From the NCBI GenBank assembly GCA_008802785.1, contig VUYT01000004.1:744001-808000 (forward strand): a stretch of 64,000 bases of DNA, written 5' to 3'. Positions 1-64,000 of this stretch are shown piece by piece (the first letter of the stretch is position 1; each line of letters begins with the position of its first letter). Below the pieces are notes generated by a model, which worked only from the letters and a program-made list of their open reading frames with translations, was not told the origin of the DNA and did no database searches. A program made the translations under genes and the position numbers. The DNA comes from Symmetrospora coprosmae (lineage: Eukaryota; Basidiomycota; Cystobasidiomycetes; Symmetrosporaceae).

Positions 1-1679
1 ACCGGAAGTCACCACAGCCTGTTGATTTGAGTTCGTCGAAGACGCAAGAGCAGTGACGGCCCCATTACTCTCTGTATTGGCACCTGTCTCGTCATCAGAA
101 TCCTCGAGTGACTCGTTCCGGCTGGTAGGTGGTGGCAACGAGGTCGGCGGGAAGATAGTAGATATGGCTACCGGATTTGAGAATACCAGCTTCTCCATAT
201 TGACAACATAGATGGTGCCGTGCGATGTCTGCAATAGGGCGAGGCTGAGTCAGCCGCAATTTCGACGCACAAGCCATCTGTTAGGATGAAGTATGAAATG
301 ATTCAAACCTTCACCACAACCTTGCTGGCTCTACCGAACTCGCGTGTCTTCCCTCGTCCGCTCAACCACCATCCAGGAATCCACTTGCCCAGCAAGCTTA
401 GAGCGCCCAGCGACAGGATGCATCCGATCGTCCACAGGATGGTTTTGTACGTCTTCTCGCCCCAGCCCTCGAAGAGGATCTGAAGATCTTCGTCAGGGAT
501 GTAGATCGTCTGACGCGTGGCGGTGACCTCGTCAAGGAAGAAAGGCTCTTCATCCTCCGAGAGCTCTCCTTCCGAGCCACGCGGTGAGCCGGTCTCGTCG
601 ACTTCGGACCGGCCATCGCCGAACAGCGGATCTCCTCCGCTCATCGAGCCCAAGAACATGCTACCTCCAGCCTTTGAGCGGCGCTTGTATCGCCGACTAC
701 GCCCATCGTCCGTCGACGCAGACGAGTTGGACGAGGCGGATGTCGTCGAGGTGCTGATGGACGATGACGAAGAGCCGTACAGCCCGTAGGGGTCGTTCTC
801 ATCGACTTCATCGTCGGAAGCCTCTTCGAGCTCGCGCTGCGACTGCTCGCGCTCCTCCCTGTCCCTCTCGCCTCGTAGGCCAGAGATGGAGGATGTCCGC
901 CTCCTGTGCCCCTTGCGCTTCTTTGGCTCTGTGCCAGACTTGGCCGACCGCCGTGTCGACTTGCTCATGAACGAAGCCGAGCTCGATGCTCGCTCCATGG
1001 ATGGACGCTTTGGCGTGCCATGCGAGCTAAAGAAGGCGGACAGCATCCCCTTGCGCTTTGGCTTTTTTCCCCCTTCTTCATCCTCCTCGGCCTCGGTGTC
1101 GGAGGCGGACTCTACAGCTGTCACTGGCACCTTGCGCTTGGACGAGCCCATCTGGACGACGTCCTCGCGAGACTTTGAAGCTGCGCTGCTGACGCTCCCT
1201 CTCCTGCTTGAGCGACCCGAGGCAGAGCGGCGCGTTGACGGGCGCCGGCTGCTGCGCTTGCGCGATGATGAAAGACGGCCGTTGCTCCTGGCAGACGATG
1301 CCAGGTAGACTGCGCTTCCCGCGTCAGACTCGACGTCGCTCTTGTCTACGGCGGACTTGCTTCTCGAGCGTCGTCGCATCGTCGTCATCGAAGTTGGGAC
1401 GGACGTCGCGAGCGGGCCAGCGTACATGGACCCAGCCGGGTCTTCGTACAGGTCACGGTGCTCATCGGACGAGTATGCAGCTTCCTCCTCTGCCTTCTGC
1501 GTCTCGAGCAGCGCCTCTGCTTCCTTTGCGTCGACATCCTCCTCTGGGAAGAAGTCGGCCTGCTCCTCGTCCATCTCGCCGACCGTGTCGGTTTCTGCTT
1601 GTGCCCGGTGCTTCAGGACGCCACGCGGCATCACCGGCGCTGCCGACGAGCTCCCGGCGGATGTGCCATCATTCTCCAT
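1..1679 (-). CDS. YPK9: P5B-type cation/polyamine-transporting ATPase, N-terminal part (cut by window edge)
   Basis: Exons are complement(309..1679) and complement(1..228), with an 80-nt intron; the frame is still open at base 1, so the rest lies to the left. The first ~390 residues are acidic and Ser/Arg-rich, hence probably disordered and cytosolic. Residues ~390-457 carry the P5-ATPase N-terminal signature: IYIPDEDLQILFEGWG, then a hydrophobic hairpin (TILWTIGCILSLGALSLLG), then a VVVK strand that continues across the splice as TSHGTIYVVNMEKLVF. Yeast Ypk9 and human ATP13A2 begin this way and act in the vacuole/lysosome membrane as P-type pumps, with polyamine export shown for ATP13A2. No catalytic DKTGT motif is inside the window, so function rests on the N-terminal domain alone. 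The long acidic leader is larger than in many orthologues. First gene of a same-strand block reaching 16.8 kb. Confidence 0.8.
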
Positions 1680-2081
1680 GTCTGCCTATCGCTGCCCTTT
1701 CTGGCTGTCGCTTCGCTTTTCGCCTTGATGACTGCCTTTGACGTCGAGCCTGGACTCCCAAGTCCCTATCGCGGGCCCGCTAGCTTCGGCAGAGCTGGAT
1801 GGGGAGCTGAGGCTTCGCGTCGAGTAGATGAGAGCGTGATTGTACGTGTGCGATAGTCGACTGCTAGCACTCCATCTTGGAAGCGGTCAGCAGCCTGCTC
1901 GAACGGTTGTCCTGACACGAAAGGGCAAAGACAGCAACGGCGGAGCACGAGGCCCACAGTGACGGTACATCCCGACCGGGGTTGCCACTGATGATATGGA
2001 CCAAGACTACAAGTCGACTAGGCTTGCCATGTACTTCGCTTGCCGTGTGTATGTCTACACGATACAGACAGCCGGCCGTAT
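1680..2081. other. Intergenic, ATPase promoter side
   Basis: About 400 bases between the start of the P5B ATPase and the 3' end of the next minus-strand gene. It must hold the ATPase promoter and leader and the neighbour's 3' UTR. I see no RNA gene or repeat. Confidence 0.5.
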
Positions 2082-3215
2082 CTACTCCCAGATCAGAGCG
2101 CCCGTTTCAGACACTTTGGCAGTCATGCCACCAGAGAGGGTCTCGCGCTTGGTCTTTGCGGCTTCACGCGCTTTTGCCTTATCGCGCTCCTTCTGCTGTG
2201 CCTTCGAGCGCTCATTCTCAAGAGCCCGCTTGTGCGCAGCCAGGCGGGCCAGCCTTTCCTGCTCGGCAGCCTCCTTCGACGCCTTCTCCGCAGCTGCTCG
2301 TGCGGCGTTCTGCCTCTGCTTTTTGGAAACCTCCGTCAAGCCCGGGATGTTACGACTTGCAGAGGCGGGAGATGAAGCTGTAGGCGTAGACGAGCCAGAT
2401 ATCCGGATAGTAGATGAGGCCGGCTCTGCGGTTGCGGTTCACCGTGTTGAATTCAGCGCTGGGCGCGCAGGAAGTCGCGCAGAGGTGCTCATATGCTCAC
2501 TCTTTGGCACGGCAACAGTCTGCCAGGCCGACTCTCGCTCGGCTCTCTCTGCAGCGTCATCCTCGCGTCCGAACAGCGCGTCGCCTCTTCCCGCTCCGCT
2601 TTCGCTGTCCCCGTCATCTCCGCCGTCCAAGATGGTCGGAGTGGCCTGGCCAGGCTTGACGATCCTCATGGTACGCTTGAAGGTCTTTGCGCGTAGCTCC
2701 TCGTCATCCGGATCAATCATGTCGTCGACAGCGGTCTTGCGACGCGTGTTCTGGGCCTTACGCTCAGCGAGCGGGCGAGGGTGCGATGACGCTGAGGGTG
2801 GAGCAGGCGCGCCAAGAGGAGGGAAGTCGGAAGCATCACCATTGCTCGAAGATGAGGCAGAGCCGACTGTAAGGCTCGCTTTGCCCTTCGCAGAACCCGC
2901 AGCTGTTCTTGCCGAGGTCGAGGTCGAGGTCGAGGTCAAGGTCGAGGCCTGTCGCTTGGCCTTTCCCCCAGCAGCATCCCCCTTGATGTCGGCAGCAAGG
3001 GCAGCGACGCCCTTTGCCAGCGATGGACTCGCATCCTGCAGCCTTATCTCCCCTCCTGCAGTGCCAACCCCTGCTGCCTTCTTTCCCTTTGCCTTCTTCC
3101 TCTTCTTGCCCCCGCTCGCTGCCGTGGACGATGATGACGCCGACGAGAAGAAGAGGTAGTAGCCAGTCCCGAGCAGGACGGCGCAGATGACGACATCCGC
3201 GAGCAACGACACCAT
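2082..3215 (-). CDS. Membrane-anchored protein of unknown function with basic coiled C-terminus
   Basis: Exons complement(2501..3215) and complement(2082..2425) give 352 aa; the 75-nt intron is GTGAGC..CGCAG. Residues ~5-25 are a hydrophobic segment (a single N-terminal membrane anchor, ADVVICAVLLGTGYYLFF). Then come Ser/Ala and Lys-rich linkers, a Ser-Thr run coded by a GAGGTC-type hexanucleotide repeat near 2910-2945, an FPPLG motif, the block DDMIDPDDEELRAKTFKRTM, and a C-terminal ~85-residue Lys/Glu/Ala-rich helix ending LSGGMTAKVSETGALIWE. The architecture (short anchor, long charged cytosolic or nucleoplasmic part) suggests an ER or nuclear-envelope protein, but I do not recognise the family. 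An alternative splice with a later acceptor (AAG at 2356) is also frame-compatible but discards a plausible linker, so the model given is preferred. Confidence 0.75.
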
Positions 3216-3498
3216 CCTTCACTCTCTCAGCACCATGTGCCCTCTTCGCTGATTGAACTGGACAGGGTTGGGCGAAGGCAATGAGTGACAGGTCGACGGC
3301 GTTGCGGCTCTTCCGCACACTACCACACTGATTGCGACGAGGCCAGCCTCATCGCGTTATGCACGCACACGCATATCTACAGCGGCTCAGAGCTGTCACT
3401 GGGCGGGCAGGGACTTCTCCCTCTGAACCGCTAAACCCAACGAAGTGTCCATCGGCCCGCGCAGCACTGCGTGTTGGTCCAATCACCTAACCTTCCAT

Positions 3499-4221
3499 CT
3501 ACTGAGCCTTCTCCTTCTCCTTCACAGTGCTGACCTCATGGACCTCCGGCTGCGATGGTCCAGCATTCGATGTCTCCGCGTACACGGGCGGCGCGCTTAC
3601 TCGACGGTCCACATTGGCCCATTCTGCAGTCCCGGCCATTGAGCCTTGCAACGGATCAATCTCCTCCTCTCCACTCGGAAGTGGAGGCGTGTAGAAAGCC
3701 AAAGGGCTGCGTGCGTGGTCTTCCGCTGCCGGAACATGCCATTGAGCATCCGTCGGCGTAGGCGCTGCAGGTGGGGCGACCTCCGAGAATGGTCTGACGT
3801 TCTTGGAGAGCTCGGTCTGAGAAGACACTCAGCTCACGCATCTCTGATGCATCACTCTGGCTGCCTCACCTTCACACCGAGCTCGGCATCCCTCTGCTTC
3901 TTGCGGCTGCGGAACAGCAAGAAGAAGGCGTAGATGACTCCGCCGAAATAGCCTGTATGTTGCTGCGTTAGCGACCGCGTCAGTCAAGGCCGATACAGCG
4001 CGCGCACTCACCGAACATCAGAAGAAGCAGGCAGAGCGCTGCCTCTACTCCCCACCCGTCCGTCATCACTGCCACGGCAGGCGGGAACACAAAGCACAGC
4101 TGTCGATGCACAAGCTAGATCAGCAGGGTCTATGTATCGGTTGAGCAATGTGCAATATATTTACGAGCGTCAGCATCCAAGTAGGACGTGAGCGTGTTCC
4201 ATCCATGTGGCTGTAGTCCAT
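3499..4221 (-). CDS. PMP3/UPF0057-like proteolipid A, divergent, with long proline-rich tail
   Basis: Four exons: complement(4165..4221), (4012..4099), (3870..3952), (3499..3816); 181 aa. The start ATG (4219-4221) lies in CGCCACCATGG, a very good context. Residues ~15-62 align with the PMP3 two-helix proteolipid: hydrophobic LCFVFPPAVAV, short loop, then ALCLLLLMFGYFGGVIYAFF, matching the family scheme LPPLxV..LT(I/V)LGYIPGxxHAxY. The usual Cys/Gly loop is replaced by MTDGWGVE and the central PG by GG. A basic stretch follows (FRSRKKQRD), then a ~105-residue Pro/Ser/Glu tail not found in classical 55-aa PMP3. Family members are small plasma-membrane proteins affecting membrane potential and salt sensitivity. 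Two introns sit exactly where introns of neighbours B/C sit (before the PP motif, and in the G of LG-Y), which indicates tandem duplication. Its own function is uncertain. Confidence 0.78.
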
Positions 4222-4621
4222 GGTGGCGTTTCACAGGTTCGGTTGAAGTTAGATCTGCGAGACGTGTGCGTCGAACGAAGCGCATGCAACAGTGGTTTTG
4301 GAAAGAACACAAAAGAGGTAGCAAAGCCACGGAACACCTCTCTGAGAATAGAAACCTTCGTCTGACGCTCGTCATCCCTTCGGAGTCACTTTCGTCACCG
4401 ATATACAGTCACCAATCACAGCCCGTTTGGCGAGATCCAGATACGGCCATTGCACATATTGATTGATTCGGAGCTCTCGTTGCTCGTGTGTGTGTACAGA
4501 GCTCGTCCCAAGCAGAAGCGGGTTTGTTACAGTCACTCATGCATCCATTAGGGGCGGTGGCGCACCGTATGCGCAGGCATCACAGGTCTGCCAGAATGCG
4601 ATCTCTCTGATACAACTCCTC
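4222..4621. other. Intergenic between PMP3 paralogues A and B
   Basis: About 400 bases holding the promoter of the divergent proteolipid gene A and the 3' UTR of gene B. No further coding or RNA signal seen. Confidence 0.5.
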
Positions 4622-5261
4622 TTAGATCTTTGCACCAGTTGCGTAACCCTGAGGCTGTTGCTGGTAGTGCGGCTGGTGCTGGACCGGCTGCGCAGGGAAG
4701 GCCGCTTCAGGCGGAGGAGCGTAGCCCTGCTGCGGCTGGACATGGCCGTGGCCATGAGGCTGGCCTGGCTGATTGACGACGACGTAGTGATTAGGCTTGC
4801 CATGCTGTATGTGAGACAGTCAAGGGGAGAAGGCGTCTCGTCAGTGCATGGTCTCGGCACCATCCGCCACGTAGCTGCACCCACGCTGTGACCATTCCTG
4901 GCATTGCTGAGGTCTCGAGCCTTTGCTTGTCGATAGACGAGCCATATCGCGTGGATGAGACCAGGAATGAAGCCTGTAGACCATGGCCAGGGTGAAGAAG
5001 CGTCAGTCAAGTCCGTTAGAACGACATGAGCTCGGAACGCTCAAATACCTAGGATAGTGAGCAGGACGTTCAAGCAGAATTGCGCACCGCAATTATCTGT
5101 TAGAAGGGCTGTGACGGGCGGCAGGAAGAATGCTATGATGATGAGCAGAAGCTGCCAGGTCCGACCATGTCTGGGATCAGCCCTCCGCCAGCTGGACCTG
5201 GTAGAACGACCCTCGCGGGAGCGGGCAGTCAACGTACATCGGAGGCGTTGATGTCTGCCAT
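4622..5261 (-). CDS. PMP3/UPF0057 plasma-membrane proteolipid B with Gln/Pro-rich tail
   Basis: Exons complement(5238..5261), (5049..5151), (4885..4973), (4622..4804); 132 aa. Exon 1 codes only eight residues (MADINASD). Residues ~9-70 are a clear PMP3 domain: LLLIIIAFFLPPVTALLTDN, a loop with two Cys, NVLLTILG, GFIPGLIHAIWLVY. The ~60-residue C-terminal tail (HGKPNHYVVV... ending GYATGAKI) is Gln/Pro/His-rich and soluble, as in many fungal long PMP3 relatives. The domain predicts a small two-helix protein of the plasma membrane linked in yeast to membrane-potential and cation tolerance. The LG|GFIPG intron is at the same codon and phase (1) as in paralogues A and C. The last intron uses donor GTGGGT, chosen because it alone keeps the tail in frame. 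Confidence 0.9.
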
Positions 5262-5653
5262 TGCTGTTACTGGGGTGACTCTGTGATGCTATCGTTGCTG
5301 TCCTGGAGCGGAGGAGAGGGCCGTCGCTTTGGGTCTTTGCGGTGCACCAAGCCCGCTTGATGACGTACGCAACTAAGGGTCACGTGAGCGGGCGTTGGAG
5401 TCGTCGGACTCCGTCGGACTCCTCAAGCCGGAGCTGTGCAACTGCAACCTGGCCGGGGCGTAATCGTATGCGATTGACAAGACAAGAGAAGCCGTGGGTC
5501 AGGGCTCTGCCAGATGGGCGAGACGATGCTGAATTGCCGGACATCTGGGATATTGGCTGGCTACATGAAGGGCAGGTGACTGCAGGATCTGATCCGGGCG
5601 ACAGGCTCTGGAGCATGATGGCTATGGCGGGCATCAAGCACGTATGGAGCGCA
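5262..5653. other. Intergenic between PMP3 paralogues B and C
   Basis: About 390 bases with the promoter/leader of proteolipid gene B and the 3' UTR of gene C. Nothing else supported. Confidence 0.5.
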
Positions 5654-6417
5654 CTAGGCGTTGTTGATCGTGCCGTAGGTGTGCGTACCGAGAGGAGGCT
5701 GTGCTTGTCCACCTCCGTACTTTGGCCGGTAATCGCCCTACAAGCAAGCGAGTAAGTCTTGAGGTCAACCGGAATCTCCGACTGTCTTGCAAACGTGCTT
5801 CAATACAAGATGACTCACGTTGCCGAGGTATTCGACGTTGTCGAGGCCGTATTGCTCCTCCGCCTTGCTCTGCCAGAATCAGACGTCAGAAGGTCAGCAA
5901 AAGGCGATCATCCGAAAGCAGGCCGAGAGAGCGACCCACCTTCTTGTAGATGAGCTGAACATCAGGGAAACGTCCAGTGAACAGCTTCAGCAAGGTCAGG
6001 AAAGCTCGTGTACCTGTCAGGGACCTACGTAGAATGCGTGGATCTGACGTTAGCGGGGAGGTAAGAGGTGGGGAGAAGGACGGGGACCATCAGCATGCGT
6101 GTACTGCAGGCATTCAGTGGAAACAGCCGTACGTGGCCGGGAATGTAGCCTGTGAGACGGTCGATGCTTCGGTGGGTCAGTGCATGAGACATGCCGAGTG
6201 CCGGGTGCGACAGCGTGCGCACCCAGAATGGTAAGCGCGATGTTGATGATCAGATCACACGTGCAGCAGCCGCTCATGATGATGACTGAAGCAGGCGGCA
6301 GCAGGATGGCCACCTGGCGACCCGAAGTGGATGGAGGCGGTTCAGTCACGGGTCTCGCCGCCCAGCGAAGTGCACGGAACACACCAAGATGAGGATGAGA
6401 TTGGATGCGGTAGACAT
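5654..6417 (-). CDS. PMP3: PMP3/UPF0057 proteolipid C, seven exons including two 15-nt exons
   Basis: Exons complement(6385..6417), (6223..6313), (6133..6149), (6029..6043), (5940..5954), (5819..5869), (5654..5737); sum 306 nt, 101 aa. The protein reads MSTASNLILIL, VAILLPPASVIIMSGC, CTCDLIINIALTILG, YIPGH, IHAFY, LIYKK, then SKAEEQYG and a GDYRPKYGGG tail: a textbook fungal PMP3 with tail. Each exon edge has GT..AG and the conserved string GYIPGHIHAFYLIYKK is only rebuilt if the 17-, 15- and 15-nt exons are all used, which is strong evidence for them. The tail resembles the soluble tail of fungal SNA2/SNA3-like members. It acts at the plasma or vacuolar membrane in relatives. Third of three neighbouring PMP3-family genes on the same strand. 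Confidence 0.93.
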
Positions 6418-6704
6418 GGCGAGTCCTGAATGTGAGATGCGCTGGCTACAGATGCAAGGTGCTTTGGTGGGAGCGGAAGCAGGGTGTGACGTACGCGCGG
6501 CGGAGTCAACCCGCGACTTCGCCACCGCAGGGCCGGCCCCAGATGAAACATCCAGATTGACGTATTGACAGACGGTTTTCCACCCTGCCAATGGTTTACA
6601 TGCTTCCTTCCTGGGTCTGGTACATGCGACATGGCTCGTCGCAAGGAGTTCCATGCAGTACAGCGGGCTTGTGCCTCCCCGTAAATCAGGTAACCTGCAC
6701 GGCT

Positions 6705-8494
6705 CTAAGGATGGTCTACAAGCTGAAACGAGATGGTAGCAAACACCTCCTCCTCCTTTGTGCCAATCACAAGTCTTGTGGAGCGTAGCGTGTAGCGCAC
6801 AGGCATGTCCGAGAAGTAAGAGGATACGTTCATGTTGACAGGCCCTATCGATAGATTGAACTTGTTGAAATCCATGAACGGCGAGAAGAAGGAGGTGCCG
6901 TAGACACTGGGAGGGGAACATCGTTGTCAGCAGGACATCCGCTTGGTCGGCTATGGACTGGTCTCACCCACACATCAGGGTCATAGGTGAAGTTGCGCAG
7001 TGCCTCGGCTTTCGAAAAGTGCTTTCTCCGCTTTGCCACGGGCACACTCTCATCTTGGAAGACGAACAGGTTGTCTTCCATCGGTTCGGCTGCTGGATCG
7101 GAGAAGCGCCATGCTCCCAGCGCGGCCTCTACCGGATCTGTCGCGTTGACATCGGCCAGTCGAAGGGAGCTAGCGAAGGTGAGGTCGCCTTTCGCCACGC
7201 CCTTAATTTCCGGAACTGCGCTCGGAGGAACGGAACCTGGAGCAGAGAGCGGCGCTACGTCGTCCTCGGCTTCTGACGTAATAGGCGAATTCTCATCGCT
7301 GGAGATGGTGGGCATAGCTGGCCGCGTGGTAGAAGCGCCTTTCTGACCCGAAGTTGTCAGATTCGAGAATTTGCTCGTCAAGGACGAGAAGCGGCCGGCA
7401 GCTGGGCGGAACAGGGAGACGGAATCAGCACGGCTCACAATCCTGAACAAGATCAATCTGACTTACGCTTCTCTGGCTTGTCTGCCTTCTTGACAAGCTC
7501 AGCGTGCTTCTGCCTGTTCGCGAGCTCGACCGTGTCGTCTCTGTCCACCCGCAGACCGAAACTTGACTGATGCCGGGGAAGCGGTCGGCGGGCAGGAGCT
7601 GGTGAAGCTGCTGTGACCGGCTCCGGCATGAGGTGCCGGTTCTTTGCGATGAGAGCATCCACCTTCGGATCGCCCTTCAGGCCCAAGAAATGCCATACCT
7701 TCCTCGGTGTTCGGGAGGCCTCGACTGGAACGATATCCTGCAGACTGTCGCTTCGGTCTCGGCTGCCCGATGCCGCTCCTTGCGGGTCGTGCAATGCCAC
7801 AAGAGCGTCTCCGTACCGAGCAGGCGATGGCCAGGCACTCAAGGTGTTCATGCAAGCCGCATACGGTGACCTGGCGGAAGAAGCGTCAGCTCTCGTCAAA
7901 CACCCGCTCTATCGGAGAGAGAGCGCACATGATGAAAGGCCTGCCAGACGGAGGCGAAGAGTCGTAGTGCGTATTTGGATCAATGCTCTTTGCGACGCGC
8001 ATGCCCTGTCGAGGAGAGGTGGTGTGCGGCCGTGTCAGAGAAAGGGGGAAACGCCATGGAAAGCGAAGGGTCGCGACCGCACCAGCTTGAACGGCGTCAT
8101 GGGGAAGGAGACGAGATGATCAAAGTCGGTCCCAAATTCGACCTCGTCGCCTCTGTACGGTGCCACGCCTGGCCGAGCCTTGAATCTCCCTTCAATCTGC
8201 ATGTCGAAGCGACGGTTTCTCTTGTCAAAGTACACATGGTCCCGAGTAGGCGGCCCTCCATCTGCTGTGACCCCGTCGAAATCGCGAATCTTGACGAGTA
8301 TGCGGCCGACAAAGAGCGGCGTGTCAATGATGGTCGGTCGGCTCGAGTCGTTGACGTGCGCAAGAACTGCGTCATCGCGATGCGCGCCACTGGCTCGGCG
8401 CAGAAACGGCCCGGGCCTGTCAGCGAAAGAGATGTCGCTCGGCAGAAGTGGAAAGCACAGTCGCTCACATCCGTATCTCGAGCTTCTTCACCAT
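6705..8494 (-). CDS. DUF1769 / UPF0590 family protein
   Basis: Six exons: complement(8469..8494), (8083..8416), (7929..8005), (7467..7870), (6972..7401), (6705..6906); 490 aa. Family landmarks in order: PLFVGRILVKIRDFDG (~45-60), DHVYFDKRNRRFDMQIEGRFK then GDEVEFGTDFDH (~70-110), a central variable region, a segment after NLFVF with RRKHFSKAEALRNFTYDPDV (~400), and the C-terminal beta-rich core YGTSFFSPFMDFNKFNL ... MPVRYTLRSTRLV. These match the fungal DUF1769 (UPF0590) family related to S. pombe C409.17c, whose molecular role is unknown. The start ATG is followed by a tiny 26-nt first exon (MVKKLEIR-M). The central ~170 residues are low-complexity and longer than in ascomycete relatives. 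No function is assigned. Confidence 0.88.
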
Positions 8495-8823
8495 CTTGTC
8501 ATAGCAGAATGAGACCAGGCTGCAGCTGGACGCGCGAGATGGCCTATTTCGCGCACTGCGAAAAGTGGCGCGGCGGTCCGGAGCTCAGCCGCAAACGTCT
8601 GCGTCGGACCAGCTCTCAATGTCACATCCGCAGCACCGTACGTGGGGAAAGCAGCGTAGAGTGTGCAGATATTAAGATGGTCGAATTGATGTTGCTCTAG
8701 CAGCATGGCAGGCTTTGATCTATTGTCAACAATGTGGATGACTGCGCGAGGACGGAGAACGATGAGAAGGCTACGCAGGGTATGCAAGGACGCAGCATGG
8801 CAGATGATGGACTAGGACTGCCT
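8495..8823. other. Intergenic between DUF1769 gene and KAP123
   Basis: About 330 bases: promoter of the DUF1769 gene and 3' UTR of KAP123. No RNA gene or repeat seen. Confidence 0.5.
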
Positions 8824-11800
8824 CTAGATGTACTGCGCGAGACCAGCGGCCTGAATGCGATCCTGCGGCAGAGCGCGGACGAGCTCGAGCAGCTTTGCGT
8901 GCGTGGAGGCAGCAAGCGGCTGGCCGGCCTCGGTCTTTGCGGTAGTCTGCGTGTTGAGCACTTGCGCAAACACAACGAGGAGGTGGTCCAGGTTATTGAT
9001 GAACGTCTGGTTGCCTGACGACGCGAGCTGGAAGAAGAGCTCGAACAGCACGCTGTACGGCTCGTAGTCCTGCTGAAGGGGCAGAGCCGAGATGACAGGC
9101 GGGAGCACCTGGTCGACAGGGACCGCGCCCTGGTTCTTGAGCATCAGCCGGGCGATAGCACCACAGGCGTTGTCTCGCGCTCGGAGTGTCTCCTTCTTGT
9201 CGTCCGCAACGGTGAAGAGACCCTGCAGCGAGCCGAAGATCTGGCCGAATTGCGGCGAGAGGTCGGTCGATGATGCCTGAACAAGGCAGCCAGCAAGGAA
9301 GGCAGCGTTGCTCTTGACCTCGGAGTCTTCGTCGGCCAGACCTCGCACGGCAAGCTCGAGCAGCTGCGGGGTGTACGAAGTGATGGCAGGGCCCATGGCC
9401 TCAGTCACCTCGGCGAGGGCGCCGATAGCGGTCGAACGCTCGGTGGAGGTCCTCGATGGGTGCTTTGAGTGGTGGAGGCTACGGTCAGCCACGGACTTAC
9501 ACGCAGCGGGCGTTCGCAGAACTCACGTAGTACTTTGCCATCTCCGGGTAGAAGGATCCGAAAGCCTGGCCGAATTCGCCTCCCAGCGCCTTTGCAAGGG
9601 CAGCAACGAGATCGCATGCAGAGCAGATGAGCAGAGCATCGTACTCGGACTGCTCTGTTGGCTGCTCCTCCGGCGTTGGCTCGTCATCCTCGTCAGCATC
9701 GGTGTCGAGCTGGCAAGGCGCCTTCTTTTCCAGGATTTGCAGAACGAAGTGGCAGATGGTGTCGAGGTCTGATGGTCCAATGATCAGTCTCATCCCTGAA
9801 CGGGCGTATCGCGTGGATACTCACAGTTCGGCACGACGATGCCAGGGCCGAGCTTTTCGACAAGGACCTGGAAGTCCTCACAGAGCGAGTTCACAACATC
9901 CCGGTCGTCCTCCTCCTCCCACATCTCGATCACCTTGGGCATGATGGCTTCGATGAGTTGGTTGAGCTCGCTCGGGAACGCTTCAGGCTTGATGCCTGGC
10001 GTCCACTTGGGCAGTCCCGCCATGTCATGGTAGGTCGCGATGAAGCTGAGCAGGGTCGTGGCCGCCGCCTTGCGGATACCGTCCCAGAAGTGCTCGAGAA
10101 GAATGAGAAGCTCCTTCACGACCGACTCGACGTACGGCAAGAAGTGCTGCTTCGTCGACCGGAAGATCTCAAGGAGCGAGTCGGTGGCAACCTCCTTCTC
10201 GATGGCAATGGCCGAACCGGTGCTGAAGTCAAGGTCGTCCTCGTCCAGATCCTCCATGTCGACATAATCGTCGTCCTCGTCGTTGTCCTCGGACTCGCCC
10301 TCTGGCTTGGAGGTGAAGCCATTCTCTGCGACATCGTGCCTAGTCAGCTTCCACGACGCCGCCGGACATGCGAGTTGCTGGCGTGGCTCACCAGTCAGAG
10401 CAAGAGTCTTCTCCTCGTCCGTCTCGGGCACCTCAGACTGAGCCAGAGACGCAATGAGGAGGGGCATGACAGTGGGAAGAAGCGGGGCGAACTCCTCGCC
10501 GTAGACCTTCGTCATGACGGCAAAGTAGATAAATGAGCACTCTTTCAGGCGCGGGTTGTTGAGAGCGGTGGCCTTGAAGGCGAGCTCCATCGTGGTCTGG
10601 TAGTACGGACGGAAGACCTCCTTGCCGACAGCTTCGGCGAGAGTGCCGACGGTGTCCTGGGTAACGCCCCGCAGGTCCGTCTTTGTGCCCTGCTCGCCAG
10701 TCTCGCCTTCCTCAGGCTGGAGCTCGAGGAAGGGAGTGATGCGCTGCATGGTTGCCTCAAAATATGGGACAAACTCCTCCTTGGCGGCGTGGGCGGACGA
10801 GCCAATGGCACCGACGGCAATCGACTTGAGCTTGATCGGCGCCGAGTCGAGCATAGAGATGAGTCGCTCCATGAGGGTAGGGAGGTACTGCACGATGGTC
10901 TCGCCAAGGCATTCGAGGTAGGCATCGAGAGCGATCATCGCGTAGCGCTGCGTGCCGACATCGTTGATAAGGTTCGAAATGAGCTGAGAAGGCGAGCAAG
11001 CGGGTGTGTCAGTGACGCAAGGTCAGTTGGGTACGCGCACTTCGCCACCTACTGGCAGGAGCGTCTCGTGCTTCTTGGCACAGTCGTCGGCGAGCATGTC
11101 GGTGAGGCACATCAGCGCCTTGCATGCCGCGTTCCTGACGATGAGCTCCGGGTCCTGCAGTGCCTTCTCGAGGTATGGCCAGAGCTGCTCGAGGTGAGGC
11201 TGAATGTAGAAGGATACGCCCTCGACAGTGACACCGAATGCCATGATGGCCGACTTGCGCATGTTGGGGTCGCTCGAGGCGCAGTACTGCTGGAACAGCT
11301 GGAAGAGAGGCGGGAAGACGTGCGAGGGCGGCAGGTTTGTCGCGAGTGCGTCGAGGCACTTGAAAGAGACCTTGCTGGGCGAGTCGCCCTCGTCGTCGTC
11401 GTCGACATCTTCGGCCTCAGCGCCGATGGGGAGCAGACCCTCGATGATGGTCTGCGACAGGTTGAGCGACTGCACACGCGACTTCTTGAATTTGATAAGC
11501 CAGACGAGCGAGTTGAGCGCCATGACTCGTGCATCATCACCGTACGAGGCGTTGGCAGCGGCCATCAGCTGGAACTTGACGAGCTCGCCAAGGTGAGGCG
11601 CGAGGTAAGGGACGTCCTGCAGATTAGAGAGTAAGTGGCTATCAGCAAGCGTTCTCTGAGCATGCGCTATAGGTCGCGAAGATGCACAATGTAAAGAAGT
11701 GTCTCGAGCACGTCGAAGCCGTGCTTGACGCCGTCCTGGTCGCCCGCCTCGAGTGCCTGACCGAGGACTGCGACCATGTTGGGAACCAACGACTGGACCG

Positions 11801-13010
11801 CAGCGACCTGCTCCTTGTCCTCTGCCTCGATGTATCCCGCAATCTTGCCCAGCGATCGCAGCGTAATGATTCGGATGCCGAGATTCTCCGGGTCGTTCAG
11901 CGTCTTCTGGAAGAGGGTGAGCAGATGAGGCAGCTGAGAGGTGAAGTCCTCCAGCACGATAGTGTCGAGGATGCAGAAGAGAGTGTAGAGACCGATCTGA
12001 TGTATATTCCAGGTAGCGTTAGCACAGCTTGCGCTGCATAGGGCGAAGGAGATGGCTACTCACCTCTCTTACGGCCGCGTCGTTATCGGACGAAGCCGCC
12101 CAGAGCCAGCCGAGAAGCTCGTTCCATTGCCTGTTGTGGTCCGCGGAGACACGTTAGACAGGTACGACGATGGAGGCAGCGAAGGCCTCAGCGAGGAACG
12201 GGCCTCACTTCTCTGGGATTTCAATCTTTGCAATGGCAGCGACGAGCCGCGAGGTGGCGTGCCTGACGAGGGGAGCGCTGTTCGAGACAAGCAGAACTGT
12301 CAGACAGGAACATGGACAACCAAGACACCGATCGACACGCACGTTGCGGCTCCGGATGCGAGGCCCTGAAGCAGACCGGCCTTGATCTGGCTCCTCATGG
12401 TCGGAGTCTGTTTGGCCCAGAGCTTTGCCTTTCCAGACCCGACGCGCTTCCGCATCTCGACAGCCGCGAGCTGCTGGATCTGGGGACCCACCAGCGCGAG
12501 ATGTAGATGCGTCAACATTGCTGCTCCCTTTTCCCCTTTGTCTAGCATCGTCCGTCGCTCACGGTCGTGTTCTGGCTGGTCTGGAGGATCTGGAAGAGGG
12601 CGGGCACGCATTTTGGCGACTTGTAGAATTGCTCGTTGAGGACCTTAGTCGCCTGTGTGCGGTAGTCATGTCGTACGTAGACAGTGCGCGTCGACAACAA
12701 AATTTGTGAGCGGCAGAGGGGAGGACGCGCGATAGTGGAGCATGGAGGGGCTCAGCATCTGCCCTCGTGTGCAGCAGAGCGGCGATAGCGGGAGAAAGGC
12801 GAGTGCGCACCTGCTTGATGGTCTCGGTGTTTGGTGCGAGAGTCCCTTCGAGGGCGGCATTGAGCTGCTGCACGTACTGCATCTGTGTGCCGAATGCATG
12901 TGCATGAACGTCAGCACGCGTCCGCCCGCTATCGTCCTGGGGCGCCCGAAGTACAGCGACAGCAGCAGCAGCAGCAGCGACTGGATCCAGCTCACATCGA
13001 TGTTGGCCAT
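8824..13010 (-). CDS. KAP123: Importin-beta family karyopherin Kap123 (importin-4)
   Basis: Twelve exons: complement(12996..13010), (12811..12882), (12563..12652), (12343..12479), (12209..12277), (12064..12130), (11688..11996), (11053..11616), (10392..10983), (9825..10325), (9527..9768), (8824..9462); 1098 aa, the usual length. The chain is HEAT repeats throughout, with N-terminal IQQLAAVEMRKRV (importin-beta N domain), repeats such as VRNAACKALMCLTDML, an acidic insert (EDNDEDDDYVDMEDLDEDD, ~690), and the Kap123/IPO4 hallmark EKEVATDSLLEIFRSTKQHF. It carries ribosomal proteins and histones H3/H4 into the nucleus by binding Ran-GTP. Exon 1 encodes five residues. The intron at 10326..10391 is 66 nt, stop-free and in frame, so a contiguous reading would add 22 residues. 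The last intron uses an AAG acceptor. Lies immediately beside NUP85. Confidence 0.95.
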
Positions 13011-13717
13011 GATGGGCAAAGTACTACGTCTCTCTCCAAGCTGTGGAGGTGCTCGTGTGTATGGAGACTAAAGAAAGGACTTGGTCGTTCGAGGTGGGCA
13101 GCCGAAATTTCGAGGCACGCCTCTCTGCACCCAGCATGCAGGCGATCGTCTGGCCGGGCTGAGCCTACAAATTCGTGACGGGACCCCGGGACCCCCTCTT
13201 TCCTCTGCTCCAACGGATCAAACAGCATAGATACCTTCGCAAGGAGGTGGTCAATGCTGCTTGCTCTCCGTTGCACAGAGCGTGCAAGGACGAGTTCCTC
13301 AGGGGCAACCTTTTGATACTTGGCCTTGTCCATTTCATCGTCAGCTTGGATGGCGTTCGGGAGCGAGCCCCAGGACATCATGCTCTGGCGGCTGCACCTC
13401 CCATCGCTTGCGTACATCGTCCGTGACGACGCTCTGTAGAGAATTATTGGGGCCATCATGCCTCAGGCGCGGCATATTCTGTGTCACTTGGTCTCCTCCT
13501 TTCTCGCAAGGGAGAGGGACAGTCGCTTAGTCCGACCATTGGCCTCGTGAAAAACCATGTCGCATACATGCTTCCCATGTGTGCTCCTTCTCGCTGTTGT
13601 CGTTTAGTTGGGGATGTGCAAGCGAAGAACTCCCTTTGCGCTTGTTTCTTCTCCATTACGCTTCGCTCTCCATTATGCTTCGCGGCCCTTCACTCTGTGA
13701 CGACAAAACCTATAGAC
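13011..13717. other. Intergenic between KAP123 and NUP85
   Basis: About 700 bases holding the KAP123 promoter/leader and the NUP85 3' UTR. An open minus-strand frame (12992..13459) overlaps the KAP123 start but has no recognisable protein features; I treat it as non-coding. Confidence 0.5.
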
Positions 13718-16700
13718 TCACTGGTAGCTAAAGCATCTGGCAAGGTTCTGCACCAGCGCATGCCTGACAACCTCCAGTTGCCTCAATGCAGCCTGCGTCT
13801 TCTCCCTCTCCCTCTCCCGCTCCTCTGCCTTCTGCGCCTCCTTGCCGCCGCCGCTGCCAGTCTTGCTGTCAGGTTCCGCAATGCCTGCGATGCGGGACAG
13901 CCCTTCGAGATGGCCGTACAGATCCATTCCACTCTTCTGAACGGGAAGGACGATCTCGCTCAGGCAGCGCATAAGCTCGAAAGTGTCCTGTTCGCTAACG
14001 AGCAGCTCTGGACCTTTGAAGATAAGACACACGCACAATCAGTCGACTGTAGGCGAGCAGCAGCCGAGACAGCCTGTGATCCACTCACTTGTCAGGAGAG
14101 CAACAGCGTCTACCAGCATGATGCACCAGAAGCGCTTAGGCGCGGCGTTCGAGCTCATCAGGAGCACCAAGAGCGCAGCTGCTTCCGCCCGCTCGCCTGA
14201 CGCATACAGAGCTTGGAAGTCTCGGTACCGCGCCAGGAAGGACAAGCTCGTCGATGCTGCGAGCGTGGCTGCGCGACTGCTGATACCAAAGCCCTCGCCA
14301 TCGTCTTCGTCGAGAGAGCCCGGATGTAGGAGCGACGTGGGCAGGTCGTCGATGAATGACAGAGCCTTGACCCCGGTCGTGATGTATGAATCGAGAATGA
14401 GGTCGCATATGCGGTTTATTTTGCGCGAGTCGCCTCCCTGCATGCAGTATGCAACTGCTGCACCATACTGCTGCTGCGAGATGAGGTTCTCTGCCGTAGT
14501 CTGCAGGCCGGGAACGATATGATTAGCGACTAGCTTGTACAGCTATGTAGAATCTCGTCTGGCGACCCACCAAGCATATACGCTTCGTTGCGTCCTCGAG
14601 ACCGTACTGCGCGCACACGGCCAGCACATCCTCCACCGTAATGGCAGTACTTGAAGTCTTGCTCTGGTCTCCCACCGCGCCCTCCACCTTCCCGCCATTT
14701 GCAGCGGCGGTATCTTGCGGGGGCGGTGTCTCGATTGCTGGACTTGCCGTGCTGCCGAGGTTGACGAGAAGCTCTCTCATCCGACCCCTGCCAATGTCGG
14801 CATCATCCAAGCTGGCGAGGTAATCCACGGTGACGCGCCACAGCCCAGGATCAGACTGCAGCAGGTCGCAGTAGAGGACGATGAAGTAGTCCCGGAAAGA
14901 TTTCTGACCCTGAGCAGGCGCATCGTCGCCCATGTCGCGGGACGGCAGTATCTGAGCCGTGTCGTCGAGCAGCCCCACTTTGGCAAACATGTCGCACAAG
15001 TGCGTGACGAGCCAGGTATCGGCTTCGCTCGCTAAGCGGAGCGCTCGTGCAATGTCGCCAGATAGAAGGGCCACGCTCATGCTCTCCTTGAACAGGGTGG
15101 CATCGGGCGGAAGGGAGGAAGTGACGGCTTGTATCGTTTCCCTGGTGAACGAGGAGGAGGGAATATGAACTCGCTTTACGGCATGTATTGGCCCCAGCTG
15201 TCCCACTCACGGCAAATCATCGCGCTTTAGAGCAGGCCGCACCAACAGGCACCACGCCGCGAGGCCCGACTTCCACCCGTCCTCGCTCGCGTCGAGTACC
15301 GTCTGCGTGTCCCCGCTCAGCAGCAGCAGCAGGCACTTGAAGCCTGCCTGCCAGTCGAACCGCTCATCTGCACACGCCTCCAACGACGCGTCCCCGTCCT
15401 CCCCATCATCCGCCTCCCGCTCAAGTGCCTCGATCTCTTCTTGGAACTCGTCCATCTCGATATCGAGTCGCGCTAGAAGTGCAGCCAGACGCCCGCGCCA
15501 CTGCCGCAATGCACTCGCGAACGACGACTCGTAAGCGAAGCTTGACGAGTTGCTTCGAGGAAGGGTGGAGAGCGTGTCAAGGCAGGACTGGGTAAGTCGC
15601 TGCAGTACCTTCGACGGGTGCGCGAGCAGCGTTTCGAGCACAGTCAAGGCCAGTCCAGTGTGACCGCGCAGGACGCATCTGTGATGGTGTCAGAGAGGCC
15701 GTCAGCGGATCATGCCGCCTTGCCAGGCCCGAGCGGCATGCTCCTTACGAGTATATGAAGCCCCAGAAGTCGGCGTGCTGGTACGGCGCAGCCATGCCTG
15801 TCAACGCCTCTCTCCGTCCCGCACTCGGCCACGGGCTGGTCGTGTTGAGATAGTCGACGAGCTCTTCAGACACGATGCCGTCCCCTCGTCCATCCGCGGG
15901 GACGTAGAGAATCTGCGCCAGGTGAAAGATGTCTCTGAAGGCAGAGATGGAGCTGAGCTCGGTGGTGTCGATCTCCTCCTCGGACTGTCACGGGGCGTAT
16001 GCACATCAACTAAGGAGCCCTGCCATGGCCTTGACGGAGGAGTCTGAACACTCACGCTGAGCTGAAGCAGGTAGCGGCTGAGGCAGTCCCGGTAGAGCTG
16101 CATGAAACGGGAGTAGTAGGCTATCTGGCTAGCTTGCGGGACGACTTGAGCGTGTCTGAAGCAAGCGCATGCGCGGACAGCAGGCGAGAGCTTGTCAGCC
16201 CTGGCGGCAGTCAGCTACGCCAGCCACGGCAGCGCAGGAGCTTTACCTGTCACGTCGTAATGCCATGGAGGCAGCTCCAGCATAGCCATCCATCTCGTCC
16301 TCGGGCCCCTGCAGCTCGCCTGTCGCGAAGCCGTCCGCGATGTTCTGCAGGCTGCCATAGATAGTGTAGCTCTCCGCCGTGAACTGCATGGGCAGACCGG
16401 CAAGAGCAGCAGGACGAGCACGTATAAAATGTGCAGGATGTGTCAGTTGAGCTGTCCTCATATGTAGGCCCGACCGAAGCCACGCTCCGCCTCCCCGAGC
16501 GGCCCCGTGGTGGGCAACAACGCGCCTGACGCACCTCTCTCCTGCCTTTCGACAACACGTCAAAGTCGGCAAATGTGATCTCCGAGCCGCCCGCACTGGC
16601 TCCTTTGCCCTTGCTGCCCGCTTTCCCTGCTACAGCCTTGCCCTTGCCCCCCTTGCGGCCATCACCCTCGCTGGACGCAGATGATGCTGCGGGATACGAG

Positions 16701-16774
16701 GCAATGGCGTTGCCGAAGCTGGACGGCAGGAAGCTCGACTTGAAGACATGCGTGACCCCGTCGCTGCCCTGCAT
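13718..16774 (-). CDS. NUP85: Nucleoporin Nup85, Y-complex scaffold subunit
   Basis: Eight exons: complement(16535..16774), (16247..16383), (16056..16200), (15749..15984), (15211..15678), (14571..15141), (14089..14500), (13718..14013); 834 aa. The all-helical Nup85 (ACE1-type) domain is read from YYSRFMQLYRDCLSRYLLQL and FRDIFHLAQILYVP (~150-190), through the family string LRGHTGLALTVLE and WKSGLAAWCLLVRPALKRDDLP (~370), to C-terminal helices. Nup85 is a structural member of the Nup84/Nup107 Y-complex of the nuclear pore. The start is the least certain point: the ATG at 16772-16774 is the first in frame, but two acceptor-like sites just upstream would allow a short earlier exon. The last intron ends in AAG. 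The final ~40 residues are Glu/Arg-rich coiled coil. Confidence 0.85.
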
Positions 16775-19544
16775 GACGCCAGGCGTCGATTGTGACGTTT
16801 CTGCGGGATGCAATGTTAACGGTACTGTAAGAGAGGAGCAAGACCATCGAGGACGCGCGGAAGGACACAAAGATGCATCTGGGAACCTTCGCTCAAAGCG
16901 GCGTGAACAAAGGCCATGAGTATGAGCGAACGAACTCCCATCGCATGAAAGTGTGGATCTGGCTTGTGGAGGCCGTTCCCTGCCGGCGGGCCTGATGCCG
17001 GCTTCACAACGACTCGAAGGATGTGGAGATCAATGCGTACGAAATCCCCTCTCTCCTCGGCGGCGGCGCATGACGAAGCTCAGGTTGGATGTTCCTGTTC
17101 GACATCGTCGTTACTAGCGAGCATCGATAGTAAGCCTCCATGGTCGTTCACAACTACTTACCGCAGCTCGACCTGTACAGCCTGCCGCTGTCGGCCTCCC
17201 TTGATCCAGAGCCAATCCTATGCCGAGCAGCCACTCCACAGCATCTCAAGGCCATCGGATGCTTCGGTCTGTACCCCATGCGTGGCTACATCGGACAATC
17301 GCACATTGCCTGACCAGATGTGAGGTGAGTACTGCTGCTGCGTCGCGTGCGCTGACGAGTATTCTGAGCGCACAAGGCTCTTGAGGAGTACGAAGCAGTG
17401 AGTAAGTGCAACACAACGATGTCCGATGTACCTCACGCGCCGAGCCCGCGTTGCAAAGCACATGCCTCTACCATACAGACATCTCGCTAGCCAGACATCG
17501 AAGATCGTTCCTCCTGATCTCGAGACCACTGCACCAGAAGTCGTCCCGTCCGATCTGAAACGCGGTTGCCATTGACTCTGTGTCCGCCTTCCGCACCATC
17601 GCCCATGAGCTGGGCTAGTCGCCTCGGACTACCATGCGTCTCTCTGCACCGCCATGCTTCCGGGCTTGTGCACGCCCTTTGGCACTGAGCGCGATGATGG
17701 CGGATGAGATAATCAAGCATTTGAGGGGCGCGAGTCCTCTTGGCGATGCGCTTCATCGTAGGTCGATGCGCAACACATGGCATCGGCGCAGCACGCTTTC
17801 CTCCTGAGAAACAGCGGAGACCCTAACAATGATCCTGCATTCAGTGGGCGTCGACGTAGAGTCTGGGGCTGCCGATGCAGATTGCAGACGGTTGCTGATG
17901 CTACGGATGCATCGACGCCATGCGACCGTTGAATGACCAGGCCCATGCGCCGTTTTGCCGTTTGCCCAGGTCCTTTGAAAGATCTAGAGCGACGATCCGT
18001 CGTACGGAGCGTCTCATGCAACGGTGTGCCAGTTGAGTGCAGTCCCATAGGCGCATCGAGAGACAGTCGGTCTAGACCTGTTAATGAATAGACGCGTCAT
18101 CCACTCATGGGAGGTCCATTTCGATGATATCTGCTCATCGCACCCTTAGTTCAGAAAGGGGAAACGCAAGCGATATCAAATGGAGGCATCATCGGGCACC
18201 GAGTGTATCGAGCCAGCGATCCAGAGTGATGCAGCTTTGTGCGGTTGGCCACGCCTCCAAGTCAATTCGCGATGCCAAGTTCGCGGTGTTTTTCGCGTGA
18301 ATTGAGATTTGATGCACAAAGCGCCGTCGCACGCGATCGACCGCAGTCAGATTGCGGCGTGATTGGTCACCCAGGTCCGCCGCGGCCCGGGGATCCTTCC
18401 CCTGAGCCACAGACCCTGCCCCGAACGGCTTTGTCCAAGGAGCCCAAGCCAGTGGTACCACAGGAATATTTGCGAGCATCCTGCGCGGCGTGGCACGCCT
18501 ACAGCATCTGTCTTGCCATCGCCTGTGCATACTCTACTACTTTGCGCTGTAGCCAAATGCTTGTCGAGAGCTGAAGACGACGAGCCCGCGGAAGATCCTC
18601 CGACTGCGAGTCCCTGTGCCTGTTATCCGCCCTCTGCCTGCAATTTCAATTGGCCGGATCGTCAGCCCAATCTCTACAAAGCCCGTCCGGCTGGCAGGGA
18701 TCCGGCCGCGGCCGTCACTGGCAGTCATAGTCTCGAACCCTTGGAGACTCGCTTGCACGGCCCCCCTTCTCTGGAGATCCATTGAGGCGGACCAAAGTGG
18801 AGCAAAGAGAGGGATCTGCGGGCTGGTCATTCTTCGTCGCGCGGATCTGCGGCCCACATTCCCGTAGGATCGTCCGAGCGGTCGCAGCACACTTCATGAT
18901 CAATCCACCTATATGCAAGAAGTAGCTCCTCTCTTCCCTCCCCTTGCATTGTCGCTGCCCTGCTCTGACTTGTAAGACGTCCAGCGTGCCTGGTGAGTGC
19001 TCACTCGCGTGCTCCCGACCGAGAGAGAGCCCAGCCCCTGCACTCTGCGCGGCGGGAGCAGACAGTGACAGAACACGCCACGATCGGCCGGCTGGGGCGG
19101 GAGGGAGGGAGACGAGCTGCGAGCAGATCTTCAAGTTGCTGATTATCGGGTGCCTGCATGAATGTGTCACTTCACGGTGGTACTAGCCTCTGCTCCAGCT
19201 CTACTCGTCCTTACTGCAAGCGAACAACACTGCAGAACTGGTCGATATCGCACTCACTGCAGCTGCAGCACCGAGCAGCTGCCAGAGCTCGCGCATGGCC
19301 TGCAGAAGACAGCAGCTCACGGTCGCACCTCACACGACAAAGCTGCTGTAGCTAGGGAAGCACGAGCAGCAATAGCAGCACGACACATCCAGCATCCTCA
19401 TACCGCTCTAGTCCAGTGCTAGACCCGTCAGCCGTCGGCCATCGCGCTGCAGAAGCAACTGTCACTCACGGGTGGCCCCTGCAACCTTCAGTCCGAGAAT
19501 CAGGATCGACCTTGGGACGGAAGCGCTCGGCCGAGCACCGCCAA
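16775..19544. other. Long gap between divergent NUP85 and the zinc-finger gene
   Basis: About 2.8 kb with no gene I can support. It contains the NUP85 upstream region and the probable promoter and 5' leader of the zinc-finger gene, the latter rich in CAG/CTG-type triplets near 19240-19400. Two short plus-strand stretches near 17010-17310 read like protein for 20-55 codons (for example from the ATG at 17139) but lack a coherent exon chain or family match. A transcribed leader, a non-coding RNA or a lineage-specific small gene are all possible. Confidence 0.4.
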
Positions 19545-21996
19545 ATGTCCGCTTCTGCAGCAGCAATGCAGGAACATCCGGCATATCCGGATCGACAAGC
19601 CCGTGCTGCAGGCCCATCGCGCTTCTTCCAGACACAGCAAAACACTTTGGCAATCTCGCGCCCGCGATTGCCATCGCTCCGACATATCTTGCTCCAAGAG
19701 CCAGCCGCTCCACGAAGCGGAAACGCGCACGACAAGGGCAGCCTTGTGGCACCTTTCCACCAGCGTCACCCAACGCAGGATGGAGAGAGCAGCTTATCGT
19801 ACGGACCCGATGGTGGCTTACCCCTGGGTCTGCAGATGCTCGCGCCTGGGCATATACTGCCTCACGCGACACCGCAGCAGAAGAGTTGGGAACTCGCGTT
19901 GGACCTCGCAAGCAACACACTCCTCCTGCAACGGACGAGGCGATACTCCTTCCCATCCTCGTTCGAGCATTTGGCGCACCTTGGGCAGCCCTTTCCGGTG
20001 CTCCGCGATACACAGATTCAGCACGCGTCTCTGACATACCATGCCAGCACAGAGGATACGGAGGTCGTCGCGGAGCACCCTGCCTACTCTCGCGGTCGCG
20101 TCGAGTCAGCCCACCTCGGTCCAGAGCCTGGGATGACGGATCAGTCGCTTTCGGCGGCCCGACTCTCGGACGATGTCGAGATGGAGCCGGTACCACCAAT
20201 CGAAGCCGTGCACTCGCTACCGCCTCTCGCCCCCGGCATGTCTTCTATGCGAGTATCATCGAACCCTCCGCTCTCGGATCCTCTGCACAGGCATCTTCTC
20301 CCATCTGCCTCGAGTAATCACCTGTTCTCCCAGCACCAGCCGGGAGCACCACGAGCGCATCGCAATTCTCGTGCCGATCCTCGAGAGAGGTCTCCGCCAG
20401 CCCCTCGCGACGCAGACGCGCCAGCAGTCCCGTATAGCACCGCGCTTCAATACGGTCGACAATCGTCTGGGATATCCAGACGCGAGACGCATTCGGCGCC
20501 ACAGGTTATGCTGGGTAGCGACCGGCCTGCGCTCGAATTTGCAGATCCTGTCACACGGCCAGCGCACAGGCATCACACGCATGAGTCCATGGGCCAGCAG
20601 AGGGGACTTGCTTTGGCCGAGGGTTATGAGAGCGAGGACATACCGTACGCGAACGCGCCATCCGCTCATCGCCGCTTATCAATCGCCAACCAGCACACCC
20701 TGTCACCTCTCTCCGGTACCCGCCAACTGCCCACCTTCTCGCCGGAGCGAATGGCAGGTCCGAGCTCCATGCCGGTCTTGCCAGCTGCGTCCAGCAGGAA
20801 GAGGTCGTTGGAGGAGGATGAGCCGGTAGACGATGCAGGTCGACACCCGGCCGAGAACGGCACGGCACTCGCTTTGAGGGGACCGTATTCCGGTCTCGGC
20901 TCAATTGCATCAAGTCACCCATCTGCCTCTCACAGACATAGCCAATTCGCCACTCTTCGGCCCTTGGACGCCGGGCTCCACGCCGCGCCTGCGTCAGACG
21001 GTACGTCATGGTCGTATCGGGCGCTACCCCGCTCCTCTTCTACACATCGCGAGCAGTCGATGGCTGGAAATGGTGGGAGCAGCTCAGGCTCGCTTCACGC
21101 TCCTCTCCCACACGGCTCTCGGCCTGCACAGCGAGCGCAGCTTGCATACGCGGGCACTGAGCGCCACACCGATGCCTCAGCTTCACGTTGGGAGCATCCT
21201 GTTTCAACGGCCTCATCAGATGCCCATCAGGTCGAGACAAGAAGCGAATCACGAAGTATCCTACATGTGCAGCAGGACTCCGGTGCTCGCCCTTCTGCAA
21301 ACATCGAAGAGGAGGAACGCGATGCTGCCCTGCGATTGGCTCTCCTGGCCCGGGCGGCAACTGCGGCCGACAAATCCAGCGGGCTCGGCTCTCGGCCGTC
21401 GCGGGTTCCTCCTCAGGAAGGCCGTGCAGACCTTTCTCCGGTTGCTCAGTCGTCGCGCCATGGCTCGCAAGCATCTGCCGTATCGCAGAGTCATGCCGGC
21501 ACTTCCTTCCCGGGCACAGTCCCGCAGCTGCAACTCGTAAACGATCCGTCGTCCACACCCACTACCTCGCTGTTGGGTGACGGGACACAGCATGAGAACG
21601 ATGAGCAGCAGAGCGCATCCCGCACAGAGGGCGGGGCTGGCCACGGAAGATACGTAAGTCCGCCTGCGCTCTCTTCCGGCTCAGCTGTTCCGCTTATCCA
21701 AGTCACCCGCTGCGCCGCTGACGCCTATGATTCTTGTGCCGTAGGAATGTGATGTCTGCCTCAAGCGCTTTACGAGGCCGTCCGCACTCGCTGTACACTA
21801 TCACATGCACACGGGCGCCAGGCCTTTCCCCTGTGCCGTGTGCCGTCGAAGCTTCTCCGTCAACTCTAATCTCAAGAGGTGAGTCGCGGCGCTCGAATAT
21901 GGCTTACGCAAGGCCAATACTGACAAGAGCAAGCGTTTTGTTAGGCACCTGCGCACGCACACCAAGGCCGAGCGCGTCGCTGTCGGCCTTGACTAA
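19545..21996 (+). CDS. C2H2 zinc-finger transcription factor
   Basis: Exons 19545..21653, 21745..21878, 21945..21996; 764 aa. The first ~700 residues are Ser/Pro/Gln/His-rich and disordered, with one conserved-looking patch LPSLRHILLQEP (~45). Two tandem C2H2 fingers close the protein: C705-x2-C708-x12-H721-x3-H725, linker TGARPFP, C733-x2-C736-x12-H749-x3-H753, followed by only ~10 residues. The linker and the RPSALAVHYHMH / NSNLKRHLRTH helices are typical of DNA-contacting fingers, so a sequence-specific nuclear regulator is expected; the target is unknown. The ATG (19545) in ACCGCCAAATG is the first in this frame; upstream codons in frame lack an ATG. The second finger is split by an intron inside its helix (AAG-AG|G-CAC). 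The layout (long N-terminal regulatory part, C-terminal finger pair) is common in basidiomycetes. Confidence 0.88.
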
Positions 21997-22273
21997 AGCC
22001 GTTCTTGCTTTCTTTCATATGGTCCCTCACCTGACCCCGGTGACACCACATTCGCATACCTGCACTTCCGCCACCGCTAGCATCGTTGTTTCACCTCACT
22101 CATGCTTCCATTCCTTCAACGTGCTCTCTCGTGCATTCATCCGCCCCATACTAGTAGTAGCGTCGTTCCCTTTGCATTGCCAGTGTAACCCACGCGTCTG
22201 TAGCCGACTAGTAGTTCTCGTTCGTACTCCCCGAAATACACAGCGGGAATCTGTGCCGCCTCAAAGGCCTACG

Positions 22274-23486
22274 TTACACCAAGGCAAAAGCGCTTGGATG
22301 GACGATCTCATCATTCCTGGCTACCTCGCTCAGCGCCCCCGTCTGCATGGCACGCTCGTATACGACGACACCTGTCTGCGTTTTGGATCCCACAATGACA
22401 TAGTGCCTTTCCTCGTGCGCGAACAGCTCTGCGCAACGCGGGTGGTCCAATGCCGTGCGCAGCTCCCCTTCTCGCGTAAGCTGACTGCCATCTTGCGAGA
22501 CTGAAAACCACACTATCGCATCCCCATGCTCGTTGCCCTCGAGTCGGTTTGTGACGTAGATGAAAGCGTCGTCTGGGCTGAGCAGGATGGCCGCCGCATT
22601 CATGCCTTTCGCAGTGGCGCTTGAAGCGTCCAACGGGAGGACGGACAGCTTGACTTTGGGGAGCTCGTCGGACTTTGTGAGATCGTGCACCGAGATTGTG
22701 TTGTCGAGCTCGTTGATTGCATATACGTAGCGTCCTGTGATATCGGTGGAAATGCACGGTAGGGAGTCAGTGCTGGCCTGCAATCGCATAAGGCGAGAGC
22801 CTGACGAACCATTGCTGTGCATCGCAACATGGCGCGGGCCAGCGCCTGGATGACTAGCCAGTGTCGACTGGCCGTCTTTGCCCAAGATACGAAGCTTGTC
22901 GCAGCCAAGATCCGGGACGAGCCAATCCCCGCTTGCAGGGAGGTAGAAACAGCCATGCGGGTGGGACGCGTCCTGCCTGTCTGCATTGGGTCCGGGAGCC
23001 TCGTGGACGGTACTGATGTGCCGCGACTGGCCAAGGAGTCCATCACGTCCAATATCGTAGATCAGGACAGTACTGCTTGAGTACTAAGTAGCGGTTGCGA
23101 CTGAGCTTAGCGGCGGACGCTCGACATCTCGACCTCGTGCCACTTACATTCGCAATGGCAAGCTCGTGACCAGACGGCGAGACGGTACAGTGGCATGGGT
23201 CGACGCCGCCCGAAGAGACGTGCTGGAGGACCTCGAGCCTGTACCTTTCGAGCAGCCCAGGATCCGCCTGGAGACGGACAACGGATACAGTTCCTTCGTC
23301 CTCGCCGAGAGCGGTATGCGACGCGTAGAATATGCTCTCGTAGGTCGGCGAGCGGGTTACCCAGGTGTAGTTCTTGAACGCCGGCTCCGGGAGCTGCACG
23401 AGAGTCAGAGACCGTGCCTGGGTATCGAAGTGCAGCAGCTGTGCTCGGTCGTGGAAGCTCCCGACGAGGAAGGTAAGTGGAGACAT
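22274..23486 (-). CDS. Seven-bladed lactonase family protein (6-phosphogluconolactonase / muconate-cyclase-like)
   Basis: Exons complement(23148..23486) and (22274..23083) with a 64-nt intron; 382 aa. The protein has repeated beta-propeller blades: FLVGSFHDRAQLLHFD, YTWVTRSPTYESIFYASHT, VDPCHCTVSPSGHELAIANY, HPHGCFYLPASGDWLVPDLG, GPRHVAMHS, YVYAINELDNTISVHDL, AAAILLSPDDAFIYVTNR and HPRCAELFAHEERHYVIVGS. Such blades with conserved H-P-H and G-P-R-H strings are the signature of the lactonase/carboxy-cis,cis-muconate cyclase family (Pfam Lactonase). Family members hydrolyse or form lactones in sugar or aromatic catabolism; the substrate cannot be told from sequence, and no aromatic-pathway neighbour is present. 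No signal peptide is evident. The gene converges on the zinc-finger gene, whose stop is about 280 bases away. Confidence 0.85.
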
Positions 23487-23889
23487 AGTGAGTGAGGTCA
23501 GTCAGTACTGTGGCGGAGACGGGCTGCTGCTGCCTTCTGTTGTCAGGACGGAGACGGGTCAATCGGCTCCCTGCGTCAGTCAGGCCCGGCAGAGGGGAAC
23601 AGCAGCACAGGCGGCAAGCTTGTAACTGCGTTCGAGCTCAAGAGTGTGTGGTCTGCCCTGGTTCGTCTACTCCTCTCCAGTCAGTTCGGGCGAGAGTAGT
23701 GTGCTTCACTGTCAGAATGCGCTTGGGTAACTGACGGATGACGCACTGCTCAAGCCTGGGTGGCGGGCCGCTGCTGCATGACCAGAAGCTGGCGAGCTCC
23801 TCGAGGACCTGCAATGGGTTCATCCCGCACCAACTACATAGTACTGTAGCCGAACATTCCAACATCAGCCTAGTTACACTTGCAGCATC
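23487..23889. other. Divergent promoter region between lactonase and small-protein genes
   Basis: About 400 bases between two divergently read genes; expected to hold both promoters. No specific site recognised. Confidence 0.45.
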
Positions 23890-24308
23890 ATGTCATCCGG
23901 ATCAGAGTGAGTATGCGAGCCTGCAGCCTCTTCGCTTCGTGAAGCCGCCCCGGCATGACGCGCACGCTGAGCTGCATCGCATCACCTCCTCACTAGCAGC
24001 AAGAAGGGCAGCGAGCAGCAGGAACAGGAGTTCAGCATCCAGCCTCACCCGGCAAAGGACAACGACCCGTCCTCCAACGTCGAAAGCACTCCGGGCCTCA
24101 TGGGCAGTCGAGAGGAGCCCGTCGCCACTCAGGCCGGTCCCCACATCGTCTCGAACGAGATTGCTAACTCGCTCGAGGAGCCGCTCAGTCGCGACGAGCT
24201 GCGCAAGCGTGCCGAGGTGAGGCCTGCGTAGCATTTGCATCGCCGTCCTCGTCAAGCCAGCCAGCTGACCTCGGTCTCGTCTGCCTGCAGGAGCTCAACA
24301 AGGAGTAG
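23890..24308 (+). CDS. Small acidic protein of unknown function (83 aa)
   Basis: Exons 23890..23906, 24000..24216, 24291..24308 join as MSSGSD-KKGSEQQEQ... ending LRKRAE-ELNKE; 83 aa. Support: a start codon right after a pyrimidine-rich leader, good donors (GTGAGT, GTGAGG), good acceptors and a frame that closes in a six-codon last exon. The sequence is Glu/Ser/Pro-rich with GLMGSREEPVATQ and a C-terminal amphipathic helix (SRDELRKRAEELNK). I do not recognise the family. The first acceptor is a tandem TAGCAG, so a one-residue (Ser) isoform is possible. The gene converges on the site-2 protease gene downstream. Confidence 0.6.
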
Positions 24309-24461
24309 ATGCCTCTCTAACACACAGCCTCCGAGCTCGATGACCCGCCCTGTACTCCTTCTGCTAGCATATACGAAGCCTCCGATGATGTCTCCGACGA
24401 TATTGCCATGACTCTGCCGTAGATCCCAATCCGGAGAAGCCAATGCCTTACTTGCCCGTCT

Positions 24462-26403
24462 CTACCGAGACTCCCCATACACTGACCTAGTAAGAGTAGC
24501 GAGGAGACCGAGAGCCGTCACGGCATGGACGGAGCGAATCAGGGTAGCTCGTCTCATTCTGCACCGCGTCCACCGCCATGGTCGACTGACGGCTAGGCAA
24601 GCCAGCCCGCCAGCAAGGCTCAATCGCGAGGACGTCCGTGAGACTCGCACAACCGGTAGCGTTTCGGCACCATCCTGCAGGTCCAGGATGAGTTCGAGGA
24701 TCTCGTTCCCGTCCAGGCGTGGCAGAGGTAGCAGATTGAAGATCGCCAGGCTCGTGCTGGTCGTGTATACGTATCTGTGGCCATGGCATCACTCTGGTCA
24801 GACCTCTCCACAGCCCGCACATCCCCATCGCGAACCTGATACTCACCGCCATAGTACTACCAATGCCAGCGGTAGTTGCTGGCTTGCCCAGACAGGCGCA
24901 AGCATGCTGCCGACCTTGACCTGCTCCCAGAGAAGCGACTTGTCGCCCTGGTAGAAAATGACATTTGATCTTGAGGCGGGCTGGCCCGGATGAAGAGCCG
25001 TGATTCTGAGCAGCTGCGACTGTGCCGATGGACGGACGCAGACCTGGTCGCTTGATGAGCATCTATCTATGCACCGGGGCGAGGAGAGTATTGCAGAGGG
25101 GTCCAGGCAGGCCCCAGACTTGCGATGATGAGCAGCTTCGAGACAGACCGTTCTCGCCTGGCTTGATCCTGCGGATTTCTGGGGTATGCCGTCCGCGGTA
25201 GTATTGCGGCAGCACTCGCTTGGGGCTGCCTCCCACTGCACAGCAGCAATGCACCAGCCCAGTTGATCGTAGTTCTTCGCGCTGATGCTATCGGGCGAGT
25301 GCAGCAGACGAAGGTACTCATCCCAGTGACCATGCGTGCGCGAATCGTGCAGCTCCAAGTCGTCTAGATGCGTGATGAGTGTGCCCGGGTGGAGCAGACC
25401 GGAGAGCGAGGAGGCCTGGAGAGACGCAGGCGTCAGTTACATTCCATTTGCTATCAAGCCAGATAGTCTAGCATACCTCCTCGACGCGCTGCACGATGAC
25501 GCCCTGCTCGTTCCAGTCCGAAAAGCCGGCTAGCTGGAGCAGCGGGCTGCTCACCCCGCCGAACCCGCTCGCCAGAAGCGCATACGCCAGGCCGGCAAGG
25601 ATGGCGTTGTGCCAGATGCCCCCGGCGATGATGCGCAAGCGCTTGTCTGGTGTCAAGGTGTCGAGCGCTGGCAGCGAAACATAGGCTCCCGGAAGAATGA
25701 CAAAGATGAAGGCGCCGTAAGATGCCACAGCCGTCCCCTCCCTGTGGATTCACCGAGCGAGCGGTTAAGCGCGGTACTGCAGCCAAGATGCACGCGGCTT
25801 TGCGCACTTACAACGAGGCAGCTAGAGCGTGACCAGCTTCATGCCAGACCATGCTGATGAAGCCCGCCAAGAGCATGACCGGGGCTTCCGATAGAGGTAG
25901 AGTGATACCGGGCACGAGAAGCGTCCTATCTGCCGCCTATCAAGCCGCAAAACGTCAGGTCCGCAAGCTCTGGGGCAGCAGTAGCGCGAACGCGGACGCA
26001 CATGGCTATCCAGGACAGGCCCACTTGCCGCGTGCGCAGGAGTGTGAATGCTCCGATAGAGGCTGTTCACGAAGAGGATCGGAAGACAGAGAAATGCGAC
26101 CACAGCGACCCATGCGCCCAGGCTGTAGCAGTCCCGGGCCCATCGTCCCAGGACAAGGGGGCGCCGCCTCGGCCTTGCCGCGAGGCTCCGAGCAGCTGGC
26201 GGGGTATACGAGAAGCGAAGGCAGAGCGGCGGACCGAGCGTGCTCTCGAGACCGGGAAAGCGTGCGGACTGGAACGAAGCGGTGAGCTTGTCGGCGTTGG
26301 CACCTGGAAGACGTCTTTGGCGGGTGTGAGTGCGGTAGGCGAACGCGTGCAGGAGGGTCCAGAAGGCTGCGATGCACAGGACTAGCCCAAGACCGACAGG
26401 CAT
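24462..26403 (-). CDS. Site-2 intramembrane metalloprotease (M50 family, S2P-like)
   Basis: Five exons: complement(26002..26403), (25812..25936), (25477..25741), (24847..25415), (24462..24774); 557 aa. The zinc-binding motif is visible in a membrane segment, WHEAGHAL (H166, E167, H170), and the second catalytic motif appears late as FNLLPLPRLDGNE (D475). Between them lies a PDZ-like region with ASSLSGLLHPGTLITHLDDL and a Cys-rich luminal stretch, as in eukaryotic S2P. N-terminal hydrophobic helices (~3-22 and ~105-125) fit the family. In fungi S2P cuts the SREBP-type sterol/hypoxia factor in the Golgi membrane; Cryptococcus Stp1 is such a case. No SREBP gene is in this window. Length is as expected. 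Confidence 0.9.
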
Positions 26404-27242
26404 GCGTTACGGCGCTGTCTGCTGCCGATAGCAGGGCCTGCAGGAGCTGCAGGCTAGGATCTCCTGCGTCTTTGCTCTGGTTGCCTCGAGCCTGCCGGTC
26501 CGGTGCGGTCGAGGACTCCTCGGCGTGCCCGAAGGGTGGGATTCACTGACCGAGAGACTGCAGACCAGATCAGAAGCGTGCTCCTCAAGCAATAGCTGCA
26601 GTCGAGGTCGCTAGCATCGATATGGGACCCTCGGTTGTGTGAGCGTTCGCCTAAAGACAGGCCCGTCAGAGCCGGTGCGACCAGTGCAGACCGCGGTCCA
26701 GGTGGAGGCCGACACAGCAAGAGGAACCCTACATATCAATGGTGGATAGACAGACTGCGCAAGAGGTGTGGAGCACACGAAACCGTCTCGTCCCCTCCAA
26801 AAGCTCCCTTGTCGGTGCACTTGTCCGGACGGCTTCGGCTCACACACGTGACGCCCGGGCGTTGGGTCAGCTGAGCCGGCCGCCACCACGGGCCTAGGCG
26901 AGGTGGAGACGCCTTGCGACCGTACTCTGCCCGAAGGTGCTGCGGGAGGCTCACTCGCTCTCTCCTCTGCTTCCTCCTCATCCAGTCTCGGGAGAGACAG
27001 TTTTAGTAAACATTAGCATACAGACGCCTTGAGCAAGCACAGCATCAACATCCATCATGGCCGGCGATAAACCTGGATTCTCTGACCTGACGCAGACCAC
27101 CTCGTCCGGAACGGAGGGGTCGAGTGGGTGGAGACAGTCTGTCAAGAGAGCAGTGCCCTATGAAACCACTGACCGTGCCTTACCTCTCTACGCTCGGTCT
27201 TCTCGTACTCTCCTAGCCGCATCCAACGCCTCCGTCACCATT
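26404..27242. other. Divergent intergenic region
   Basis: About 840 bases between the starts of the site-2 protease (minus) and the small Cys/His protein (plus); probably a shared promoter region. No recognisable motif, RNA or repeat. Confidence 0.45.
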
Positions 27243-27810
27243 ATGGACTACGAGTTCTGCGCGTCTCACGGAAGGGAGCTGTTAGTCATGGCGAATGCTG
27301 CTACTCGGTGCAGCTTCGGTTGGCCATCCATCACTCACCCCTGTCGTTCCCTTCACACAGGTGCGATGACTGCGGCATCAACGCTGTTGAGGACAACGAC
27401 TTCGTCAGCGGCATCGACCACGTCGAGGGCAGGGCCCCGCTCGAGGTTGCTTGGAGTTAGTACTTGTCTCTACACTCGAGTTGCTCGAAGTCATAGGGAT
27501 CCTGCCAGGACAAGATGCTGATCATAGCCGTCCGGCTCGCCTGAACAGCCGTCAACAAGAACGGCGAGTACCTGTGCAAGAAGCACGGCTCAGCCAAGGA
27601 TGCCTGCTTCCAGTTCAAGAAGCAGATTGTGGCCAATTCCAAAGCGTGAGTGAATGTGTCTTGCGATACGGCATGGGTGGTGCGGTTACACTGAGCCGAG
27701 TTGATAATCCCGCCTGTTGCATTATGCCGCGTCTCTTCCCCCCGGCCAGTGCTGCCAAGACCCAGAAGAAGAACTCGAAGAACAAGAACGTCTCGAACCT
27801 GATCGCTTAG
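27243..27810 (+). CDS. Small Cys/His-rich, probably zinc-binding protein (96 aa)
   Basis: Exons 27243..27280, 27361..27455, 27549..27645, 27750..27810; 96 aa. Reading: MDYEFCASHGREL, CDDCGINAVEDNDFV..., VNKNGEYLCKKHGSAKDAC, FQFKKQIVANSKA, AAKTQKKNSKN...NLIA. Ligand-like pairs C-x2-H, C-x2-C and C-x2-H plus a lone Cys suggest a treble-clef or MYND-like zinc site, but the spacing does not fit a family I can name. The C-terminus is Lys/Asn-rich and basic. Start choice: this ATG lies inside a longer open frame from 27057; the later start is preferred because the conserved-looking Cys/His core begins directly after it. Two donors are GTTAGT, unlike most donors here. Confidence 0.6.
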
Positions 27811-28435
27811 ATAGGGGACTAGACGCGCAGCCAGCCTCATGTCGCCGTCTGCCGCAACCTCGATGCTCGACGTCCTAAGGCGTTGGCAGTTGCGGCATGA
27901 CCGCACCGAGAAGTGGCCCAAGCCTGTAGCAAAGCGAAGAATCCTCGAGTAGTCAACCAGTGGCATGTATCGGCTTGTTGTCGCGTGTATAGCGTGGCGT
28001 GCGCGCAATGTATCCAAAGTAAAGGGGGTTTCGGATGGCCTGTACAGAAAGAGCGACCAGCAACTGTCGGTCCGCCTGCAGGTCCGCCGGTAGTCCGCTG
28101 GTATCGTTTGATGCGGGCTATCGTTCAGCTTCGTCAAAAGCATGGTCTTCGCGACTCTCTAGGAAGGATAATCGCAGACATGGTACCATGCGGACCTGTG
28201 ATGCTAAAGCCCGCCGACCTCGAACGGTTTCGGCTCCGCAGCGGTTTACCCTATTGGGATGGTCTGCTGTGAATCAGAGACACAGAGGCATAAGTCATGT
28301 TGGACGTTTAGGTACATCAGTGAGCGAGGGAGTACTGTCCTTCAGACGCGTGACTCGAGGACAATGCGGCTCGGATCACATCCGACCCGTTCTTCATTCA
28401 GACCTCTGACATTGCGCTCGAGAGCTGCGAGCACG
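27811..28435. other. Intergenic, ARG7 promoter region
   Basis: About 625 bases upstream of ARG7 and downstream of the small Cys/His gene. Nothing coding or repetitive recognised. Confidence 0.45.
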
Positions 28436-30117
28436 ATGAGCCTCCGTGCGTCAGCTACATCTGCGCTCCACCGTCCGCCTACGCGCTCCATTCGCGCCTG
28501 CTTCAGCACGAGCGCCGGCCTGTCCGCCGCTTCGCCCGACAAGTCCAAATACATCCTCAAGAGCGACGGCGCCGCTTTTCCAAAGGGCTACAAGGCAGCT
28601 GTGCGCAAGAAGGGTCGCCTTCGGAGCGCCCGCCTGTCTCCTCTGACTAATATGCGCTCCTGTTCAGGCCACCCACTGCGGCATCAAGAAGGTCGCAGGA
28701 GCCCTTGACCTGGGCCTTATCGCGTCCACAGAAGCAGCTCCCGCCTCTGCAGCCGCGTGCTTCACAAAGAACATCTTCCAGGCAGCTCCGGTTCAGGTCT
28801 CTCGGTCACTCCTGCTGTCCAACGGCGGGTATGCGCGGTCACTCATCGTCAACTCTGGCTGCGCGAACGCCGTAACTGGCAAGCGGGGCCTCGAGGATGC
28901 ATGGACCATGTCGAGGCGAACGGACGAGGTGCTGGGCCGGCAATCGGGGCAGCACGGCAAGGAGGAGACGCTCGTCATGTCCACGGGCGTCATTGGACAG
29001 AACCTCAAGATGGACAACATCCTCTCTGCGCTTCCCCAGCTACCAGGCCAGCTCTCGGATTCATACGACGCGTGGTCCCGCGCCTCGCAGGCGTTCATGA
29101 CGACCGACACGTTCCCAAAACTGCGAACCCGCAGCGTGCAAATTGGCGGGAAGGAAGTGCGATTCGTAGGCATCGATAAGGGCGCAGGCATGATCCACCC
29201 TCGTATGGGGCCTCCGTCTGCTGGTCCCCCGCACGCAACACTCCTTGGCTTGATTGCGACCGATGCTGCCGTTAAACCCGCAGCTCTGCAATCTGCGCTC
29301 ACGCACGCCATCGACCGAAGCTTCAATTCCATCTCGGTCGATGGCGACATGAGCACCAACGACACGGTCGTGGCTTTCGCGAACGGAGCGAGCGGGGCAA
29401 AGACCATCTCTTCCGAGTCGTCTTCAGAGTGGCAGACATTCAGGGACGAGCTCACAGACTTTGCGGTGGAGCTGGCGGGTCTCGTTGTCCGAGATGGGGA
29501 GGGTGCGACCAAGTTTGTCAAGATTTCCGTCAATGTGGGTCGATCGTACTTGCTGAAGGCGCTGCCGTCGGGCTGACTGCGTATTGCCACAACGTCCGAT
29601 AGGGAGCTCCGTCGTATGGTGATGCTCATCACATAGCGTCGGTAGTTGCGCGCTCGCCGTTGGTCAAGACGGCCTTGCACGGCGAAGATGCGAACTGGGG
29701 CCGAATCCTCTGCGCTGTCGGCTATTCCACGCCTGGCTTTGCAGTCGACCCGACGAAAGTCAGCTTAGCATTCTACCCCACCGACGGTACTGAGCCGCTG
29801 AGGCTGGTCATCAATGGCGAGCCGCTCCCGGTGGACGAGGCGAGGGCGAAGGAGATCCTGCAGCTAGAGGACGTTGAGATGCGGATAGAGCTCGGGCAGG
29901 GGCAGGAGAGCGCGTCTTAGTGAGTCACATTGACTCCGCGCAGTTCACTCACGTAGCTGACCCTTCCTTCCCCTTGCTTGTACAGCTACACGTGCGATTT
30001 CAGCAAGGTGAGGTCGTTTGGAAAGACGCGCCGCTTCGCGAAGCTGGACAGAGCTGATCCTCATCTGTCTTCCATGTGCAGGAGTACATCATCATCAATG
30101 GAGACTACAGGTCGTGA
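28436..30117 (+). CDS. ARG7: Mitochondrial ornithine acetyltransferase / N-acetylglutamate synthase (ArgJ family)
   Basis: Exons 28436..28600, 28668..29534, 29603..29919, 29986..30007, 30082..30117; 468 aa. Residues 1-30 (Arg/Ser/Ala-rich, no acids) look like a mitochondrial targeting peptide. Family motifs follow: [55 protein letters not shown], the autocleavage site HATLL (Thr246 would be the nucleophile released by self-processing into two chains), [32 protein letters not shown] and the C-terminal [12 protein letters not shown]. The enzyme transfers acetyl from N-acetylornithine to glutamate, closing the acetyl cycle of arginine synthesis. Exon 4 is only 22 nt and exon 5 is 36 nt. The first donor (GTGCGC at 28601) is chosen because only it restores the conserved run into HCGIKK. 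Confidence 0.94.
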
Positions 30118-31002
30118 ACAGTCAGTCGCTTTCATTGTACAAGCTAGCCTAGCAGTCTGGCGTTGTGGCTCCGAGTACCCTCGTGTGCCTGGATCGCGTG
30201 TGCCCACAATACGCGTTATGCAGCTCGACGACTGCATGCTAGGACATGGTCATGAGCGAAAGTGCCATCGACTGCCATCCTCTCAGCTGTATCACGCGCG
30301 CCTGCAGCTCCTGCTTCACGCCTCCTGCTCGCGGGCACCTCTCGACGCAAATTTGCCAGCTTCCCCCTGTCTTTGTCGAGGAGCAGCCGCCACCCCCTAT
30401 CCTCTCTGCCAGGAGTATAAAGTCTGCTCGAATCCCCAGACCCCTCTCTTCTTCCGTTTCTCAAGAAACATACTCTTTAGGATCACTTTATAGTGAACTT
30501 CCGAGCTATGTCTAGCTAATCTAACTTAGCCACATCAATCTACGGCTCTTGATGCGATGGAATGGTCGCCTCCTCACCAACGAGAACCCCAAAACTCTGG
30601 CTGCGGCTTGCCTGCGTCGACCCTTCCCTCCGGAAGGCGATGATGCTTTACACGGCCCGCATGCCCTCGATGACTTGGGTCCGCATCTGCGCCAGAGTAC
30701 GCTTCGTCGTGCTCTGTTGTGCCCTCGTCTGCCCTGCTCGGAGTTGCCTTCACGGGCGCCGGCGGGTCGCAGGCGTTGGCCGCGCAGTCGGACAAGAGGT
30801 GCGACTCTGTCTGAAGTCGGTTTTCCCCGTACCCTTCGTTGCTGTTGTGTCCTGCTCTACTACCTGCTGCAATCCTCGTGCCTGCTCTCAATCTCGTTGC
30901 TTTTGCGCCTGTTGCTCCTCGTTGCCTCGCCGCCTCTGCCTGCCTGCTCGTGTGTCACGCGTCTTTGCAGCTTTCGACCGTTCCACCAGCTGTCGTAGCA
31001 AG
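30118..31002. other. Intergenic, upstream of the uridine kinase gene
   Basis: About 885 bases. An open plus-strand frame runs into the start of the kinase gene without a stop from 30562, but its translation is Arg/Cys-rich and unlike protein; I read it as leader. Pyrimidine-rich tracts occur near 30400-30470 and 30850-30960, as is common upstream of basidiomycete starts. Confidence 0.45.
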
Positions 31003-33345
31003 ATGTTGACCAAGGGAGAGGTCGAAGGTCAACGGACGACACGCTCAAAGTCGCACGCTGTCGCGCAGCCTGGGTGAGCGCACTCATCATTGTCGCTGCT
31101 GCCGTCACTTGCAGCTGGGTCGGGTCGGGCTCCGTCGGTCCCGTGCGAGAGCTGGCCGTTGACACTGGCACTCCCGTACCCCCGCCGTCCCTCCTGCTCG
31201 CCTGCATGGCGCACGAGCACAGTCGAGCGCCATGGTACACTATCGACGGCAAGCCTGTCAACGCCTATGTCATCGGGATAGCCGGAGGTAGCGCGAGCGG
31301 CAAGGTGAGCTCGTGCAAGGCCAGGCCAGGTCGATCGGGTGGAGACGCGCATGCACGAAGCCACGGCAGAGGCTGAGCAGGCGCATTCCCTATGCTCCCT
31401 GCTGTCTCCCACTGCAGACACGAGTCGCCTCGTAGGTCGCTCCCCCGTCTGCTGTCCTTCCAAGCCCAGGCGGGACTCGCTCATCCCGCTTATCGGCTGC
31501 TTGTGCCTGTCTGCGAACCCACAGCGAGATCCTCAAGGCTCTGGACGCCCCTTCTGTACTTGTCGTTTCGCAAGACAGCTTCTACAAGTCCCTGACGTCC
31601 GAGCAGAGCAAATCAGCCTTCCGCAACGAGTACGACTTCGATTGCCCGGCAGCCTTTGACTGGGAGACACTGCGCGACTGCACCTCGGACCTCAAGCAAT
31701 GTCGATCTGTCGAGATCCCTGTCTATTCATTCGTCTTACATCAGCGTACCGAGGACACACAGTATCTCTACGGCGCAAGCGTCATCATCCTCGAAGGCCT
31801 GTTTGTCCTGTCGGACCCAGAGCTGCGCGACCTCATGGACATGAAGATCTTCGGTGCGTGGGCATTGATTTCTCGTGATGATGCGCGCGTTCTGCCCCTG
31901 ACCAGCTGTACCATATTTTCACCCCTTCAGTCCAGTGTGACACGGACCTCATGCTCGCCCGTCGGATACAGCGCGACACGGTGGAAAGAGGGCGTGATGT
32001 TCAGGGTATCATCTCGCAGTACTTGACGTGTGAGTGTTTCTCTCAGGCGACACGCGACTCGAAAGTGCGCCAAGCTAACCGAGACGGTCTACAGTTGTGA
32101 AACCTAGCTTCGACAACACCATTTTGCCTACTTCCCGGCACGCCGATGTGGTGAGTTAGCGTCTGCTCTCTCTCTGCACTAATGCCTGGCTGACAATCGG
32201 CGTTCCGCTCGCAGATAGTCCCAGGAGCGGCCAACACCGTCGCTATAGACCTCATTGCAACGCACATTCGGCGACAGCTGAAAGAGCGCGAATTGAGTCA
32301 TCGCAATACTCTGCCTGGCTTCGTCAAGCAAACTCATGCCCTAGAAGACCTACCTCCTACTGTCAAGGTGCTAGAACAGACTGCCCAGTTGAAGGTGGGT
32401 TGCCGGTCTCGCCTTTTCCCGTCCGGTTATCCTGACACCTGATTGCTCTGTGCGCAGGGTATCCATACCATCCTGCGGGACAAGGACTGCTCAAGGGAGG
32501 ACTTCATCCATTTCTCAACGCGCCTGTCGACTGTCATCGTTGAGGAGGCGCTCAAGATGCTGCCCTACTCGCCGCAATCCGTGGAGACACCGACTGGCTG
32601 CAACTACGATGGGAAGAAGCTGGAGATCAGCGTGGGTATGGCACTCTGGCGTGCCGCTCTCGGCTCATGCTGATGCTGTGTCTACCCTATGACTCAGCTA
32701 TGCGGCGTCTCTATCCTTAGGTCCGGCCAATGCTTCGAAAAGGGCTTGCGTCGTGTTCTCCAGGACGTTATTCTCGGGTCACTGCTTATTCAACAAGACG
32801 ATGAGTCTGGCGAGCCGCTCAACTTCCACACTGCGCTGCCACCCATCCTCAAGAAGCGGCAAAGCGCTAGCGAGGCCTACGTTCTGCTATGCGACTCGCA
32901 GATCGGGACTGCTGCAGCATGCATCATGGCCATTCGGATCTTGCTAGATCACGGCGTTCAGGAGGATCAGTGGGTTGTGCATTATCGCCTACACCGAAAA
33001 GACGGAAGCTAATGACGCCGCTCCCGCCCGCAGCATCATCTTCCTCTGCTTCTTGGTAGCACAGACTGGCGGTGTTCACGCAGTTGCGACGGCCTTTCCG
33101 CGCGTGCGGATAGTCACGTCTGCGGTCGACCCTACCCTGGAAGAGCGGGCGCTGCCCATTCGCGAGGTGGACCCCATCACCGGCGCGCATCGCAACCTCA
33201 CAAAGAAATGCTGGGCTATCCTCCCAGGAGGTGAGCACGCGAGACCTGAGTGTGGCAGCAATCTCGCCAGGGCGCCATAGCTGATGCTCCTTTTCGCGCC
33301 TGATCAGTGGGCAACTTTGGCAACCGCTACTTCGGTACCAGCTAG
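31003..33345 (+). CDS. URK1: Uridine kinase with C-terminal uracil phosphoribosyltransferase-like domain
   Basis: Eleven exons: 31003..31073, 31115..31304, 31418..31431, 31525..31853, 31931..32029, 32095..32150, 32215..32394, 32458..32631, 32698..32969, 33034..33230, 33308..33345; 539 aa. The Walker A is GGSASGK-T (81-88), followed by SVLVVSQDSFYKSL, NEYDFDCPAAFDW, a lid with RRIQRDTVERGRD and FVKPSFDNTILP. The second half is a UPRTase fold: GIHTILRDKDCSREDFIHFSTR, LCGVSILRSGQCFEKGLR, HIIFLCFLVAQTGGVHAV and C-terminal GNFGNRYFGTS. Such UCKL/URK fusions phosphorylate uridine and cytidine for pyrimidine salvage; whether the UPRTase half is active is unclear. Exon 3 is 14 nt and codes TRVAS right after the P-loop Lys, so its inclusion is needed for both the P-loop Thr and the frame. 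Confidence 0.93.
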
Positions 33346-34191
33346 CTTCCTACCTTACCATCACCGTGGTCTCCAGCACCATCGTTCGCAGTCAGAAGTA
33401 GACAGTAGCATCATCTCGTCGCGCATGTAGGTATGAATCATTGCATTGCAGTCAGCTATCCTGCGCGCTCAGCCCTCAAAGCTCGCGCACCAGGGCATGG
33501 CCACGCTTCACGCTCGCTGGCGACTCACGTCTCGTAGCTTTGCACACGGAGGAGACGGGATACCCTGCGAGATGCACCAAAGATCGATGGAGGCATGCGT
33601 GCGTGCGGGTGTCCATCGGGGCATCTCCGATGTATCGGAAGCGGCTCCGACGAGACACCCCCTTTGCTCTCTCCCGAGTGAACCCCTGGCGTCCGAGTCG
33701 GCTTCGAAGTCAGCGCGATCTGCCGACCCTGACCAAGATGAGAATGCAGCAGCAGATTCCGATGGTCCAACACCAGAACGAGCGCGATGGTTGCGGACCT
33801 GCGCGCGCGAGGGTAAGCGAGAACGCCGGGACGGGTCTGGCCTTTCCCTTGACCCGGTCCGGTACGGCGGGAAGGCGGTGAACAGGCAGACACATTGGCG
33901 GTTGCTGCTCTGCTCTGCTCGCACGCCTGATTCTTCTTCGTCGACAGCTTCCTCGCTTCGCTTCCAAGCTTCTCTTGACGCCCATTGCGTCTTCTTGTCC
34001 GCACTTCTCGGCAGGCTTTTCTTGTCCGCACTTCTCGGCAGGCTTTGCATACACGCCCGTTTCTGCGTCAATCGCTGCTTCATCGCCTCACTCTCATTGC
34101 TGGAGTTCTTGCACTGCATCAATCGCTTACGCTTGCCGCGTTGAGGTAATCCCCAGCGACTTAGCCTCAACACCATCGGTCTGGACCAGCC
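33346..34191. other. Intergenic / kinase 5' leader
   Basis: About 845 bases between URK1 and the protein kinase. Overlapping open frames on both strands give Arg/Ser-rich translations without family features. A perfect tandem duplication (listed separately) lies 140-200 bases before the kinase start. Confidence 0.45.
33995..34048 (+). repeat. 27-bp direct tandem duplication in the kinase leader
   Basis: The unit CTTGTCCGCACTTCTCGGCA plus GGCTTTT-type end occurs twice in direct succession, near-perfectly, about 150 bases upstream of the kinase ATG. Probably a recent slippage duplication; two units only. Confidence 0.75.
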
Positions 34192-36435
34192 ATGAAAGCC
34201 ATCCACTACTACGAGGCTTCCCACTTTATTGGCCTACGAGTCGACGGCGGCCGACTGGAGATAGTAGACGTCATTGGGCATGGAGCAGAGGGAGAGGTCC
34301 TGCTGGCCAGAAACGTGTCAGAAGGCGAGCCAGGTTGCGTCCTATATACTGAGCCTTTCTACGTAAGTGCGCCAGAGACCACACGAATGCAGCTAGTAGG
34401 CCCGCCTCTAACGAATCCGAGTTTTCCACAGGCCGTTAAGGTCATATCCAAACTGGGCCTCGAGACAAAGGCAGTCATGGGTCTCCAGGCCGAGATCCAG
34501 CTGCAGCAGCGCGCAAGCTCCGGGTCGCATGCAGGCGTCATCAAGCTGCACAATGTCGTCGATACAGTCGGGTGCCTCTTCCTCGTCTCTACCTTCTGTG
34601 CGTGCGGTGATCTTTTCGACCAGATTGTCAAGACGTCTGGGACGCCCTTTGCGCTCTCTGGCGACGCGGGCGCAATTCGCGATATCATCATACAGCTCGT
34701 CGACGTCGTGCGGTACCTCCACGAGGACAAGCACATTGCTCACCGCGACATCAAGCCCGAGAATTTGTACTGGGACGCCGAGGCGCGCAGGCTCACGATT
34801 GGGGATTTCGGCCTAGCATGCGAAGGGCAGTTCGCCTCGGATTTTGGCAACGGGACGAGCTTCTACGCCTCGCCGGAGGCAGTGGGTTACTTCAAGCACA
34901 TCGCCCTTGCTGAGGAGTACCAGCGGGACCAGCGGGACCAGCGGGACCAGCGGGACCAGCGCGGGGGCGCAGGCGATAGAGCGGTCAGCGCGCCCGACGA
35001 CCCGCGCAAGTACCGCTACGATGCTTTCGCCAGTGACATCTGGTCCATCGGGATTGTCATCATCAACCTGTCATGCGAGCGCAACCCATGGCAGTATGCC
35101 GTCCCGACCAACGACGAGGCATTCGCGTCGTACCTGCTGCGGCCAGAGACGTTCCTCAAGGACATCCTCCCCGACATTACCGATGACTGCCACGCCCTCC
35201 TCCGCGGCATTCTGCGCATCAACCCAGAGGAGAGGATGTCGCTTGCGGAGATCAGGGACGCAGTGGCAGAAATTGAGGCATTCACTGTCACAGCGGACCT
35301 GAACCAGCACGAGCGGCGTATCACCGAGGACGGAAATAGTGGCGAGGGCCGTCCGGCCAAGACGAGGGAGACGACGGCCTGCAGCAGCTGGATCGATACC
35401 GATTCTCAGGATTGTCGCCAGTCTTCGTCGGTCAAAGAGTGGCTCAACACCAACGGACTCGTCAGCGCCGCCTCCCTCGTCTCCTCGACGCCGTCTTGGC
35501 TGAATTCCGACGCCCCCCTCGTCTCGCCGGCGCTCGGATCGGGCCAGGGTACGGGCGAAGAGTTCTACTCGCTACCATCGGCAGAGCTGTTCAAGGGTGC
35601 TTGCTCCGAGCCTCCTTCAGTGGAAGCCGACGCCTCGGCAGAGACAGGCTCCGCGCCCACATCGTACAGGTTCCCGCCTACAATCTCTAAACCGACACCT
35701 GAGAAGGTCAAGCCCATCCTCACCGCCGACACATCCGGCCTTCCGCTGCTCGCTTCAGCAGCCTGCTCGCTCACCCTGTCAGCTTCGACGCACACGGGCA
35801 GCAATGTTCGTACACCGGTGTCGGAAGCTGGCGATCCTCTCCGCATCACCGTGGCTAGCGAGGACGATGTCCTGGCTGCTGACGATCAGAATAAGGAGAC
35901 TAAGCCGGCTGCGATACGTTCGCCTCTGCCCTCGCTTGCTAGCCAATGCAGGAGCCCTGCCGGTGTTCGGGCACTGCCACTCTCTCCCAGCGCCGGCATG
36001 ATGCTAGCAACCCCGACCACTCCAACCTTTAATTTCAACATGGCCTCGTCCCCCTCTCCGATGAGCTACTTGCAGTCGCCCCTGCGACACGCTCAGCAGG
36101 CCTTCCTCGACAAGCACTATGGGCAATTTGCTGCAGCCGTCTCGCCGACTTCGCCCTCGTTCGGCGGCGTCTTCCTAGGATCTGCTGGCCTTGTGCCGGG
36201 ACCGCCTTCGCCCCTCTCGCCGGTCGGAGGAGGGTTCGGCTTTGGTGCTGGCTATGGCGGGAATCTCACGCTGGCACTACCGCATTCTGCCGCTCCCGTG
36301 GTCGTCGCCGGGTTTAGGAGGGGCAGTCTGCCTCTAGCCAACGACGGCCCTCGCTCTGCCGAACTGCCTTTGTCCGGCAGGAGTGGCAATGGGGCTGGAG
36401 GTGGGCCCCGTCGAGCCAGCAAGCCTGGCTACTGA
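34192..36435 (+). CDS. Ran1/Ksp1-like serine/threonine protein kinase
   Basis: Exons 34192..34362 and 34432..36435; 724 aa. The 69-nt intron is in frame and stop-free, so a contiguous reading also exists (747 aa), but it would push a Pro/Thr-rich insert into the kinase N-lobe next to the VAIK lysine. Motifs: glycine loop IGHGAEGEV (~28), AVKVIS (Lys60), HRDIKPENL (Asp163), DFGLA (Asp182), GNGTSFYASPE, DIWSIGIVIINL. The N-lobe and APE region resemble fungal Ran1/Pat1-Ksp1-Sks1 kinases, which govern nutrient- or meiosis-linked decisions; the exact orthologue is uncertain. Between the APE region and helix F is a low-complexity insert with a 9-nt repeat (Gln-Arg-Asp units). The C-terminal ~380 residues are Ser/Pro/Ala-rich and disordered. 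Start ATG is the first in frame. Confidence 0.9.
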   Translation: MKAIHYYEASHFIGLRVDGGRLEIVDVIGHGAEGEVLLARNVSEGEPGCVLYTEPFYVSAPETTRMQLVGPPLTNPSFPQAVKVISKLGLETKAVMGLQAEIQLQQRASSGSHAGVIKLHNVVDTVGCLFLVSTFCACGDLFDQIVKTSGTPFALSGDAGAIRDIIIQLVDVVRYLHEDKHIAHRDIKPENLYWDAEARRLTIGDFGLACEGQFASDFGNGTSFYASPEAVGYFKHIALAEEYQRDQRDQRDQRDQRGGAGDRAVSAPDDPRKYRYDAFASDIWSIGIVIINLSCERNPWQYAVPTNDEAFASYLLRPETFLKDILPDITDDCHALLRGILRINPEERMSLAEIRDAVAEIEAFTVTADLNQHERRITEDGNSGEGRPAKTRETTACSSWIDTDSQDCRQSSSVKEWLNTNGLVSAASLVSSTPSWLNSDAPLVSPALGSGQGTGEEFYSLPSAELFKGACSEPPSVEADASAETGSAPTSYRFPPTISKPTPEKVKPILTADTSGLPLLASAACSLTLSASTHTGSNVRTPVSEAGDPLRITVASEDDVLAADDQNKETKPAAIRSPLPSLASQCRSPAGVRALPLSPSAGMMLATPTTPTFNFNMASSPSPMSYLQSPLRHAQQAFLDKHYGQFAAAVSPTSPSFGGVFLGSAGLVPGPPSPLSPVGGGFGFGAGYGGNLTLALPHSAAPVVVAGFRRGSLPLANDGPRSAELPLSGRSGNGAGGGPRRASKPGY
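34920..34961 (+). repeat. 9-nt coding minisatellite (Gln-Arg-Asp units) in kinase
   Basis: A CAGCGGGAC unit repeats about 4.5 times in frame, coding QRD QRD QRD QRD QR, in the loop after the activation segment of the kinase. The copies are identical, suggesting recent slippage and likely length polymorphism. Confidence 0.9.
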
Positions 36436-37509
36436 TGGCATGTTGCACCATGGCTGGCTTTGTTGGCCATCTCTCTCTCTCTCTCTCCCACTATCGCTCA
36501 AGCCTGCTCTGTGTAGCAGGCCGGTCCCCTCGCCTTTGCTGATCCCCTATCTGTTCATAGTCGCCTCAGTATGTTGCCTGTTTGGATAGATCAGCAGAAT
36601 CGCATCATGTCGGCTCATTGAAATGCAAATGTCGATAGTCCTCCCATCTCAGTCTTGTCCAGTTCTCTCAAGGGAGCTCGATTTCTGCGAAAAGTACGCG
36701 CGTCATTTCCGTGCCCCTGAACGCGTCGAGGCGGTTCAGCCCGGGGCGCGCGTAGAGTGGGCAGTGGTGGAGTATCAGGCAGAAGACGGGCACTGCAGAG
36801 GAGAGTACAGCGATACAACACATGCACATGAGATGTATGCGACACGGTGTGATCTAGACACAGGCACGACCCTCTTTGCGCGACTCTCTCTGTTGCTGCT
36901 TGCTGAGATGTGACCCCGGTCGATCGCCTGCGCCTTGCCCCTGGCGAGCGTGTTGTTGCGGGCGCAGCGGGCGCAGAGGGTGGGCGACTGCTGCCTCCTT
37001 CTCCCTTCTCCTCTCCCATCCTCATCCTCGTCCACACGCACGTACGCAGCAGTACAGACTCCCTTCCTCTCCTCTATCTACATCTACGTACCCACACTCC
37101 CTCCCTGTCTGTTCTGTCTGTGTTCTCTTTCCCTCTTCCCGCCGGCCATTCCTCCAGTCCCAGCCAGCCCCGACCACCACCGAGAGAATCAAAACAACAA
37201 CCGTCCCCAGCCCCAGCTACAACCGCAATAGCAGCAGCAGCAGCAGCAGCGACAACCAGAGTAGAGCGACAACAAACAGTGCTCGCACGTCATCATACGC
37301 GCTGTCCCCTCACCCGCGGAACCAGCCAGCTAGTTCCCCCGGCCCCAGCCGCCCATCCGCGTCTGCCCCTCTTGCTGCTCCCTCTGTTTGAATGGCGGTG
37401 AGTCCGCGGCCTTCCCCAGCTCACCTGCATCTGCACCGACTCGGCACCTGCCTTGCTGCCTGCCTCACATCAGTACTGATCAATCCCAATTCTATCTCTC
37501 CTCCCACCC
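36436..37509. other. Cyclin B upstream region and leader, pyrimidine-rich
   Basis: About 1.07 kb between the kinase stop and the chosen cyclin start. It contains a CT run (36470-36490) and pyrimidine-rich and CA-rich tracts over 36990-37260, plus a short CAG run near 37232-37250. An ATG at 37392 followed directly by GCG and a GTGAGT donor could be an alternative two-codon first exon of the cyclin. Confidence 0.5.
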
Positions 37510-39883
37510 ATGCCTGTCCCGCTGCCGTCCGACGCGCACATCACCCTCAACCACCCCTACGTCCCGGCATTGCCACTGCCCTTGATGCCTCTGCCCCATC
37601 CGCCTGCTGCTGCTGTCGGCCATCCAATACGCATCCGCATACCTGCGCGATACAACTCGGCCAAACCCGAACCTGCCGACGGTCTACCTCCGCCGCTCCC
37701 GACCTCCGTGGCCGACCTTCCGCCCCACAACAATAACAACAACGCCACTAACGCGTCTCGTCGCCGGTACCGCAACCGCAATGCTCCACGCAATACCAAC
37801 AACTCGCAGAGCCGACGCGTAAACACCAGAGCAGCTGCCTCGACCGTCACGGTCCTCGGTAGTGACGAAAACAAGATCAACCCGGGCATTGGAAAAGCAG
37901 GCCTGAGAGCAACTGGAGCAGCAGCAGCGTCAAAGGGCAAGGTGAGTGGACGACAGCAGTGGTGTCTCCATGAAAGCCTTTACCTGATTTGATTGCTCCT
38001 CGTGCAGGCATCCACCACGGGCGCCGCTTCGAACGCAACGGCCGCAGGCGCAAAGAGGAGGACTGCCCTCGCCGACTCCTCCAACAAGGTTGCTCAGCCT
38101 TTCAAGGGCACCAAGGGCAAGCTCGGTGTAGTCGTCGAAAAGGCCGGTGCCACTGGCAAGGCCGCCTCTACCGGTGTCGCAGCCGGCACGGCTCGCAGCC
38201 TGCGCTCCTCGACGAGCAAGAGCACTGCCGGCGCCAAGGCCGAAGACGATGACGGAGACGCCGTCATGGAGACCACCGAGGACCGACCCATCAAGTCGCT
38301 CCGCAACTCTGGCTCGCGGACCGCAAGCACGGCCCTAGCTGGCAAATCCACCAACATCCCCAAGGCAGCCACGACGGGGCAGCCAACCAAGAATGCCGGG
38401 TTGCGCAAGTCCACGTCCGCATCCGCACCAGTCTCCAAGAAGGAGGAGCCGGCCGTCAAGCGGTCCACCAAGAATGCCGGGCTCCGCCTCAAGCGAGAGA
38501 TTCAGGAGGTCGACGTATCGCGCGTCGAGGAGGAGGCGGAAGTCGACGAGAACCATGCCGTCGCGCTGCACGAGGATGTCGAGCCGCCTGCTGGACAGCG
38601 GAGGCGGAGCAAGCGCTTGCGCCCATCTGACCCGCTCGAGAACGCCGAGGCATCCACGTCTGCGCTCAAGGCGGAGGAGGACGCTGTCGCAGCCGCCAAC
38701 CGATCCGTCGCAGAGACCGTCTCGCGCATCATTGAGAGCGACGTCGGGATTGATGTCGACCAGGACGAGGAGGTTGACGAGAATGCCAAAGACTACGGAT
38801 GGGAGGATCTCGACATTGGAGACGAGGAGGACCCGCTCATGGTGACGGAGTATGTCAGGGAGATCCACGACTATATGAAGGAGCTGGAGGTGGGTTTCAG
38901 TTACTGCTGTGTCACTCATCAGCACAGTCTGACGAGCCTGTCCCCCTGCAGATCACCACGCTCGCCGACCCGCACTACATGTCGCGCCAGAGCGAAGTGA
39001 CGTGGAAGATGCGCAGCATTCTGGTCGACTGGCTCATCGAGGTGCACGGCAAGTTCCGCCTGCTGCCCGAGACCATCTTCCTCGCCGTCAACATCGTCGA
39101 TCGCCTGCTGTCGATTCGGACCGTCTCCCTGACGAAGTTCCAGCTGGTCGGGATTGTCTCGCTCTTTGTCGCGAGCAAGTACGAAGAGGTCATCTGCCCG
39201 AGCGTCAGCTCATTCCTCTACATGACGGACGGCGGCTACACGGACGACGAGATGCTCAGCGCCGAGCGCTACATCCTCAAGCAGATCGACTTCAACCTTT
39301 CTTACCCGAATCCCATCAATTTCCTCCGCCGCATCTCCAAAGCAGACGGATACGACATCCAGACGAGGACGGTAGCAAAGTACTTCCTCGAGATGAGCTG
39401 CGTCGACCGCAAGTTCATTTCGGTCACTCCGAGTCTGATCGCGGCTGCAGGCATGTGGCTTGCGCGAAAGATTCTGGATCGAGGAGATTGGGTGAGTGCA
39501 TTCTGCTTGTCAAATGCGTGTTGGTCATTGGCTGATGGATGATCTGCTCGCTTCTACAGCACGCCAACCTTGTGCACTACTCAACGTACTCGCAGCTCGA
39601 GCTGCTGCCCACAGCACAGCTCATGCTTGACTATGTCCTTCGACGCTCGCAGACGCCCAGCGATCCCATCGAGCACCCGCACTTCACCAAGAAGTACTCG
39701 GCAAAGAAGTTCTACCGAGCAGCAGAGATTGTCCGCGAGTGGGCAGAGGCACGATACCTCGTTCGACGCGGAGCAGAGAAGGCGACCGGATCAGTCAGCC
39801 TGTTTCCGGAGCTCGACAACGCTGGCAGACTCGAGGAGTGGGAGGAGGAGGGCCGCATTGCGCCCACTGCCGACTACGTCTAG
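37510..39883 (+). CDS. B-type mitotic cyclin
   Basis: Exons 37510..37941, 38008..38889, 38952..39491, 39560..39883; 725 aa. The C-terminal half is two cyclin folds: WKMRSILVDWLIEVHGKFRLLPET (the cyclin-box MRxxLVDWL signature), FQLVGIVSLFVASKYEE, YILKQIDFNLSYPNP, and FISVTPSLIAAAGMWLARK. The N-terminal half is basic and Ala/Ser-rich and contains a destruction box, RTALADSSN (R162, L165, N170), fitting APC/C-dependent turnover in mitosis. It should activate Cdk1 at G2/M. Start is uncertain: the ATG at 37510 opens the frame but the first ~60 residues are Pro-rich and could be leader; a spliced start from 37392 is possible. All three introns have GTGAGT/GTGGGT donors. The long N-terminus (~430 residues before the box) exceeds that of yeast Clb proteins. 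Confidence 0.9.
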
Positions 39884-40678
39884 GCTTGCATCGTCGCTTG
39901 GCCTTCCGACTCGTCTCTTTCTGGACCCGACCTTCCTCCGCATCCGTCTTTCGCAACTCGTTCCGCAAGCCATGTCGTCCTCGTCTTCTAGCGATGTCCT
40001 TCTGCTTTTCTCGTGGCGCCCCTTTCGCCTCTACCCTCTACTTGCTCAGCCCCTCACCCGCACATACCGCAGTTGTCCTCTCCACCACGAATAGCTCGCC
40101 TGTTTCCAGAAGTGCGCTGTCTGTGCACCCACTTGCCGTAACGCGCGAGTCGGTGCTGCACCTTATCCCATCGAAGTGCTGTAGATCTCCCTTCATGACT
40201 AGCAACGATGATGCTGCCATGATCATAGCAATGCCTGGCCCTGGCTGTCCGTATCTCCGTCTCGCGCGCTCCTGTTGCGCCAGCAGAGCGTTTGGTTAAT
40301 CCGCTTGCGAGCGGCATTGAGGTCTACATTCGCCTACTGTGGGGTCTCTCGTAACGTCCCTGCATGCTTCCCATCCCCACTCTGGACATCTCCTGGTTGC
40401 GAATGCTCTGCATCGGCATGTCTTGAGCCTCTCCTCTGGCCCGGACTGCCGGACCCTTGCATGTCCGCTGGCTACGTCAGCCTTCCCCGCACCGCGTTAT
40501 TACCTGACTCGCACAGAATGACAAGGTTCAGTGTCTGACGGAGCCGCGGTGCCCATTCCTAAGGCATCCTCCTCTTTGCCCAATGTGTGAACATGCACTT
40601 AGGCGGCAGATAACGTTATTGCAAGGTCGTCTGCAAGTTGTGGCAGGCATTACATGGTGTATAGAAGAGAATGTTCAG
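39884..40678. other. Intergenic between cyclin B and RRP46 3' ends
   Basis: About 795 bases between two convergent genes. Its middle (40259..40493) is one arm of the inverted duplication listed separately. The rest shows nothing recognisable. Confidence 0.5.
40259..40493 (+). repeat. Arm 1 of a 235-bp inverted duplication (tRNA-Arg 5' half plus upstream flank)
   Basis: Matches the reverse complement of 42766..43000 along its whole length without gaps; by eye about 11 mismatches (~95% identity). The left end is the reverse complement of the 5' half of tRNA-Arg(UCU), with breaks in the D-loop (three mismatches) and an abrupt stop at the anticodon stem; the remainder copies the sequence upstream of the tRNA. 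No 3' tRNA half follows, so it is not a functional tRNA. Confidence 0.88.
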
Positions 40679-41668
40679 CTAAGCAGGCAGATACTTCGCC
40701 TCTTGCGCTTTGCGGAAGAAAGCCAGAATCGATTGTGCGGCGCTGCGGGCGGCTTCGACTGCCCGCATGAGCTGGACAATCGTGGACCGAGGCTTAGCTA
40801 GTGGGTCCAAGGCTGAGAATAAGTCGGTTTGAGCTTACTTCTTCCTCCTCGCAGCTACCGCTACTCAGCTCCAGGAAGCAGACATCGCCGACCGTTTCGC
40901 CCTGGCCTTTGCCGAACGAGAACGCGACGCAGAGAGTGGCTAGAGAATCGCGCTCCTCTTCGGCTGTAGGATCGAGCACTACGTTTGAATGAGCACTCGT
41001 CTCCATTTCGTCGCTGTCGTCTTGACTCGGTAGAAGAGCGACTGCAACGGCAGCGACCATGCCCTTCATTCCGACTGCTGCGTCCACGAGCGCAAGGACG
41101 GCGGCGTTGATGCAGGCTGCCTTCTCAGATACGCTCTCGCGCTCGATTGCGCTGCTGCCATCGTCGTCTGCACGGTCTTCGCTGAAAGTCCGGAAGGGTT
41201 TCGAAAATTTGGTGGTTGGAAGCGAGAGTGTTTGGAGTGAAAGCTGGATGAGCGAGCGGGGATGGCGATTCAGGAGGAGGATAGGAATGAGGACGGAGGA
41301 GAGAGAATCGCAAAGCGATTTCGTGGCCGGTCCTACACTCAAGCTGCATCAGTATAGCCCATCGGATGCCAGCCGAGGCGCCTCACCTGGAAGTCCTTTC
41401 GCAGGTCGTACGTTGACTTCGAGATGAGCTCGGTCTACGATCTCGTCTCGCAAGCGTACTTCGAGTGGACCATTCACGGATGCGAGAACCTGGACTGGAC
41501 CTGCCACGATGGGCGGGGTTACATCTCGTCAACTGACGAGCGGCGCGGACGTCTCGATCACAACTCACCACTTGAGAACTTGGCAGAACCATCAGCGCGA
41601 CTCAAGACGCTCGTTTGCAGGCCGAGCTCGCGCAGGTCGCCTGCGGCACGTCCTCCCGCGCGCTTCAT
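40679..41668 (-). CDS. RRP46: Exosome core subunit Rrp46 (RNase PH-like)
   Basis: Exons complement(41569..41668), (41387..41500), (40839..41332), (40679..40771); 266 aa. RNase PH-domain landmarks: LGLQTSVLSRADGSAKFSSG (N-terminal, the RADGS string), PVQVLASVNGPLEVRLRDE, DRAHLEVNVRPAKGLPG, LLLNRHPRSLIQLSLQTL, CINAAVLALVDAAVGMKGMVAAVAVAL, and a C-terminal helix LMRAVEAARSAAQSIL. This is the usual order in Rrp46, a non-catalytic ring subunit of the RNA exosome acting in nuclear and cytoplasmic RNA 3' processing and decay. Length is close to relatives. There is a small acidic insert (QDDSDEMETSAHS). The ATG in AAAATGAAG is the first in frame. The last exon has 31 codons. Confidence 0.92.
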
Positions 41669-42638
41669 TTTCCAAACTGGTTATATCGAGATGGCGGGAA
41701 GGCATGAGAACACTGGTACCTGCGCCGCACTTCTGTCGCAAACGACATCGGAGCAGGTGTCGGAACCTGAACGTACATGTTGCCTGCATTGCGCTTGCAG
41801 AGATACGAGCATACATTCTGACAGGTATGCTCTCACAGCGTGCGGTCTCGGCCAAAGAAAGTGAATAAAGCATGCGCTGTTCCCACGCGAGAGTGTGGGA
41901 CAATCCGCAGAAGCTCAGAACATTTGAGGCATATTACGCTCCACACCTACATAACGGTCACTGCTGAGATGCATACCAAAACTGTGCTGAATGTCCGATC
42001 TTCGCAAAACCTTCCACTGCGCTTGATCGGACTATATGCAACCTGAAAGACGTTGAAGATCCGGCAGCATTTGAGAAGTATAGGTAGTCGCATGCTGGCG
42101 CCAAAAGGGGCATCCATACACCGTAAGAGACGCCTACCAGATCAACGAAATCGACCTCGATGCGGACCACGCGTATATGTAGGCAGGGGGAACGGAATCG
42201 GTCTGGCCCTTCGCTTATGGAGATTTGAGGTATACAAACCGTCAAGGAGCTAAAACTTCAAGCTGTATTCCTCTGACATTCCGGCGTTCCCTTCGACGCC
42301 CAACCTCGGTTGCGGCCGGATCCTCGCTTCGGCTTTTCGCCTGCCCAGCTTTCGATATGAAATGATGCCGTGGCACAAAAGCGCCCGAACGCAACGCAGT
42401 GCAACGCAGCGTCCGTAGAGGTTGTCACACCACTTACGCGCCACCAGACCGTTGAGGAGGAGAGCTCGCCCTAATCACACGCACACTCTACATGTGTGAA
42501 TCAGTCGCATTCCGCGCTCCTGCTCCAGACGCGCTGGTCGGGTGGAGAACAAGGTTCGTATGTGTCCGGCGAGTTCTCGCCACCAATGGCCATATGTACA
42601 GCAGGACCCCGAGACATCGAGCAACGATACACACGCGA
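41669..42638. other. RRP46 upstream region, gene-poor
   Basis: About 970 bases with no supported gene. Local AT content is higher than in neighbouring coding DNA. It leads into the tRNA-related repeats. Confidence 0.45.
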
Positions 42639-42688
42639 TCTCCACGCGGGACTCGAACCCGCAAAGCTCGAGCCCAGAAGTCTCGCGC
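42610..42688 (-). repeat. Inverted copy of the tRNA-Arg 3' half plus downstream flank
   Basis: The reverse complement reads GCGCGAGACTTCT, then a T-arm identical to the real tRNA, the GTGGAG acceptor end, and about 20 bases resembling the real gene's downstream flank (GCGTGTGTATCGT). It pairs with plus-strand 42990..43065. Similarity fades on both sides. Confidence 0.7.
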
Positions 42689-42711
42689 AAAGCGAATTCG
42701 AGCACTGGAGC
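42639..42711 (-). pseudogene. Decayed tRNA-Arg(UCU) copy
   Basis: A 73-nt tRNA-like span on the minus strand. The T-arm (GCGGG-TTCGAGT-CCCGC) is intact and the anticodon loop is CTTCTGG (UCU anticodon kept), with 4 of 5 anticodon-stem pairs. The D-arm no longer folds and the acceptor stem has about 5 of 7 pairs. No T-run terminator follows on the minus strand. I take it as a pseudogene of the tRNA at 42970. Confidence 0.65.
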
Positions 42712-42765
42712 ATCAGAGCGTCCTCAGAGGGCGGCAGGCATTTGGCGAAACCCGGGAAGAAATCT

Positions 42766-43000
42766 GGTGCGGGGAAGGTTGACGCCTCCAGCGGACATGC
42801 AAGAGTCCGGCAGTCCGGGCCAGAGGAGAGGCTCAGAACATGCCGTTGCAGAGCATTCGCAACCAGGAGATGTCCAGAGTGGGGATGGGAAGCATGCAGG
42901 GACGTTACGAGAGACCCCACAGTAGGCGAATGTAGACCTCAATGCCGCTCGCAAGCGGATTAACCAAACGCTCTGCTGGCGCAATGGTAGCGCGCGAGAC
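42766..43000 (-). repeat. Arm 2 of the 235-bp inverted duplication
   Basis: Mate of 40259..40493 in opposite orientation, separated by about 2.3 kb that contains RRP46. It ends within the anticodon stem of the intact tRNA-Arg gene, so the duplicated block includes that gene's 5' half and about 205 bases upstream. Confidence 0.88.
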
Positions 43001-43040
43001 TTCTAATCTCGAGGTTGCGGGTTCGAGTCCCGCGTGGAGC
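42970..43040 (+). tRNA. tRNA-Arg (anticodon UCU)
   Basis: A 71-nt cloverleaf without intron: acceptor GCTCTGC/GTGGAGC (with G-U pairs), D-stem GCGC/GCGC around AATGGTA, anticodon stem CGAGA/TCTCG with loop CTTCTAA (anticodon TCT), variable loop AGGTT, T-stem GCGGG/CCCGC with loop TTCGAGT. A- and B-box sequences (TGGCGCAATGG, GGTTCGAGTCC) are good internal Pol III promoters. A six-T run lies 33 bases downstream. It decodes AGA. Confidence 0.96.
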
Positions 43041-43072
43041 TTGCGTGTGTATCGTCGTTGGACGTCCCGCGC

Positions 43073-43078
43073 TTTTTT
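43073..43078 (+). terminator. Pol III terminator of tRNA-Arg
   Basis: Run of six T on the coding strand, 33 bases after the tRNA 3' end, the normal RNA polymerase III stop signal. Confidence 0.75.
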
Positions 43079-44319
43079 GGTCCATGCAGGCCTTGGTGGC
43101 GACATTCCCGGCTTTCGCGCTGATCCGACGCTGGCGTCCATCTCTTTATATCAAAGAGCATGAGAGCGTGTTACTGCACTCTATCGCGACCATATACTCT
43201 AATCTCAGCGAAATCGAAGCTTGCTTGTCCGTCCTACAGCCGTTTCGAGCAGCCGAACGCCTACATACAGGATTGAGGAAGCCTCGGCCAGAAAGCGACC
43301 TATTTGAACGATACTGGCTGTGATATGCTTCATACATTCAGAGGCACAAGTCTTATTCTTTGCGCCTCAATCCTGGACCTCATGTGCAATCAGTGGCCTC
43401 CGCGAGCCCGCCAGAAGCCAGGCACCGGACAAGTAGTCGCAAGGCAACTTCCTGGCAAGCGAGTACTCAGGTCATTACGGTGAACAGTAAGAACATCTCA
43501 GATACTTGTTTATAAGCATCCTCATTCAGCCCAGACAAGCCGGGTCTCACTTTCCCCGCAAGGTAGCCGCGGTAGGAAGCGCCCGCTGCATCGCTACTTT
43601 CTGGCGATCTGTCAGGTTGCTAAACCTCAAAAAGCAGTAAGGGAGCACGCTACAATGTTCGCTCGTGTGTATCGTCAGCCCTCCTACGCGTTCATGATCT
43701 TGGATCCTCCCAGAAGGAAGGAAAGGTCGTCATCAGAATGTTCCTCCTAATCCCCAGCAGCTGAGCCATGGTCGCTGGACGCCCTGATCTGGCTAAGATT
43801 ACCATCCGTATACCCATATGGTATTCTCAGAATGTCGTTCGGTGCAGATCTTCGCCAGCAAGGGTTGGGTCGGTGCGGGGTGATCTGATTCAAGTCGCTT
43901 ATACCAGAGGACACAACGCAGAGGTCTTCGTTATCTGTTCGTATATTCCGTTATCATGACGTGTTCCTTCAACGCATATCGTCTTTTCAGAGTATTCGTG
44001 CGGTCTTTTCGGAGTATTCGGTGCGATGGCCCATTCACGTCGAACGAGCTTCTGCCAGTGGCCCGAAGACAGCGAGGCGAGGGCCAAGGCCTCGGCGTAT
44101 GGAAGCGAAGCGAGCTGCAACCCCCGTTAATCTTTTCGTTAATCAATCGGAGGGATACCAGCGAATGAATGAATAGCGGCATGCAGGAGGACGTCAGTAC
44201 TGTAGCTGGACCCGCACCGACCCACACTTTGAGCTGAGCCATACCCCTATACCCCGTGAGAAGTGGGGCAAGCTAGGGGTCGGCCTGCAGGACAGGCGCG
44301 ATAAGGAGCAGGCAGCGCG
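43079..44319. other. Intergenic, upstream of the permease
   Basis: About 1.24 kb without a supported gene. A short imperfect direct repeat (GTATTCG-TGCG motif) occurs near 43991-44027. Probably the promoter and leader of the permease gene. Confidence 0.45.
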
Positions 44320-47300
44320 ATGGAGAACAGCAGGAGGATGGCAGGGGATGCCATACCAGCCAGCACAATTGCATCCCACGGAGCGCTGTCAGAAGCGACT
44401 GCTGGCGATGTCAGCCTGGCGGACAGCAGGACGCCGCTCGTCCGGGCTGGTTCGTCCGTATACACGGCAAGCAGCATCAAGGACGGTGACGATAGCGGGA
44501 GCAGCGACCAAGTGCGGGACAACATCGGCACACCAGACACCGATATCTCACACGGCAAGCCCGTAGACGACACACCCGCCGAACCCGTCATCCAGGCAGG
44601 AAAGCGCAAGCGGCGGCGGCGGCTGCTCTTCCGCCAACCCATCGCCACAGTCACGTCTACGCTAGCGAGAGCGAAGACATCGCGCACGAACGACTCACCA
44701 CCGTCCGTGTACACTCCAGGAAGCGGCGGCGAGTCTCCAAAAGATGCGCTCTTCAAGGCGCCATCTGACGCCACGGACCACGAACTGGGCTATAACGATG
44801 GGAAGGGCACAGAAGGGATACTGCGGCGCGTCTACGATACATGGTCATTGACGAGCCTGGGAGTCGCCAATATTGGGCCGATATCAGGTGGGTTGCGACA
44901 GGCTCTGATCTTCATCCGCTGCGCTGACACGCTCTGGTATTCAGGGGCCTTTTTCGGTGTCCACACGGCGAAAGAGTACGGTGGCTACAGCATGCTAGCT
45001 ATCGGCTGGCCGCTGTCAGGCCTCTTCATGTGCCTCTTCACGGCCGTCCTTGCCGGGATGTCGTCAAGCTATCCGGTGGCGGGAGCTATGTGCGTTCGCC
45101 TTCTCCGCCGCAGAAAGCGTAGGCAGACGGCTTACACTTCCGCAATGCTCATAGGTACACATGGACATTCCGCTTGTGCCGCTTGAGTCCGACTCTGCGG
45201 CCTCTGGCGAGGTTCCTGTCTTGGCTATGCGGGAGCTTCCTCCTGTGTGGACACATTCTCGCTCAGGTACGCGAATCCAATGCTGCTTGCTCCTTGCTCC
45301 TTCCCTGGTCGTCGCGACTGACACGCCTTCCTCCTAGATGCTGCTCGAATGGCAAATGGCGACCATTTTCCAGGTGAGAGTAGCGCGTGACGAGCAAGAC
45401 ACTCGTACATTTGGCTGAAACGACTGCCTTATGACAGGGCTTGATCGTCATTTACGCTCCAGGCTATCACCCGGCTACCTGGAAGGCGGTGCTCTTTGCC
45501 TGGGTAAGCAAGACGCTTGGGCAACTACCAGGACAAGGCTGATCAGTTACACCGTCCCAGGCCGGCCTTGTCATCTCCGCAATCGTAGCCTCCTCCAATG
45601 TAGGACGCTCTCCGATACTATGGAAGGGCTTCTGTAGGTCTATCGCATGCCGATCATACTCGAGACTCCGCTGACGCCACTTGCGCTTCAACGCAGCCAT
45701 TCTATGCGTGTCGACCGTAGTGATTCTGGCGGTCTCGCTGCTAGTATCGACATCCAATCGAAAGTGCGTCGGTCAAACAGCATTGCCATTAGATCTGAGA
45801 CTGATTACCACGCCCGCAGCTCCACCGCCACGATCTTTACATCATACGCCAACGGGACTGGCTTCACATCAAAAGGATATGTCTACCTGCTCGGATGGGT
45901 GCTCACAAGCATAGCGACAGGGCAAGATGTCGGCTCGCACATGGCTGAAGAGACCAAGTTTCCTACCAAGACCGTACCTCTTGCCATCTTCTGGAGTACA
46001 GCCATATCCTACATCAGCGGCTGGGTCGTCATGCTAAGCATCATGGCTGTGAGTCCTGTTAGTCGTACTCAACGAAGCATCACTCAAAATCGTGCTCGAT
46101 CTCCGCAGGTCTCACCTGAAACGCGAAGCTTGGACGCACCCGTCAAAAGCTATAGTGCACCCGCGCAAATGCTCACTGAGGTCTTGCCACGCCCAGTCGC
46201 ATTTGTCTTGGTCCTCCTTCTAGTCTTCCTCATGCAGTTCCAGGACATTGCCCAGCTTCTCGCTTCCTCGAGGTTCGTCTGGGCGCTCGCCAGAGACGAT
46301 GCCGTGCCCTTCTCCCCACATCTCCGCCGCCTCTCCGCCGACACGCGCATTCCAGTGCGCGCCATCTGGGTCATCTGCATCTTCGTTGCGCCGGCGCTTC
46401 TCCTCGTCATCGGTAGCCGGAAGATCGTGACTAGCCTGATCCTATCTGGCTGCGGGGCATCCCTCGTCATCGCCTATCTCATTCCGGTCCTCTGCTACCT
46501 CACCTGCGCTCGCGACGCGCTGGATGTCGACGGGCGGAACGAATGGACTTTGCGGCGATGGAGCAAATGGGTCGCTGTGGTCGGAACAGCCTACATCTGC
46601 CTGATCATCGTGCTCATGTGCTGCCCTAATACGGCCCCTGTCACAGCCAGTGAGTTTGCTGTAATGCTCCGCGGACGTGACGCAATGATGAGCTGATTCA
46701 GAGTACGCCCCCTTCAGCCTCATTCTCCTACGCCGGCCCCATCATCGTGGTTGTCGTCCTACTTTCCACCCTCACTTGGGTTCTCTTCGGCAATTCACAC
46801 TACGCCGGTCCCATTAAATCAATCACTGTCTATACTATCGGCAGAGAAGTCGAGCTCCCCAAAACAACATACGCTACATCAACGCACAACCGAGCGACAC
46901 CCGGCAGCGGGCAGCCACAGACGCCTGTAGAGGGCAATGGCCTGACCACGACCGAGTTTGAAATCGGCAAGACGGCCAATCTGTACAGCGAGAGCATTGC
47001 GAGCTGTGACGTGGGGCACAGAAGTCGCGCTGCACCGGACGGCTCGTCACGTCGACCGCGACCACCCCCGACAGACACGGCGCTAAGTGCTGCGACGGGC
47101 GCAACGAATAGCGCATTCACCGATACGCAAATGACGGGCATGACGTCCGACGGAAGCTACACCGACTCGTTAGGCGAAGGCGACAGCGAGGAGGAAAGTC
47201 TAAGGGCTGCCCAACCCACGCGCACTCAGCCTAGGCTGTCTGTGCCGGCCTCTCCTACACCAAACCAATCGGTCGAGCAACAACAACTAGCACCTGCGCC

Positions 47301-47349
47301 TCAGCGACCACCTCCGATACATCTGCCATCTCTGCGTCGTGCTGTCTAG
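44320..47349 (+). CDS. APC-superfamily amino-acid permease (GABA/choline-type fungal clade)
   Basis: Ten exons: 44320..44887, 44945..45089, 45155..45266, 45338..45373, 45438..45503, 45561..45633, 45697..45763, 45820..46048, 46109..46649, 46718..47349; 822 aa. After a ~170-residue polar N-tail comes the transporter core: TWSLTSLGVANIGPISG, LAGMSSSYPVAGAM-YTWTFRL, then an in-order set of hydrophobic helices, the clade string GYVYLLGWVLTSIATGQDVGSHMAEETK, LLASSRFVWALARDDAVPFS and PVRAIWVICIFVAPALLLVIGS. These match fungal APC permeases related to Uga4/Hnm1 in the plasma or vacuolar membrane; substrate unknown. The C-tail of ~185 residues is Ser/Thr-rich. Two introns (44888..44944 and 46049..46108) are multiples of three without stops. 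Exons 4-7 are 36-73 nt. Confidence 0.9.
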
Positions 47350-47694
47350 ATCAGCGGGCGCCCGTCACCAGTTCGTCAATTCCGTCCAGATGTAGCAATA
47401 GCTCGCAGTGCACATATGTTCAAAGTAGTAGCTCTGTCGTGTGTTGTTGTGCAGTGTACGTGGTATTCAGGCAAGATGGCATTGATCGATCTTCCGCGAT
47501 GGGCAACAAGAAAAGATCGTCCTTGTGAGACGCCTGTCAGGCTCTAGCTACAATGAAAGTCTACCGTCTACATGCTCTCCTTCGTCTCCGCACATACCAC
47601 CTCTGACCTCTACTCCGATCTACAGAAGATGTTGGACGTGCTGCGGCACGGCTGCTCCTGGCAGTCCGGCTTGTTAGCACACCAGTTGCTTTTC
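47350..47694. other. Intergenic between convergent permease and desaturase genes
   Basis: About 345 bases with the two 3' UTRs. Nothing else seen. Confidence 0.5.
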
Positions 47695-49448
47695 TCACTC
47701 GTCCTTGAGTCCACCGAGGTTGCCGGTCCCGCCTGCGTGGGCAATAGCCTCGAGGGTATCGCCATGCGCCTTTGGCATGCGCTTGACGCGCGAGAAGAGT
47801 CCGACGTCGGTGTCAAAGATGAACCTGTACGTGACCATGCACCAGCTGTCGTGGCGGGGCAGGTCCTTGTAGTACTCGTTGGCAATGTTGTGGAGTGCGG
47901 GGAGGCGCGTCCACGGGATGGACGGGAAGTCGTGGTGCTCGTTGTGGTAGCCCACGTTGTAGGTAAGGTAGTTGAGGCAGCCGTAGTACGACCACGTCTC
48001 CTGGTCCCACTGGTCGAACAGGTAGTGCTCGGCGATGAAGTGGCCCGCGCACGGGTGCAGCGAGCCCGCAAAGAACGACGACATGATGAAGTAGATCAAG
48101 GGACGGAAGTTCCAGCTGCCGTCTGCAGGGAGCGCCGAGAGGAGCGTGCTCGCGTAAACGAGGAGCGCGTCGAACCCAAATTGCGACGCGAGGTTGAAGG
48201 CGTGCCACCGCGTCAAAGTCTGTGCCCGCACAAAACCTGGCCGGAGCGCGTAGAAGAGGATTTGGAAGATGCTGCGTGCGGCGCGAAGCGGAGCGGAGGA
48301 GGTCAGTCAGTACAGCGCCAAGGAAGCTTGCGAGGGGTGGCGGCTCACCAGAAGAAGGCCTTGCCGGCTACGTTGCGCAGACAGAGCAGCTCTAGGCGGG
48401 TCGGGAGGTCCGTGTCGACGCCGTCAACCCCAAGAGCACGGTGGTGCCTGTGAAGGCCGTATGTCAGCATCGATCTGCCTGGACTGACGGCGCTCAGGGG
48501 GTAGACACGACTCACTCCATGTGGTACTTCTTGAACATCATGGCATACGGTATGCCGATAGGAAGGTTGGCAAACATGGCAAAGGTCCGGTTGGCCTTGA
48601 TGCCCTTGAAGGCCAGGTTGTGAGTGATCTCGTGGATCTGCGTGCGAACTAGTCAGCCACGAGTCAAGCTGCACGATGCACAACGCGCATTCACAGCACT
48701 CACCGCAAGGAAAAGGTTCTGATTGCACGTTCCCCCGATGGCGTAGGCGGCGAGGACGAACTTCCAGCTCAGAGGACTCGTGTCCCGCAGGAAGAAGGCG
48801 GTCAAGAACTGGATGGAAACGACCAGTAGCACTGCATACTTGGTCCACGGCTCGTAGCCCATAAGTTTTGTGACCTGTGTGAGAACGGTCCCAGCAGACG
48901 CGTTAGGACGCATGCCGGCGACAACGGGGCTCCACGAGGAGAGGAGCTCCGCAAACCCACCTCGGGATGACTCTGGAGGATAGCACGACGCCGAGAGCGA
49001 TGGGGCTCCTCATTGTGCATCCACAGCCAGTCATTCGGGTCCTGGACAATGCGCGAAGGAAAGGTGGAAAGGTCAGCCCGAACGTGCCTGTGCCCTCTGC
49101 GAACCGGTTCATGCAGGCGCGCTCCGGAAAAGCTGGGACACCGCGAGCAAGCAAGCGCACCTGAGAGACCTTCTGCGGCAGCCGGACGACATGCACAGGC
49201 TTCGCAGCTGATTTAACGCTCCTGCTCTGGGTTATCGAGGCCGCGGCTTCGTCCTCTGAGCTCGACCCGCTCGCGCTTGGACTGAGCTCCTCGCTGGCCG
49301 TGTCGTCCTCGTCACTGCTCAACGTTGCTGTCGTGCCAGCATCTGCGCCCTCTCTGTGGCGCAGACTGCTGCTCTGGTGTACGCCGTCGAGGCTCTCTGC
49401 CCCCGCGAGGAGCGAGTAATCTATCGCTGTTGCGTTGAGGACCGCCAT
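47695..49448 (-). CDS. DES1: Sphingolipid delta4-desaturase (DES1 type)
   Basis: Six exons: complement(49161..49448), (48961..49041), (48704..48874), (48516..48637), (48349..48447), (47695..48271); 445 aa. Three histidine boxes are present: HEITHN (H182, H186), HMEHH (H219, H222, H223) and HNEHH (H363, H366, H367). The family leader [21 protein letters not shown] and the strings [20 protein letters not shown] and [14 protein letters not shown] identify the dihydroceramide delta4-desaturase group rather than acyl-lipid desaturases. It introduces the trans-4 double bond of the long-chain base in the ER membrane, feeding glucosylceramide synthesis. The N-terminal ~95 residues, acidic and Ser-rich, are an extension not seen in animal DES1. 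Hydrophobic helix pairs (~135-175, ~200-215, ~285-325) fit the fold. Confidence 0.94.
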
Positions 49449-50368
49449 GGCGTTGCTTGCGGGCGCGGCGGCTAGAAAGTGAGTGGGAGGCGGTGGATGA
49501 CCCAGTTTCTGCAATGACAATGAGCGAACGAGTGGGTGCGATTGCGATACGGTGTTGTCGATGGAGTTCTTCCTATGTATGCATAAATCTCCTGGATGTC
49601 TGAAGGGAAGCCCTCCCGGCGTTTCCCCTCCTCTCGTCCCATCTCTGGCCGGGGTCTCGCCCCTGTCCCGGACTCCCGAGCCGGAGTGGTCCGCAGAAAC
49701 GACCATGCTATCATCGCGTCGCGCATGTACTGACACACACTGAGACACTTGAGTGACACCGACTGGCCGCGACTGCATATGGCTTCCGTCTAGAGTACCG
49801 GTACCTTCGTCAGGGCGTTCAAAGGCGGTCCCGCCCACGCATAGATGTATCGCCACCAAAGCTCGGAACACTGGCAGATGCACGCACGAATACAAGCCAG
49901 GGTCCATAGCAGCTGGGGCAGCACCGCGTCGACGTTGTGTCCATAGCAGCTGGAGCAGCACCGCGTCGACGTTCAAACGGCCTGGCTTCCCATGTGCAAG
50001 GCTCAACGCCCCCGATGTCTGCGTACTCTCACTCAGGCAACTGCATACTGGAATCACGTCTCGCTCTCTCCCCTGCTAAGGATCCCAGTCCAACGCAGCC
50101 CTCGCTTGCTGCGTCAAGCGATACGAGGCAGGATACAAACGCATCCCGGTTGGCGCCCTCAGCCGGGCCACTCCCTTAGACGTCGCTCAGGCTGAGATCC
50201 ATGTCTCCCGGAGCGGCATGAAAGGCATGCTCGCGCCCGCCGAGCGATAGACGGCACTGCCCCATCCAGCCTCATCACGGACGATCTGCGCGGACAGCGC
50301 AGCTCCTCCTCGCGTTCTGGCCCTCTCCTCTGCCAAGCCCCATCCGATATCCCAGTCTCGCCCTGAAC
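49449..50368. other. Divergent intergenic region with a tandem duplication
   Basis: About 920 bases between the desaturase and thaumatin-like genes, probably both promoters. Only the short direct duplication listed separately stands out. Confidence 0.45.
49903..49975 (+). repeat. ~37-bp direct tandem duplication
   Basis: The unit TCCATAGCAGCTGG(G/A)GCAG followed by CACCGCGTCGACGTT occurs twice, joined by GTG, with one mismatch. Looks like a recent duplication in intergenic DNA. Confidence 0.85.
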
Positions 50369-51495
50369 ATGCACTCTTTAACTTTTCTTGCTTATGCGCT
50401 GTCGCTTGCGCTCGCTTCCACCTCGCTATCGACCGCGTTCAAGATCACCGTCGTCAACAAATGCCCCGAGCCCATCTCTGTCGCCGCTTCTCAGGCCGAC
50501 GTACTCACAACTGACAAGTCACCAGAGCTAGAAGCAGTCCGTCCCTTCCCGGCAGTGAGTACGATTCCGACCTGCCCCGTTGAAGGCGATACAGACGCTA
50601 CGGTGGAGACCTGAGATAATGCCTGCACACCCTATGTCACCTCGTGGCAGCTCGAAGAGAAATACACGGGCTCGGAACCCCTTGCCCAGGGCGAGTCGTT
50701 CGAGATCATCCCTCCCGCCAAATGGATGGGCGGCAGGGTCTGGGGCAGGACCGGATGCAAAGGAACAGGCGCAGTGAGTGCCTGCCGGGCCCTTGCTCCA
50801 CTGTGCTAGTCGGTCCACTGACCAATCGTTTCGCCCGCTTTCATGTCATCAAGGCCATGGTTTGCGAAACAGGCAATTGCAATGCCGGGCAGTTCTGCAC
50901 CGGCTACGACGTGAGTCGGCGCTGTGCATCTGATCATAAAGCGAGCTCGTGTGACATTTCACAGAACTAAGGCGTTTTGAGCTCGTGTGCTCGGCAGGCC
51001 AGCTGGACGGAGCCAATGCTGCTTGCAGAGTAAGTCAGCCGCGCGCTCGTATACACTGCCATCAAGTGTCACGGGGCGACGACGTTCTGCCTTGCAGCCG
51101 AACTGAGAAAGGATGCCCTGCTGTCGCAGGTTCGGATATGGCTACAAGGACGCACAGCAGCCGTCGCCCAATGGCTACTGCAATCTCTCCAGGGTCACCG
51201 GATTTGACTTTGCCAAGTCACTTGATGGTATAGCCACGCCGAAGAAGTGTCTAAGTAGCACATGCGCCGTGGAGGGCGGCGCTTATGCTAACCCCGACGA
51301 TCATCTTGCCATGGAAGGAGGGATGTGTGAGTCAGCTTACTGTTTGCATGTCGGCAAACGTAAGCGCTAACGCTGAGAGCATCCCCCACTGTGTCTGTCC
51401 GTCTCACTCAAGATGACATTAATACTGGCGAACTGACAGTGACATTCTGTCCCGAAGGCAAAATGCCAGCTCGCAAGCTGGTCAAACTCACTTGA
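50369..51495 (+). CDS. Secreted thaumatin-like protein (middle exons uncertain)
   Basis: Starts MHSLTFLAYALSLALASTSL, a clear signal peptide, then FKITVVNKCPEPISVAA. Supported exons: 50369..50558, 50616..50773 and 50854..50910, giving CTPYVTSWQLEEKY..., GESFEIIPPAKWMGGRVWGRTGC and AMVCETGNCNAGQFC: the typical thaumatin/PR-5 order of WxxGRxWGRTGC followed by C-x-TGxC. A later part reads FGYGYKDAQQPSPNGYCNLS, GFDFAKSLDGIA and CLSSTCAVEGG, and the last exon 51413..51495 ends TVTFCPEGKMPARKLVKLT (family end (I/V)TFCP). Between 50911 and 51130 no single exon chain keeps all phases, so the middle is unresolved: either a small misread exon or a decaying gene. Family members bind glucans or act in host interaction. 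It converges on DBP4. Confidence 0.65.
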
Positions 51496-51745
51496 CGGGC
51501 GCTCTAGCTGCATGTGAGCCCCGGCCAGCTATACCCTTATCTCTCCCGGAACGCCTGCTCTTTGTCCACCTGCATCTGCGCTCTGCGTATACCCACGACG
51601 ATGTGTCTTGCGCCTGGCGCGCAGGCAAGCGTCTCATGAAATCTATGCTCGTAAACTCCCGAGGAAGCGTCTTCGAAGTGGACCATTGTGGCAAGCAAAG
51701 ATCACAGCCATACTCGTTACAACAACACTGCCCTCGTCCTCGTCC

Positions 51746-54561
51746 TCATCTCCTACCCTTGCGTAGCTTCTGCAGAGCCATCTCCTCCAAGTCGATCTCC
51801 TCCTCAGAGTCTGCCTGTGAGGCTGCCTTGCGCCGCTTGCCGCTGACCGGCTCATCCTCTTCATCGCTGGCACGGTCCGAAAGCGAGCCAAAGTCAATGT
51901 CGACGACGCCGTTGTCGTCATCTTCAGCCGCCAAGAAGGCCTGTCGCCCTTCGCCGTCCACTTCGCGCTCGCGCTCTTTGCGCTTGCGCTTCTTCTCCCG
52001 CTTGAGCTCCTTGATGGCCTCCTTGTCGAGCACGTCGACGTCCTTCATGCGCTCCGCCTCCTGCTGCACGAACGCCCGCCTTGCAGCCTCGACGTCGCCC
52101 ATCTCGCTCTCGCCCATGAGCTCGTACAGCGGGTGCGCGCCGCCTTCGTCGTCGAACCGCAGCTTTTCGCCCGTCCCGCGCAGCTTCTGCAGACCCTTCT
52201 TGGTCATCCCAAGCTTTTGTCGCCGCTTCGACAGGTCTTCTTGCTGCAGTGCAATCTCGCCGTCTCGATCGAGGGCAAGCTCTCCTTGCTCAGCCACTCC
52301 CTCTGGCAGTGCGTGATGCACCCGTGCCAGCGTGATAAAGTCCTCCTGATCGTCGTCTGCCCCGAGCAGCGATGTGGAGGGTCTGCTGCCTTCCTCGTCC
52401 TGCCCGACCAGCTTCTGGTAGTGCTCCGACAGGATGCCCTGATTCTTGCGCTTGTACATCTTGTCGTATTTCGTTGTCCGGCTGGCAGCTGCAGCAGATG
52501 CGGGCGTCTTCCCGTCACCGACTGGCTGTCCAGCCTTATCCGTGAGGGTCTCCTCCTCATGCTCCTCATCTTCACTAGACGTCGCCTCATCATCGGAGGA
52601 TTCGCCCTCACTGTCCTCGCTTTCTTCCGCGTTACGCAAGAGAGCTGGAAGCTGCCTCCTGCTTGTGCTCGCGCCATCTTCTGCCTCCTTGGCTGCTTTG
52701 AGCTTTTCAACTTCTCTGGCCTTGTTCTTCTTGTCGCTAGCCTCCTTCTTGCTAACGAACTTGATCTTCGGCGTGCCCGCGAGGCCCAGGCTCTGCGCAT
52801 ATTTGTCCAGCGGAAGCGCATTGACATCGAACATCTTCTTGTCCTTCTGGAGGTAGACGGAGCGCGTGTAAGATATAAAGGCGCGCTGCGCGAGGAACTT
52901 GATCTCTGGGAACTGGAACGCAAGCGACTGGAACTGCTTCTGGACCGTCTGCTGCTTGGCCGCGTTGGCCTTGATGGGCTTGATGAGGGCATCGAGGCGC
53001 TTCTCCTTCAACCGGCCGAGGAATCCGCTCTCTTCGCTAGGGAGGAGCATGAGCAGCGCCTTGCCCTTGCTGTTGTAGCGCGCCGTCCTGCCGACACGGT
53101 GCACATACGTGTCGACGTCCTCTGGGCAGTCGAGCTGGACGACCCAGTTGACGGAAGGGAAGTCCAATCCACGTGCTGCGACATCCGTCGCAAACAGCAC
53201 GGACGAGGACGAAGAGGTGAACTTTTGGTAGATTTCAAGCCGCTTGGTCTGCTTCTGCTTGCCATGAATGTGCATGAGCGGGATACCGGGTCGAAGGTGG
53301 CGGAAAGTCTCGAATGCGAAGCGGACCTGCAGGACGGCGAACAAAGCATTTATGCATATCAGCTTCTGTCGTAACGAGTGAGCTGCATCACACTGGTCGC
53401 GCACCTGCTTGCAGCTCGACATGAAGACCAGGGTCTTGCACGCAAGGTGAGACTTGACAAAGCTCCATAGTGTGTCGAGCTTGCGGTCCAGATCAACGAC
53501 CATGTAGTGCTGCTCGAGCCCTTTTGGCGTCTCGAGCTTGCGCAGATCCTCCTTCTCGGTAGCCACCCCTCCAGCCTCTTTCGAAGTGCCCGCTGTGGGG
53601 TTGTTGGGGTCCGTTGGTGCATCTCGCACGCTGATGTACGCCGGGTCGCGCAGACTGAGCCTGGCGAGCGCCTGCACCGAGTTTGTCTGCGTCGCGCTGA
53701 ACAGGAGGGTCTGCCTGCCGTTCGGACCGGACGGCGGCAGGTTCTGCACAATGGCGTCAATGGTCTTGCTGAAGCCCATGTCGAGGATTCTGTCTGCCTC
53801 ATCGAGGACGAGGAGCTGGAGGTTGCTCGTGTCAAACAGCTGCGTCTGGTCCATGTGCTGCAGGAGCCGGCCAGGGGTGGCGACGAGGATGTTCATGCGC
53901 GAGAGGCGCTCCTGCTCGTCCTTGAGGCTCTTGCCGCCGATGACGAGGCCCGCGCTGAGGGCGTGGTGCGGCCCGACCTTGCGGAGCACCTCGAAGATCT
54001 GCACGGCGAGCTCGCGCGTGGGCGAGATGACGAGCGCGCCTAGCCCGTCGCTCGGCCCCCATTTCGCGCGGTGCAGCTTCTCGAGCAGGGGCACTATGAA
54101 GGCCAGCGTCTTGCCTGACCCTGTCCGGGCGGCTGCGAGGATGTCCGAGTTCGTCAGGGCGTACGGCAGCGATTTCGCCTGGATGGGCGTGAGGGTCGTG
54201 AAGTAGCATGCGGAGAGTCCAGCCAGGGTAGCTGCAGAGAGCGGGAGGTCTGTGAATTTGGTGACGCTCGTCGAAGTGGCACGGGGGTCCTGTAGACGAT
54301 GGGATGGGCAGAGGTGGGCCGGATTGCATTCAGCTCTTTGCTCGATGATGATCAGGTTCAACCAGAAATGCCAGATGCGCAACCCACCAGCTCTGCTATC
54401 CGTTCCTCTAGCTCCTTCAGCTCGTTCTTGAGAGCCGACTTTCTCGCCAGGCGGGCGTTTGCTCCTCGCCCGTGGATGGCAGGACCTGCTCCACCTCCGC
54501 CGCGAGCACCACCGTTGCCGCTTCCACCTCTGCCCGCCTTGCGACTGCGTTCGCCTGCCAT
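51746..54561 (-). CDS. DBP4: DEAD-box RNA helicase Dbp4 (Hca4/DDX10)
   Basis: Exons complement(54388..54561), (53405..54289), (51746..53326); 879 aa. Helicase motifs: Q-motif FTDLPLSAATLAGL...TPIQ, AARTGSGKT (Walker A ends T119), PTRELA, TPGRLL, DEAD (221-224), SAT (256-258), then the C-lobe with MHIHGKQKQTKR, FATDVAARGLDFP and HRVGRTARY. The long Lys/Glu/Asp-rich C-tail and the segment LSEHYQKLV fit Dbp4, which acts in early 18S rRNA processing, linked to U14 snoRNA release, in the nucleolus. The 78-nt intron 53327..53404 sits inside the conserved SSCKQ-VRFAFETFRRL-like region and is in frame without a stop, so a contiguous reading inserts 26 residues there. The start exon is basic (MAGERSRKAGRGG) as in relatives. 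Confidence 0.95.
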
Positions 54562-55017
54562 CCTGCTCAGAGCTCTGTCGTGTCTGATCCTGAGCCGGTG
54601 CGAAGTAGTCGGCAGAGCAAAGGTGAGTCGCTCAGACAGGCAGAAAAAACGTGATGTGGCAAAGGGACGACGAGCCTCTGACGCGAGAGCAGGCCCGGGC
54701 GACCGCAGGGCATGAGTTGACGGATGAGCACAGAGCACGCCCTCTCATGATGGAATAGGATAGGATGCTGACCCCCTTTTGACCGTGTCTGGGCCGTCTC
54801 CCGACAGGGTGAGAGAGCAGTGGCCTGAAGGCAGCGCGTCTCAAGATGATGACACTGGCGTGTATCTGCCTTGCGGCAACCAATGATAATCTATCTTTAC
54901 ATTGTCGTCTCGTTGCTCAGATGTGCGGGTGCATTACGGTTGTTCACTGCTGTAGTTTAGAAGCGTAGAGCATGGCAGAGGTGGGTAGGCATACTTCGCG
55001 GTCGCGCATCCTCACGC
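54562..55017. other. Intergenic between DBP4 and PMP3 D
   Basis: About 455 bases: DBP4 promoter and the 3' region of the minus-strand PMP3 gene. Nothing further recognised. Confidence 0.5.
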
Positions 55018-55877
55018 TCAGTCTGTACGGTGACGCAAGAGCAATCAGTAGGTGCGCAGTAACCACAGCTCTAATGCTCCCTACTCACACTTGAGAATCT
55101 GTTGCCGAGGCAAGGGGGAGGGCAGACGATGGTGAGAGAAGGCGGTCAGCTCTCGATCAACGATGGTCGAGAAGTCTGCATAGAGGCTTAGACCGCGTAC
55201 GATGTAGAGCGCGTGGATCTGTGTAATACAGGGATCAATGGTTAGCGGGCCGTCCTTTGGTGTCTGCCTCGGAAGGGCGAGCTGAAGAGAGGCGACTCAC
55301 GATACCGGGAATGTAACCGAGAACCGTCAACAGGATGTTGATGAGGACTGTAATGGCGAAAATTCAGCCGCGGTGTCTCATGGCCACGTTGTCGTCTCAG
55401 GGCACGCACAGTCGGCACCGCAACCACGCTCAAGGAAGACACCAAGAGGTGGGCTGTAGAACGGACGAGAACCACATCAGCACTCCATCTCGTACGTTCG
55501 CGCTGCTGAGGCTTGCTGATCCACTTACAGGATGATGGCGAGAATCTGTAGGCATCACGACCACGCAGCGGAACAAGGTCCGGTCGGACGGAGAAGACGT
55601 CAGCGATGCGGTGCTGCAGATCCTCCCCATGTGCTGCGGCAGCGCAAGCAGCCTGGTAGCGCGACACCAGCGAATCAAGCTCACGATCTTGCAGATGTCT
55701 GGTAGCAAGAAGCAGGTGCACCAAGCGGGTCAGCGCCTATCCTCCCGCATTGCGCCAAGCGGCTGGGCTGCTTGCTGCTGTTGCTGCTGCGCTGCGTGGC
55801 CATCACGAAAATGGCTCTGCGCAGGGAGCGAGCAGGAGCAAGCGGACAGGTCCCTCACCTCCCCCGGTGAAAGCCAT
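55018..55877 (-). CDS. PMP3: Canonical PMP3 plasma-membrane proteolipid, 57 aa in eight exons
   Basis: Exons complement(55859..55877), (55685..55698), (55529..55545), (55410..55453), (55301..55347), (55201..55218), (55089..55098), (55018..55022); lengths 19, 14, 17, 44, 47, 18, 10 and 5 nt, sum 174 = 57 codons plus stop. The spliced protein reads MAFTGGDICKI, ILAIIL, PPLGVFLERGCGAD, FLINILLTVLGYIPGI, IHALYI, ILKY-stop: the classical PMP3 from start to ILKY end. Every junction is GT..AG, and no shorter set rebuilds the family sequence, so confidence is high despite exon size. PMP3 proteins are two-helix plasma-membrane proteolipids; yeast pmp3 loss hyperpolarises the membrane and raises sodium sensitivity. 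Here the last coding exon supplies only the end of a Tyr codon and the stop. Confidence 0.93.
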
Positions 55878-57142
55878 TGTGTGGTATGGGTTGTGTGGTG
55901 AGTGGTGGTGATTGGGGCTGCTTGTCAAGTCGTTGTACAGAGAAGAAGCAGCGGGTCGCGGGGGTCGTCGCGAACGAGGCCGGATCAGGACGGATAGGGG
56001 GGGCAGGCGAGCTGATCAGCTTGGTGTGACGGGCAAGGGGCGACAGCGAGCAGCAACCGCAGCCATTCCAGCATATACGGGGCTGTCGCACAAGCTGCTA
56101 CTGCTACTGCTGCTGCTGCTGAGTAACACAGATCCAGTCTCACCTTGTTGATGCTGCTGCTTTGTATGGCCTTGATCCGTTTCGTGGGAAAGAGGAAAAG
56201 GAAGGGACGGCGGCCTCCTCGGGGAACAGCGAGGTCTTTGACTGGGCCAAGCGAGAAGACCGAAAAGGAGCGACGTCATCGAGACGTCGACGTCGGCGGG
56301 ACGCAGCAAAGACAGCGAACAGCAATGCACAGCATCGCTCTTCCCTGCCTCCCCCTGACACCACACCCGCACAGTCAAACATGAAAGACAGCGCTGCAGA
56401 CCGCGAGCCAAGAAAAAGGCCAGGACGGGGGAAAGGATGGGCGTGAAAGCTGCGTGCGGTACGATTGACCGAGTCTTGTGCCTGAATTGGGATGGAGCAG
56501 AAAAAGCTCGGGGAAGGCGGCACCAGGACAAAGTAGTTACAGACCTCGAGCAGTCTGTCACAGTCGTGCTGATACTACATAGGCTAATCGTGTTGGCGAA
56601 GATGTATGCCGGGGTCGCAATGCAGCGGCTTTGTCTGGCGACTTGCGGCAAGTGACTGTCCGAGCTAAGACGAGTTGATGAGTGTTGGCTTCCTTCTCGC
56701 CGACTGCCAGGGCCGCGAGCTACAGCTACAACAACAGCACAGCCCAACGTAGAGTTGGGCACCCTACACACCTACCCTATTTCACTGTTATCCTTCATCC
56801 TCTGCCAGCGCGATTCTCCCTACCCTGTTCGCGACTGAGCGCGACCGAGCTGCCAAACCGTCGAGACCTGGTGCGAACTGCGCGGGGCGAAGCAGCGTAG
56901 AGGTGCTCCATCGCAGCCAGGAACGTCTTACTACTTCAACTCGCGAGATCACAGCCATCTACATCTTCGGCGGTCCGGCCGGTGCATCCGTGTCTGGCTC
57001 GCTCACCGTCTCCGCTTCCCCTTCCTTTCCTCCATATCTCACCCTCCTCTCCAGCGCTTGCCGCCTGCCGCTCTGGAGAGTCGGCTCATGCTGTGATTAC
57101 CACCTTCTGCATCCTCCACACATCTTCAACGGCTGACCGACT
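55878..57142. other. Divergent intergenic region between PMP3 D and the DUF7918-like gene
   Basis: About 1.27 kb. Open minus-strand frames exist (for example 56016..56771) but translate to Ser/Arg/Cys-rich noise. A GCT/CAG-type triplet run lies near 56100-56125. Probably two promoters and long leaders. Confidence 0.45.
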
Positions 57143-59667
57143 ATGGCACTTCGATCGGGAGGCCTGTTCTGCCCCCTACCCGACACGACGGCCGCTTCGG
57201 CAGACAAGAGGGCCCAGAACAGGATTAGCGCTTCCCACGGCGTGCGATGCTCGCTCTACGTCTCTGCAGAGCCCTTCGACATTGAGGCTGGTCCCAGCAG
57301 GCTCTACAAGCCCAGCGTAAGAACGGGTCCCGATGGCGCCCAGGAACTACGGGCATACGTCGAAAGCGATTCCCCGTACGTTGCGGTGCAGCTGGCACTC
57401 GAGGGAGTCTCGAGCAACTCGACGCCACTCGCATGGCAGCATACATCACCACTTTACGCGCGCATGTGCATGGACGGCAGTGCCCAGCCAGTGCGGGAAA
57501 GGAGTAAGTCTGGCGTTCGGGGTCTGCATGAGTGAGCACCCATTCGGTCGCCTGCTAACCATGGGTCGGTTCCCTGTCCTCTCCTTCCTCTCAAGTCTTC
57601 GACTCGCATGTCTCGAACCCCTCCTTCCTCGGTAAGCCCTGGGGCATGCCAACTAAACCGAGTCCCCGCACAAAGGCAGCAACCTACTTACGCCTGCCTG
57701 GCTATTCGAAACTGAACAGATTATAGTCATCGCGATAACGAAGGCAACCTTTTCAACGTCCCTTTCTGCTTCAAGCAACGCGGCCTCAACGAGGGCGGCC
57801 AGCCCTCCCTGGCCGTGGAGGAGTCCGTTATCGAGTCCTACAGCAGCATCGCGGTCGAAGTTGGCACTCTCGACAGACCAGCCGCGCCACCCCTTGTAGC
57901 CACCGCGACCTCGCGCACACTGGGTCGCGAAGGACCTGCAGAGAGCCATTCATCCGCTCTGGGCCGGGAGACCAGGAGTGGTCCGGGCCGAGCGCATCTC
58001 GGGCAGAGCTCGAGGTACCTGCATGCGCGTCTCTCGCACTTCGTTGGGTGAGGAGTCGCAGCGGACTTGGTTCCGGTCAGAGTCTCGTAGCTGACACGGA
58101 CAGCACGCTCAGCCTCGACGACTTGGCCTCTAAGCCAGCAGACGTCCACGCTGTCTCCGCCAGGAGCAACCTCCTCAAGACAAAAGCGCTTGTCCGCTTC
58201 ACCTTCTATTACAAGAGCAGGAGTGGGTGCCGTCTTTCTCGTGAACGCATAGGCGCAAGCCCGCTCGCAATACTGATATGGTCCGCTTGTTCCTTTGCAG
58301 CGAGGCTTCGAGCTTGCGGGCTGCTCGAGAACGGCGCGGGTGGGCCTGTTTACAACGCTCCTGCTGTTCCTCATCCAACTGCCGGGCCTGTGCAAAGTCA
58401 AACAAGAGCTTCGGGTGCCACTGCAGCTGCCAGTAGCGAGCGAGGTCAGCCTCTCCTACAACATGTACTCACTGCATGGCAGACTCCGCAGCTGGTTCTT
58501 CGGACTATCCAGAGCCAGAACCAGAATCATAACCAGAACCAAAACCAGCACAACAGCCAGAATCAGAACCAGAACGAAAACCGGAACTCCAGCCAGAATC
58601 AGATGGCGCGCAGTCAGCACCAGCAGCCGAATCGATCTGCCGATCCCCGTCGCCGACCGGGATCCTGCAATCGAGGCCCTGCACAATCTGCACCGGAGCA
58701 GGGGCTTCAGGCAGCCGGTCCGAGCACGAGCACTAGTGCTTCAGGAGCGAAGCCTCCCCTCCTCGCACCCTCGCCATCGACTCTCCGGGCCGAAGATCAG
58801 GCGCGTGAGGCTAAGCGAATCAAGAGGGAGGCCGTTAATGACGGTCTTCAACAGGTTAGCGGATCTGCACCTCGCTCACCTCTCGCTCCGACGCCCCGCC
58901 CAGCCGCTCGGGTGCCCAGATCGCAAGAGGCATCGTTTCAGGCCGCGCGCCCAGCGACTCTGCCACAGCCCCCAATTCCGTTGGCAGGACCGAGCGTGCC
59001 GAGAGCGGTAGTGCCGTCGGGAGCTTCACGAAGTACCGCCGAAAATGGAGGTTCAGCTATTATCGACCTGACCTCGAAATCGGATGACGAGCAGAGGGGG
59101 GAAGTGCCCGCCCGAGAGCACACCGGTGGGAGACAGGATGACGTGCATCACGGGGTCAAGCAGGAGGGGATCAGGCAGGCAGCGGCGCGAGTAGAGCATC
59201 GGGATCAGGATGCCACAACTGCTCACCCTGCAGCGGTTCAGCAGGGTGATCCGGCAGCTGTCGTCCAGCACAAGGATCAGCAGGCCGAAGGACAGCACAG
59301 AGGTGACTCCTGGTCTTGCTTTCAAGTCCCCTGCAGTTTCATCAGCTGCTCCCATGCTGATTCACGAGTATGCCGATCTATCCTAGCAGGCGCTGCGAGG
59401 CCAAAGGCAGCAGCTCTCGCCGCGTCAGACAGCTTTCTTTCGCACGTGGAAGTCATACTTGGTCCCGCGATGGCGGCTTCAGTTGGCGAAGTCCTGGCCG
59501 ATTTCAGCCTCGACATCTCGCTCGAAGAGATTCGCACGCGCTTTGCCTGGTGTGATGAGGGCGGCAAGGAGGTGATTTGGAACGCCCTCGACGAGAGGAT
59601 AATGCGCTTCAACCGAGGCGTGATCATGGGACTCATCGAGCAGAGGGGCGATAAGGGCAGCGAGTAA
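57143..59667 (+). CDS. DUF7918-like protein with Gln/Asn-rich tract
   Basis: Exons 57143..57503, 57596..57631, 57720..58047, 58113..58222, 58301..59667; 733 aa. The N-terminal ~280 residues read like the basidiomycete DUF7918 domain: GVRCSLYVSAEPFDIEAGPS, RAYVESDSPYVAVQLALEG, NEGNLFNVPFCFKQRGL, IESYSSIAVEVGTLDRP, and ALVRFTFYYKSR-TRLRACGLL. Then come a low-complexity middle with a Gln/Asn tract (~350-385) coded by CAGAAC-type hexamers, Pro/Ser-rich and Lys patches, an SUMO-interaction-like stretch IIDLTSKSDDE, and a C-terminal helical segment (GEVLADFSLDISLEEIRTRFAW). Function unknown for the family. The 78-nt intron 58223..58300 is in frame and stop-free. A weak donor near 59303 leaves open another intron before the C-terminal part. 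Confidence 0.7.
58508..58608 (+). repeat. CAGAAC-type hexanucleotide repeat coding a Gln/Asn tract
   Basis: Degenerate (CAGAAY)n and related codons give about 33 residues that are mostly Gln and Asn inside the DUF7918-like protein. Imperfect units suggest an older expansion. Confidence 0.85.
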
Positions 59668-60209
59668 GGTCGATCCCGATTGCTCGGGTCGGATGTGTTT
59701 GATGGAGCGGATGGAGCGGATGCATTGCACGTGCACGGGATGTATGGGGTATCAAGGATCTAATATCCATCAGTAAGCTTCCTCCGAATGTAGCTATAAG
59801 TTGCACGCCAGCGCGCGTAGCCGACTTCAGTCTCCGATGGGCTAGTTGAGTAATCTGATCCGCGCACATACACGCAGAGGGGCTCCAAGATAGTACGAAG
59901 GACGACCAGCGTCCCTGCCAGAGCACTCTTAGTGCAGTCCAATAGCGCGGCGAGGCAGGTAATTGTCCCGAGATCGATGAGCAGGGTCCCGGGGCTATAT
60001 TCTAGACGGTGGGCTCGGTATTTTCCAATCCTTCGACTCCTCCTTTACAGCTTTAATGCGGGTATTTCCGCATTGTAGCCTCGTGGTCGCTGTGAGTCTG
60101 AAAAATGCCGCTGATCACTTTAGCTCCATCGCCAGTGGCTATAGGGTTCTACGTCAGCGTCGCTAATGCAGATCCGCATATGCCGGCACAGGCAGTTGCA
60201 TATCGAGAC
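59668..60209. other. Intergenic between convergent genes
   Basis: About 540 bases with a short GGATGGAGC-type direct repeat near 59702-59722. Nothing else supported. Confidence 0.45.
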
Positions 60210-60737
60210 TTACGCTCTACTTTCCGACTGCTGGAAATATGAGCTGGAGTGGGCCAAAGGAGACAGGGTTAGACAATATTCGTCCTGATCGAGCGGGATC
60301 GCTGGCTCACGCTTTCGCTCTCCTTGACGTCGGCCTGCCTTGTTCTCCTGGTATATCTTCTCGAGTTCAGCCTGTCGGGCTTCTCTTACCATCTCAGTCG
60401 CGCCAATTGTGATCCGAGTCGCAGGTGGACGCGGAAGAGTCTCGGGAGGACTGTTGAACGGTCGAGGATCGCGTCTGATGCCTTCCTTCTGCATCTGCGG
60501 CCTACCGCCTGATTGCGGAACCTGCGACTGCACTGGGATTTGAGTCGGGTTGAGAGAGGAATCAGGTCCAACGCGTCGAACGTATTCGAGCCATTGACGC
60601 CGAAGACGCCCAAACCCACGTTGGCTTTTGGTGCCAAATTGGCGGACTGGCACTGCGCCTGAGCGAGAAGCCTGTTGGAGAGCAGTCCCTGCCTGCCTTA
60701 CTTCATTGGGTCTACTCACTTTGCTGCCCATGACGCG
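60210..60737 (-). CDS. Possible small basic protein, weakly supported
   Basis: An open frame from the ATG near 60735 begins MGSKVSRPNEV and runs to 60210. It contains QFGTKSQRGFGRLRRQWLEY, a Pro/Gln-rich middle and EMVREARQAELEKIYQENKAGRR, which reads like a real amphipathic helix. A GTGAGT directly after MGSK and an acceptor about 62 bases later suggest the first exon may be MGSK only, giving a mitochondria- or membrane-type small protein. I do not recognise it; exons and even coding status are uncertain. Confidence 0.3.
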   Translation of the reverse strand, partial: RVMGSKVSRPNEVRQAGTALQQASRSGAVPVRQFGTKSQRGFGRLRRQWLEYVRRVGPDSSLNPTQIPVQSQVPQSGGRPQMQKEGIRRDPRPFNSPPETLPRPPATRITIGATEMVREARQAELEKIYQENKAGRRQGERKREPAIPLDQDEYCLTLSPLAHSSSYFQQSESRA

Positions 60738-61092
60738 AAATGGTTCAAGCGAGTGTATGCAATATCGAAAGCAGAGGGGCGCTTCGAGCAGGTCGCTGGC
60801 GCTGAAGCCGAGCTTGTAGCCAGCCAGGCTCACTTCAGCAACCCTTTGATGTCAGGCTTTGCAGGCAAGTACATAGAAAGGGGTACCCTGGATGTAAGGT
60901 ACCGGGGTGTAACGGAGGAGCTCAGTTCCGATTGCGCTGGTCCGGCCTCTATCCGATGCTTGATGCAGCAAGCGAGGCGTTCCGTTGAGCGTCACGCAAG
61001 GGTTCAGATTGAGTACGATGTACGTAAAAAGTTCGTGTCAAGTCTTGCACAACGACAAGATGCCCGGAGAACCTGGTCTGCTATCATGAGGT

Positions 61093-63948
61093 CTAGCTGA
61101 ACTTGTCGATCAGCGCCCGAAGCTTCAGTGCTCCAGGCCCAAGGGCGATTTCAGCTGCTGGCGGAGTAGGCGGGTCCGAGACAGTCCGTCCCGGCACGGG
61201 CTTCTTCGGCTGGACTACTTCTGCCATCGATGCTGCTTCTGGAGGATAGCGCTTCGCAAAGACTGCAGGCTTGCCCATGGTCGAATTGACGAACGTTCGA
61301 GCCGGAGCGGCTTTGCCAGGCTGTTGACGAGCGAAGTTGGGCATGGGCGCCTTGGGCGGCGCGGAGACCGCGGCTGGCGCCGTGGCCGGGGCCGACAAGT
61401 TCTTCGAGATACCTGCTTTACCGTTGCTGCTCGCACTCGCTAACTTAGATGGCACTATCGGACCTTTGTCAAAGGTCGCCGCGCCGACACCTGGCCGCGC
61501 CACCTTCTTCTGCGCGGCGATCGGAACGACCACGACGTCGCTCGACTCGCCAGCAGCGATGAGCGTCGCCCACTGCTTTGCGACGTCAGTCACCAGCCCG
61601 CCTCTGCCGCCTCTCGCCGAGCCAAACTTGTCCTTGTCTTGCGACAAGCCGAGCGAGGGTGGTGGTGCACTGTCGAGCGAGATCCGGCGTGAGGCTGCAC
61701 TCGTTGTCGCTCCGTTCGTCTTGTCGGCGAGTGCAGGAGAAGAGGAAGATCCTTGCGGGTCGGACGCATAGCGCTTGGAGGGAGTTGCGGGAGAACGCGG
61801 TGGCGCTCCTGTTATCGCGCGCATGGAAGCTGGAGAGGCTGCGATAGGAGATAGCGAAGGCTTGCTTGGGCTGTTCCTGCCGGAACGTATTGTAGCCGCG
61901 GACGTCTTGGTATCTGACACAGCTAGCGTGGTACGCGCTGTGGTAGGCGTCCTGACTGTTTTGACCGTACTGGAGACCGTCTTGCCAGGCAGCTTCCTTG
62001 GAGTTTCGCTACCGATCGCAGCCGCCTCAGCTCTCGATGCCGCAGAGGCTGTCGCCCTACTCATCGGCTCCTTGGTCACTGTGTTGATGTGTCTGTCCGC
62101 GTTGCTAGCCTTCGAGACAACTCTTGGGCTGCTCGACACTTCAGAATCCGCCAGCCGCTTGCTCGCTGGGCCAAGGTTTCTTTGTACACTGGCCGCTACC
62201 TCTGGCGCATTCGCTCCGCCGCTGACTCTCTCTACAGCTTTCGAAGTGCTGACCGGCAGTGCCTTCGTCTCATCGTCGACCCGAGGCGGCTTCTTCCTCC
62301 TGAGCGAGATCTGACTGCTCTTCTTACGGAGAGCGCCCGCGTTTCCGACATGCACGGGCGAGAGCCCTCTCTGCACTGGACTAGTCGTGCTCGACCGCAG
62401 CGGAGGGGATGTTTTCGGCGCCAGAGCGAAAGCTGCAGCTATTGGCGGAAGAGGGGACGTGGGCGAAATAGGCGATGAAGGACGGGAGAGGCGCGACTCG
62501 AGCGCAAGGAGGGAGTCGCTCTGCGAGGGGCGGATGATTGGCTTGGGCGGGATGGCAACGGGTGCGAGGGGCTGACTTGCGCGTCGCAGGGTAGCATTCG
62601 CCGTGGTTGGCGTAGAGGGCGCGCCGCTAAACATATTGAATAGCGTTACTTTAGCCTCTGACGGCAGCGTGGCTGTGGACGCCGCTGGGCCCTTATCGGA
62701 AGGGACAGGGGGCCGAGGCAGGCTCTTGTCCGTGTCCATCTCCGCCAGTATGCTGCCGCCCGCACCCAATCCCGAGGCTTTGACGCTCTCCCTCTCCTTC
62801 TCGCGGTCCCGCTGCTCGACCAGCTCCTCCAGCAGCGAGACGGACGTGTTCCCTTCCTCATCAACGCTGCTCCCCACAGCATGGAGCGCTTTCACGCTCT
62901 GCACGATCGAGACCTGGCTCGAGGAGCGCGGGAGAGTACCCTTGATCCGCAGCGTGCCCGCCTGCGATTCGCCGTCCTCGCCGATCGTGGGCAGACCAGC
63001 AATCCCGCCCGTTGCTGAGTTCAGCGTACGCAGCTCATCCGCCGTGAAGGGCGAGCTGCTCTGCTGAGGCGGGGTGGCGAACCGCGACGAAGGAGCGAGC
63101 GGCGGCGTTCGGCTCGGTCGACTCGCTGCTGGCGCATCGAAGAGCGCGACAGAGGGCGCAGGTGGCGGCATGCTCTGTCGGCGAGATGCTCTCGCATCAT
63201 TGCGCGGCGAGCCCGATGGGGAGGCCTGCGCTTGTTGTTGAAGAGCATGCTGCCTGTCTCTGAGGGTATATGCCCGCTCTGCGACATCGTACGAAGCAGG
63301 TCGGGCATTCAGGAGCACTCGCGCCTGTTCTTCCGCGGTGAGAGCCTCGCGCAGGACCGGCGAGAGAGCCCGCTGCGGAGACGTCATGCGCGACGGCGAG
63401 GACCGCAGGTACGGATTTGCCGAGCTTGAGCGGGGCATGCTGCCTGCTGGTGCAGAGTCGGACCGGCCGTACGAGGCCGGCCCGCCTGTCTGCGCCTGTG
63501 CGTGCTGGCCCTGCATGGGCGGCAGGACGTTCTGCTGCTGCAGGAAGCGTATCGTGTTGGGCTGCCACTGCGTCCCTGCATAGGACATCGCCGAGCTCGG
63601 ACGCGCGGGCGAGGCAATCGGAGAGGCGGGCATCTGCTGGTAGGCCTGCTGCTGCTGAGGTGCGTGGTACGGCGCACTCGAAGGCGGAGCACTCTGGCCC
63701 AGGTGCGCAAAGAAGCGCGACTGGGTGAGATCGGGCGCGGTCGGGTCGAACGAGATGAAATTGGGTAGTGCGTGGCCAGGACTGGCAGGCGGCGAGAAGT
63801 GCTGCGGGATGCTGGGCGAGTAGCGCCCGGTGTTCTGGTATGTCTGCCAGTCCGGTGGAGACTGGAGGTGCGGCTGGGGCGAGGCTGGTGGGAAGTAGCC
63901 TGGGTGGGCATAGCCTGCATGTTGTGTAGGCGGCTGCGTGATCTGCAT
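61093..63948 (-). CDS. Large Ser/Pro/Gln-rich disordered protein of unknown function
   Basis: A single open frame of 951 aa without introns. The N-terminal ~200 residues are Gln/Pro/Tyr-rich; the rest is Ser/Pro/Ala-rich with basic patches. Locally conserved-looking spots: PNFISFDPTAPDLTQSRFFA (~65), LSPVLREALTAEEQARVLLN (~195), FTADELRTLNSATGGIAGLP (~300), SLLEELVEQRDREKERE (~375), DVAKQWATLIAAGESSDVVV (~790), and the end ALKLRALIDKFS. No catalytic domain is visible; a scaffold or cell-polarity role would be a guess. The frame stays open upstream of this ATG to the right edge (64000), so a 5' exon or an earlier start beyond the window is possible. Absence of introns over 2.9 kb is unusual here. 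Confidence 0.7.
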   Translation of the reverse strand: MQITQPPTQHAGYAHPGYFPPASPQPHLQSPPDWQTYQNTGRYSPSIPQHFSPPASPGHALPNFISFDPTAPDLTQSRFFAHLGQSAPPSSAPYHAPQQQQAYQQMPASPIASPARPSSAMSYAGTQWQPNTIRFLQQQNVLPPMQGQHAQAQTGGPASYGRSDSAPAGSMPRSSSANPYLRSSPSRMTSPQRALSPVLREALTAEEQARVLLNARPASYDVAERAYTLRDRQHALQQQAQASPSGSPRNDARASRRQSMPPPAPSVALFDAPAASRPSRTPPLAPSSRFATPPQQSSSPFTADELRTLNSATGGIAGLPTIGEDGESQAGTLRIKGTLPRSSSQVSIVQSVKALHAVGSSVDEEGNTSVSLLEELVEQRDREKERESVKASGLGAGGSILAEMDTDKSLPRPPVPSDKGPAASTATLPSEAKVTLFNMFSGAPSTPTTANATLRRASQPLAPVAIPPKPIIRPSQSDSLLALESRLSRPSSPISPTSPLPPIAAAFALAPKTSPPLRSSTTSPVQRGLSPVHVGNAGALRKKSSQISLRRKKPPRVDDETKALPVSTSKAVERVSGGANAPEVAASVQRNLGPASKRLADSEVSSSPRVVSKASNADRHINTVTKEPMSRATASAASRAEAAAIGSETPRKLPGKTVSSTVKTVRTPTTARTTLAVSDTKTSAATIRSGRNSPSKPSLSPIAASPASMRAITGAPPRSPATPSKRYASDPQGSSSSPALADKTNGATTSAASRRISLDSAPPPSLGLSQDKDKFGSARGGRGGLVTDVAKQWATLIAAGESSDVVVVPIAAQKKVARPGVGAATFDKGPIVPSKLASASSNGKAGISKNLSAPATAPAAVSAPPKAPMPNFARQQPGKAAPARTFVNSTMGKPAVFAKRYPPEAASMAEVVQPKKPVPGRTVSDPPTPPAAEIALGPGALKLRALIDKFS

Positions 63949-64000
63949 GGGCGATACAGCGCATGGAGCTGCCGAATGGGGCCTGCGTGGCGCCGAGAAA

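What the first reader, a model, noticed from the sequence alone, without database searches (positions are those of the whole stretch)
55018..55877. A 57-residue protein cut into eight exons, down to 10 and 5 coding nucleotides
Canonical PMP3 is rebuilt only by joining exons of 19, 14, 17, 44, 47, 18, 10 and 5 nt. More than 75% of the coding span is intron. The final coding exon contributes two bases of the Tyr codon plus the stop. This is an extreme case of intron gain in a tiny gene and a stress test for the exon-definition limits of the fungal spliceosome; automatic annotation would likely miss the gene.
Basis: seen in the sequence. Interest (0 to 1): 0.75.

Follow-up and report, generated by a model that had tools for sequence, protein, structure and literature searches.

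The report
Tiny fungal gene in eight exons
A 57-amino-acid membrane-protein gene of a fungus is read from eight short pieces separated by seven ordinary introns; the structure is well supported and unusually dense, but tiny exons are already known in fungi, plants and animals.

Summary
On the minus strand, coding exons of 19, 14, 17, 44, 47, 18, 10 and 5 nt (55877-55018) join into an intact 57-residue Pmp3 (PF01679, 91.5 bits); 79.8% of the 860-nt span is intron. Support: a database protein from a 1186-nt contig is 57/57 identical; spliced alignment to a Russula Pmp3 scores 262 against at most 99 in controls; a homology-free gene finder trained without this window returns exactly these exons in 3 of 3 trainings. 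No transcript of this species was available. All seven introns are GT-AG with splice scores inside the genome's range; 5 of 7 have a CTNAY branch word. At 40 introns per kb of coding sequence the gene ranks first of 112 predicted genes (mean 2.4). Three other enzymes here carry microexons of 3, 14 and 16 nt. An extreme member of a known kind.

The parts
55859..55877 (-). PMP3 coding exon 1 (19 nt coding, MAFTGG + G of the Asp codon); 5'UTR not mapped
55699..55858 (-). intron 1, 160 nt, phase 1, GTGAGG...CTGAC...CAG
55685..55698 (-). internal microexon 2, 14 nt
55546..55684 (-). intron 2, 139 nt, phase 0; no CTNAY in its last 50 nt
55529..55545 (-). internal microexon 3, 17 nt
55454..55528 (-). 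intron 3, 75 nt, phase 2, GTAAGT...CTGAT...CAG
55410..55453 (-). exon 4, 44 nt
55348..55409 (-). intron 4, 62 nt, phase 1; no CTNAY in its last 50 nt
55301..55347 (-). exon 5, 47 nt
55219..55300 (-). intron 5, 82 nt, phase 0; same position as an intron of paralogue B
55201..55218 (-). internal microexon 6, 18 nt
55099..55200 (-). intron 6, 102 nt, phase 0; weakest donor of the seven (GTACGC, 9th percentile); no in-frame stop, so retention would give a 91-aa product
55089..55098 (-). internal microexon 7, 10 nt
55023..55088 (-). intron 7, 66 nt, phase 1, GTGAGT...CTGAT...CAG; retention would give a 58-aa product ending ILKCE
55018..55022 (-). coding part of terminal exon 8 (5 nt: AC of Tyr + TGA); 3'UTR not mapped
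5654..6417 (-). paralogue B (Pmp3 domain + tail), predicted exons 33, 91, 17, 15, 15, 51, 84 nt; its 3' end differs between two trainings
4622..5261 (-). paralogue A (Pmp3 domain + tail); exon 2 end read by homology
3499..4221 (-). paralogue D (Pmp3 domain + tail), predicted exons 57, 88, 83, 318 nt

Best explanation
This is a working PMP3 gene (small plasma-membrane proteolipid; role taken from the family) in an intron-rich fungus, probably of the Pucciniomycotina. It carries seven normal U2-type introns packed into 174 nt of coding sequence. Shown from sequence: the exon chain, the intact protein, splice signals within the genome's range, and that other predicted genes of this genome carry exons just as small, three of them backed by homology. 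Inferred: each intron is recognised as a unit (intron definition), so exon size hardly matters for recognition; because two spliceosomes can hardly sit on both sides of a 10-nt exon at once, neighbouring introns are removed one after another and each tiny exon is fused to its neighbour first. The dense arrangement most likely built up neutrally over time, part of it older than the duplications in the Pmp3 family.
For: Protein: Pfam PF01679 over residues 7-55, 91.5 bits, E 3.2e-26; P0001 (jgi, 1186-nt contig) 57/57 identical, the other 119 listed records 82-95%. Structure: exact exon chain from a self-trained gene finder with no homology input, again from three trainings that excluded the window, kept in 9 of 12 cost settings; on 264 kb of reversed sequence 0 short genes with many introns, against 3 in the real window (PMP3, B and one weak prediction that fails the later score filter) and 0 in the real 200 kb. 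Signals: donors at the 9th-80th and acceptors at the 10th-97th percentile of the other predicted introns; CTNAY in the last 50 nt of 5 of 7 introns, 337 of 401 background introns, 114 of 401 shuffled. Genome context: internal exons of 20 nt or less in 10 of 112 predicted genes; of the 8 outside PMP3 and B, 3 were tested (UreG 3 nt, trehalase 16 nt, uridine kinase 14 nt) and 3 of 3 align without a gap across the microexon to solved homologues. Intron definition in fungi: PMC2397502 (passages). Ordered removal around microexons: argued for human neural microexons in PMC10250204 and for a plant 1-nt exon in PMC4674806 (passages).
Against: No RNA data for this species. P0001 may come from a relative rather than this species: paralogue B and the Kap123-like gene have best matches of only 45-69% and 72% (over 60% of its length) in the same database; that P0001 lies on an uninterrupted reading frame is inferred from source and contig length, not seen. 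Introns 2 and 4 lack CTNAY in the last 50 nt. Intron 1 (160 nt) is above the 99th percentile of length and intron 2 (139 nt) above the 95th. The gene finder erred on paralogues A and C, has no minimum exon length, and lost the structure in 3 of 12 cost settings.
Confidence: 0.93

Rival explanations
1. Seven-exon version: intron 7 is normally kept (or is not an intron), so the protein ends ...ILKCE and exon 8 does not exist as coding sequence.
For: Reading through intron 7 gives an almost unchanged 58-aa protein, so splicing it may not be needed for function.
Against: Intron 7 has the best donor of the seven (GTGAGT, 80th percentile) and a good acceptor (74th percentile); splicing gives exactly the ILKY end seen in 10 of 10 relatives fetched (8 under fungal names), including the identical P0001; all four trainings of the gene finder chose it.
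Confidence: 0.04
2. Dead gene: the exons are remnants of a PMP3 gene no longer correctly spliced, with another copy doing the work.
For: Extreme fragmentation; four other Pmp3-domain genes were found in the genome.
Against: No frameshift or stop, 14 of 14 splice-site dinucleotides intact, canonical sequence throughout; the other four are divergent and three of them tailed. The genome search ignores introns, so a second canonical copy cut as finely could have been missed.
Confidence: 0.02
3. Functional splicing control: the microexons and the two mild retention outcomes (introns 6 and 7) serve to switch protein forms under stress.
For: Intron 6 is 102 nt, in frame, free of stops, with the weakest donor of the seven; its retention would give 91 aa; skipping exon 6 would give 51 aa in frame. 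A microexon switch is reported in Trichoderma (PMC11121469, passages).
Against: One in-frame stop-free intron among seven is not surprising by chance (my estimate, not computed); retaining any of introns 1-5 truncates or scrambles the protein; no expression data.
Confidence: 0.06
4. Recent burst of intron insertion specific to this gene.
For: Density far above expectation: 7 introns where 0.42 (genome rate) or 0.81 (rate of eight other short genes) are expected, Poisson 3e-7 and 2e-5; two positions common to other paralogues (36 and 124) are absent here (input).
Against: Position 141 is exactly shared with B (chance of at least one such match 0.29), and 5 of 7 introns lie within 3 nt of a paralogue intron (chance 0.019, a test chosen after seeing the data), which hints at old introns that slid; no outgroup gene structures could be read.
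Confidence: 0.25

Closest known systems
Fungal PMP3 / plant RCI2 / UPF0057 family (Pfam PF01679)
   Same: Sequence, length (57 aa) and whole domain; 82-95% identical to the other listed records besides P0001.
   Different: Gene architecture: seven introns here; all but one of the RCI2 genes of three Brassica species have two exons and one intron (PMC8775908, passages). Gene structures of other basidiomycete PMP3 genes were not available.
Microexons of Cryptococcus neoformans
   Same: Short introns, intron-rich genome, some exons as small as 1 bp, hard to identify automatically (PMC3990503, section on introns).
   Different: That genome has 3.35 introns per kb of coding sequence and a median exon of 194 nt; here four of the six internal exons of one gene are 18 nt or less and the density is 40 per kb.
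Single-nucleotide exons of Fusarium CYP621A and of Arabidopsis APC11
   Same: Exons far below the size that exon definition can serve (PMC12940212, passages; PMC4674806, passages).
   Different: Those are single, smaller exons (1 nt) backed by transcripts; here the exons are larger, several in one gene, and without transcript proof.
Micro-exon genes (MEG) of Schistosoma mansoni
   Same: Genes made almost wholly of very short exons, hard to annotate automatically (PMC10526429, passages).
   Different: MEGs have long introns, encode secreted proteins and their microexons are mostly multiples of three; here introns are short, one of six internal exons (18 nt) is a multiple of three, and one conserved membrane protein results.

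Membership tests
Pmp3 / UPF0057 (PF01679) | Match over the curated cut-off across the whole profile | tested here: met
   91.5 bits against a cut-off of 22.9, profile 1-49 of 49
Pmp3 / UPF0057 (PF01679) | Usual fungal length and end (57 aa, ...ILKY) | tested here: met
   57 aa, same ending as 10 of 10 fetched relatives
Pmp3 / UPF0057 (PF01679) | Plasma-membrane location and role in membrane potential | not testable with these tools
   experiment needed; assumed from the family
U2-type spliceosomal introns | GT-AG ends with the genome's own donor and acceptor preferences | tested here: met
   7 of 7 GT-AG; scores inside the range of 401 other predicted introns
U2-type spliceosomal introns | Branch-site motif near the 3' end | tested here: inconclusive
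   CTNAY in the last 50 nt of 5 of 7
Microexon gene | Several internal exons of about 20 nt or less | tested here: met
   14, 17, 18 and 10 nt, i.e. 4 of 6 internal exons
Microexon gene | Inclusion shown by transcripts of the same species | not testable with these tools
   no RNA reads; only an identical protein from an unnamed short contig
Lineage-specific intron gain | Positions absent from relatives | tested here: inconclusive
   only paralogues could be compared: 1 of 7 exactly shared, 5 of 7 within 3 nt

The most novel reading that the evidence does not exclude
The Pmp3 family of this lineage is a hot spot of intron crowding: the 171-nt domain holds 19 introns over five paralogues (22 per kb, against 2.4 for the genome), with positions repeatedly 2-3 nt apart between paralogues as if introns slid or were re-inserted at the same places, and the 10-nt exon 7 can only be included by compulsory one-after-the-other removal of its neighbours, which the cell may use to tune a stress gene.
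Probability: 0.1. Interest if true: 0.6.

Novelty: new member of a known kind. Interest (0 to 1): 0.35.

Why it matters
It is a compact natural test of how many introns a tiny gene can bear and of how a spliceosome that works by intron definition handles a gene in which four of six internal exons are 10-18 nt. It also shows that such a gene can be recovered from DNA alone when a gene finder has no minimum exon length, and that in this genome 10 of 112 predicted genes have an internal exon of 20 nt or less, so pipelines that forbid short exons would misread them.

Tried and rejected
Rejected: chance assembly of the protein from arbitrary GT-AG pieces; pseudogene (no lesion); the idea that the gene is invisible to automatic prediction. 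Weakened: intron gain as the only history. Considered and left: exon-definition stress, because fungi mainly use intron definition.

Led nowhere: intron positions in PMP3 genes of other basidiomycetes could not be read; no scan of metagenome contigs was allowed, and I did not run scans of viral or prokaryotic contigs, where fungal genes are not expected. In the paper searches that named the family I saw no PMP3 gene structure for a fungus, but I looked at listings only, and at passages of two papers (PMC7394265, PMC8775908); other listed papers were not opened. Short conserved control genes (ribosomal L39 and five other families) could not be fetched because the genome search did not complete; eight other short genes within the 264 kb served instead (10 introns in 2142 nt, counted by hand). 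Paralogue B has no near-identical record. A genome-wide count of a branch-site word was not used.

Limits of the gene finder: 301 predictions, of which 189 (many only a few codons long) were dropped before statistics by score > 8 and coding length >= 120 nt. In one search genes under 450 nt did not enter the coding and splice-site models, but introns of all genes, those of PMP3 included, entered the length and non-coding models; one search left the whole window out. Starting signal weights were set by me (generic fungal, weak). It shortened exon 2 of paralogue A and misread C; the intron positions used for C, and the exon 2 end of A, were read by eye from homology and feed.

Full report
What was claimed and what is there. 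Reading the minus strand and rebuilding it by script gives coding exons of 19, 14, 17, 44, 47, 18, 10 and 5 nt between 55877 and 55018, joined into MAFTGGDICKIILAIILPPLGVFLERGCGADFLINILLTVLGYIPGIIHALYIILKY and a TGA. Seven of seven introns begin GT and end AG, with lengths of 160, 139, 75, 62, 82, 102 and 66 nt; 686 of 860 nt (79.8%) is intron. The coordinates and lengths in the finding are right.

Is it more than chance? First, the joined product is a complete Pmp3 (PF01679, profile 1-49 of 49, 91.5 bits), and a protein on a 1186-nt contig (P0001, jgi) is identical at 57 of 57 residues, while the other 119 listed records are 82-95% identical. A complete frame on so short a contig suggests a spliced transcript, but the DNA of that contig could not be seen, and the donor may be a sister species: other genes of this window have no such close match (paralogue B 45-69%; the Kap123-like importin at most 72% over 60% of its length). 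Second, a spliced alignment to an independent Pmp3 (Russula, P0003) scores 262, 248 and 227 at intron penalties of 3, 5 and 8; the best over eight controls per penalty (window plus strand, both strands of 200 kb of the same genome, three shuffles, two reversed sequences) is 99, 66 and 37. The runner-up on the minus strand of the window (247, 229, 202) is the same gene with another last exon; the rest of that strand was not scored apart. Third, I wrote a small gene finder that trains itself on DNA alone. Trained on the window plus 200 kb it returned exactly these eight exons. Trained on the 200 kb without the window, and on each 100-kb half, it again returned exactly these exons (3 of 3). It kept them in 9 of 12 settings of intron and gene cost and lost them in three settings with the highest intron costs. 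Short genes with many introns numbered 3 in the real window (PMP3, paralogue B and one weak prediction at 60120-60731 that does not pass the score filter), 0 in the real 200 kb and 0 in 264 kb of reversed sequence.

How unusual is it? Of 301 predictions in 264 kb, 112 passed a filter (score > 8, coding length >= 120 nt). They hold 408 introns, 3.6 per gene and 2.4 per kb of coding sequence, with a median intron of 74 nt and a median internal exon of 162 nt. PMP3 has 40 introns per kb and ranks first of 112; paralogue B has 19.6 and ranks second. Internal exons of 20 nt or less number 15 of 305, in 10 of 112 genes; seven of the 15 are in PMP3 (4) and B (3). At the genome rate 0.42 introns would be expected in 174 nt, at the rate of eight other short genes (4.7 per kb, counted by hand) 0.81; the Poisson chance of seven or more is 3e-7 and 2e-5. 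So the gene is an outlier, subject to these being predictions.

But microexons as such are not rare here. Of the eight other genes with an internal exon of 20 nt or less, I tested three against solved structures. UreG carries a 3-nt exon (one Val codon), a trehalase a 16-nt exon and a uridine kinase a 14-nt exon; three of three align to their homologues without a gap across the microexon. The other five were not tested. In print, exons down to 1 bp are reported in Cryptococcus neoformans (PMC3990503, section on introns read), a 1-nt exon in Fusarium CYP621A (PMC12940212, passages) and in Arabidopsis APC11 (PMC4674806, passages); whole genes of microexons are known in Schistosoma (PMC10526429, passages).

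The signals are ordinary. The donors are GTGAGG, GTGAGC, GTAAGT, GTGCGT, GTGAGT, GTACGC and GTGAGT; background introns favour GTGAGT and GTGCGT. Donor scores fall at the 9th-80th and acceptor scores at the 10th-97th percentile of other predicted introns. Five of seven have CTNAY in the last 50 nt (background 337 of 401, shuffled 114 of 401); introns 2 and 4 do not. Introns 1 and 2 are long for this genome (160 nt is above the 99th percentile, 139 nt above the 95th).

Mechanism. A survey of 42 eukaryotes finds intron retention far commoner than exon skipping in fungi and concludes that fungi splice mainly by intron definition (PMC2397502, passages). Introns of 62-160 nt fit that. Small exons are then not a problem of recognition but of room: both neighbours of a 10-nt exon can hardly be handled at once, so one intron is removed first and the exon becomes part of a longer one. 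This is argued for human neural microexons (PMC10250204) and for a plant 1-nt exon (PMC4674806) (passages) and is inference here.

History. Four other Pmp3-domain genes were found: a tandem trio at 3499-6417 in this window (D, A, B) and one on another contig (C, L003). In PMP3 numbering their introns lie after nt 36 (B, C, D), 124 (A, B, D), 141 (B), 21 (A), 86 and 155 (C), 156 and 171 (B). PMP3 has 19, 33, 50, 94, 141, 159 and 169. Over all five genes 7 exact coincidences occur (1 of 20,000 random placements reached that), but PMP3 itself shares only one position, which alone is not significant (chance of at least one 0.29). Five of its seven lie within 3 nt of a paralogue intron (chance 0.019, a test chosen after seeing the data). 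So part of the pattern may be old; the word gain is not earned. Positions in C, and one in A, were read by eye.

Could annotation miss it? It can be lost by a severe intron cost (3 of 12 settings), but a plain finder without a minimum exon length finds it, and complete 57-aa Pmp3 proteins are on record under the names of several basidiomycetes; whether those genes are cut as finely is unknown.

Organism. Best named matches of the Kap123-like protein are Sporobolomyces, Rhodotorula and relatives (46-48%), then Mixia and rusts (44-46%), with other basidiomycetes close behind (only the 7989 candidates sharing most words were scored). I infer a Pucciniomycotina outside the sampled Microbotryomycetes; this is not settled.

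Verdict. Interest is moderate; the decisive missing item is a transcript.

Noticed in passing
window 3499-6417 (-): Tandem trio of Pmp3-domain genes with C-terminal tails (D, A, B); B also has three predicted internal exons of 17, 15 and 15 nt.
   Followed up: partly
G000:C44, minus strand, within C44:1-200000 (predicted exons 373, 161, 3, 23, 58, 174 nt): UreG gene with a 3-nt internal exon (one Val codon), supported by an alignment to solved UreG that has no gap there.
   Followed up: yes
window 31003-33345 (+): Uridine kinase gene with a 14-nt internal exon just after the GGSASGK stretch (P-loop, name recalled), followed in the same predicted protein by a stretch matching uracil phosphoribosyltransferase.
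   Followed up: partly
G000:C44, plus strand, within C44:1-200000 (predicted exons 538, 112, 16, 123, 734 ... nt): Trehalase gene with a 16-nt internal exon in the FREAYYWD stretch, aligned to FREVYYWD of a solved trehalase.
   Followed up: yes
window 55099-55200 (-): PMP3 intron 6 is 102 nt, in frame and free of stops, with the weakest donor of the seven; retention would give a 91-aa protein.
   Followed up: partly
window 8824-13010 (-): Kap123-like importin, 12 predicted exons, at most 48% identical to named records: the genome is from a poorly sampled fungal lineage.
   Followed up: partly
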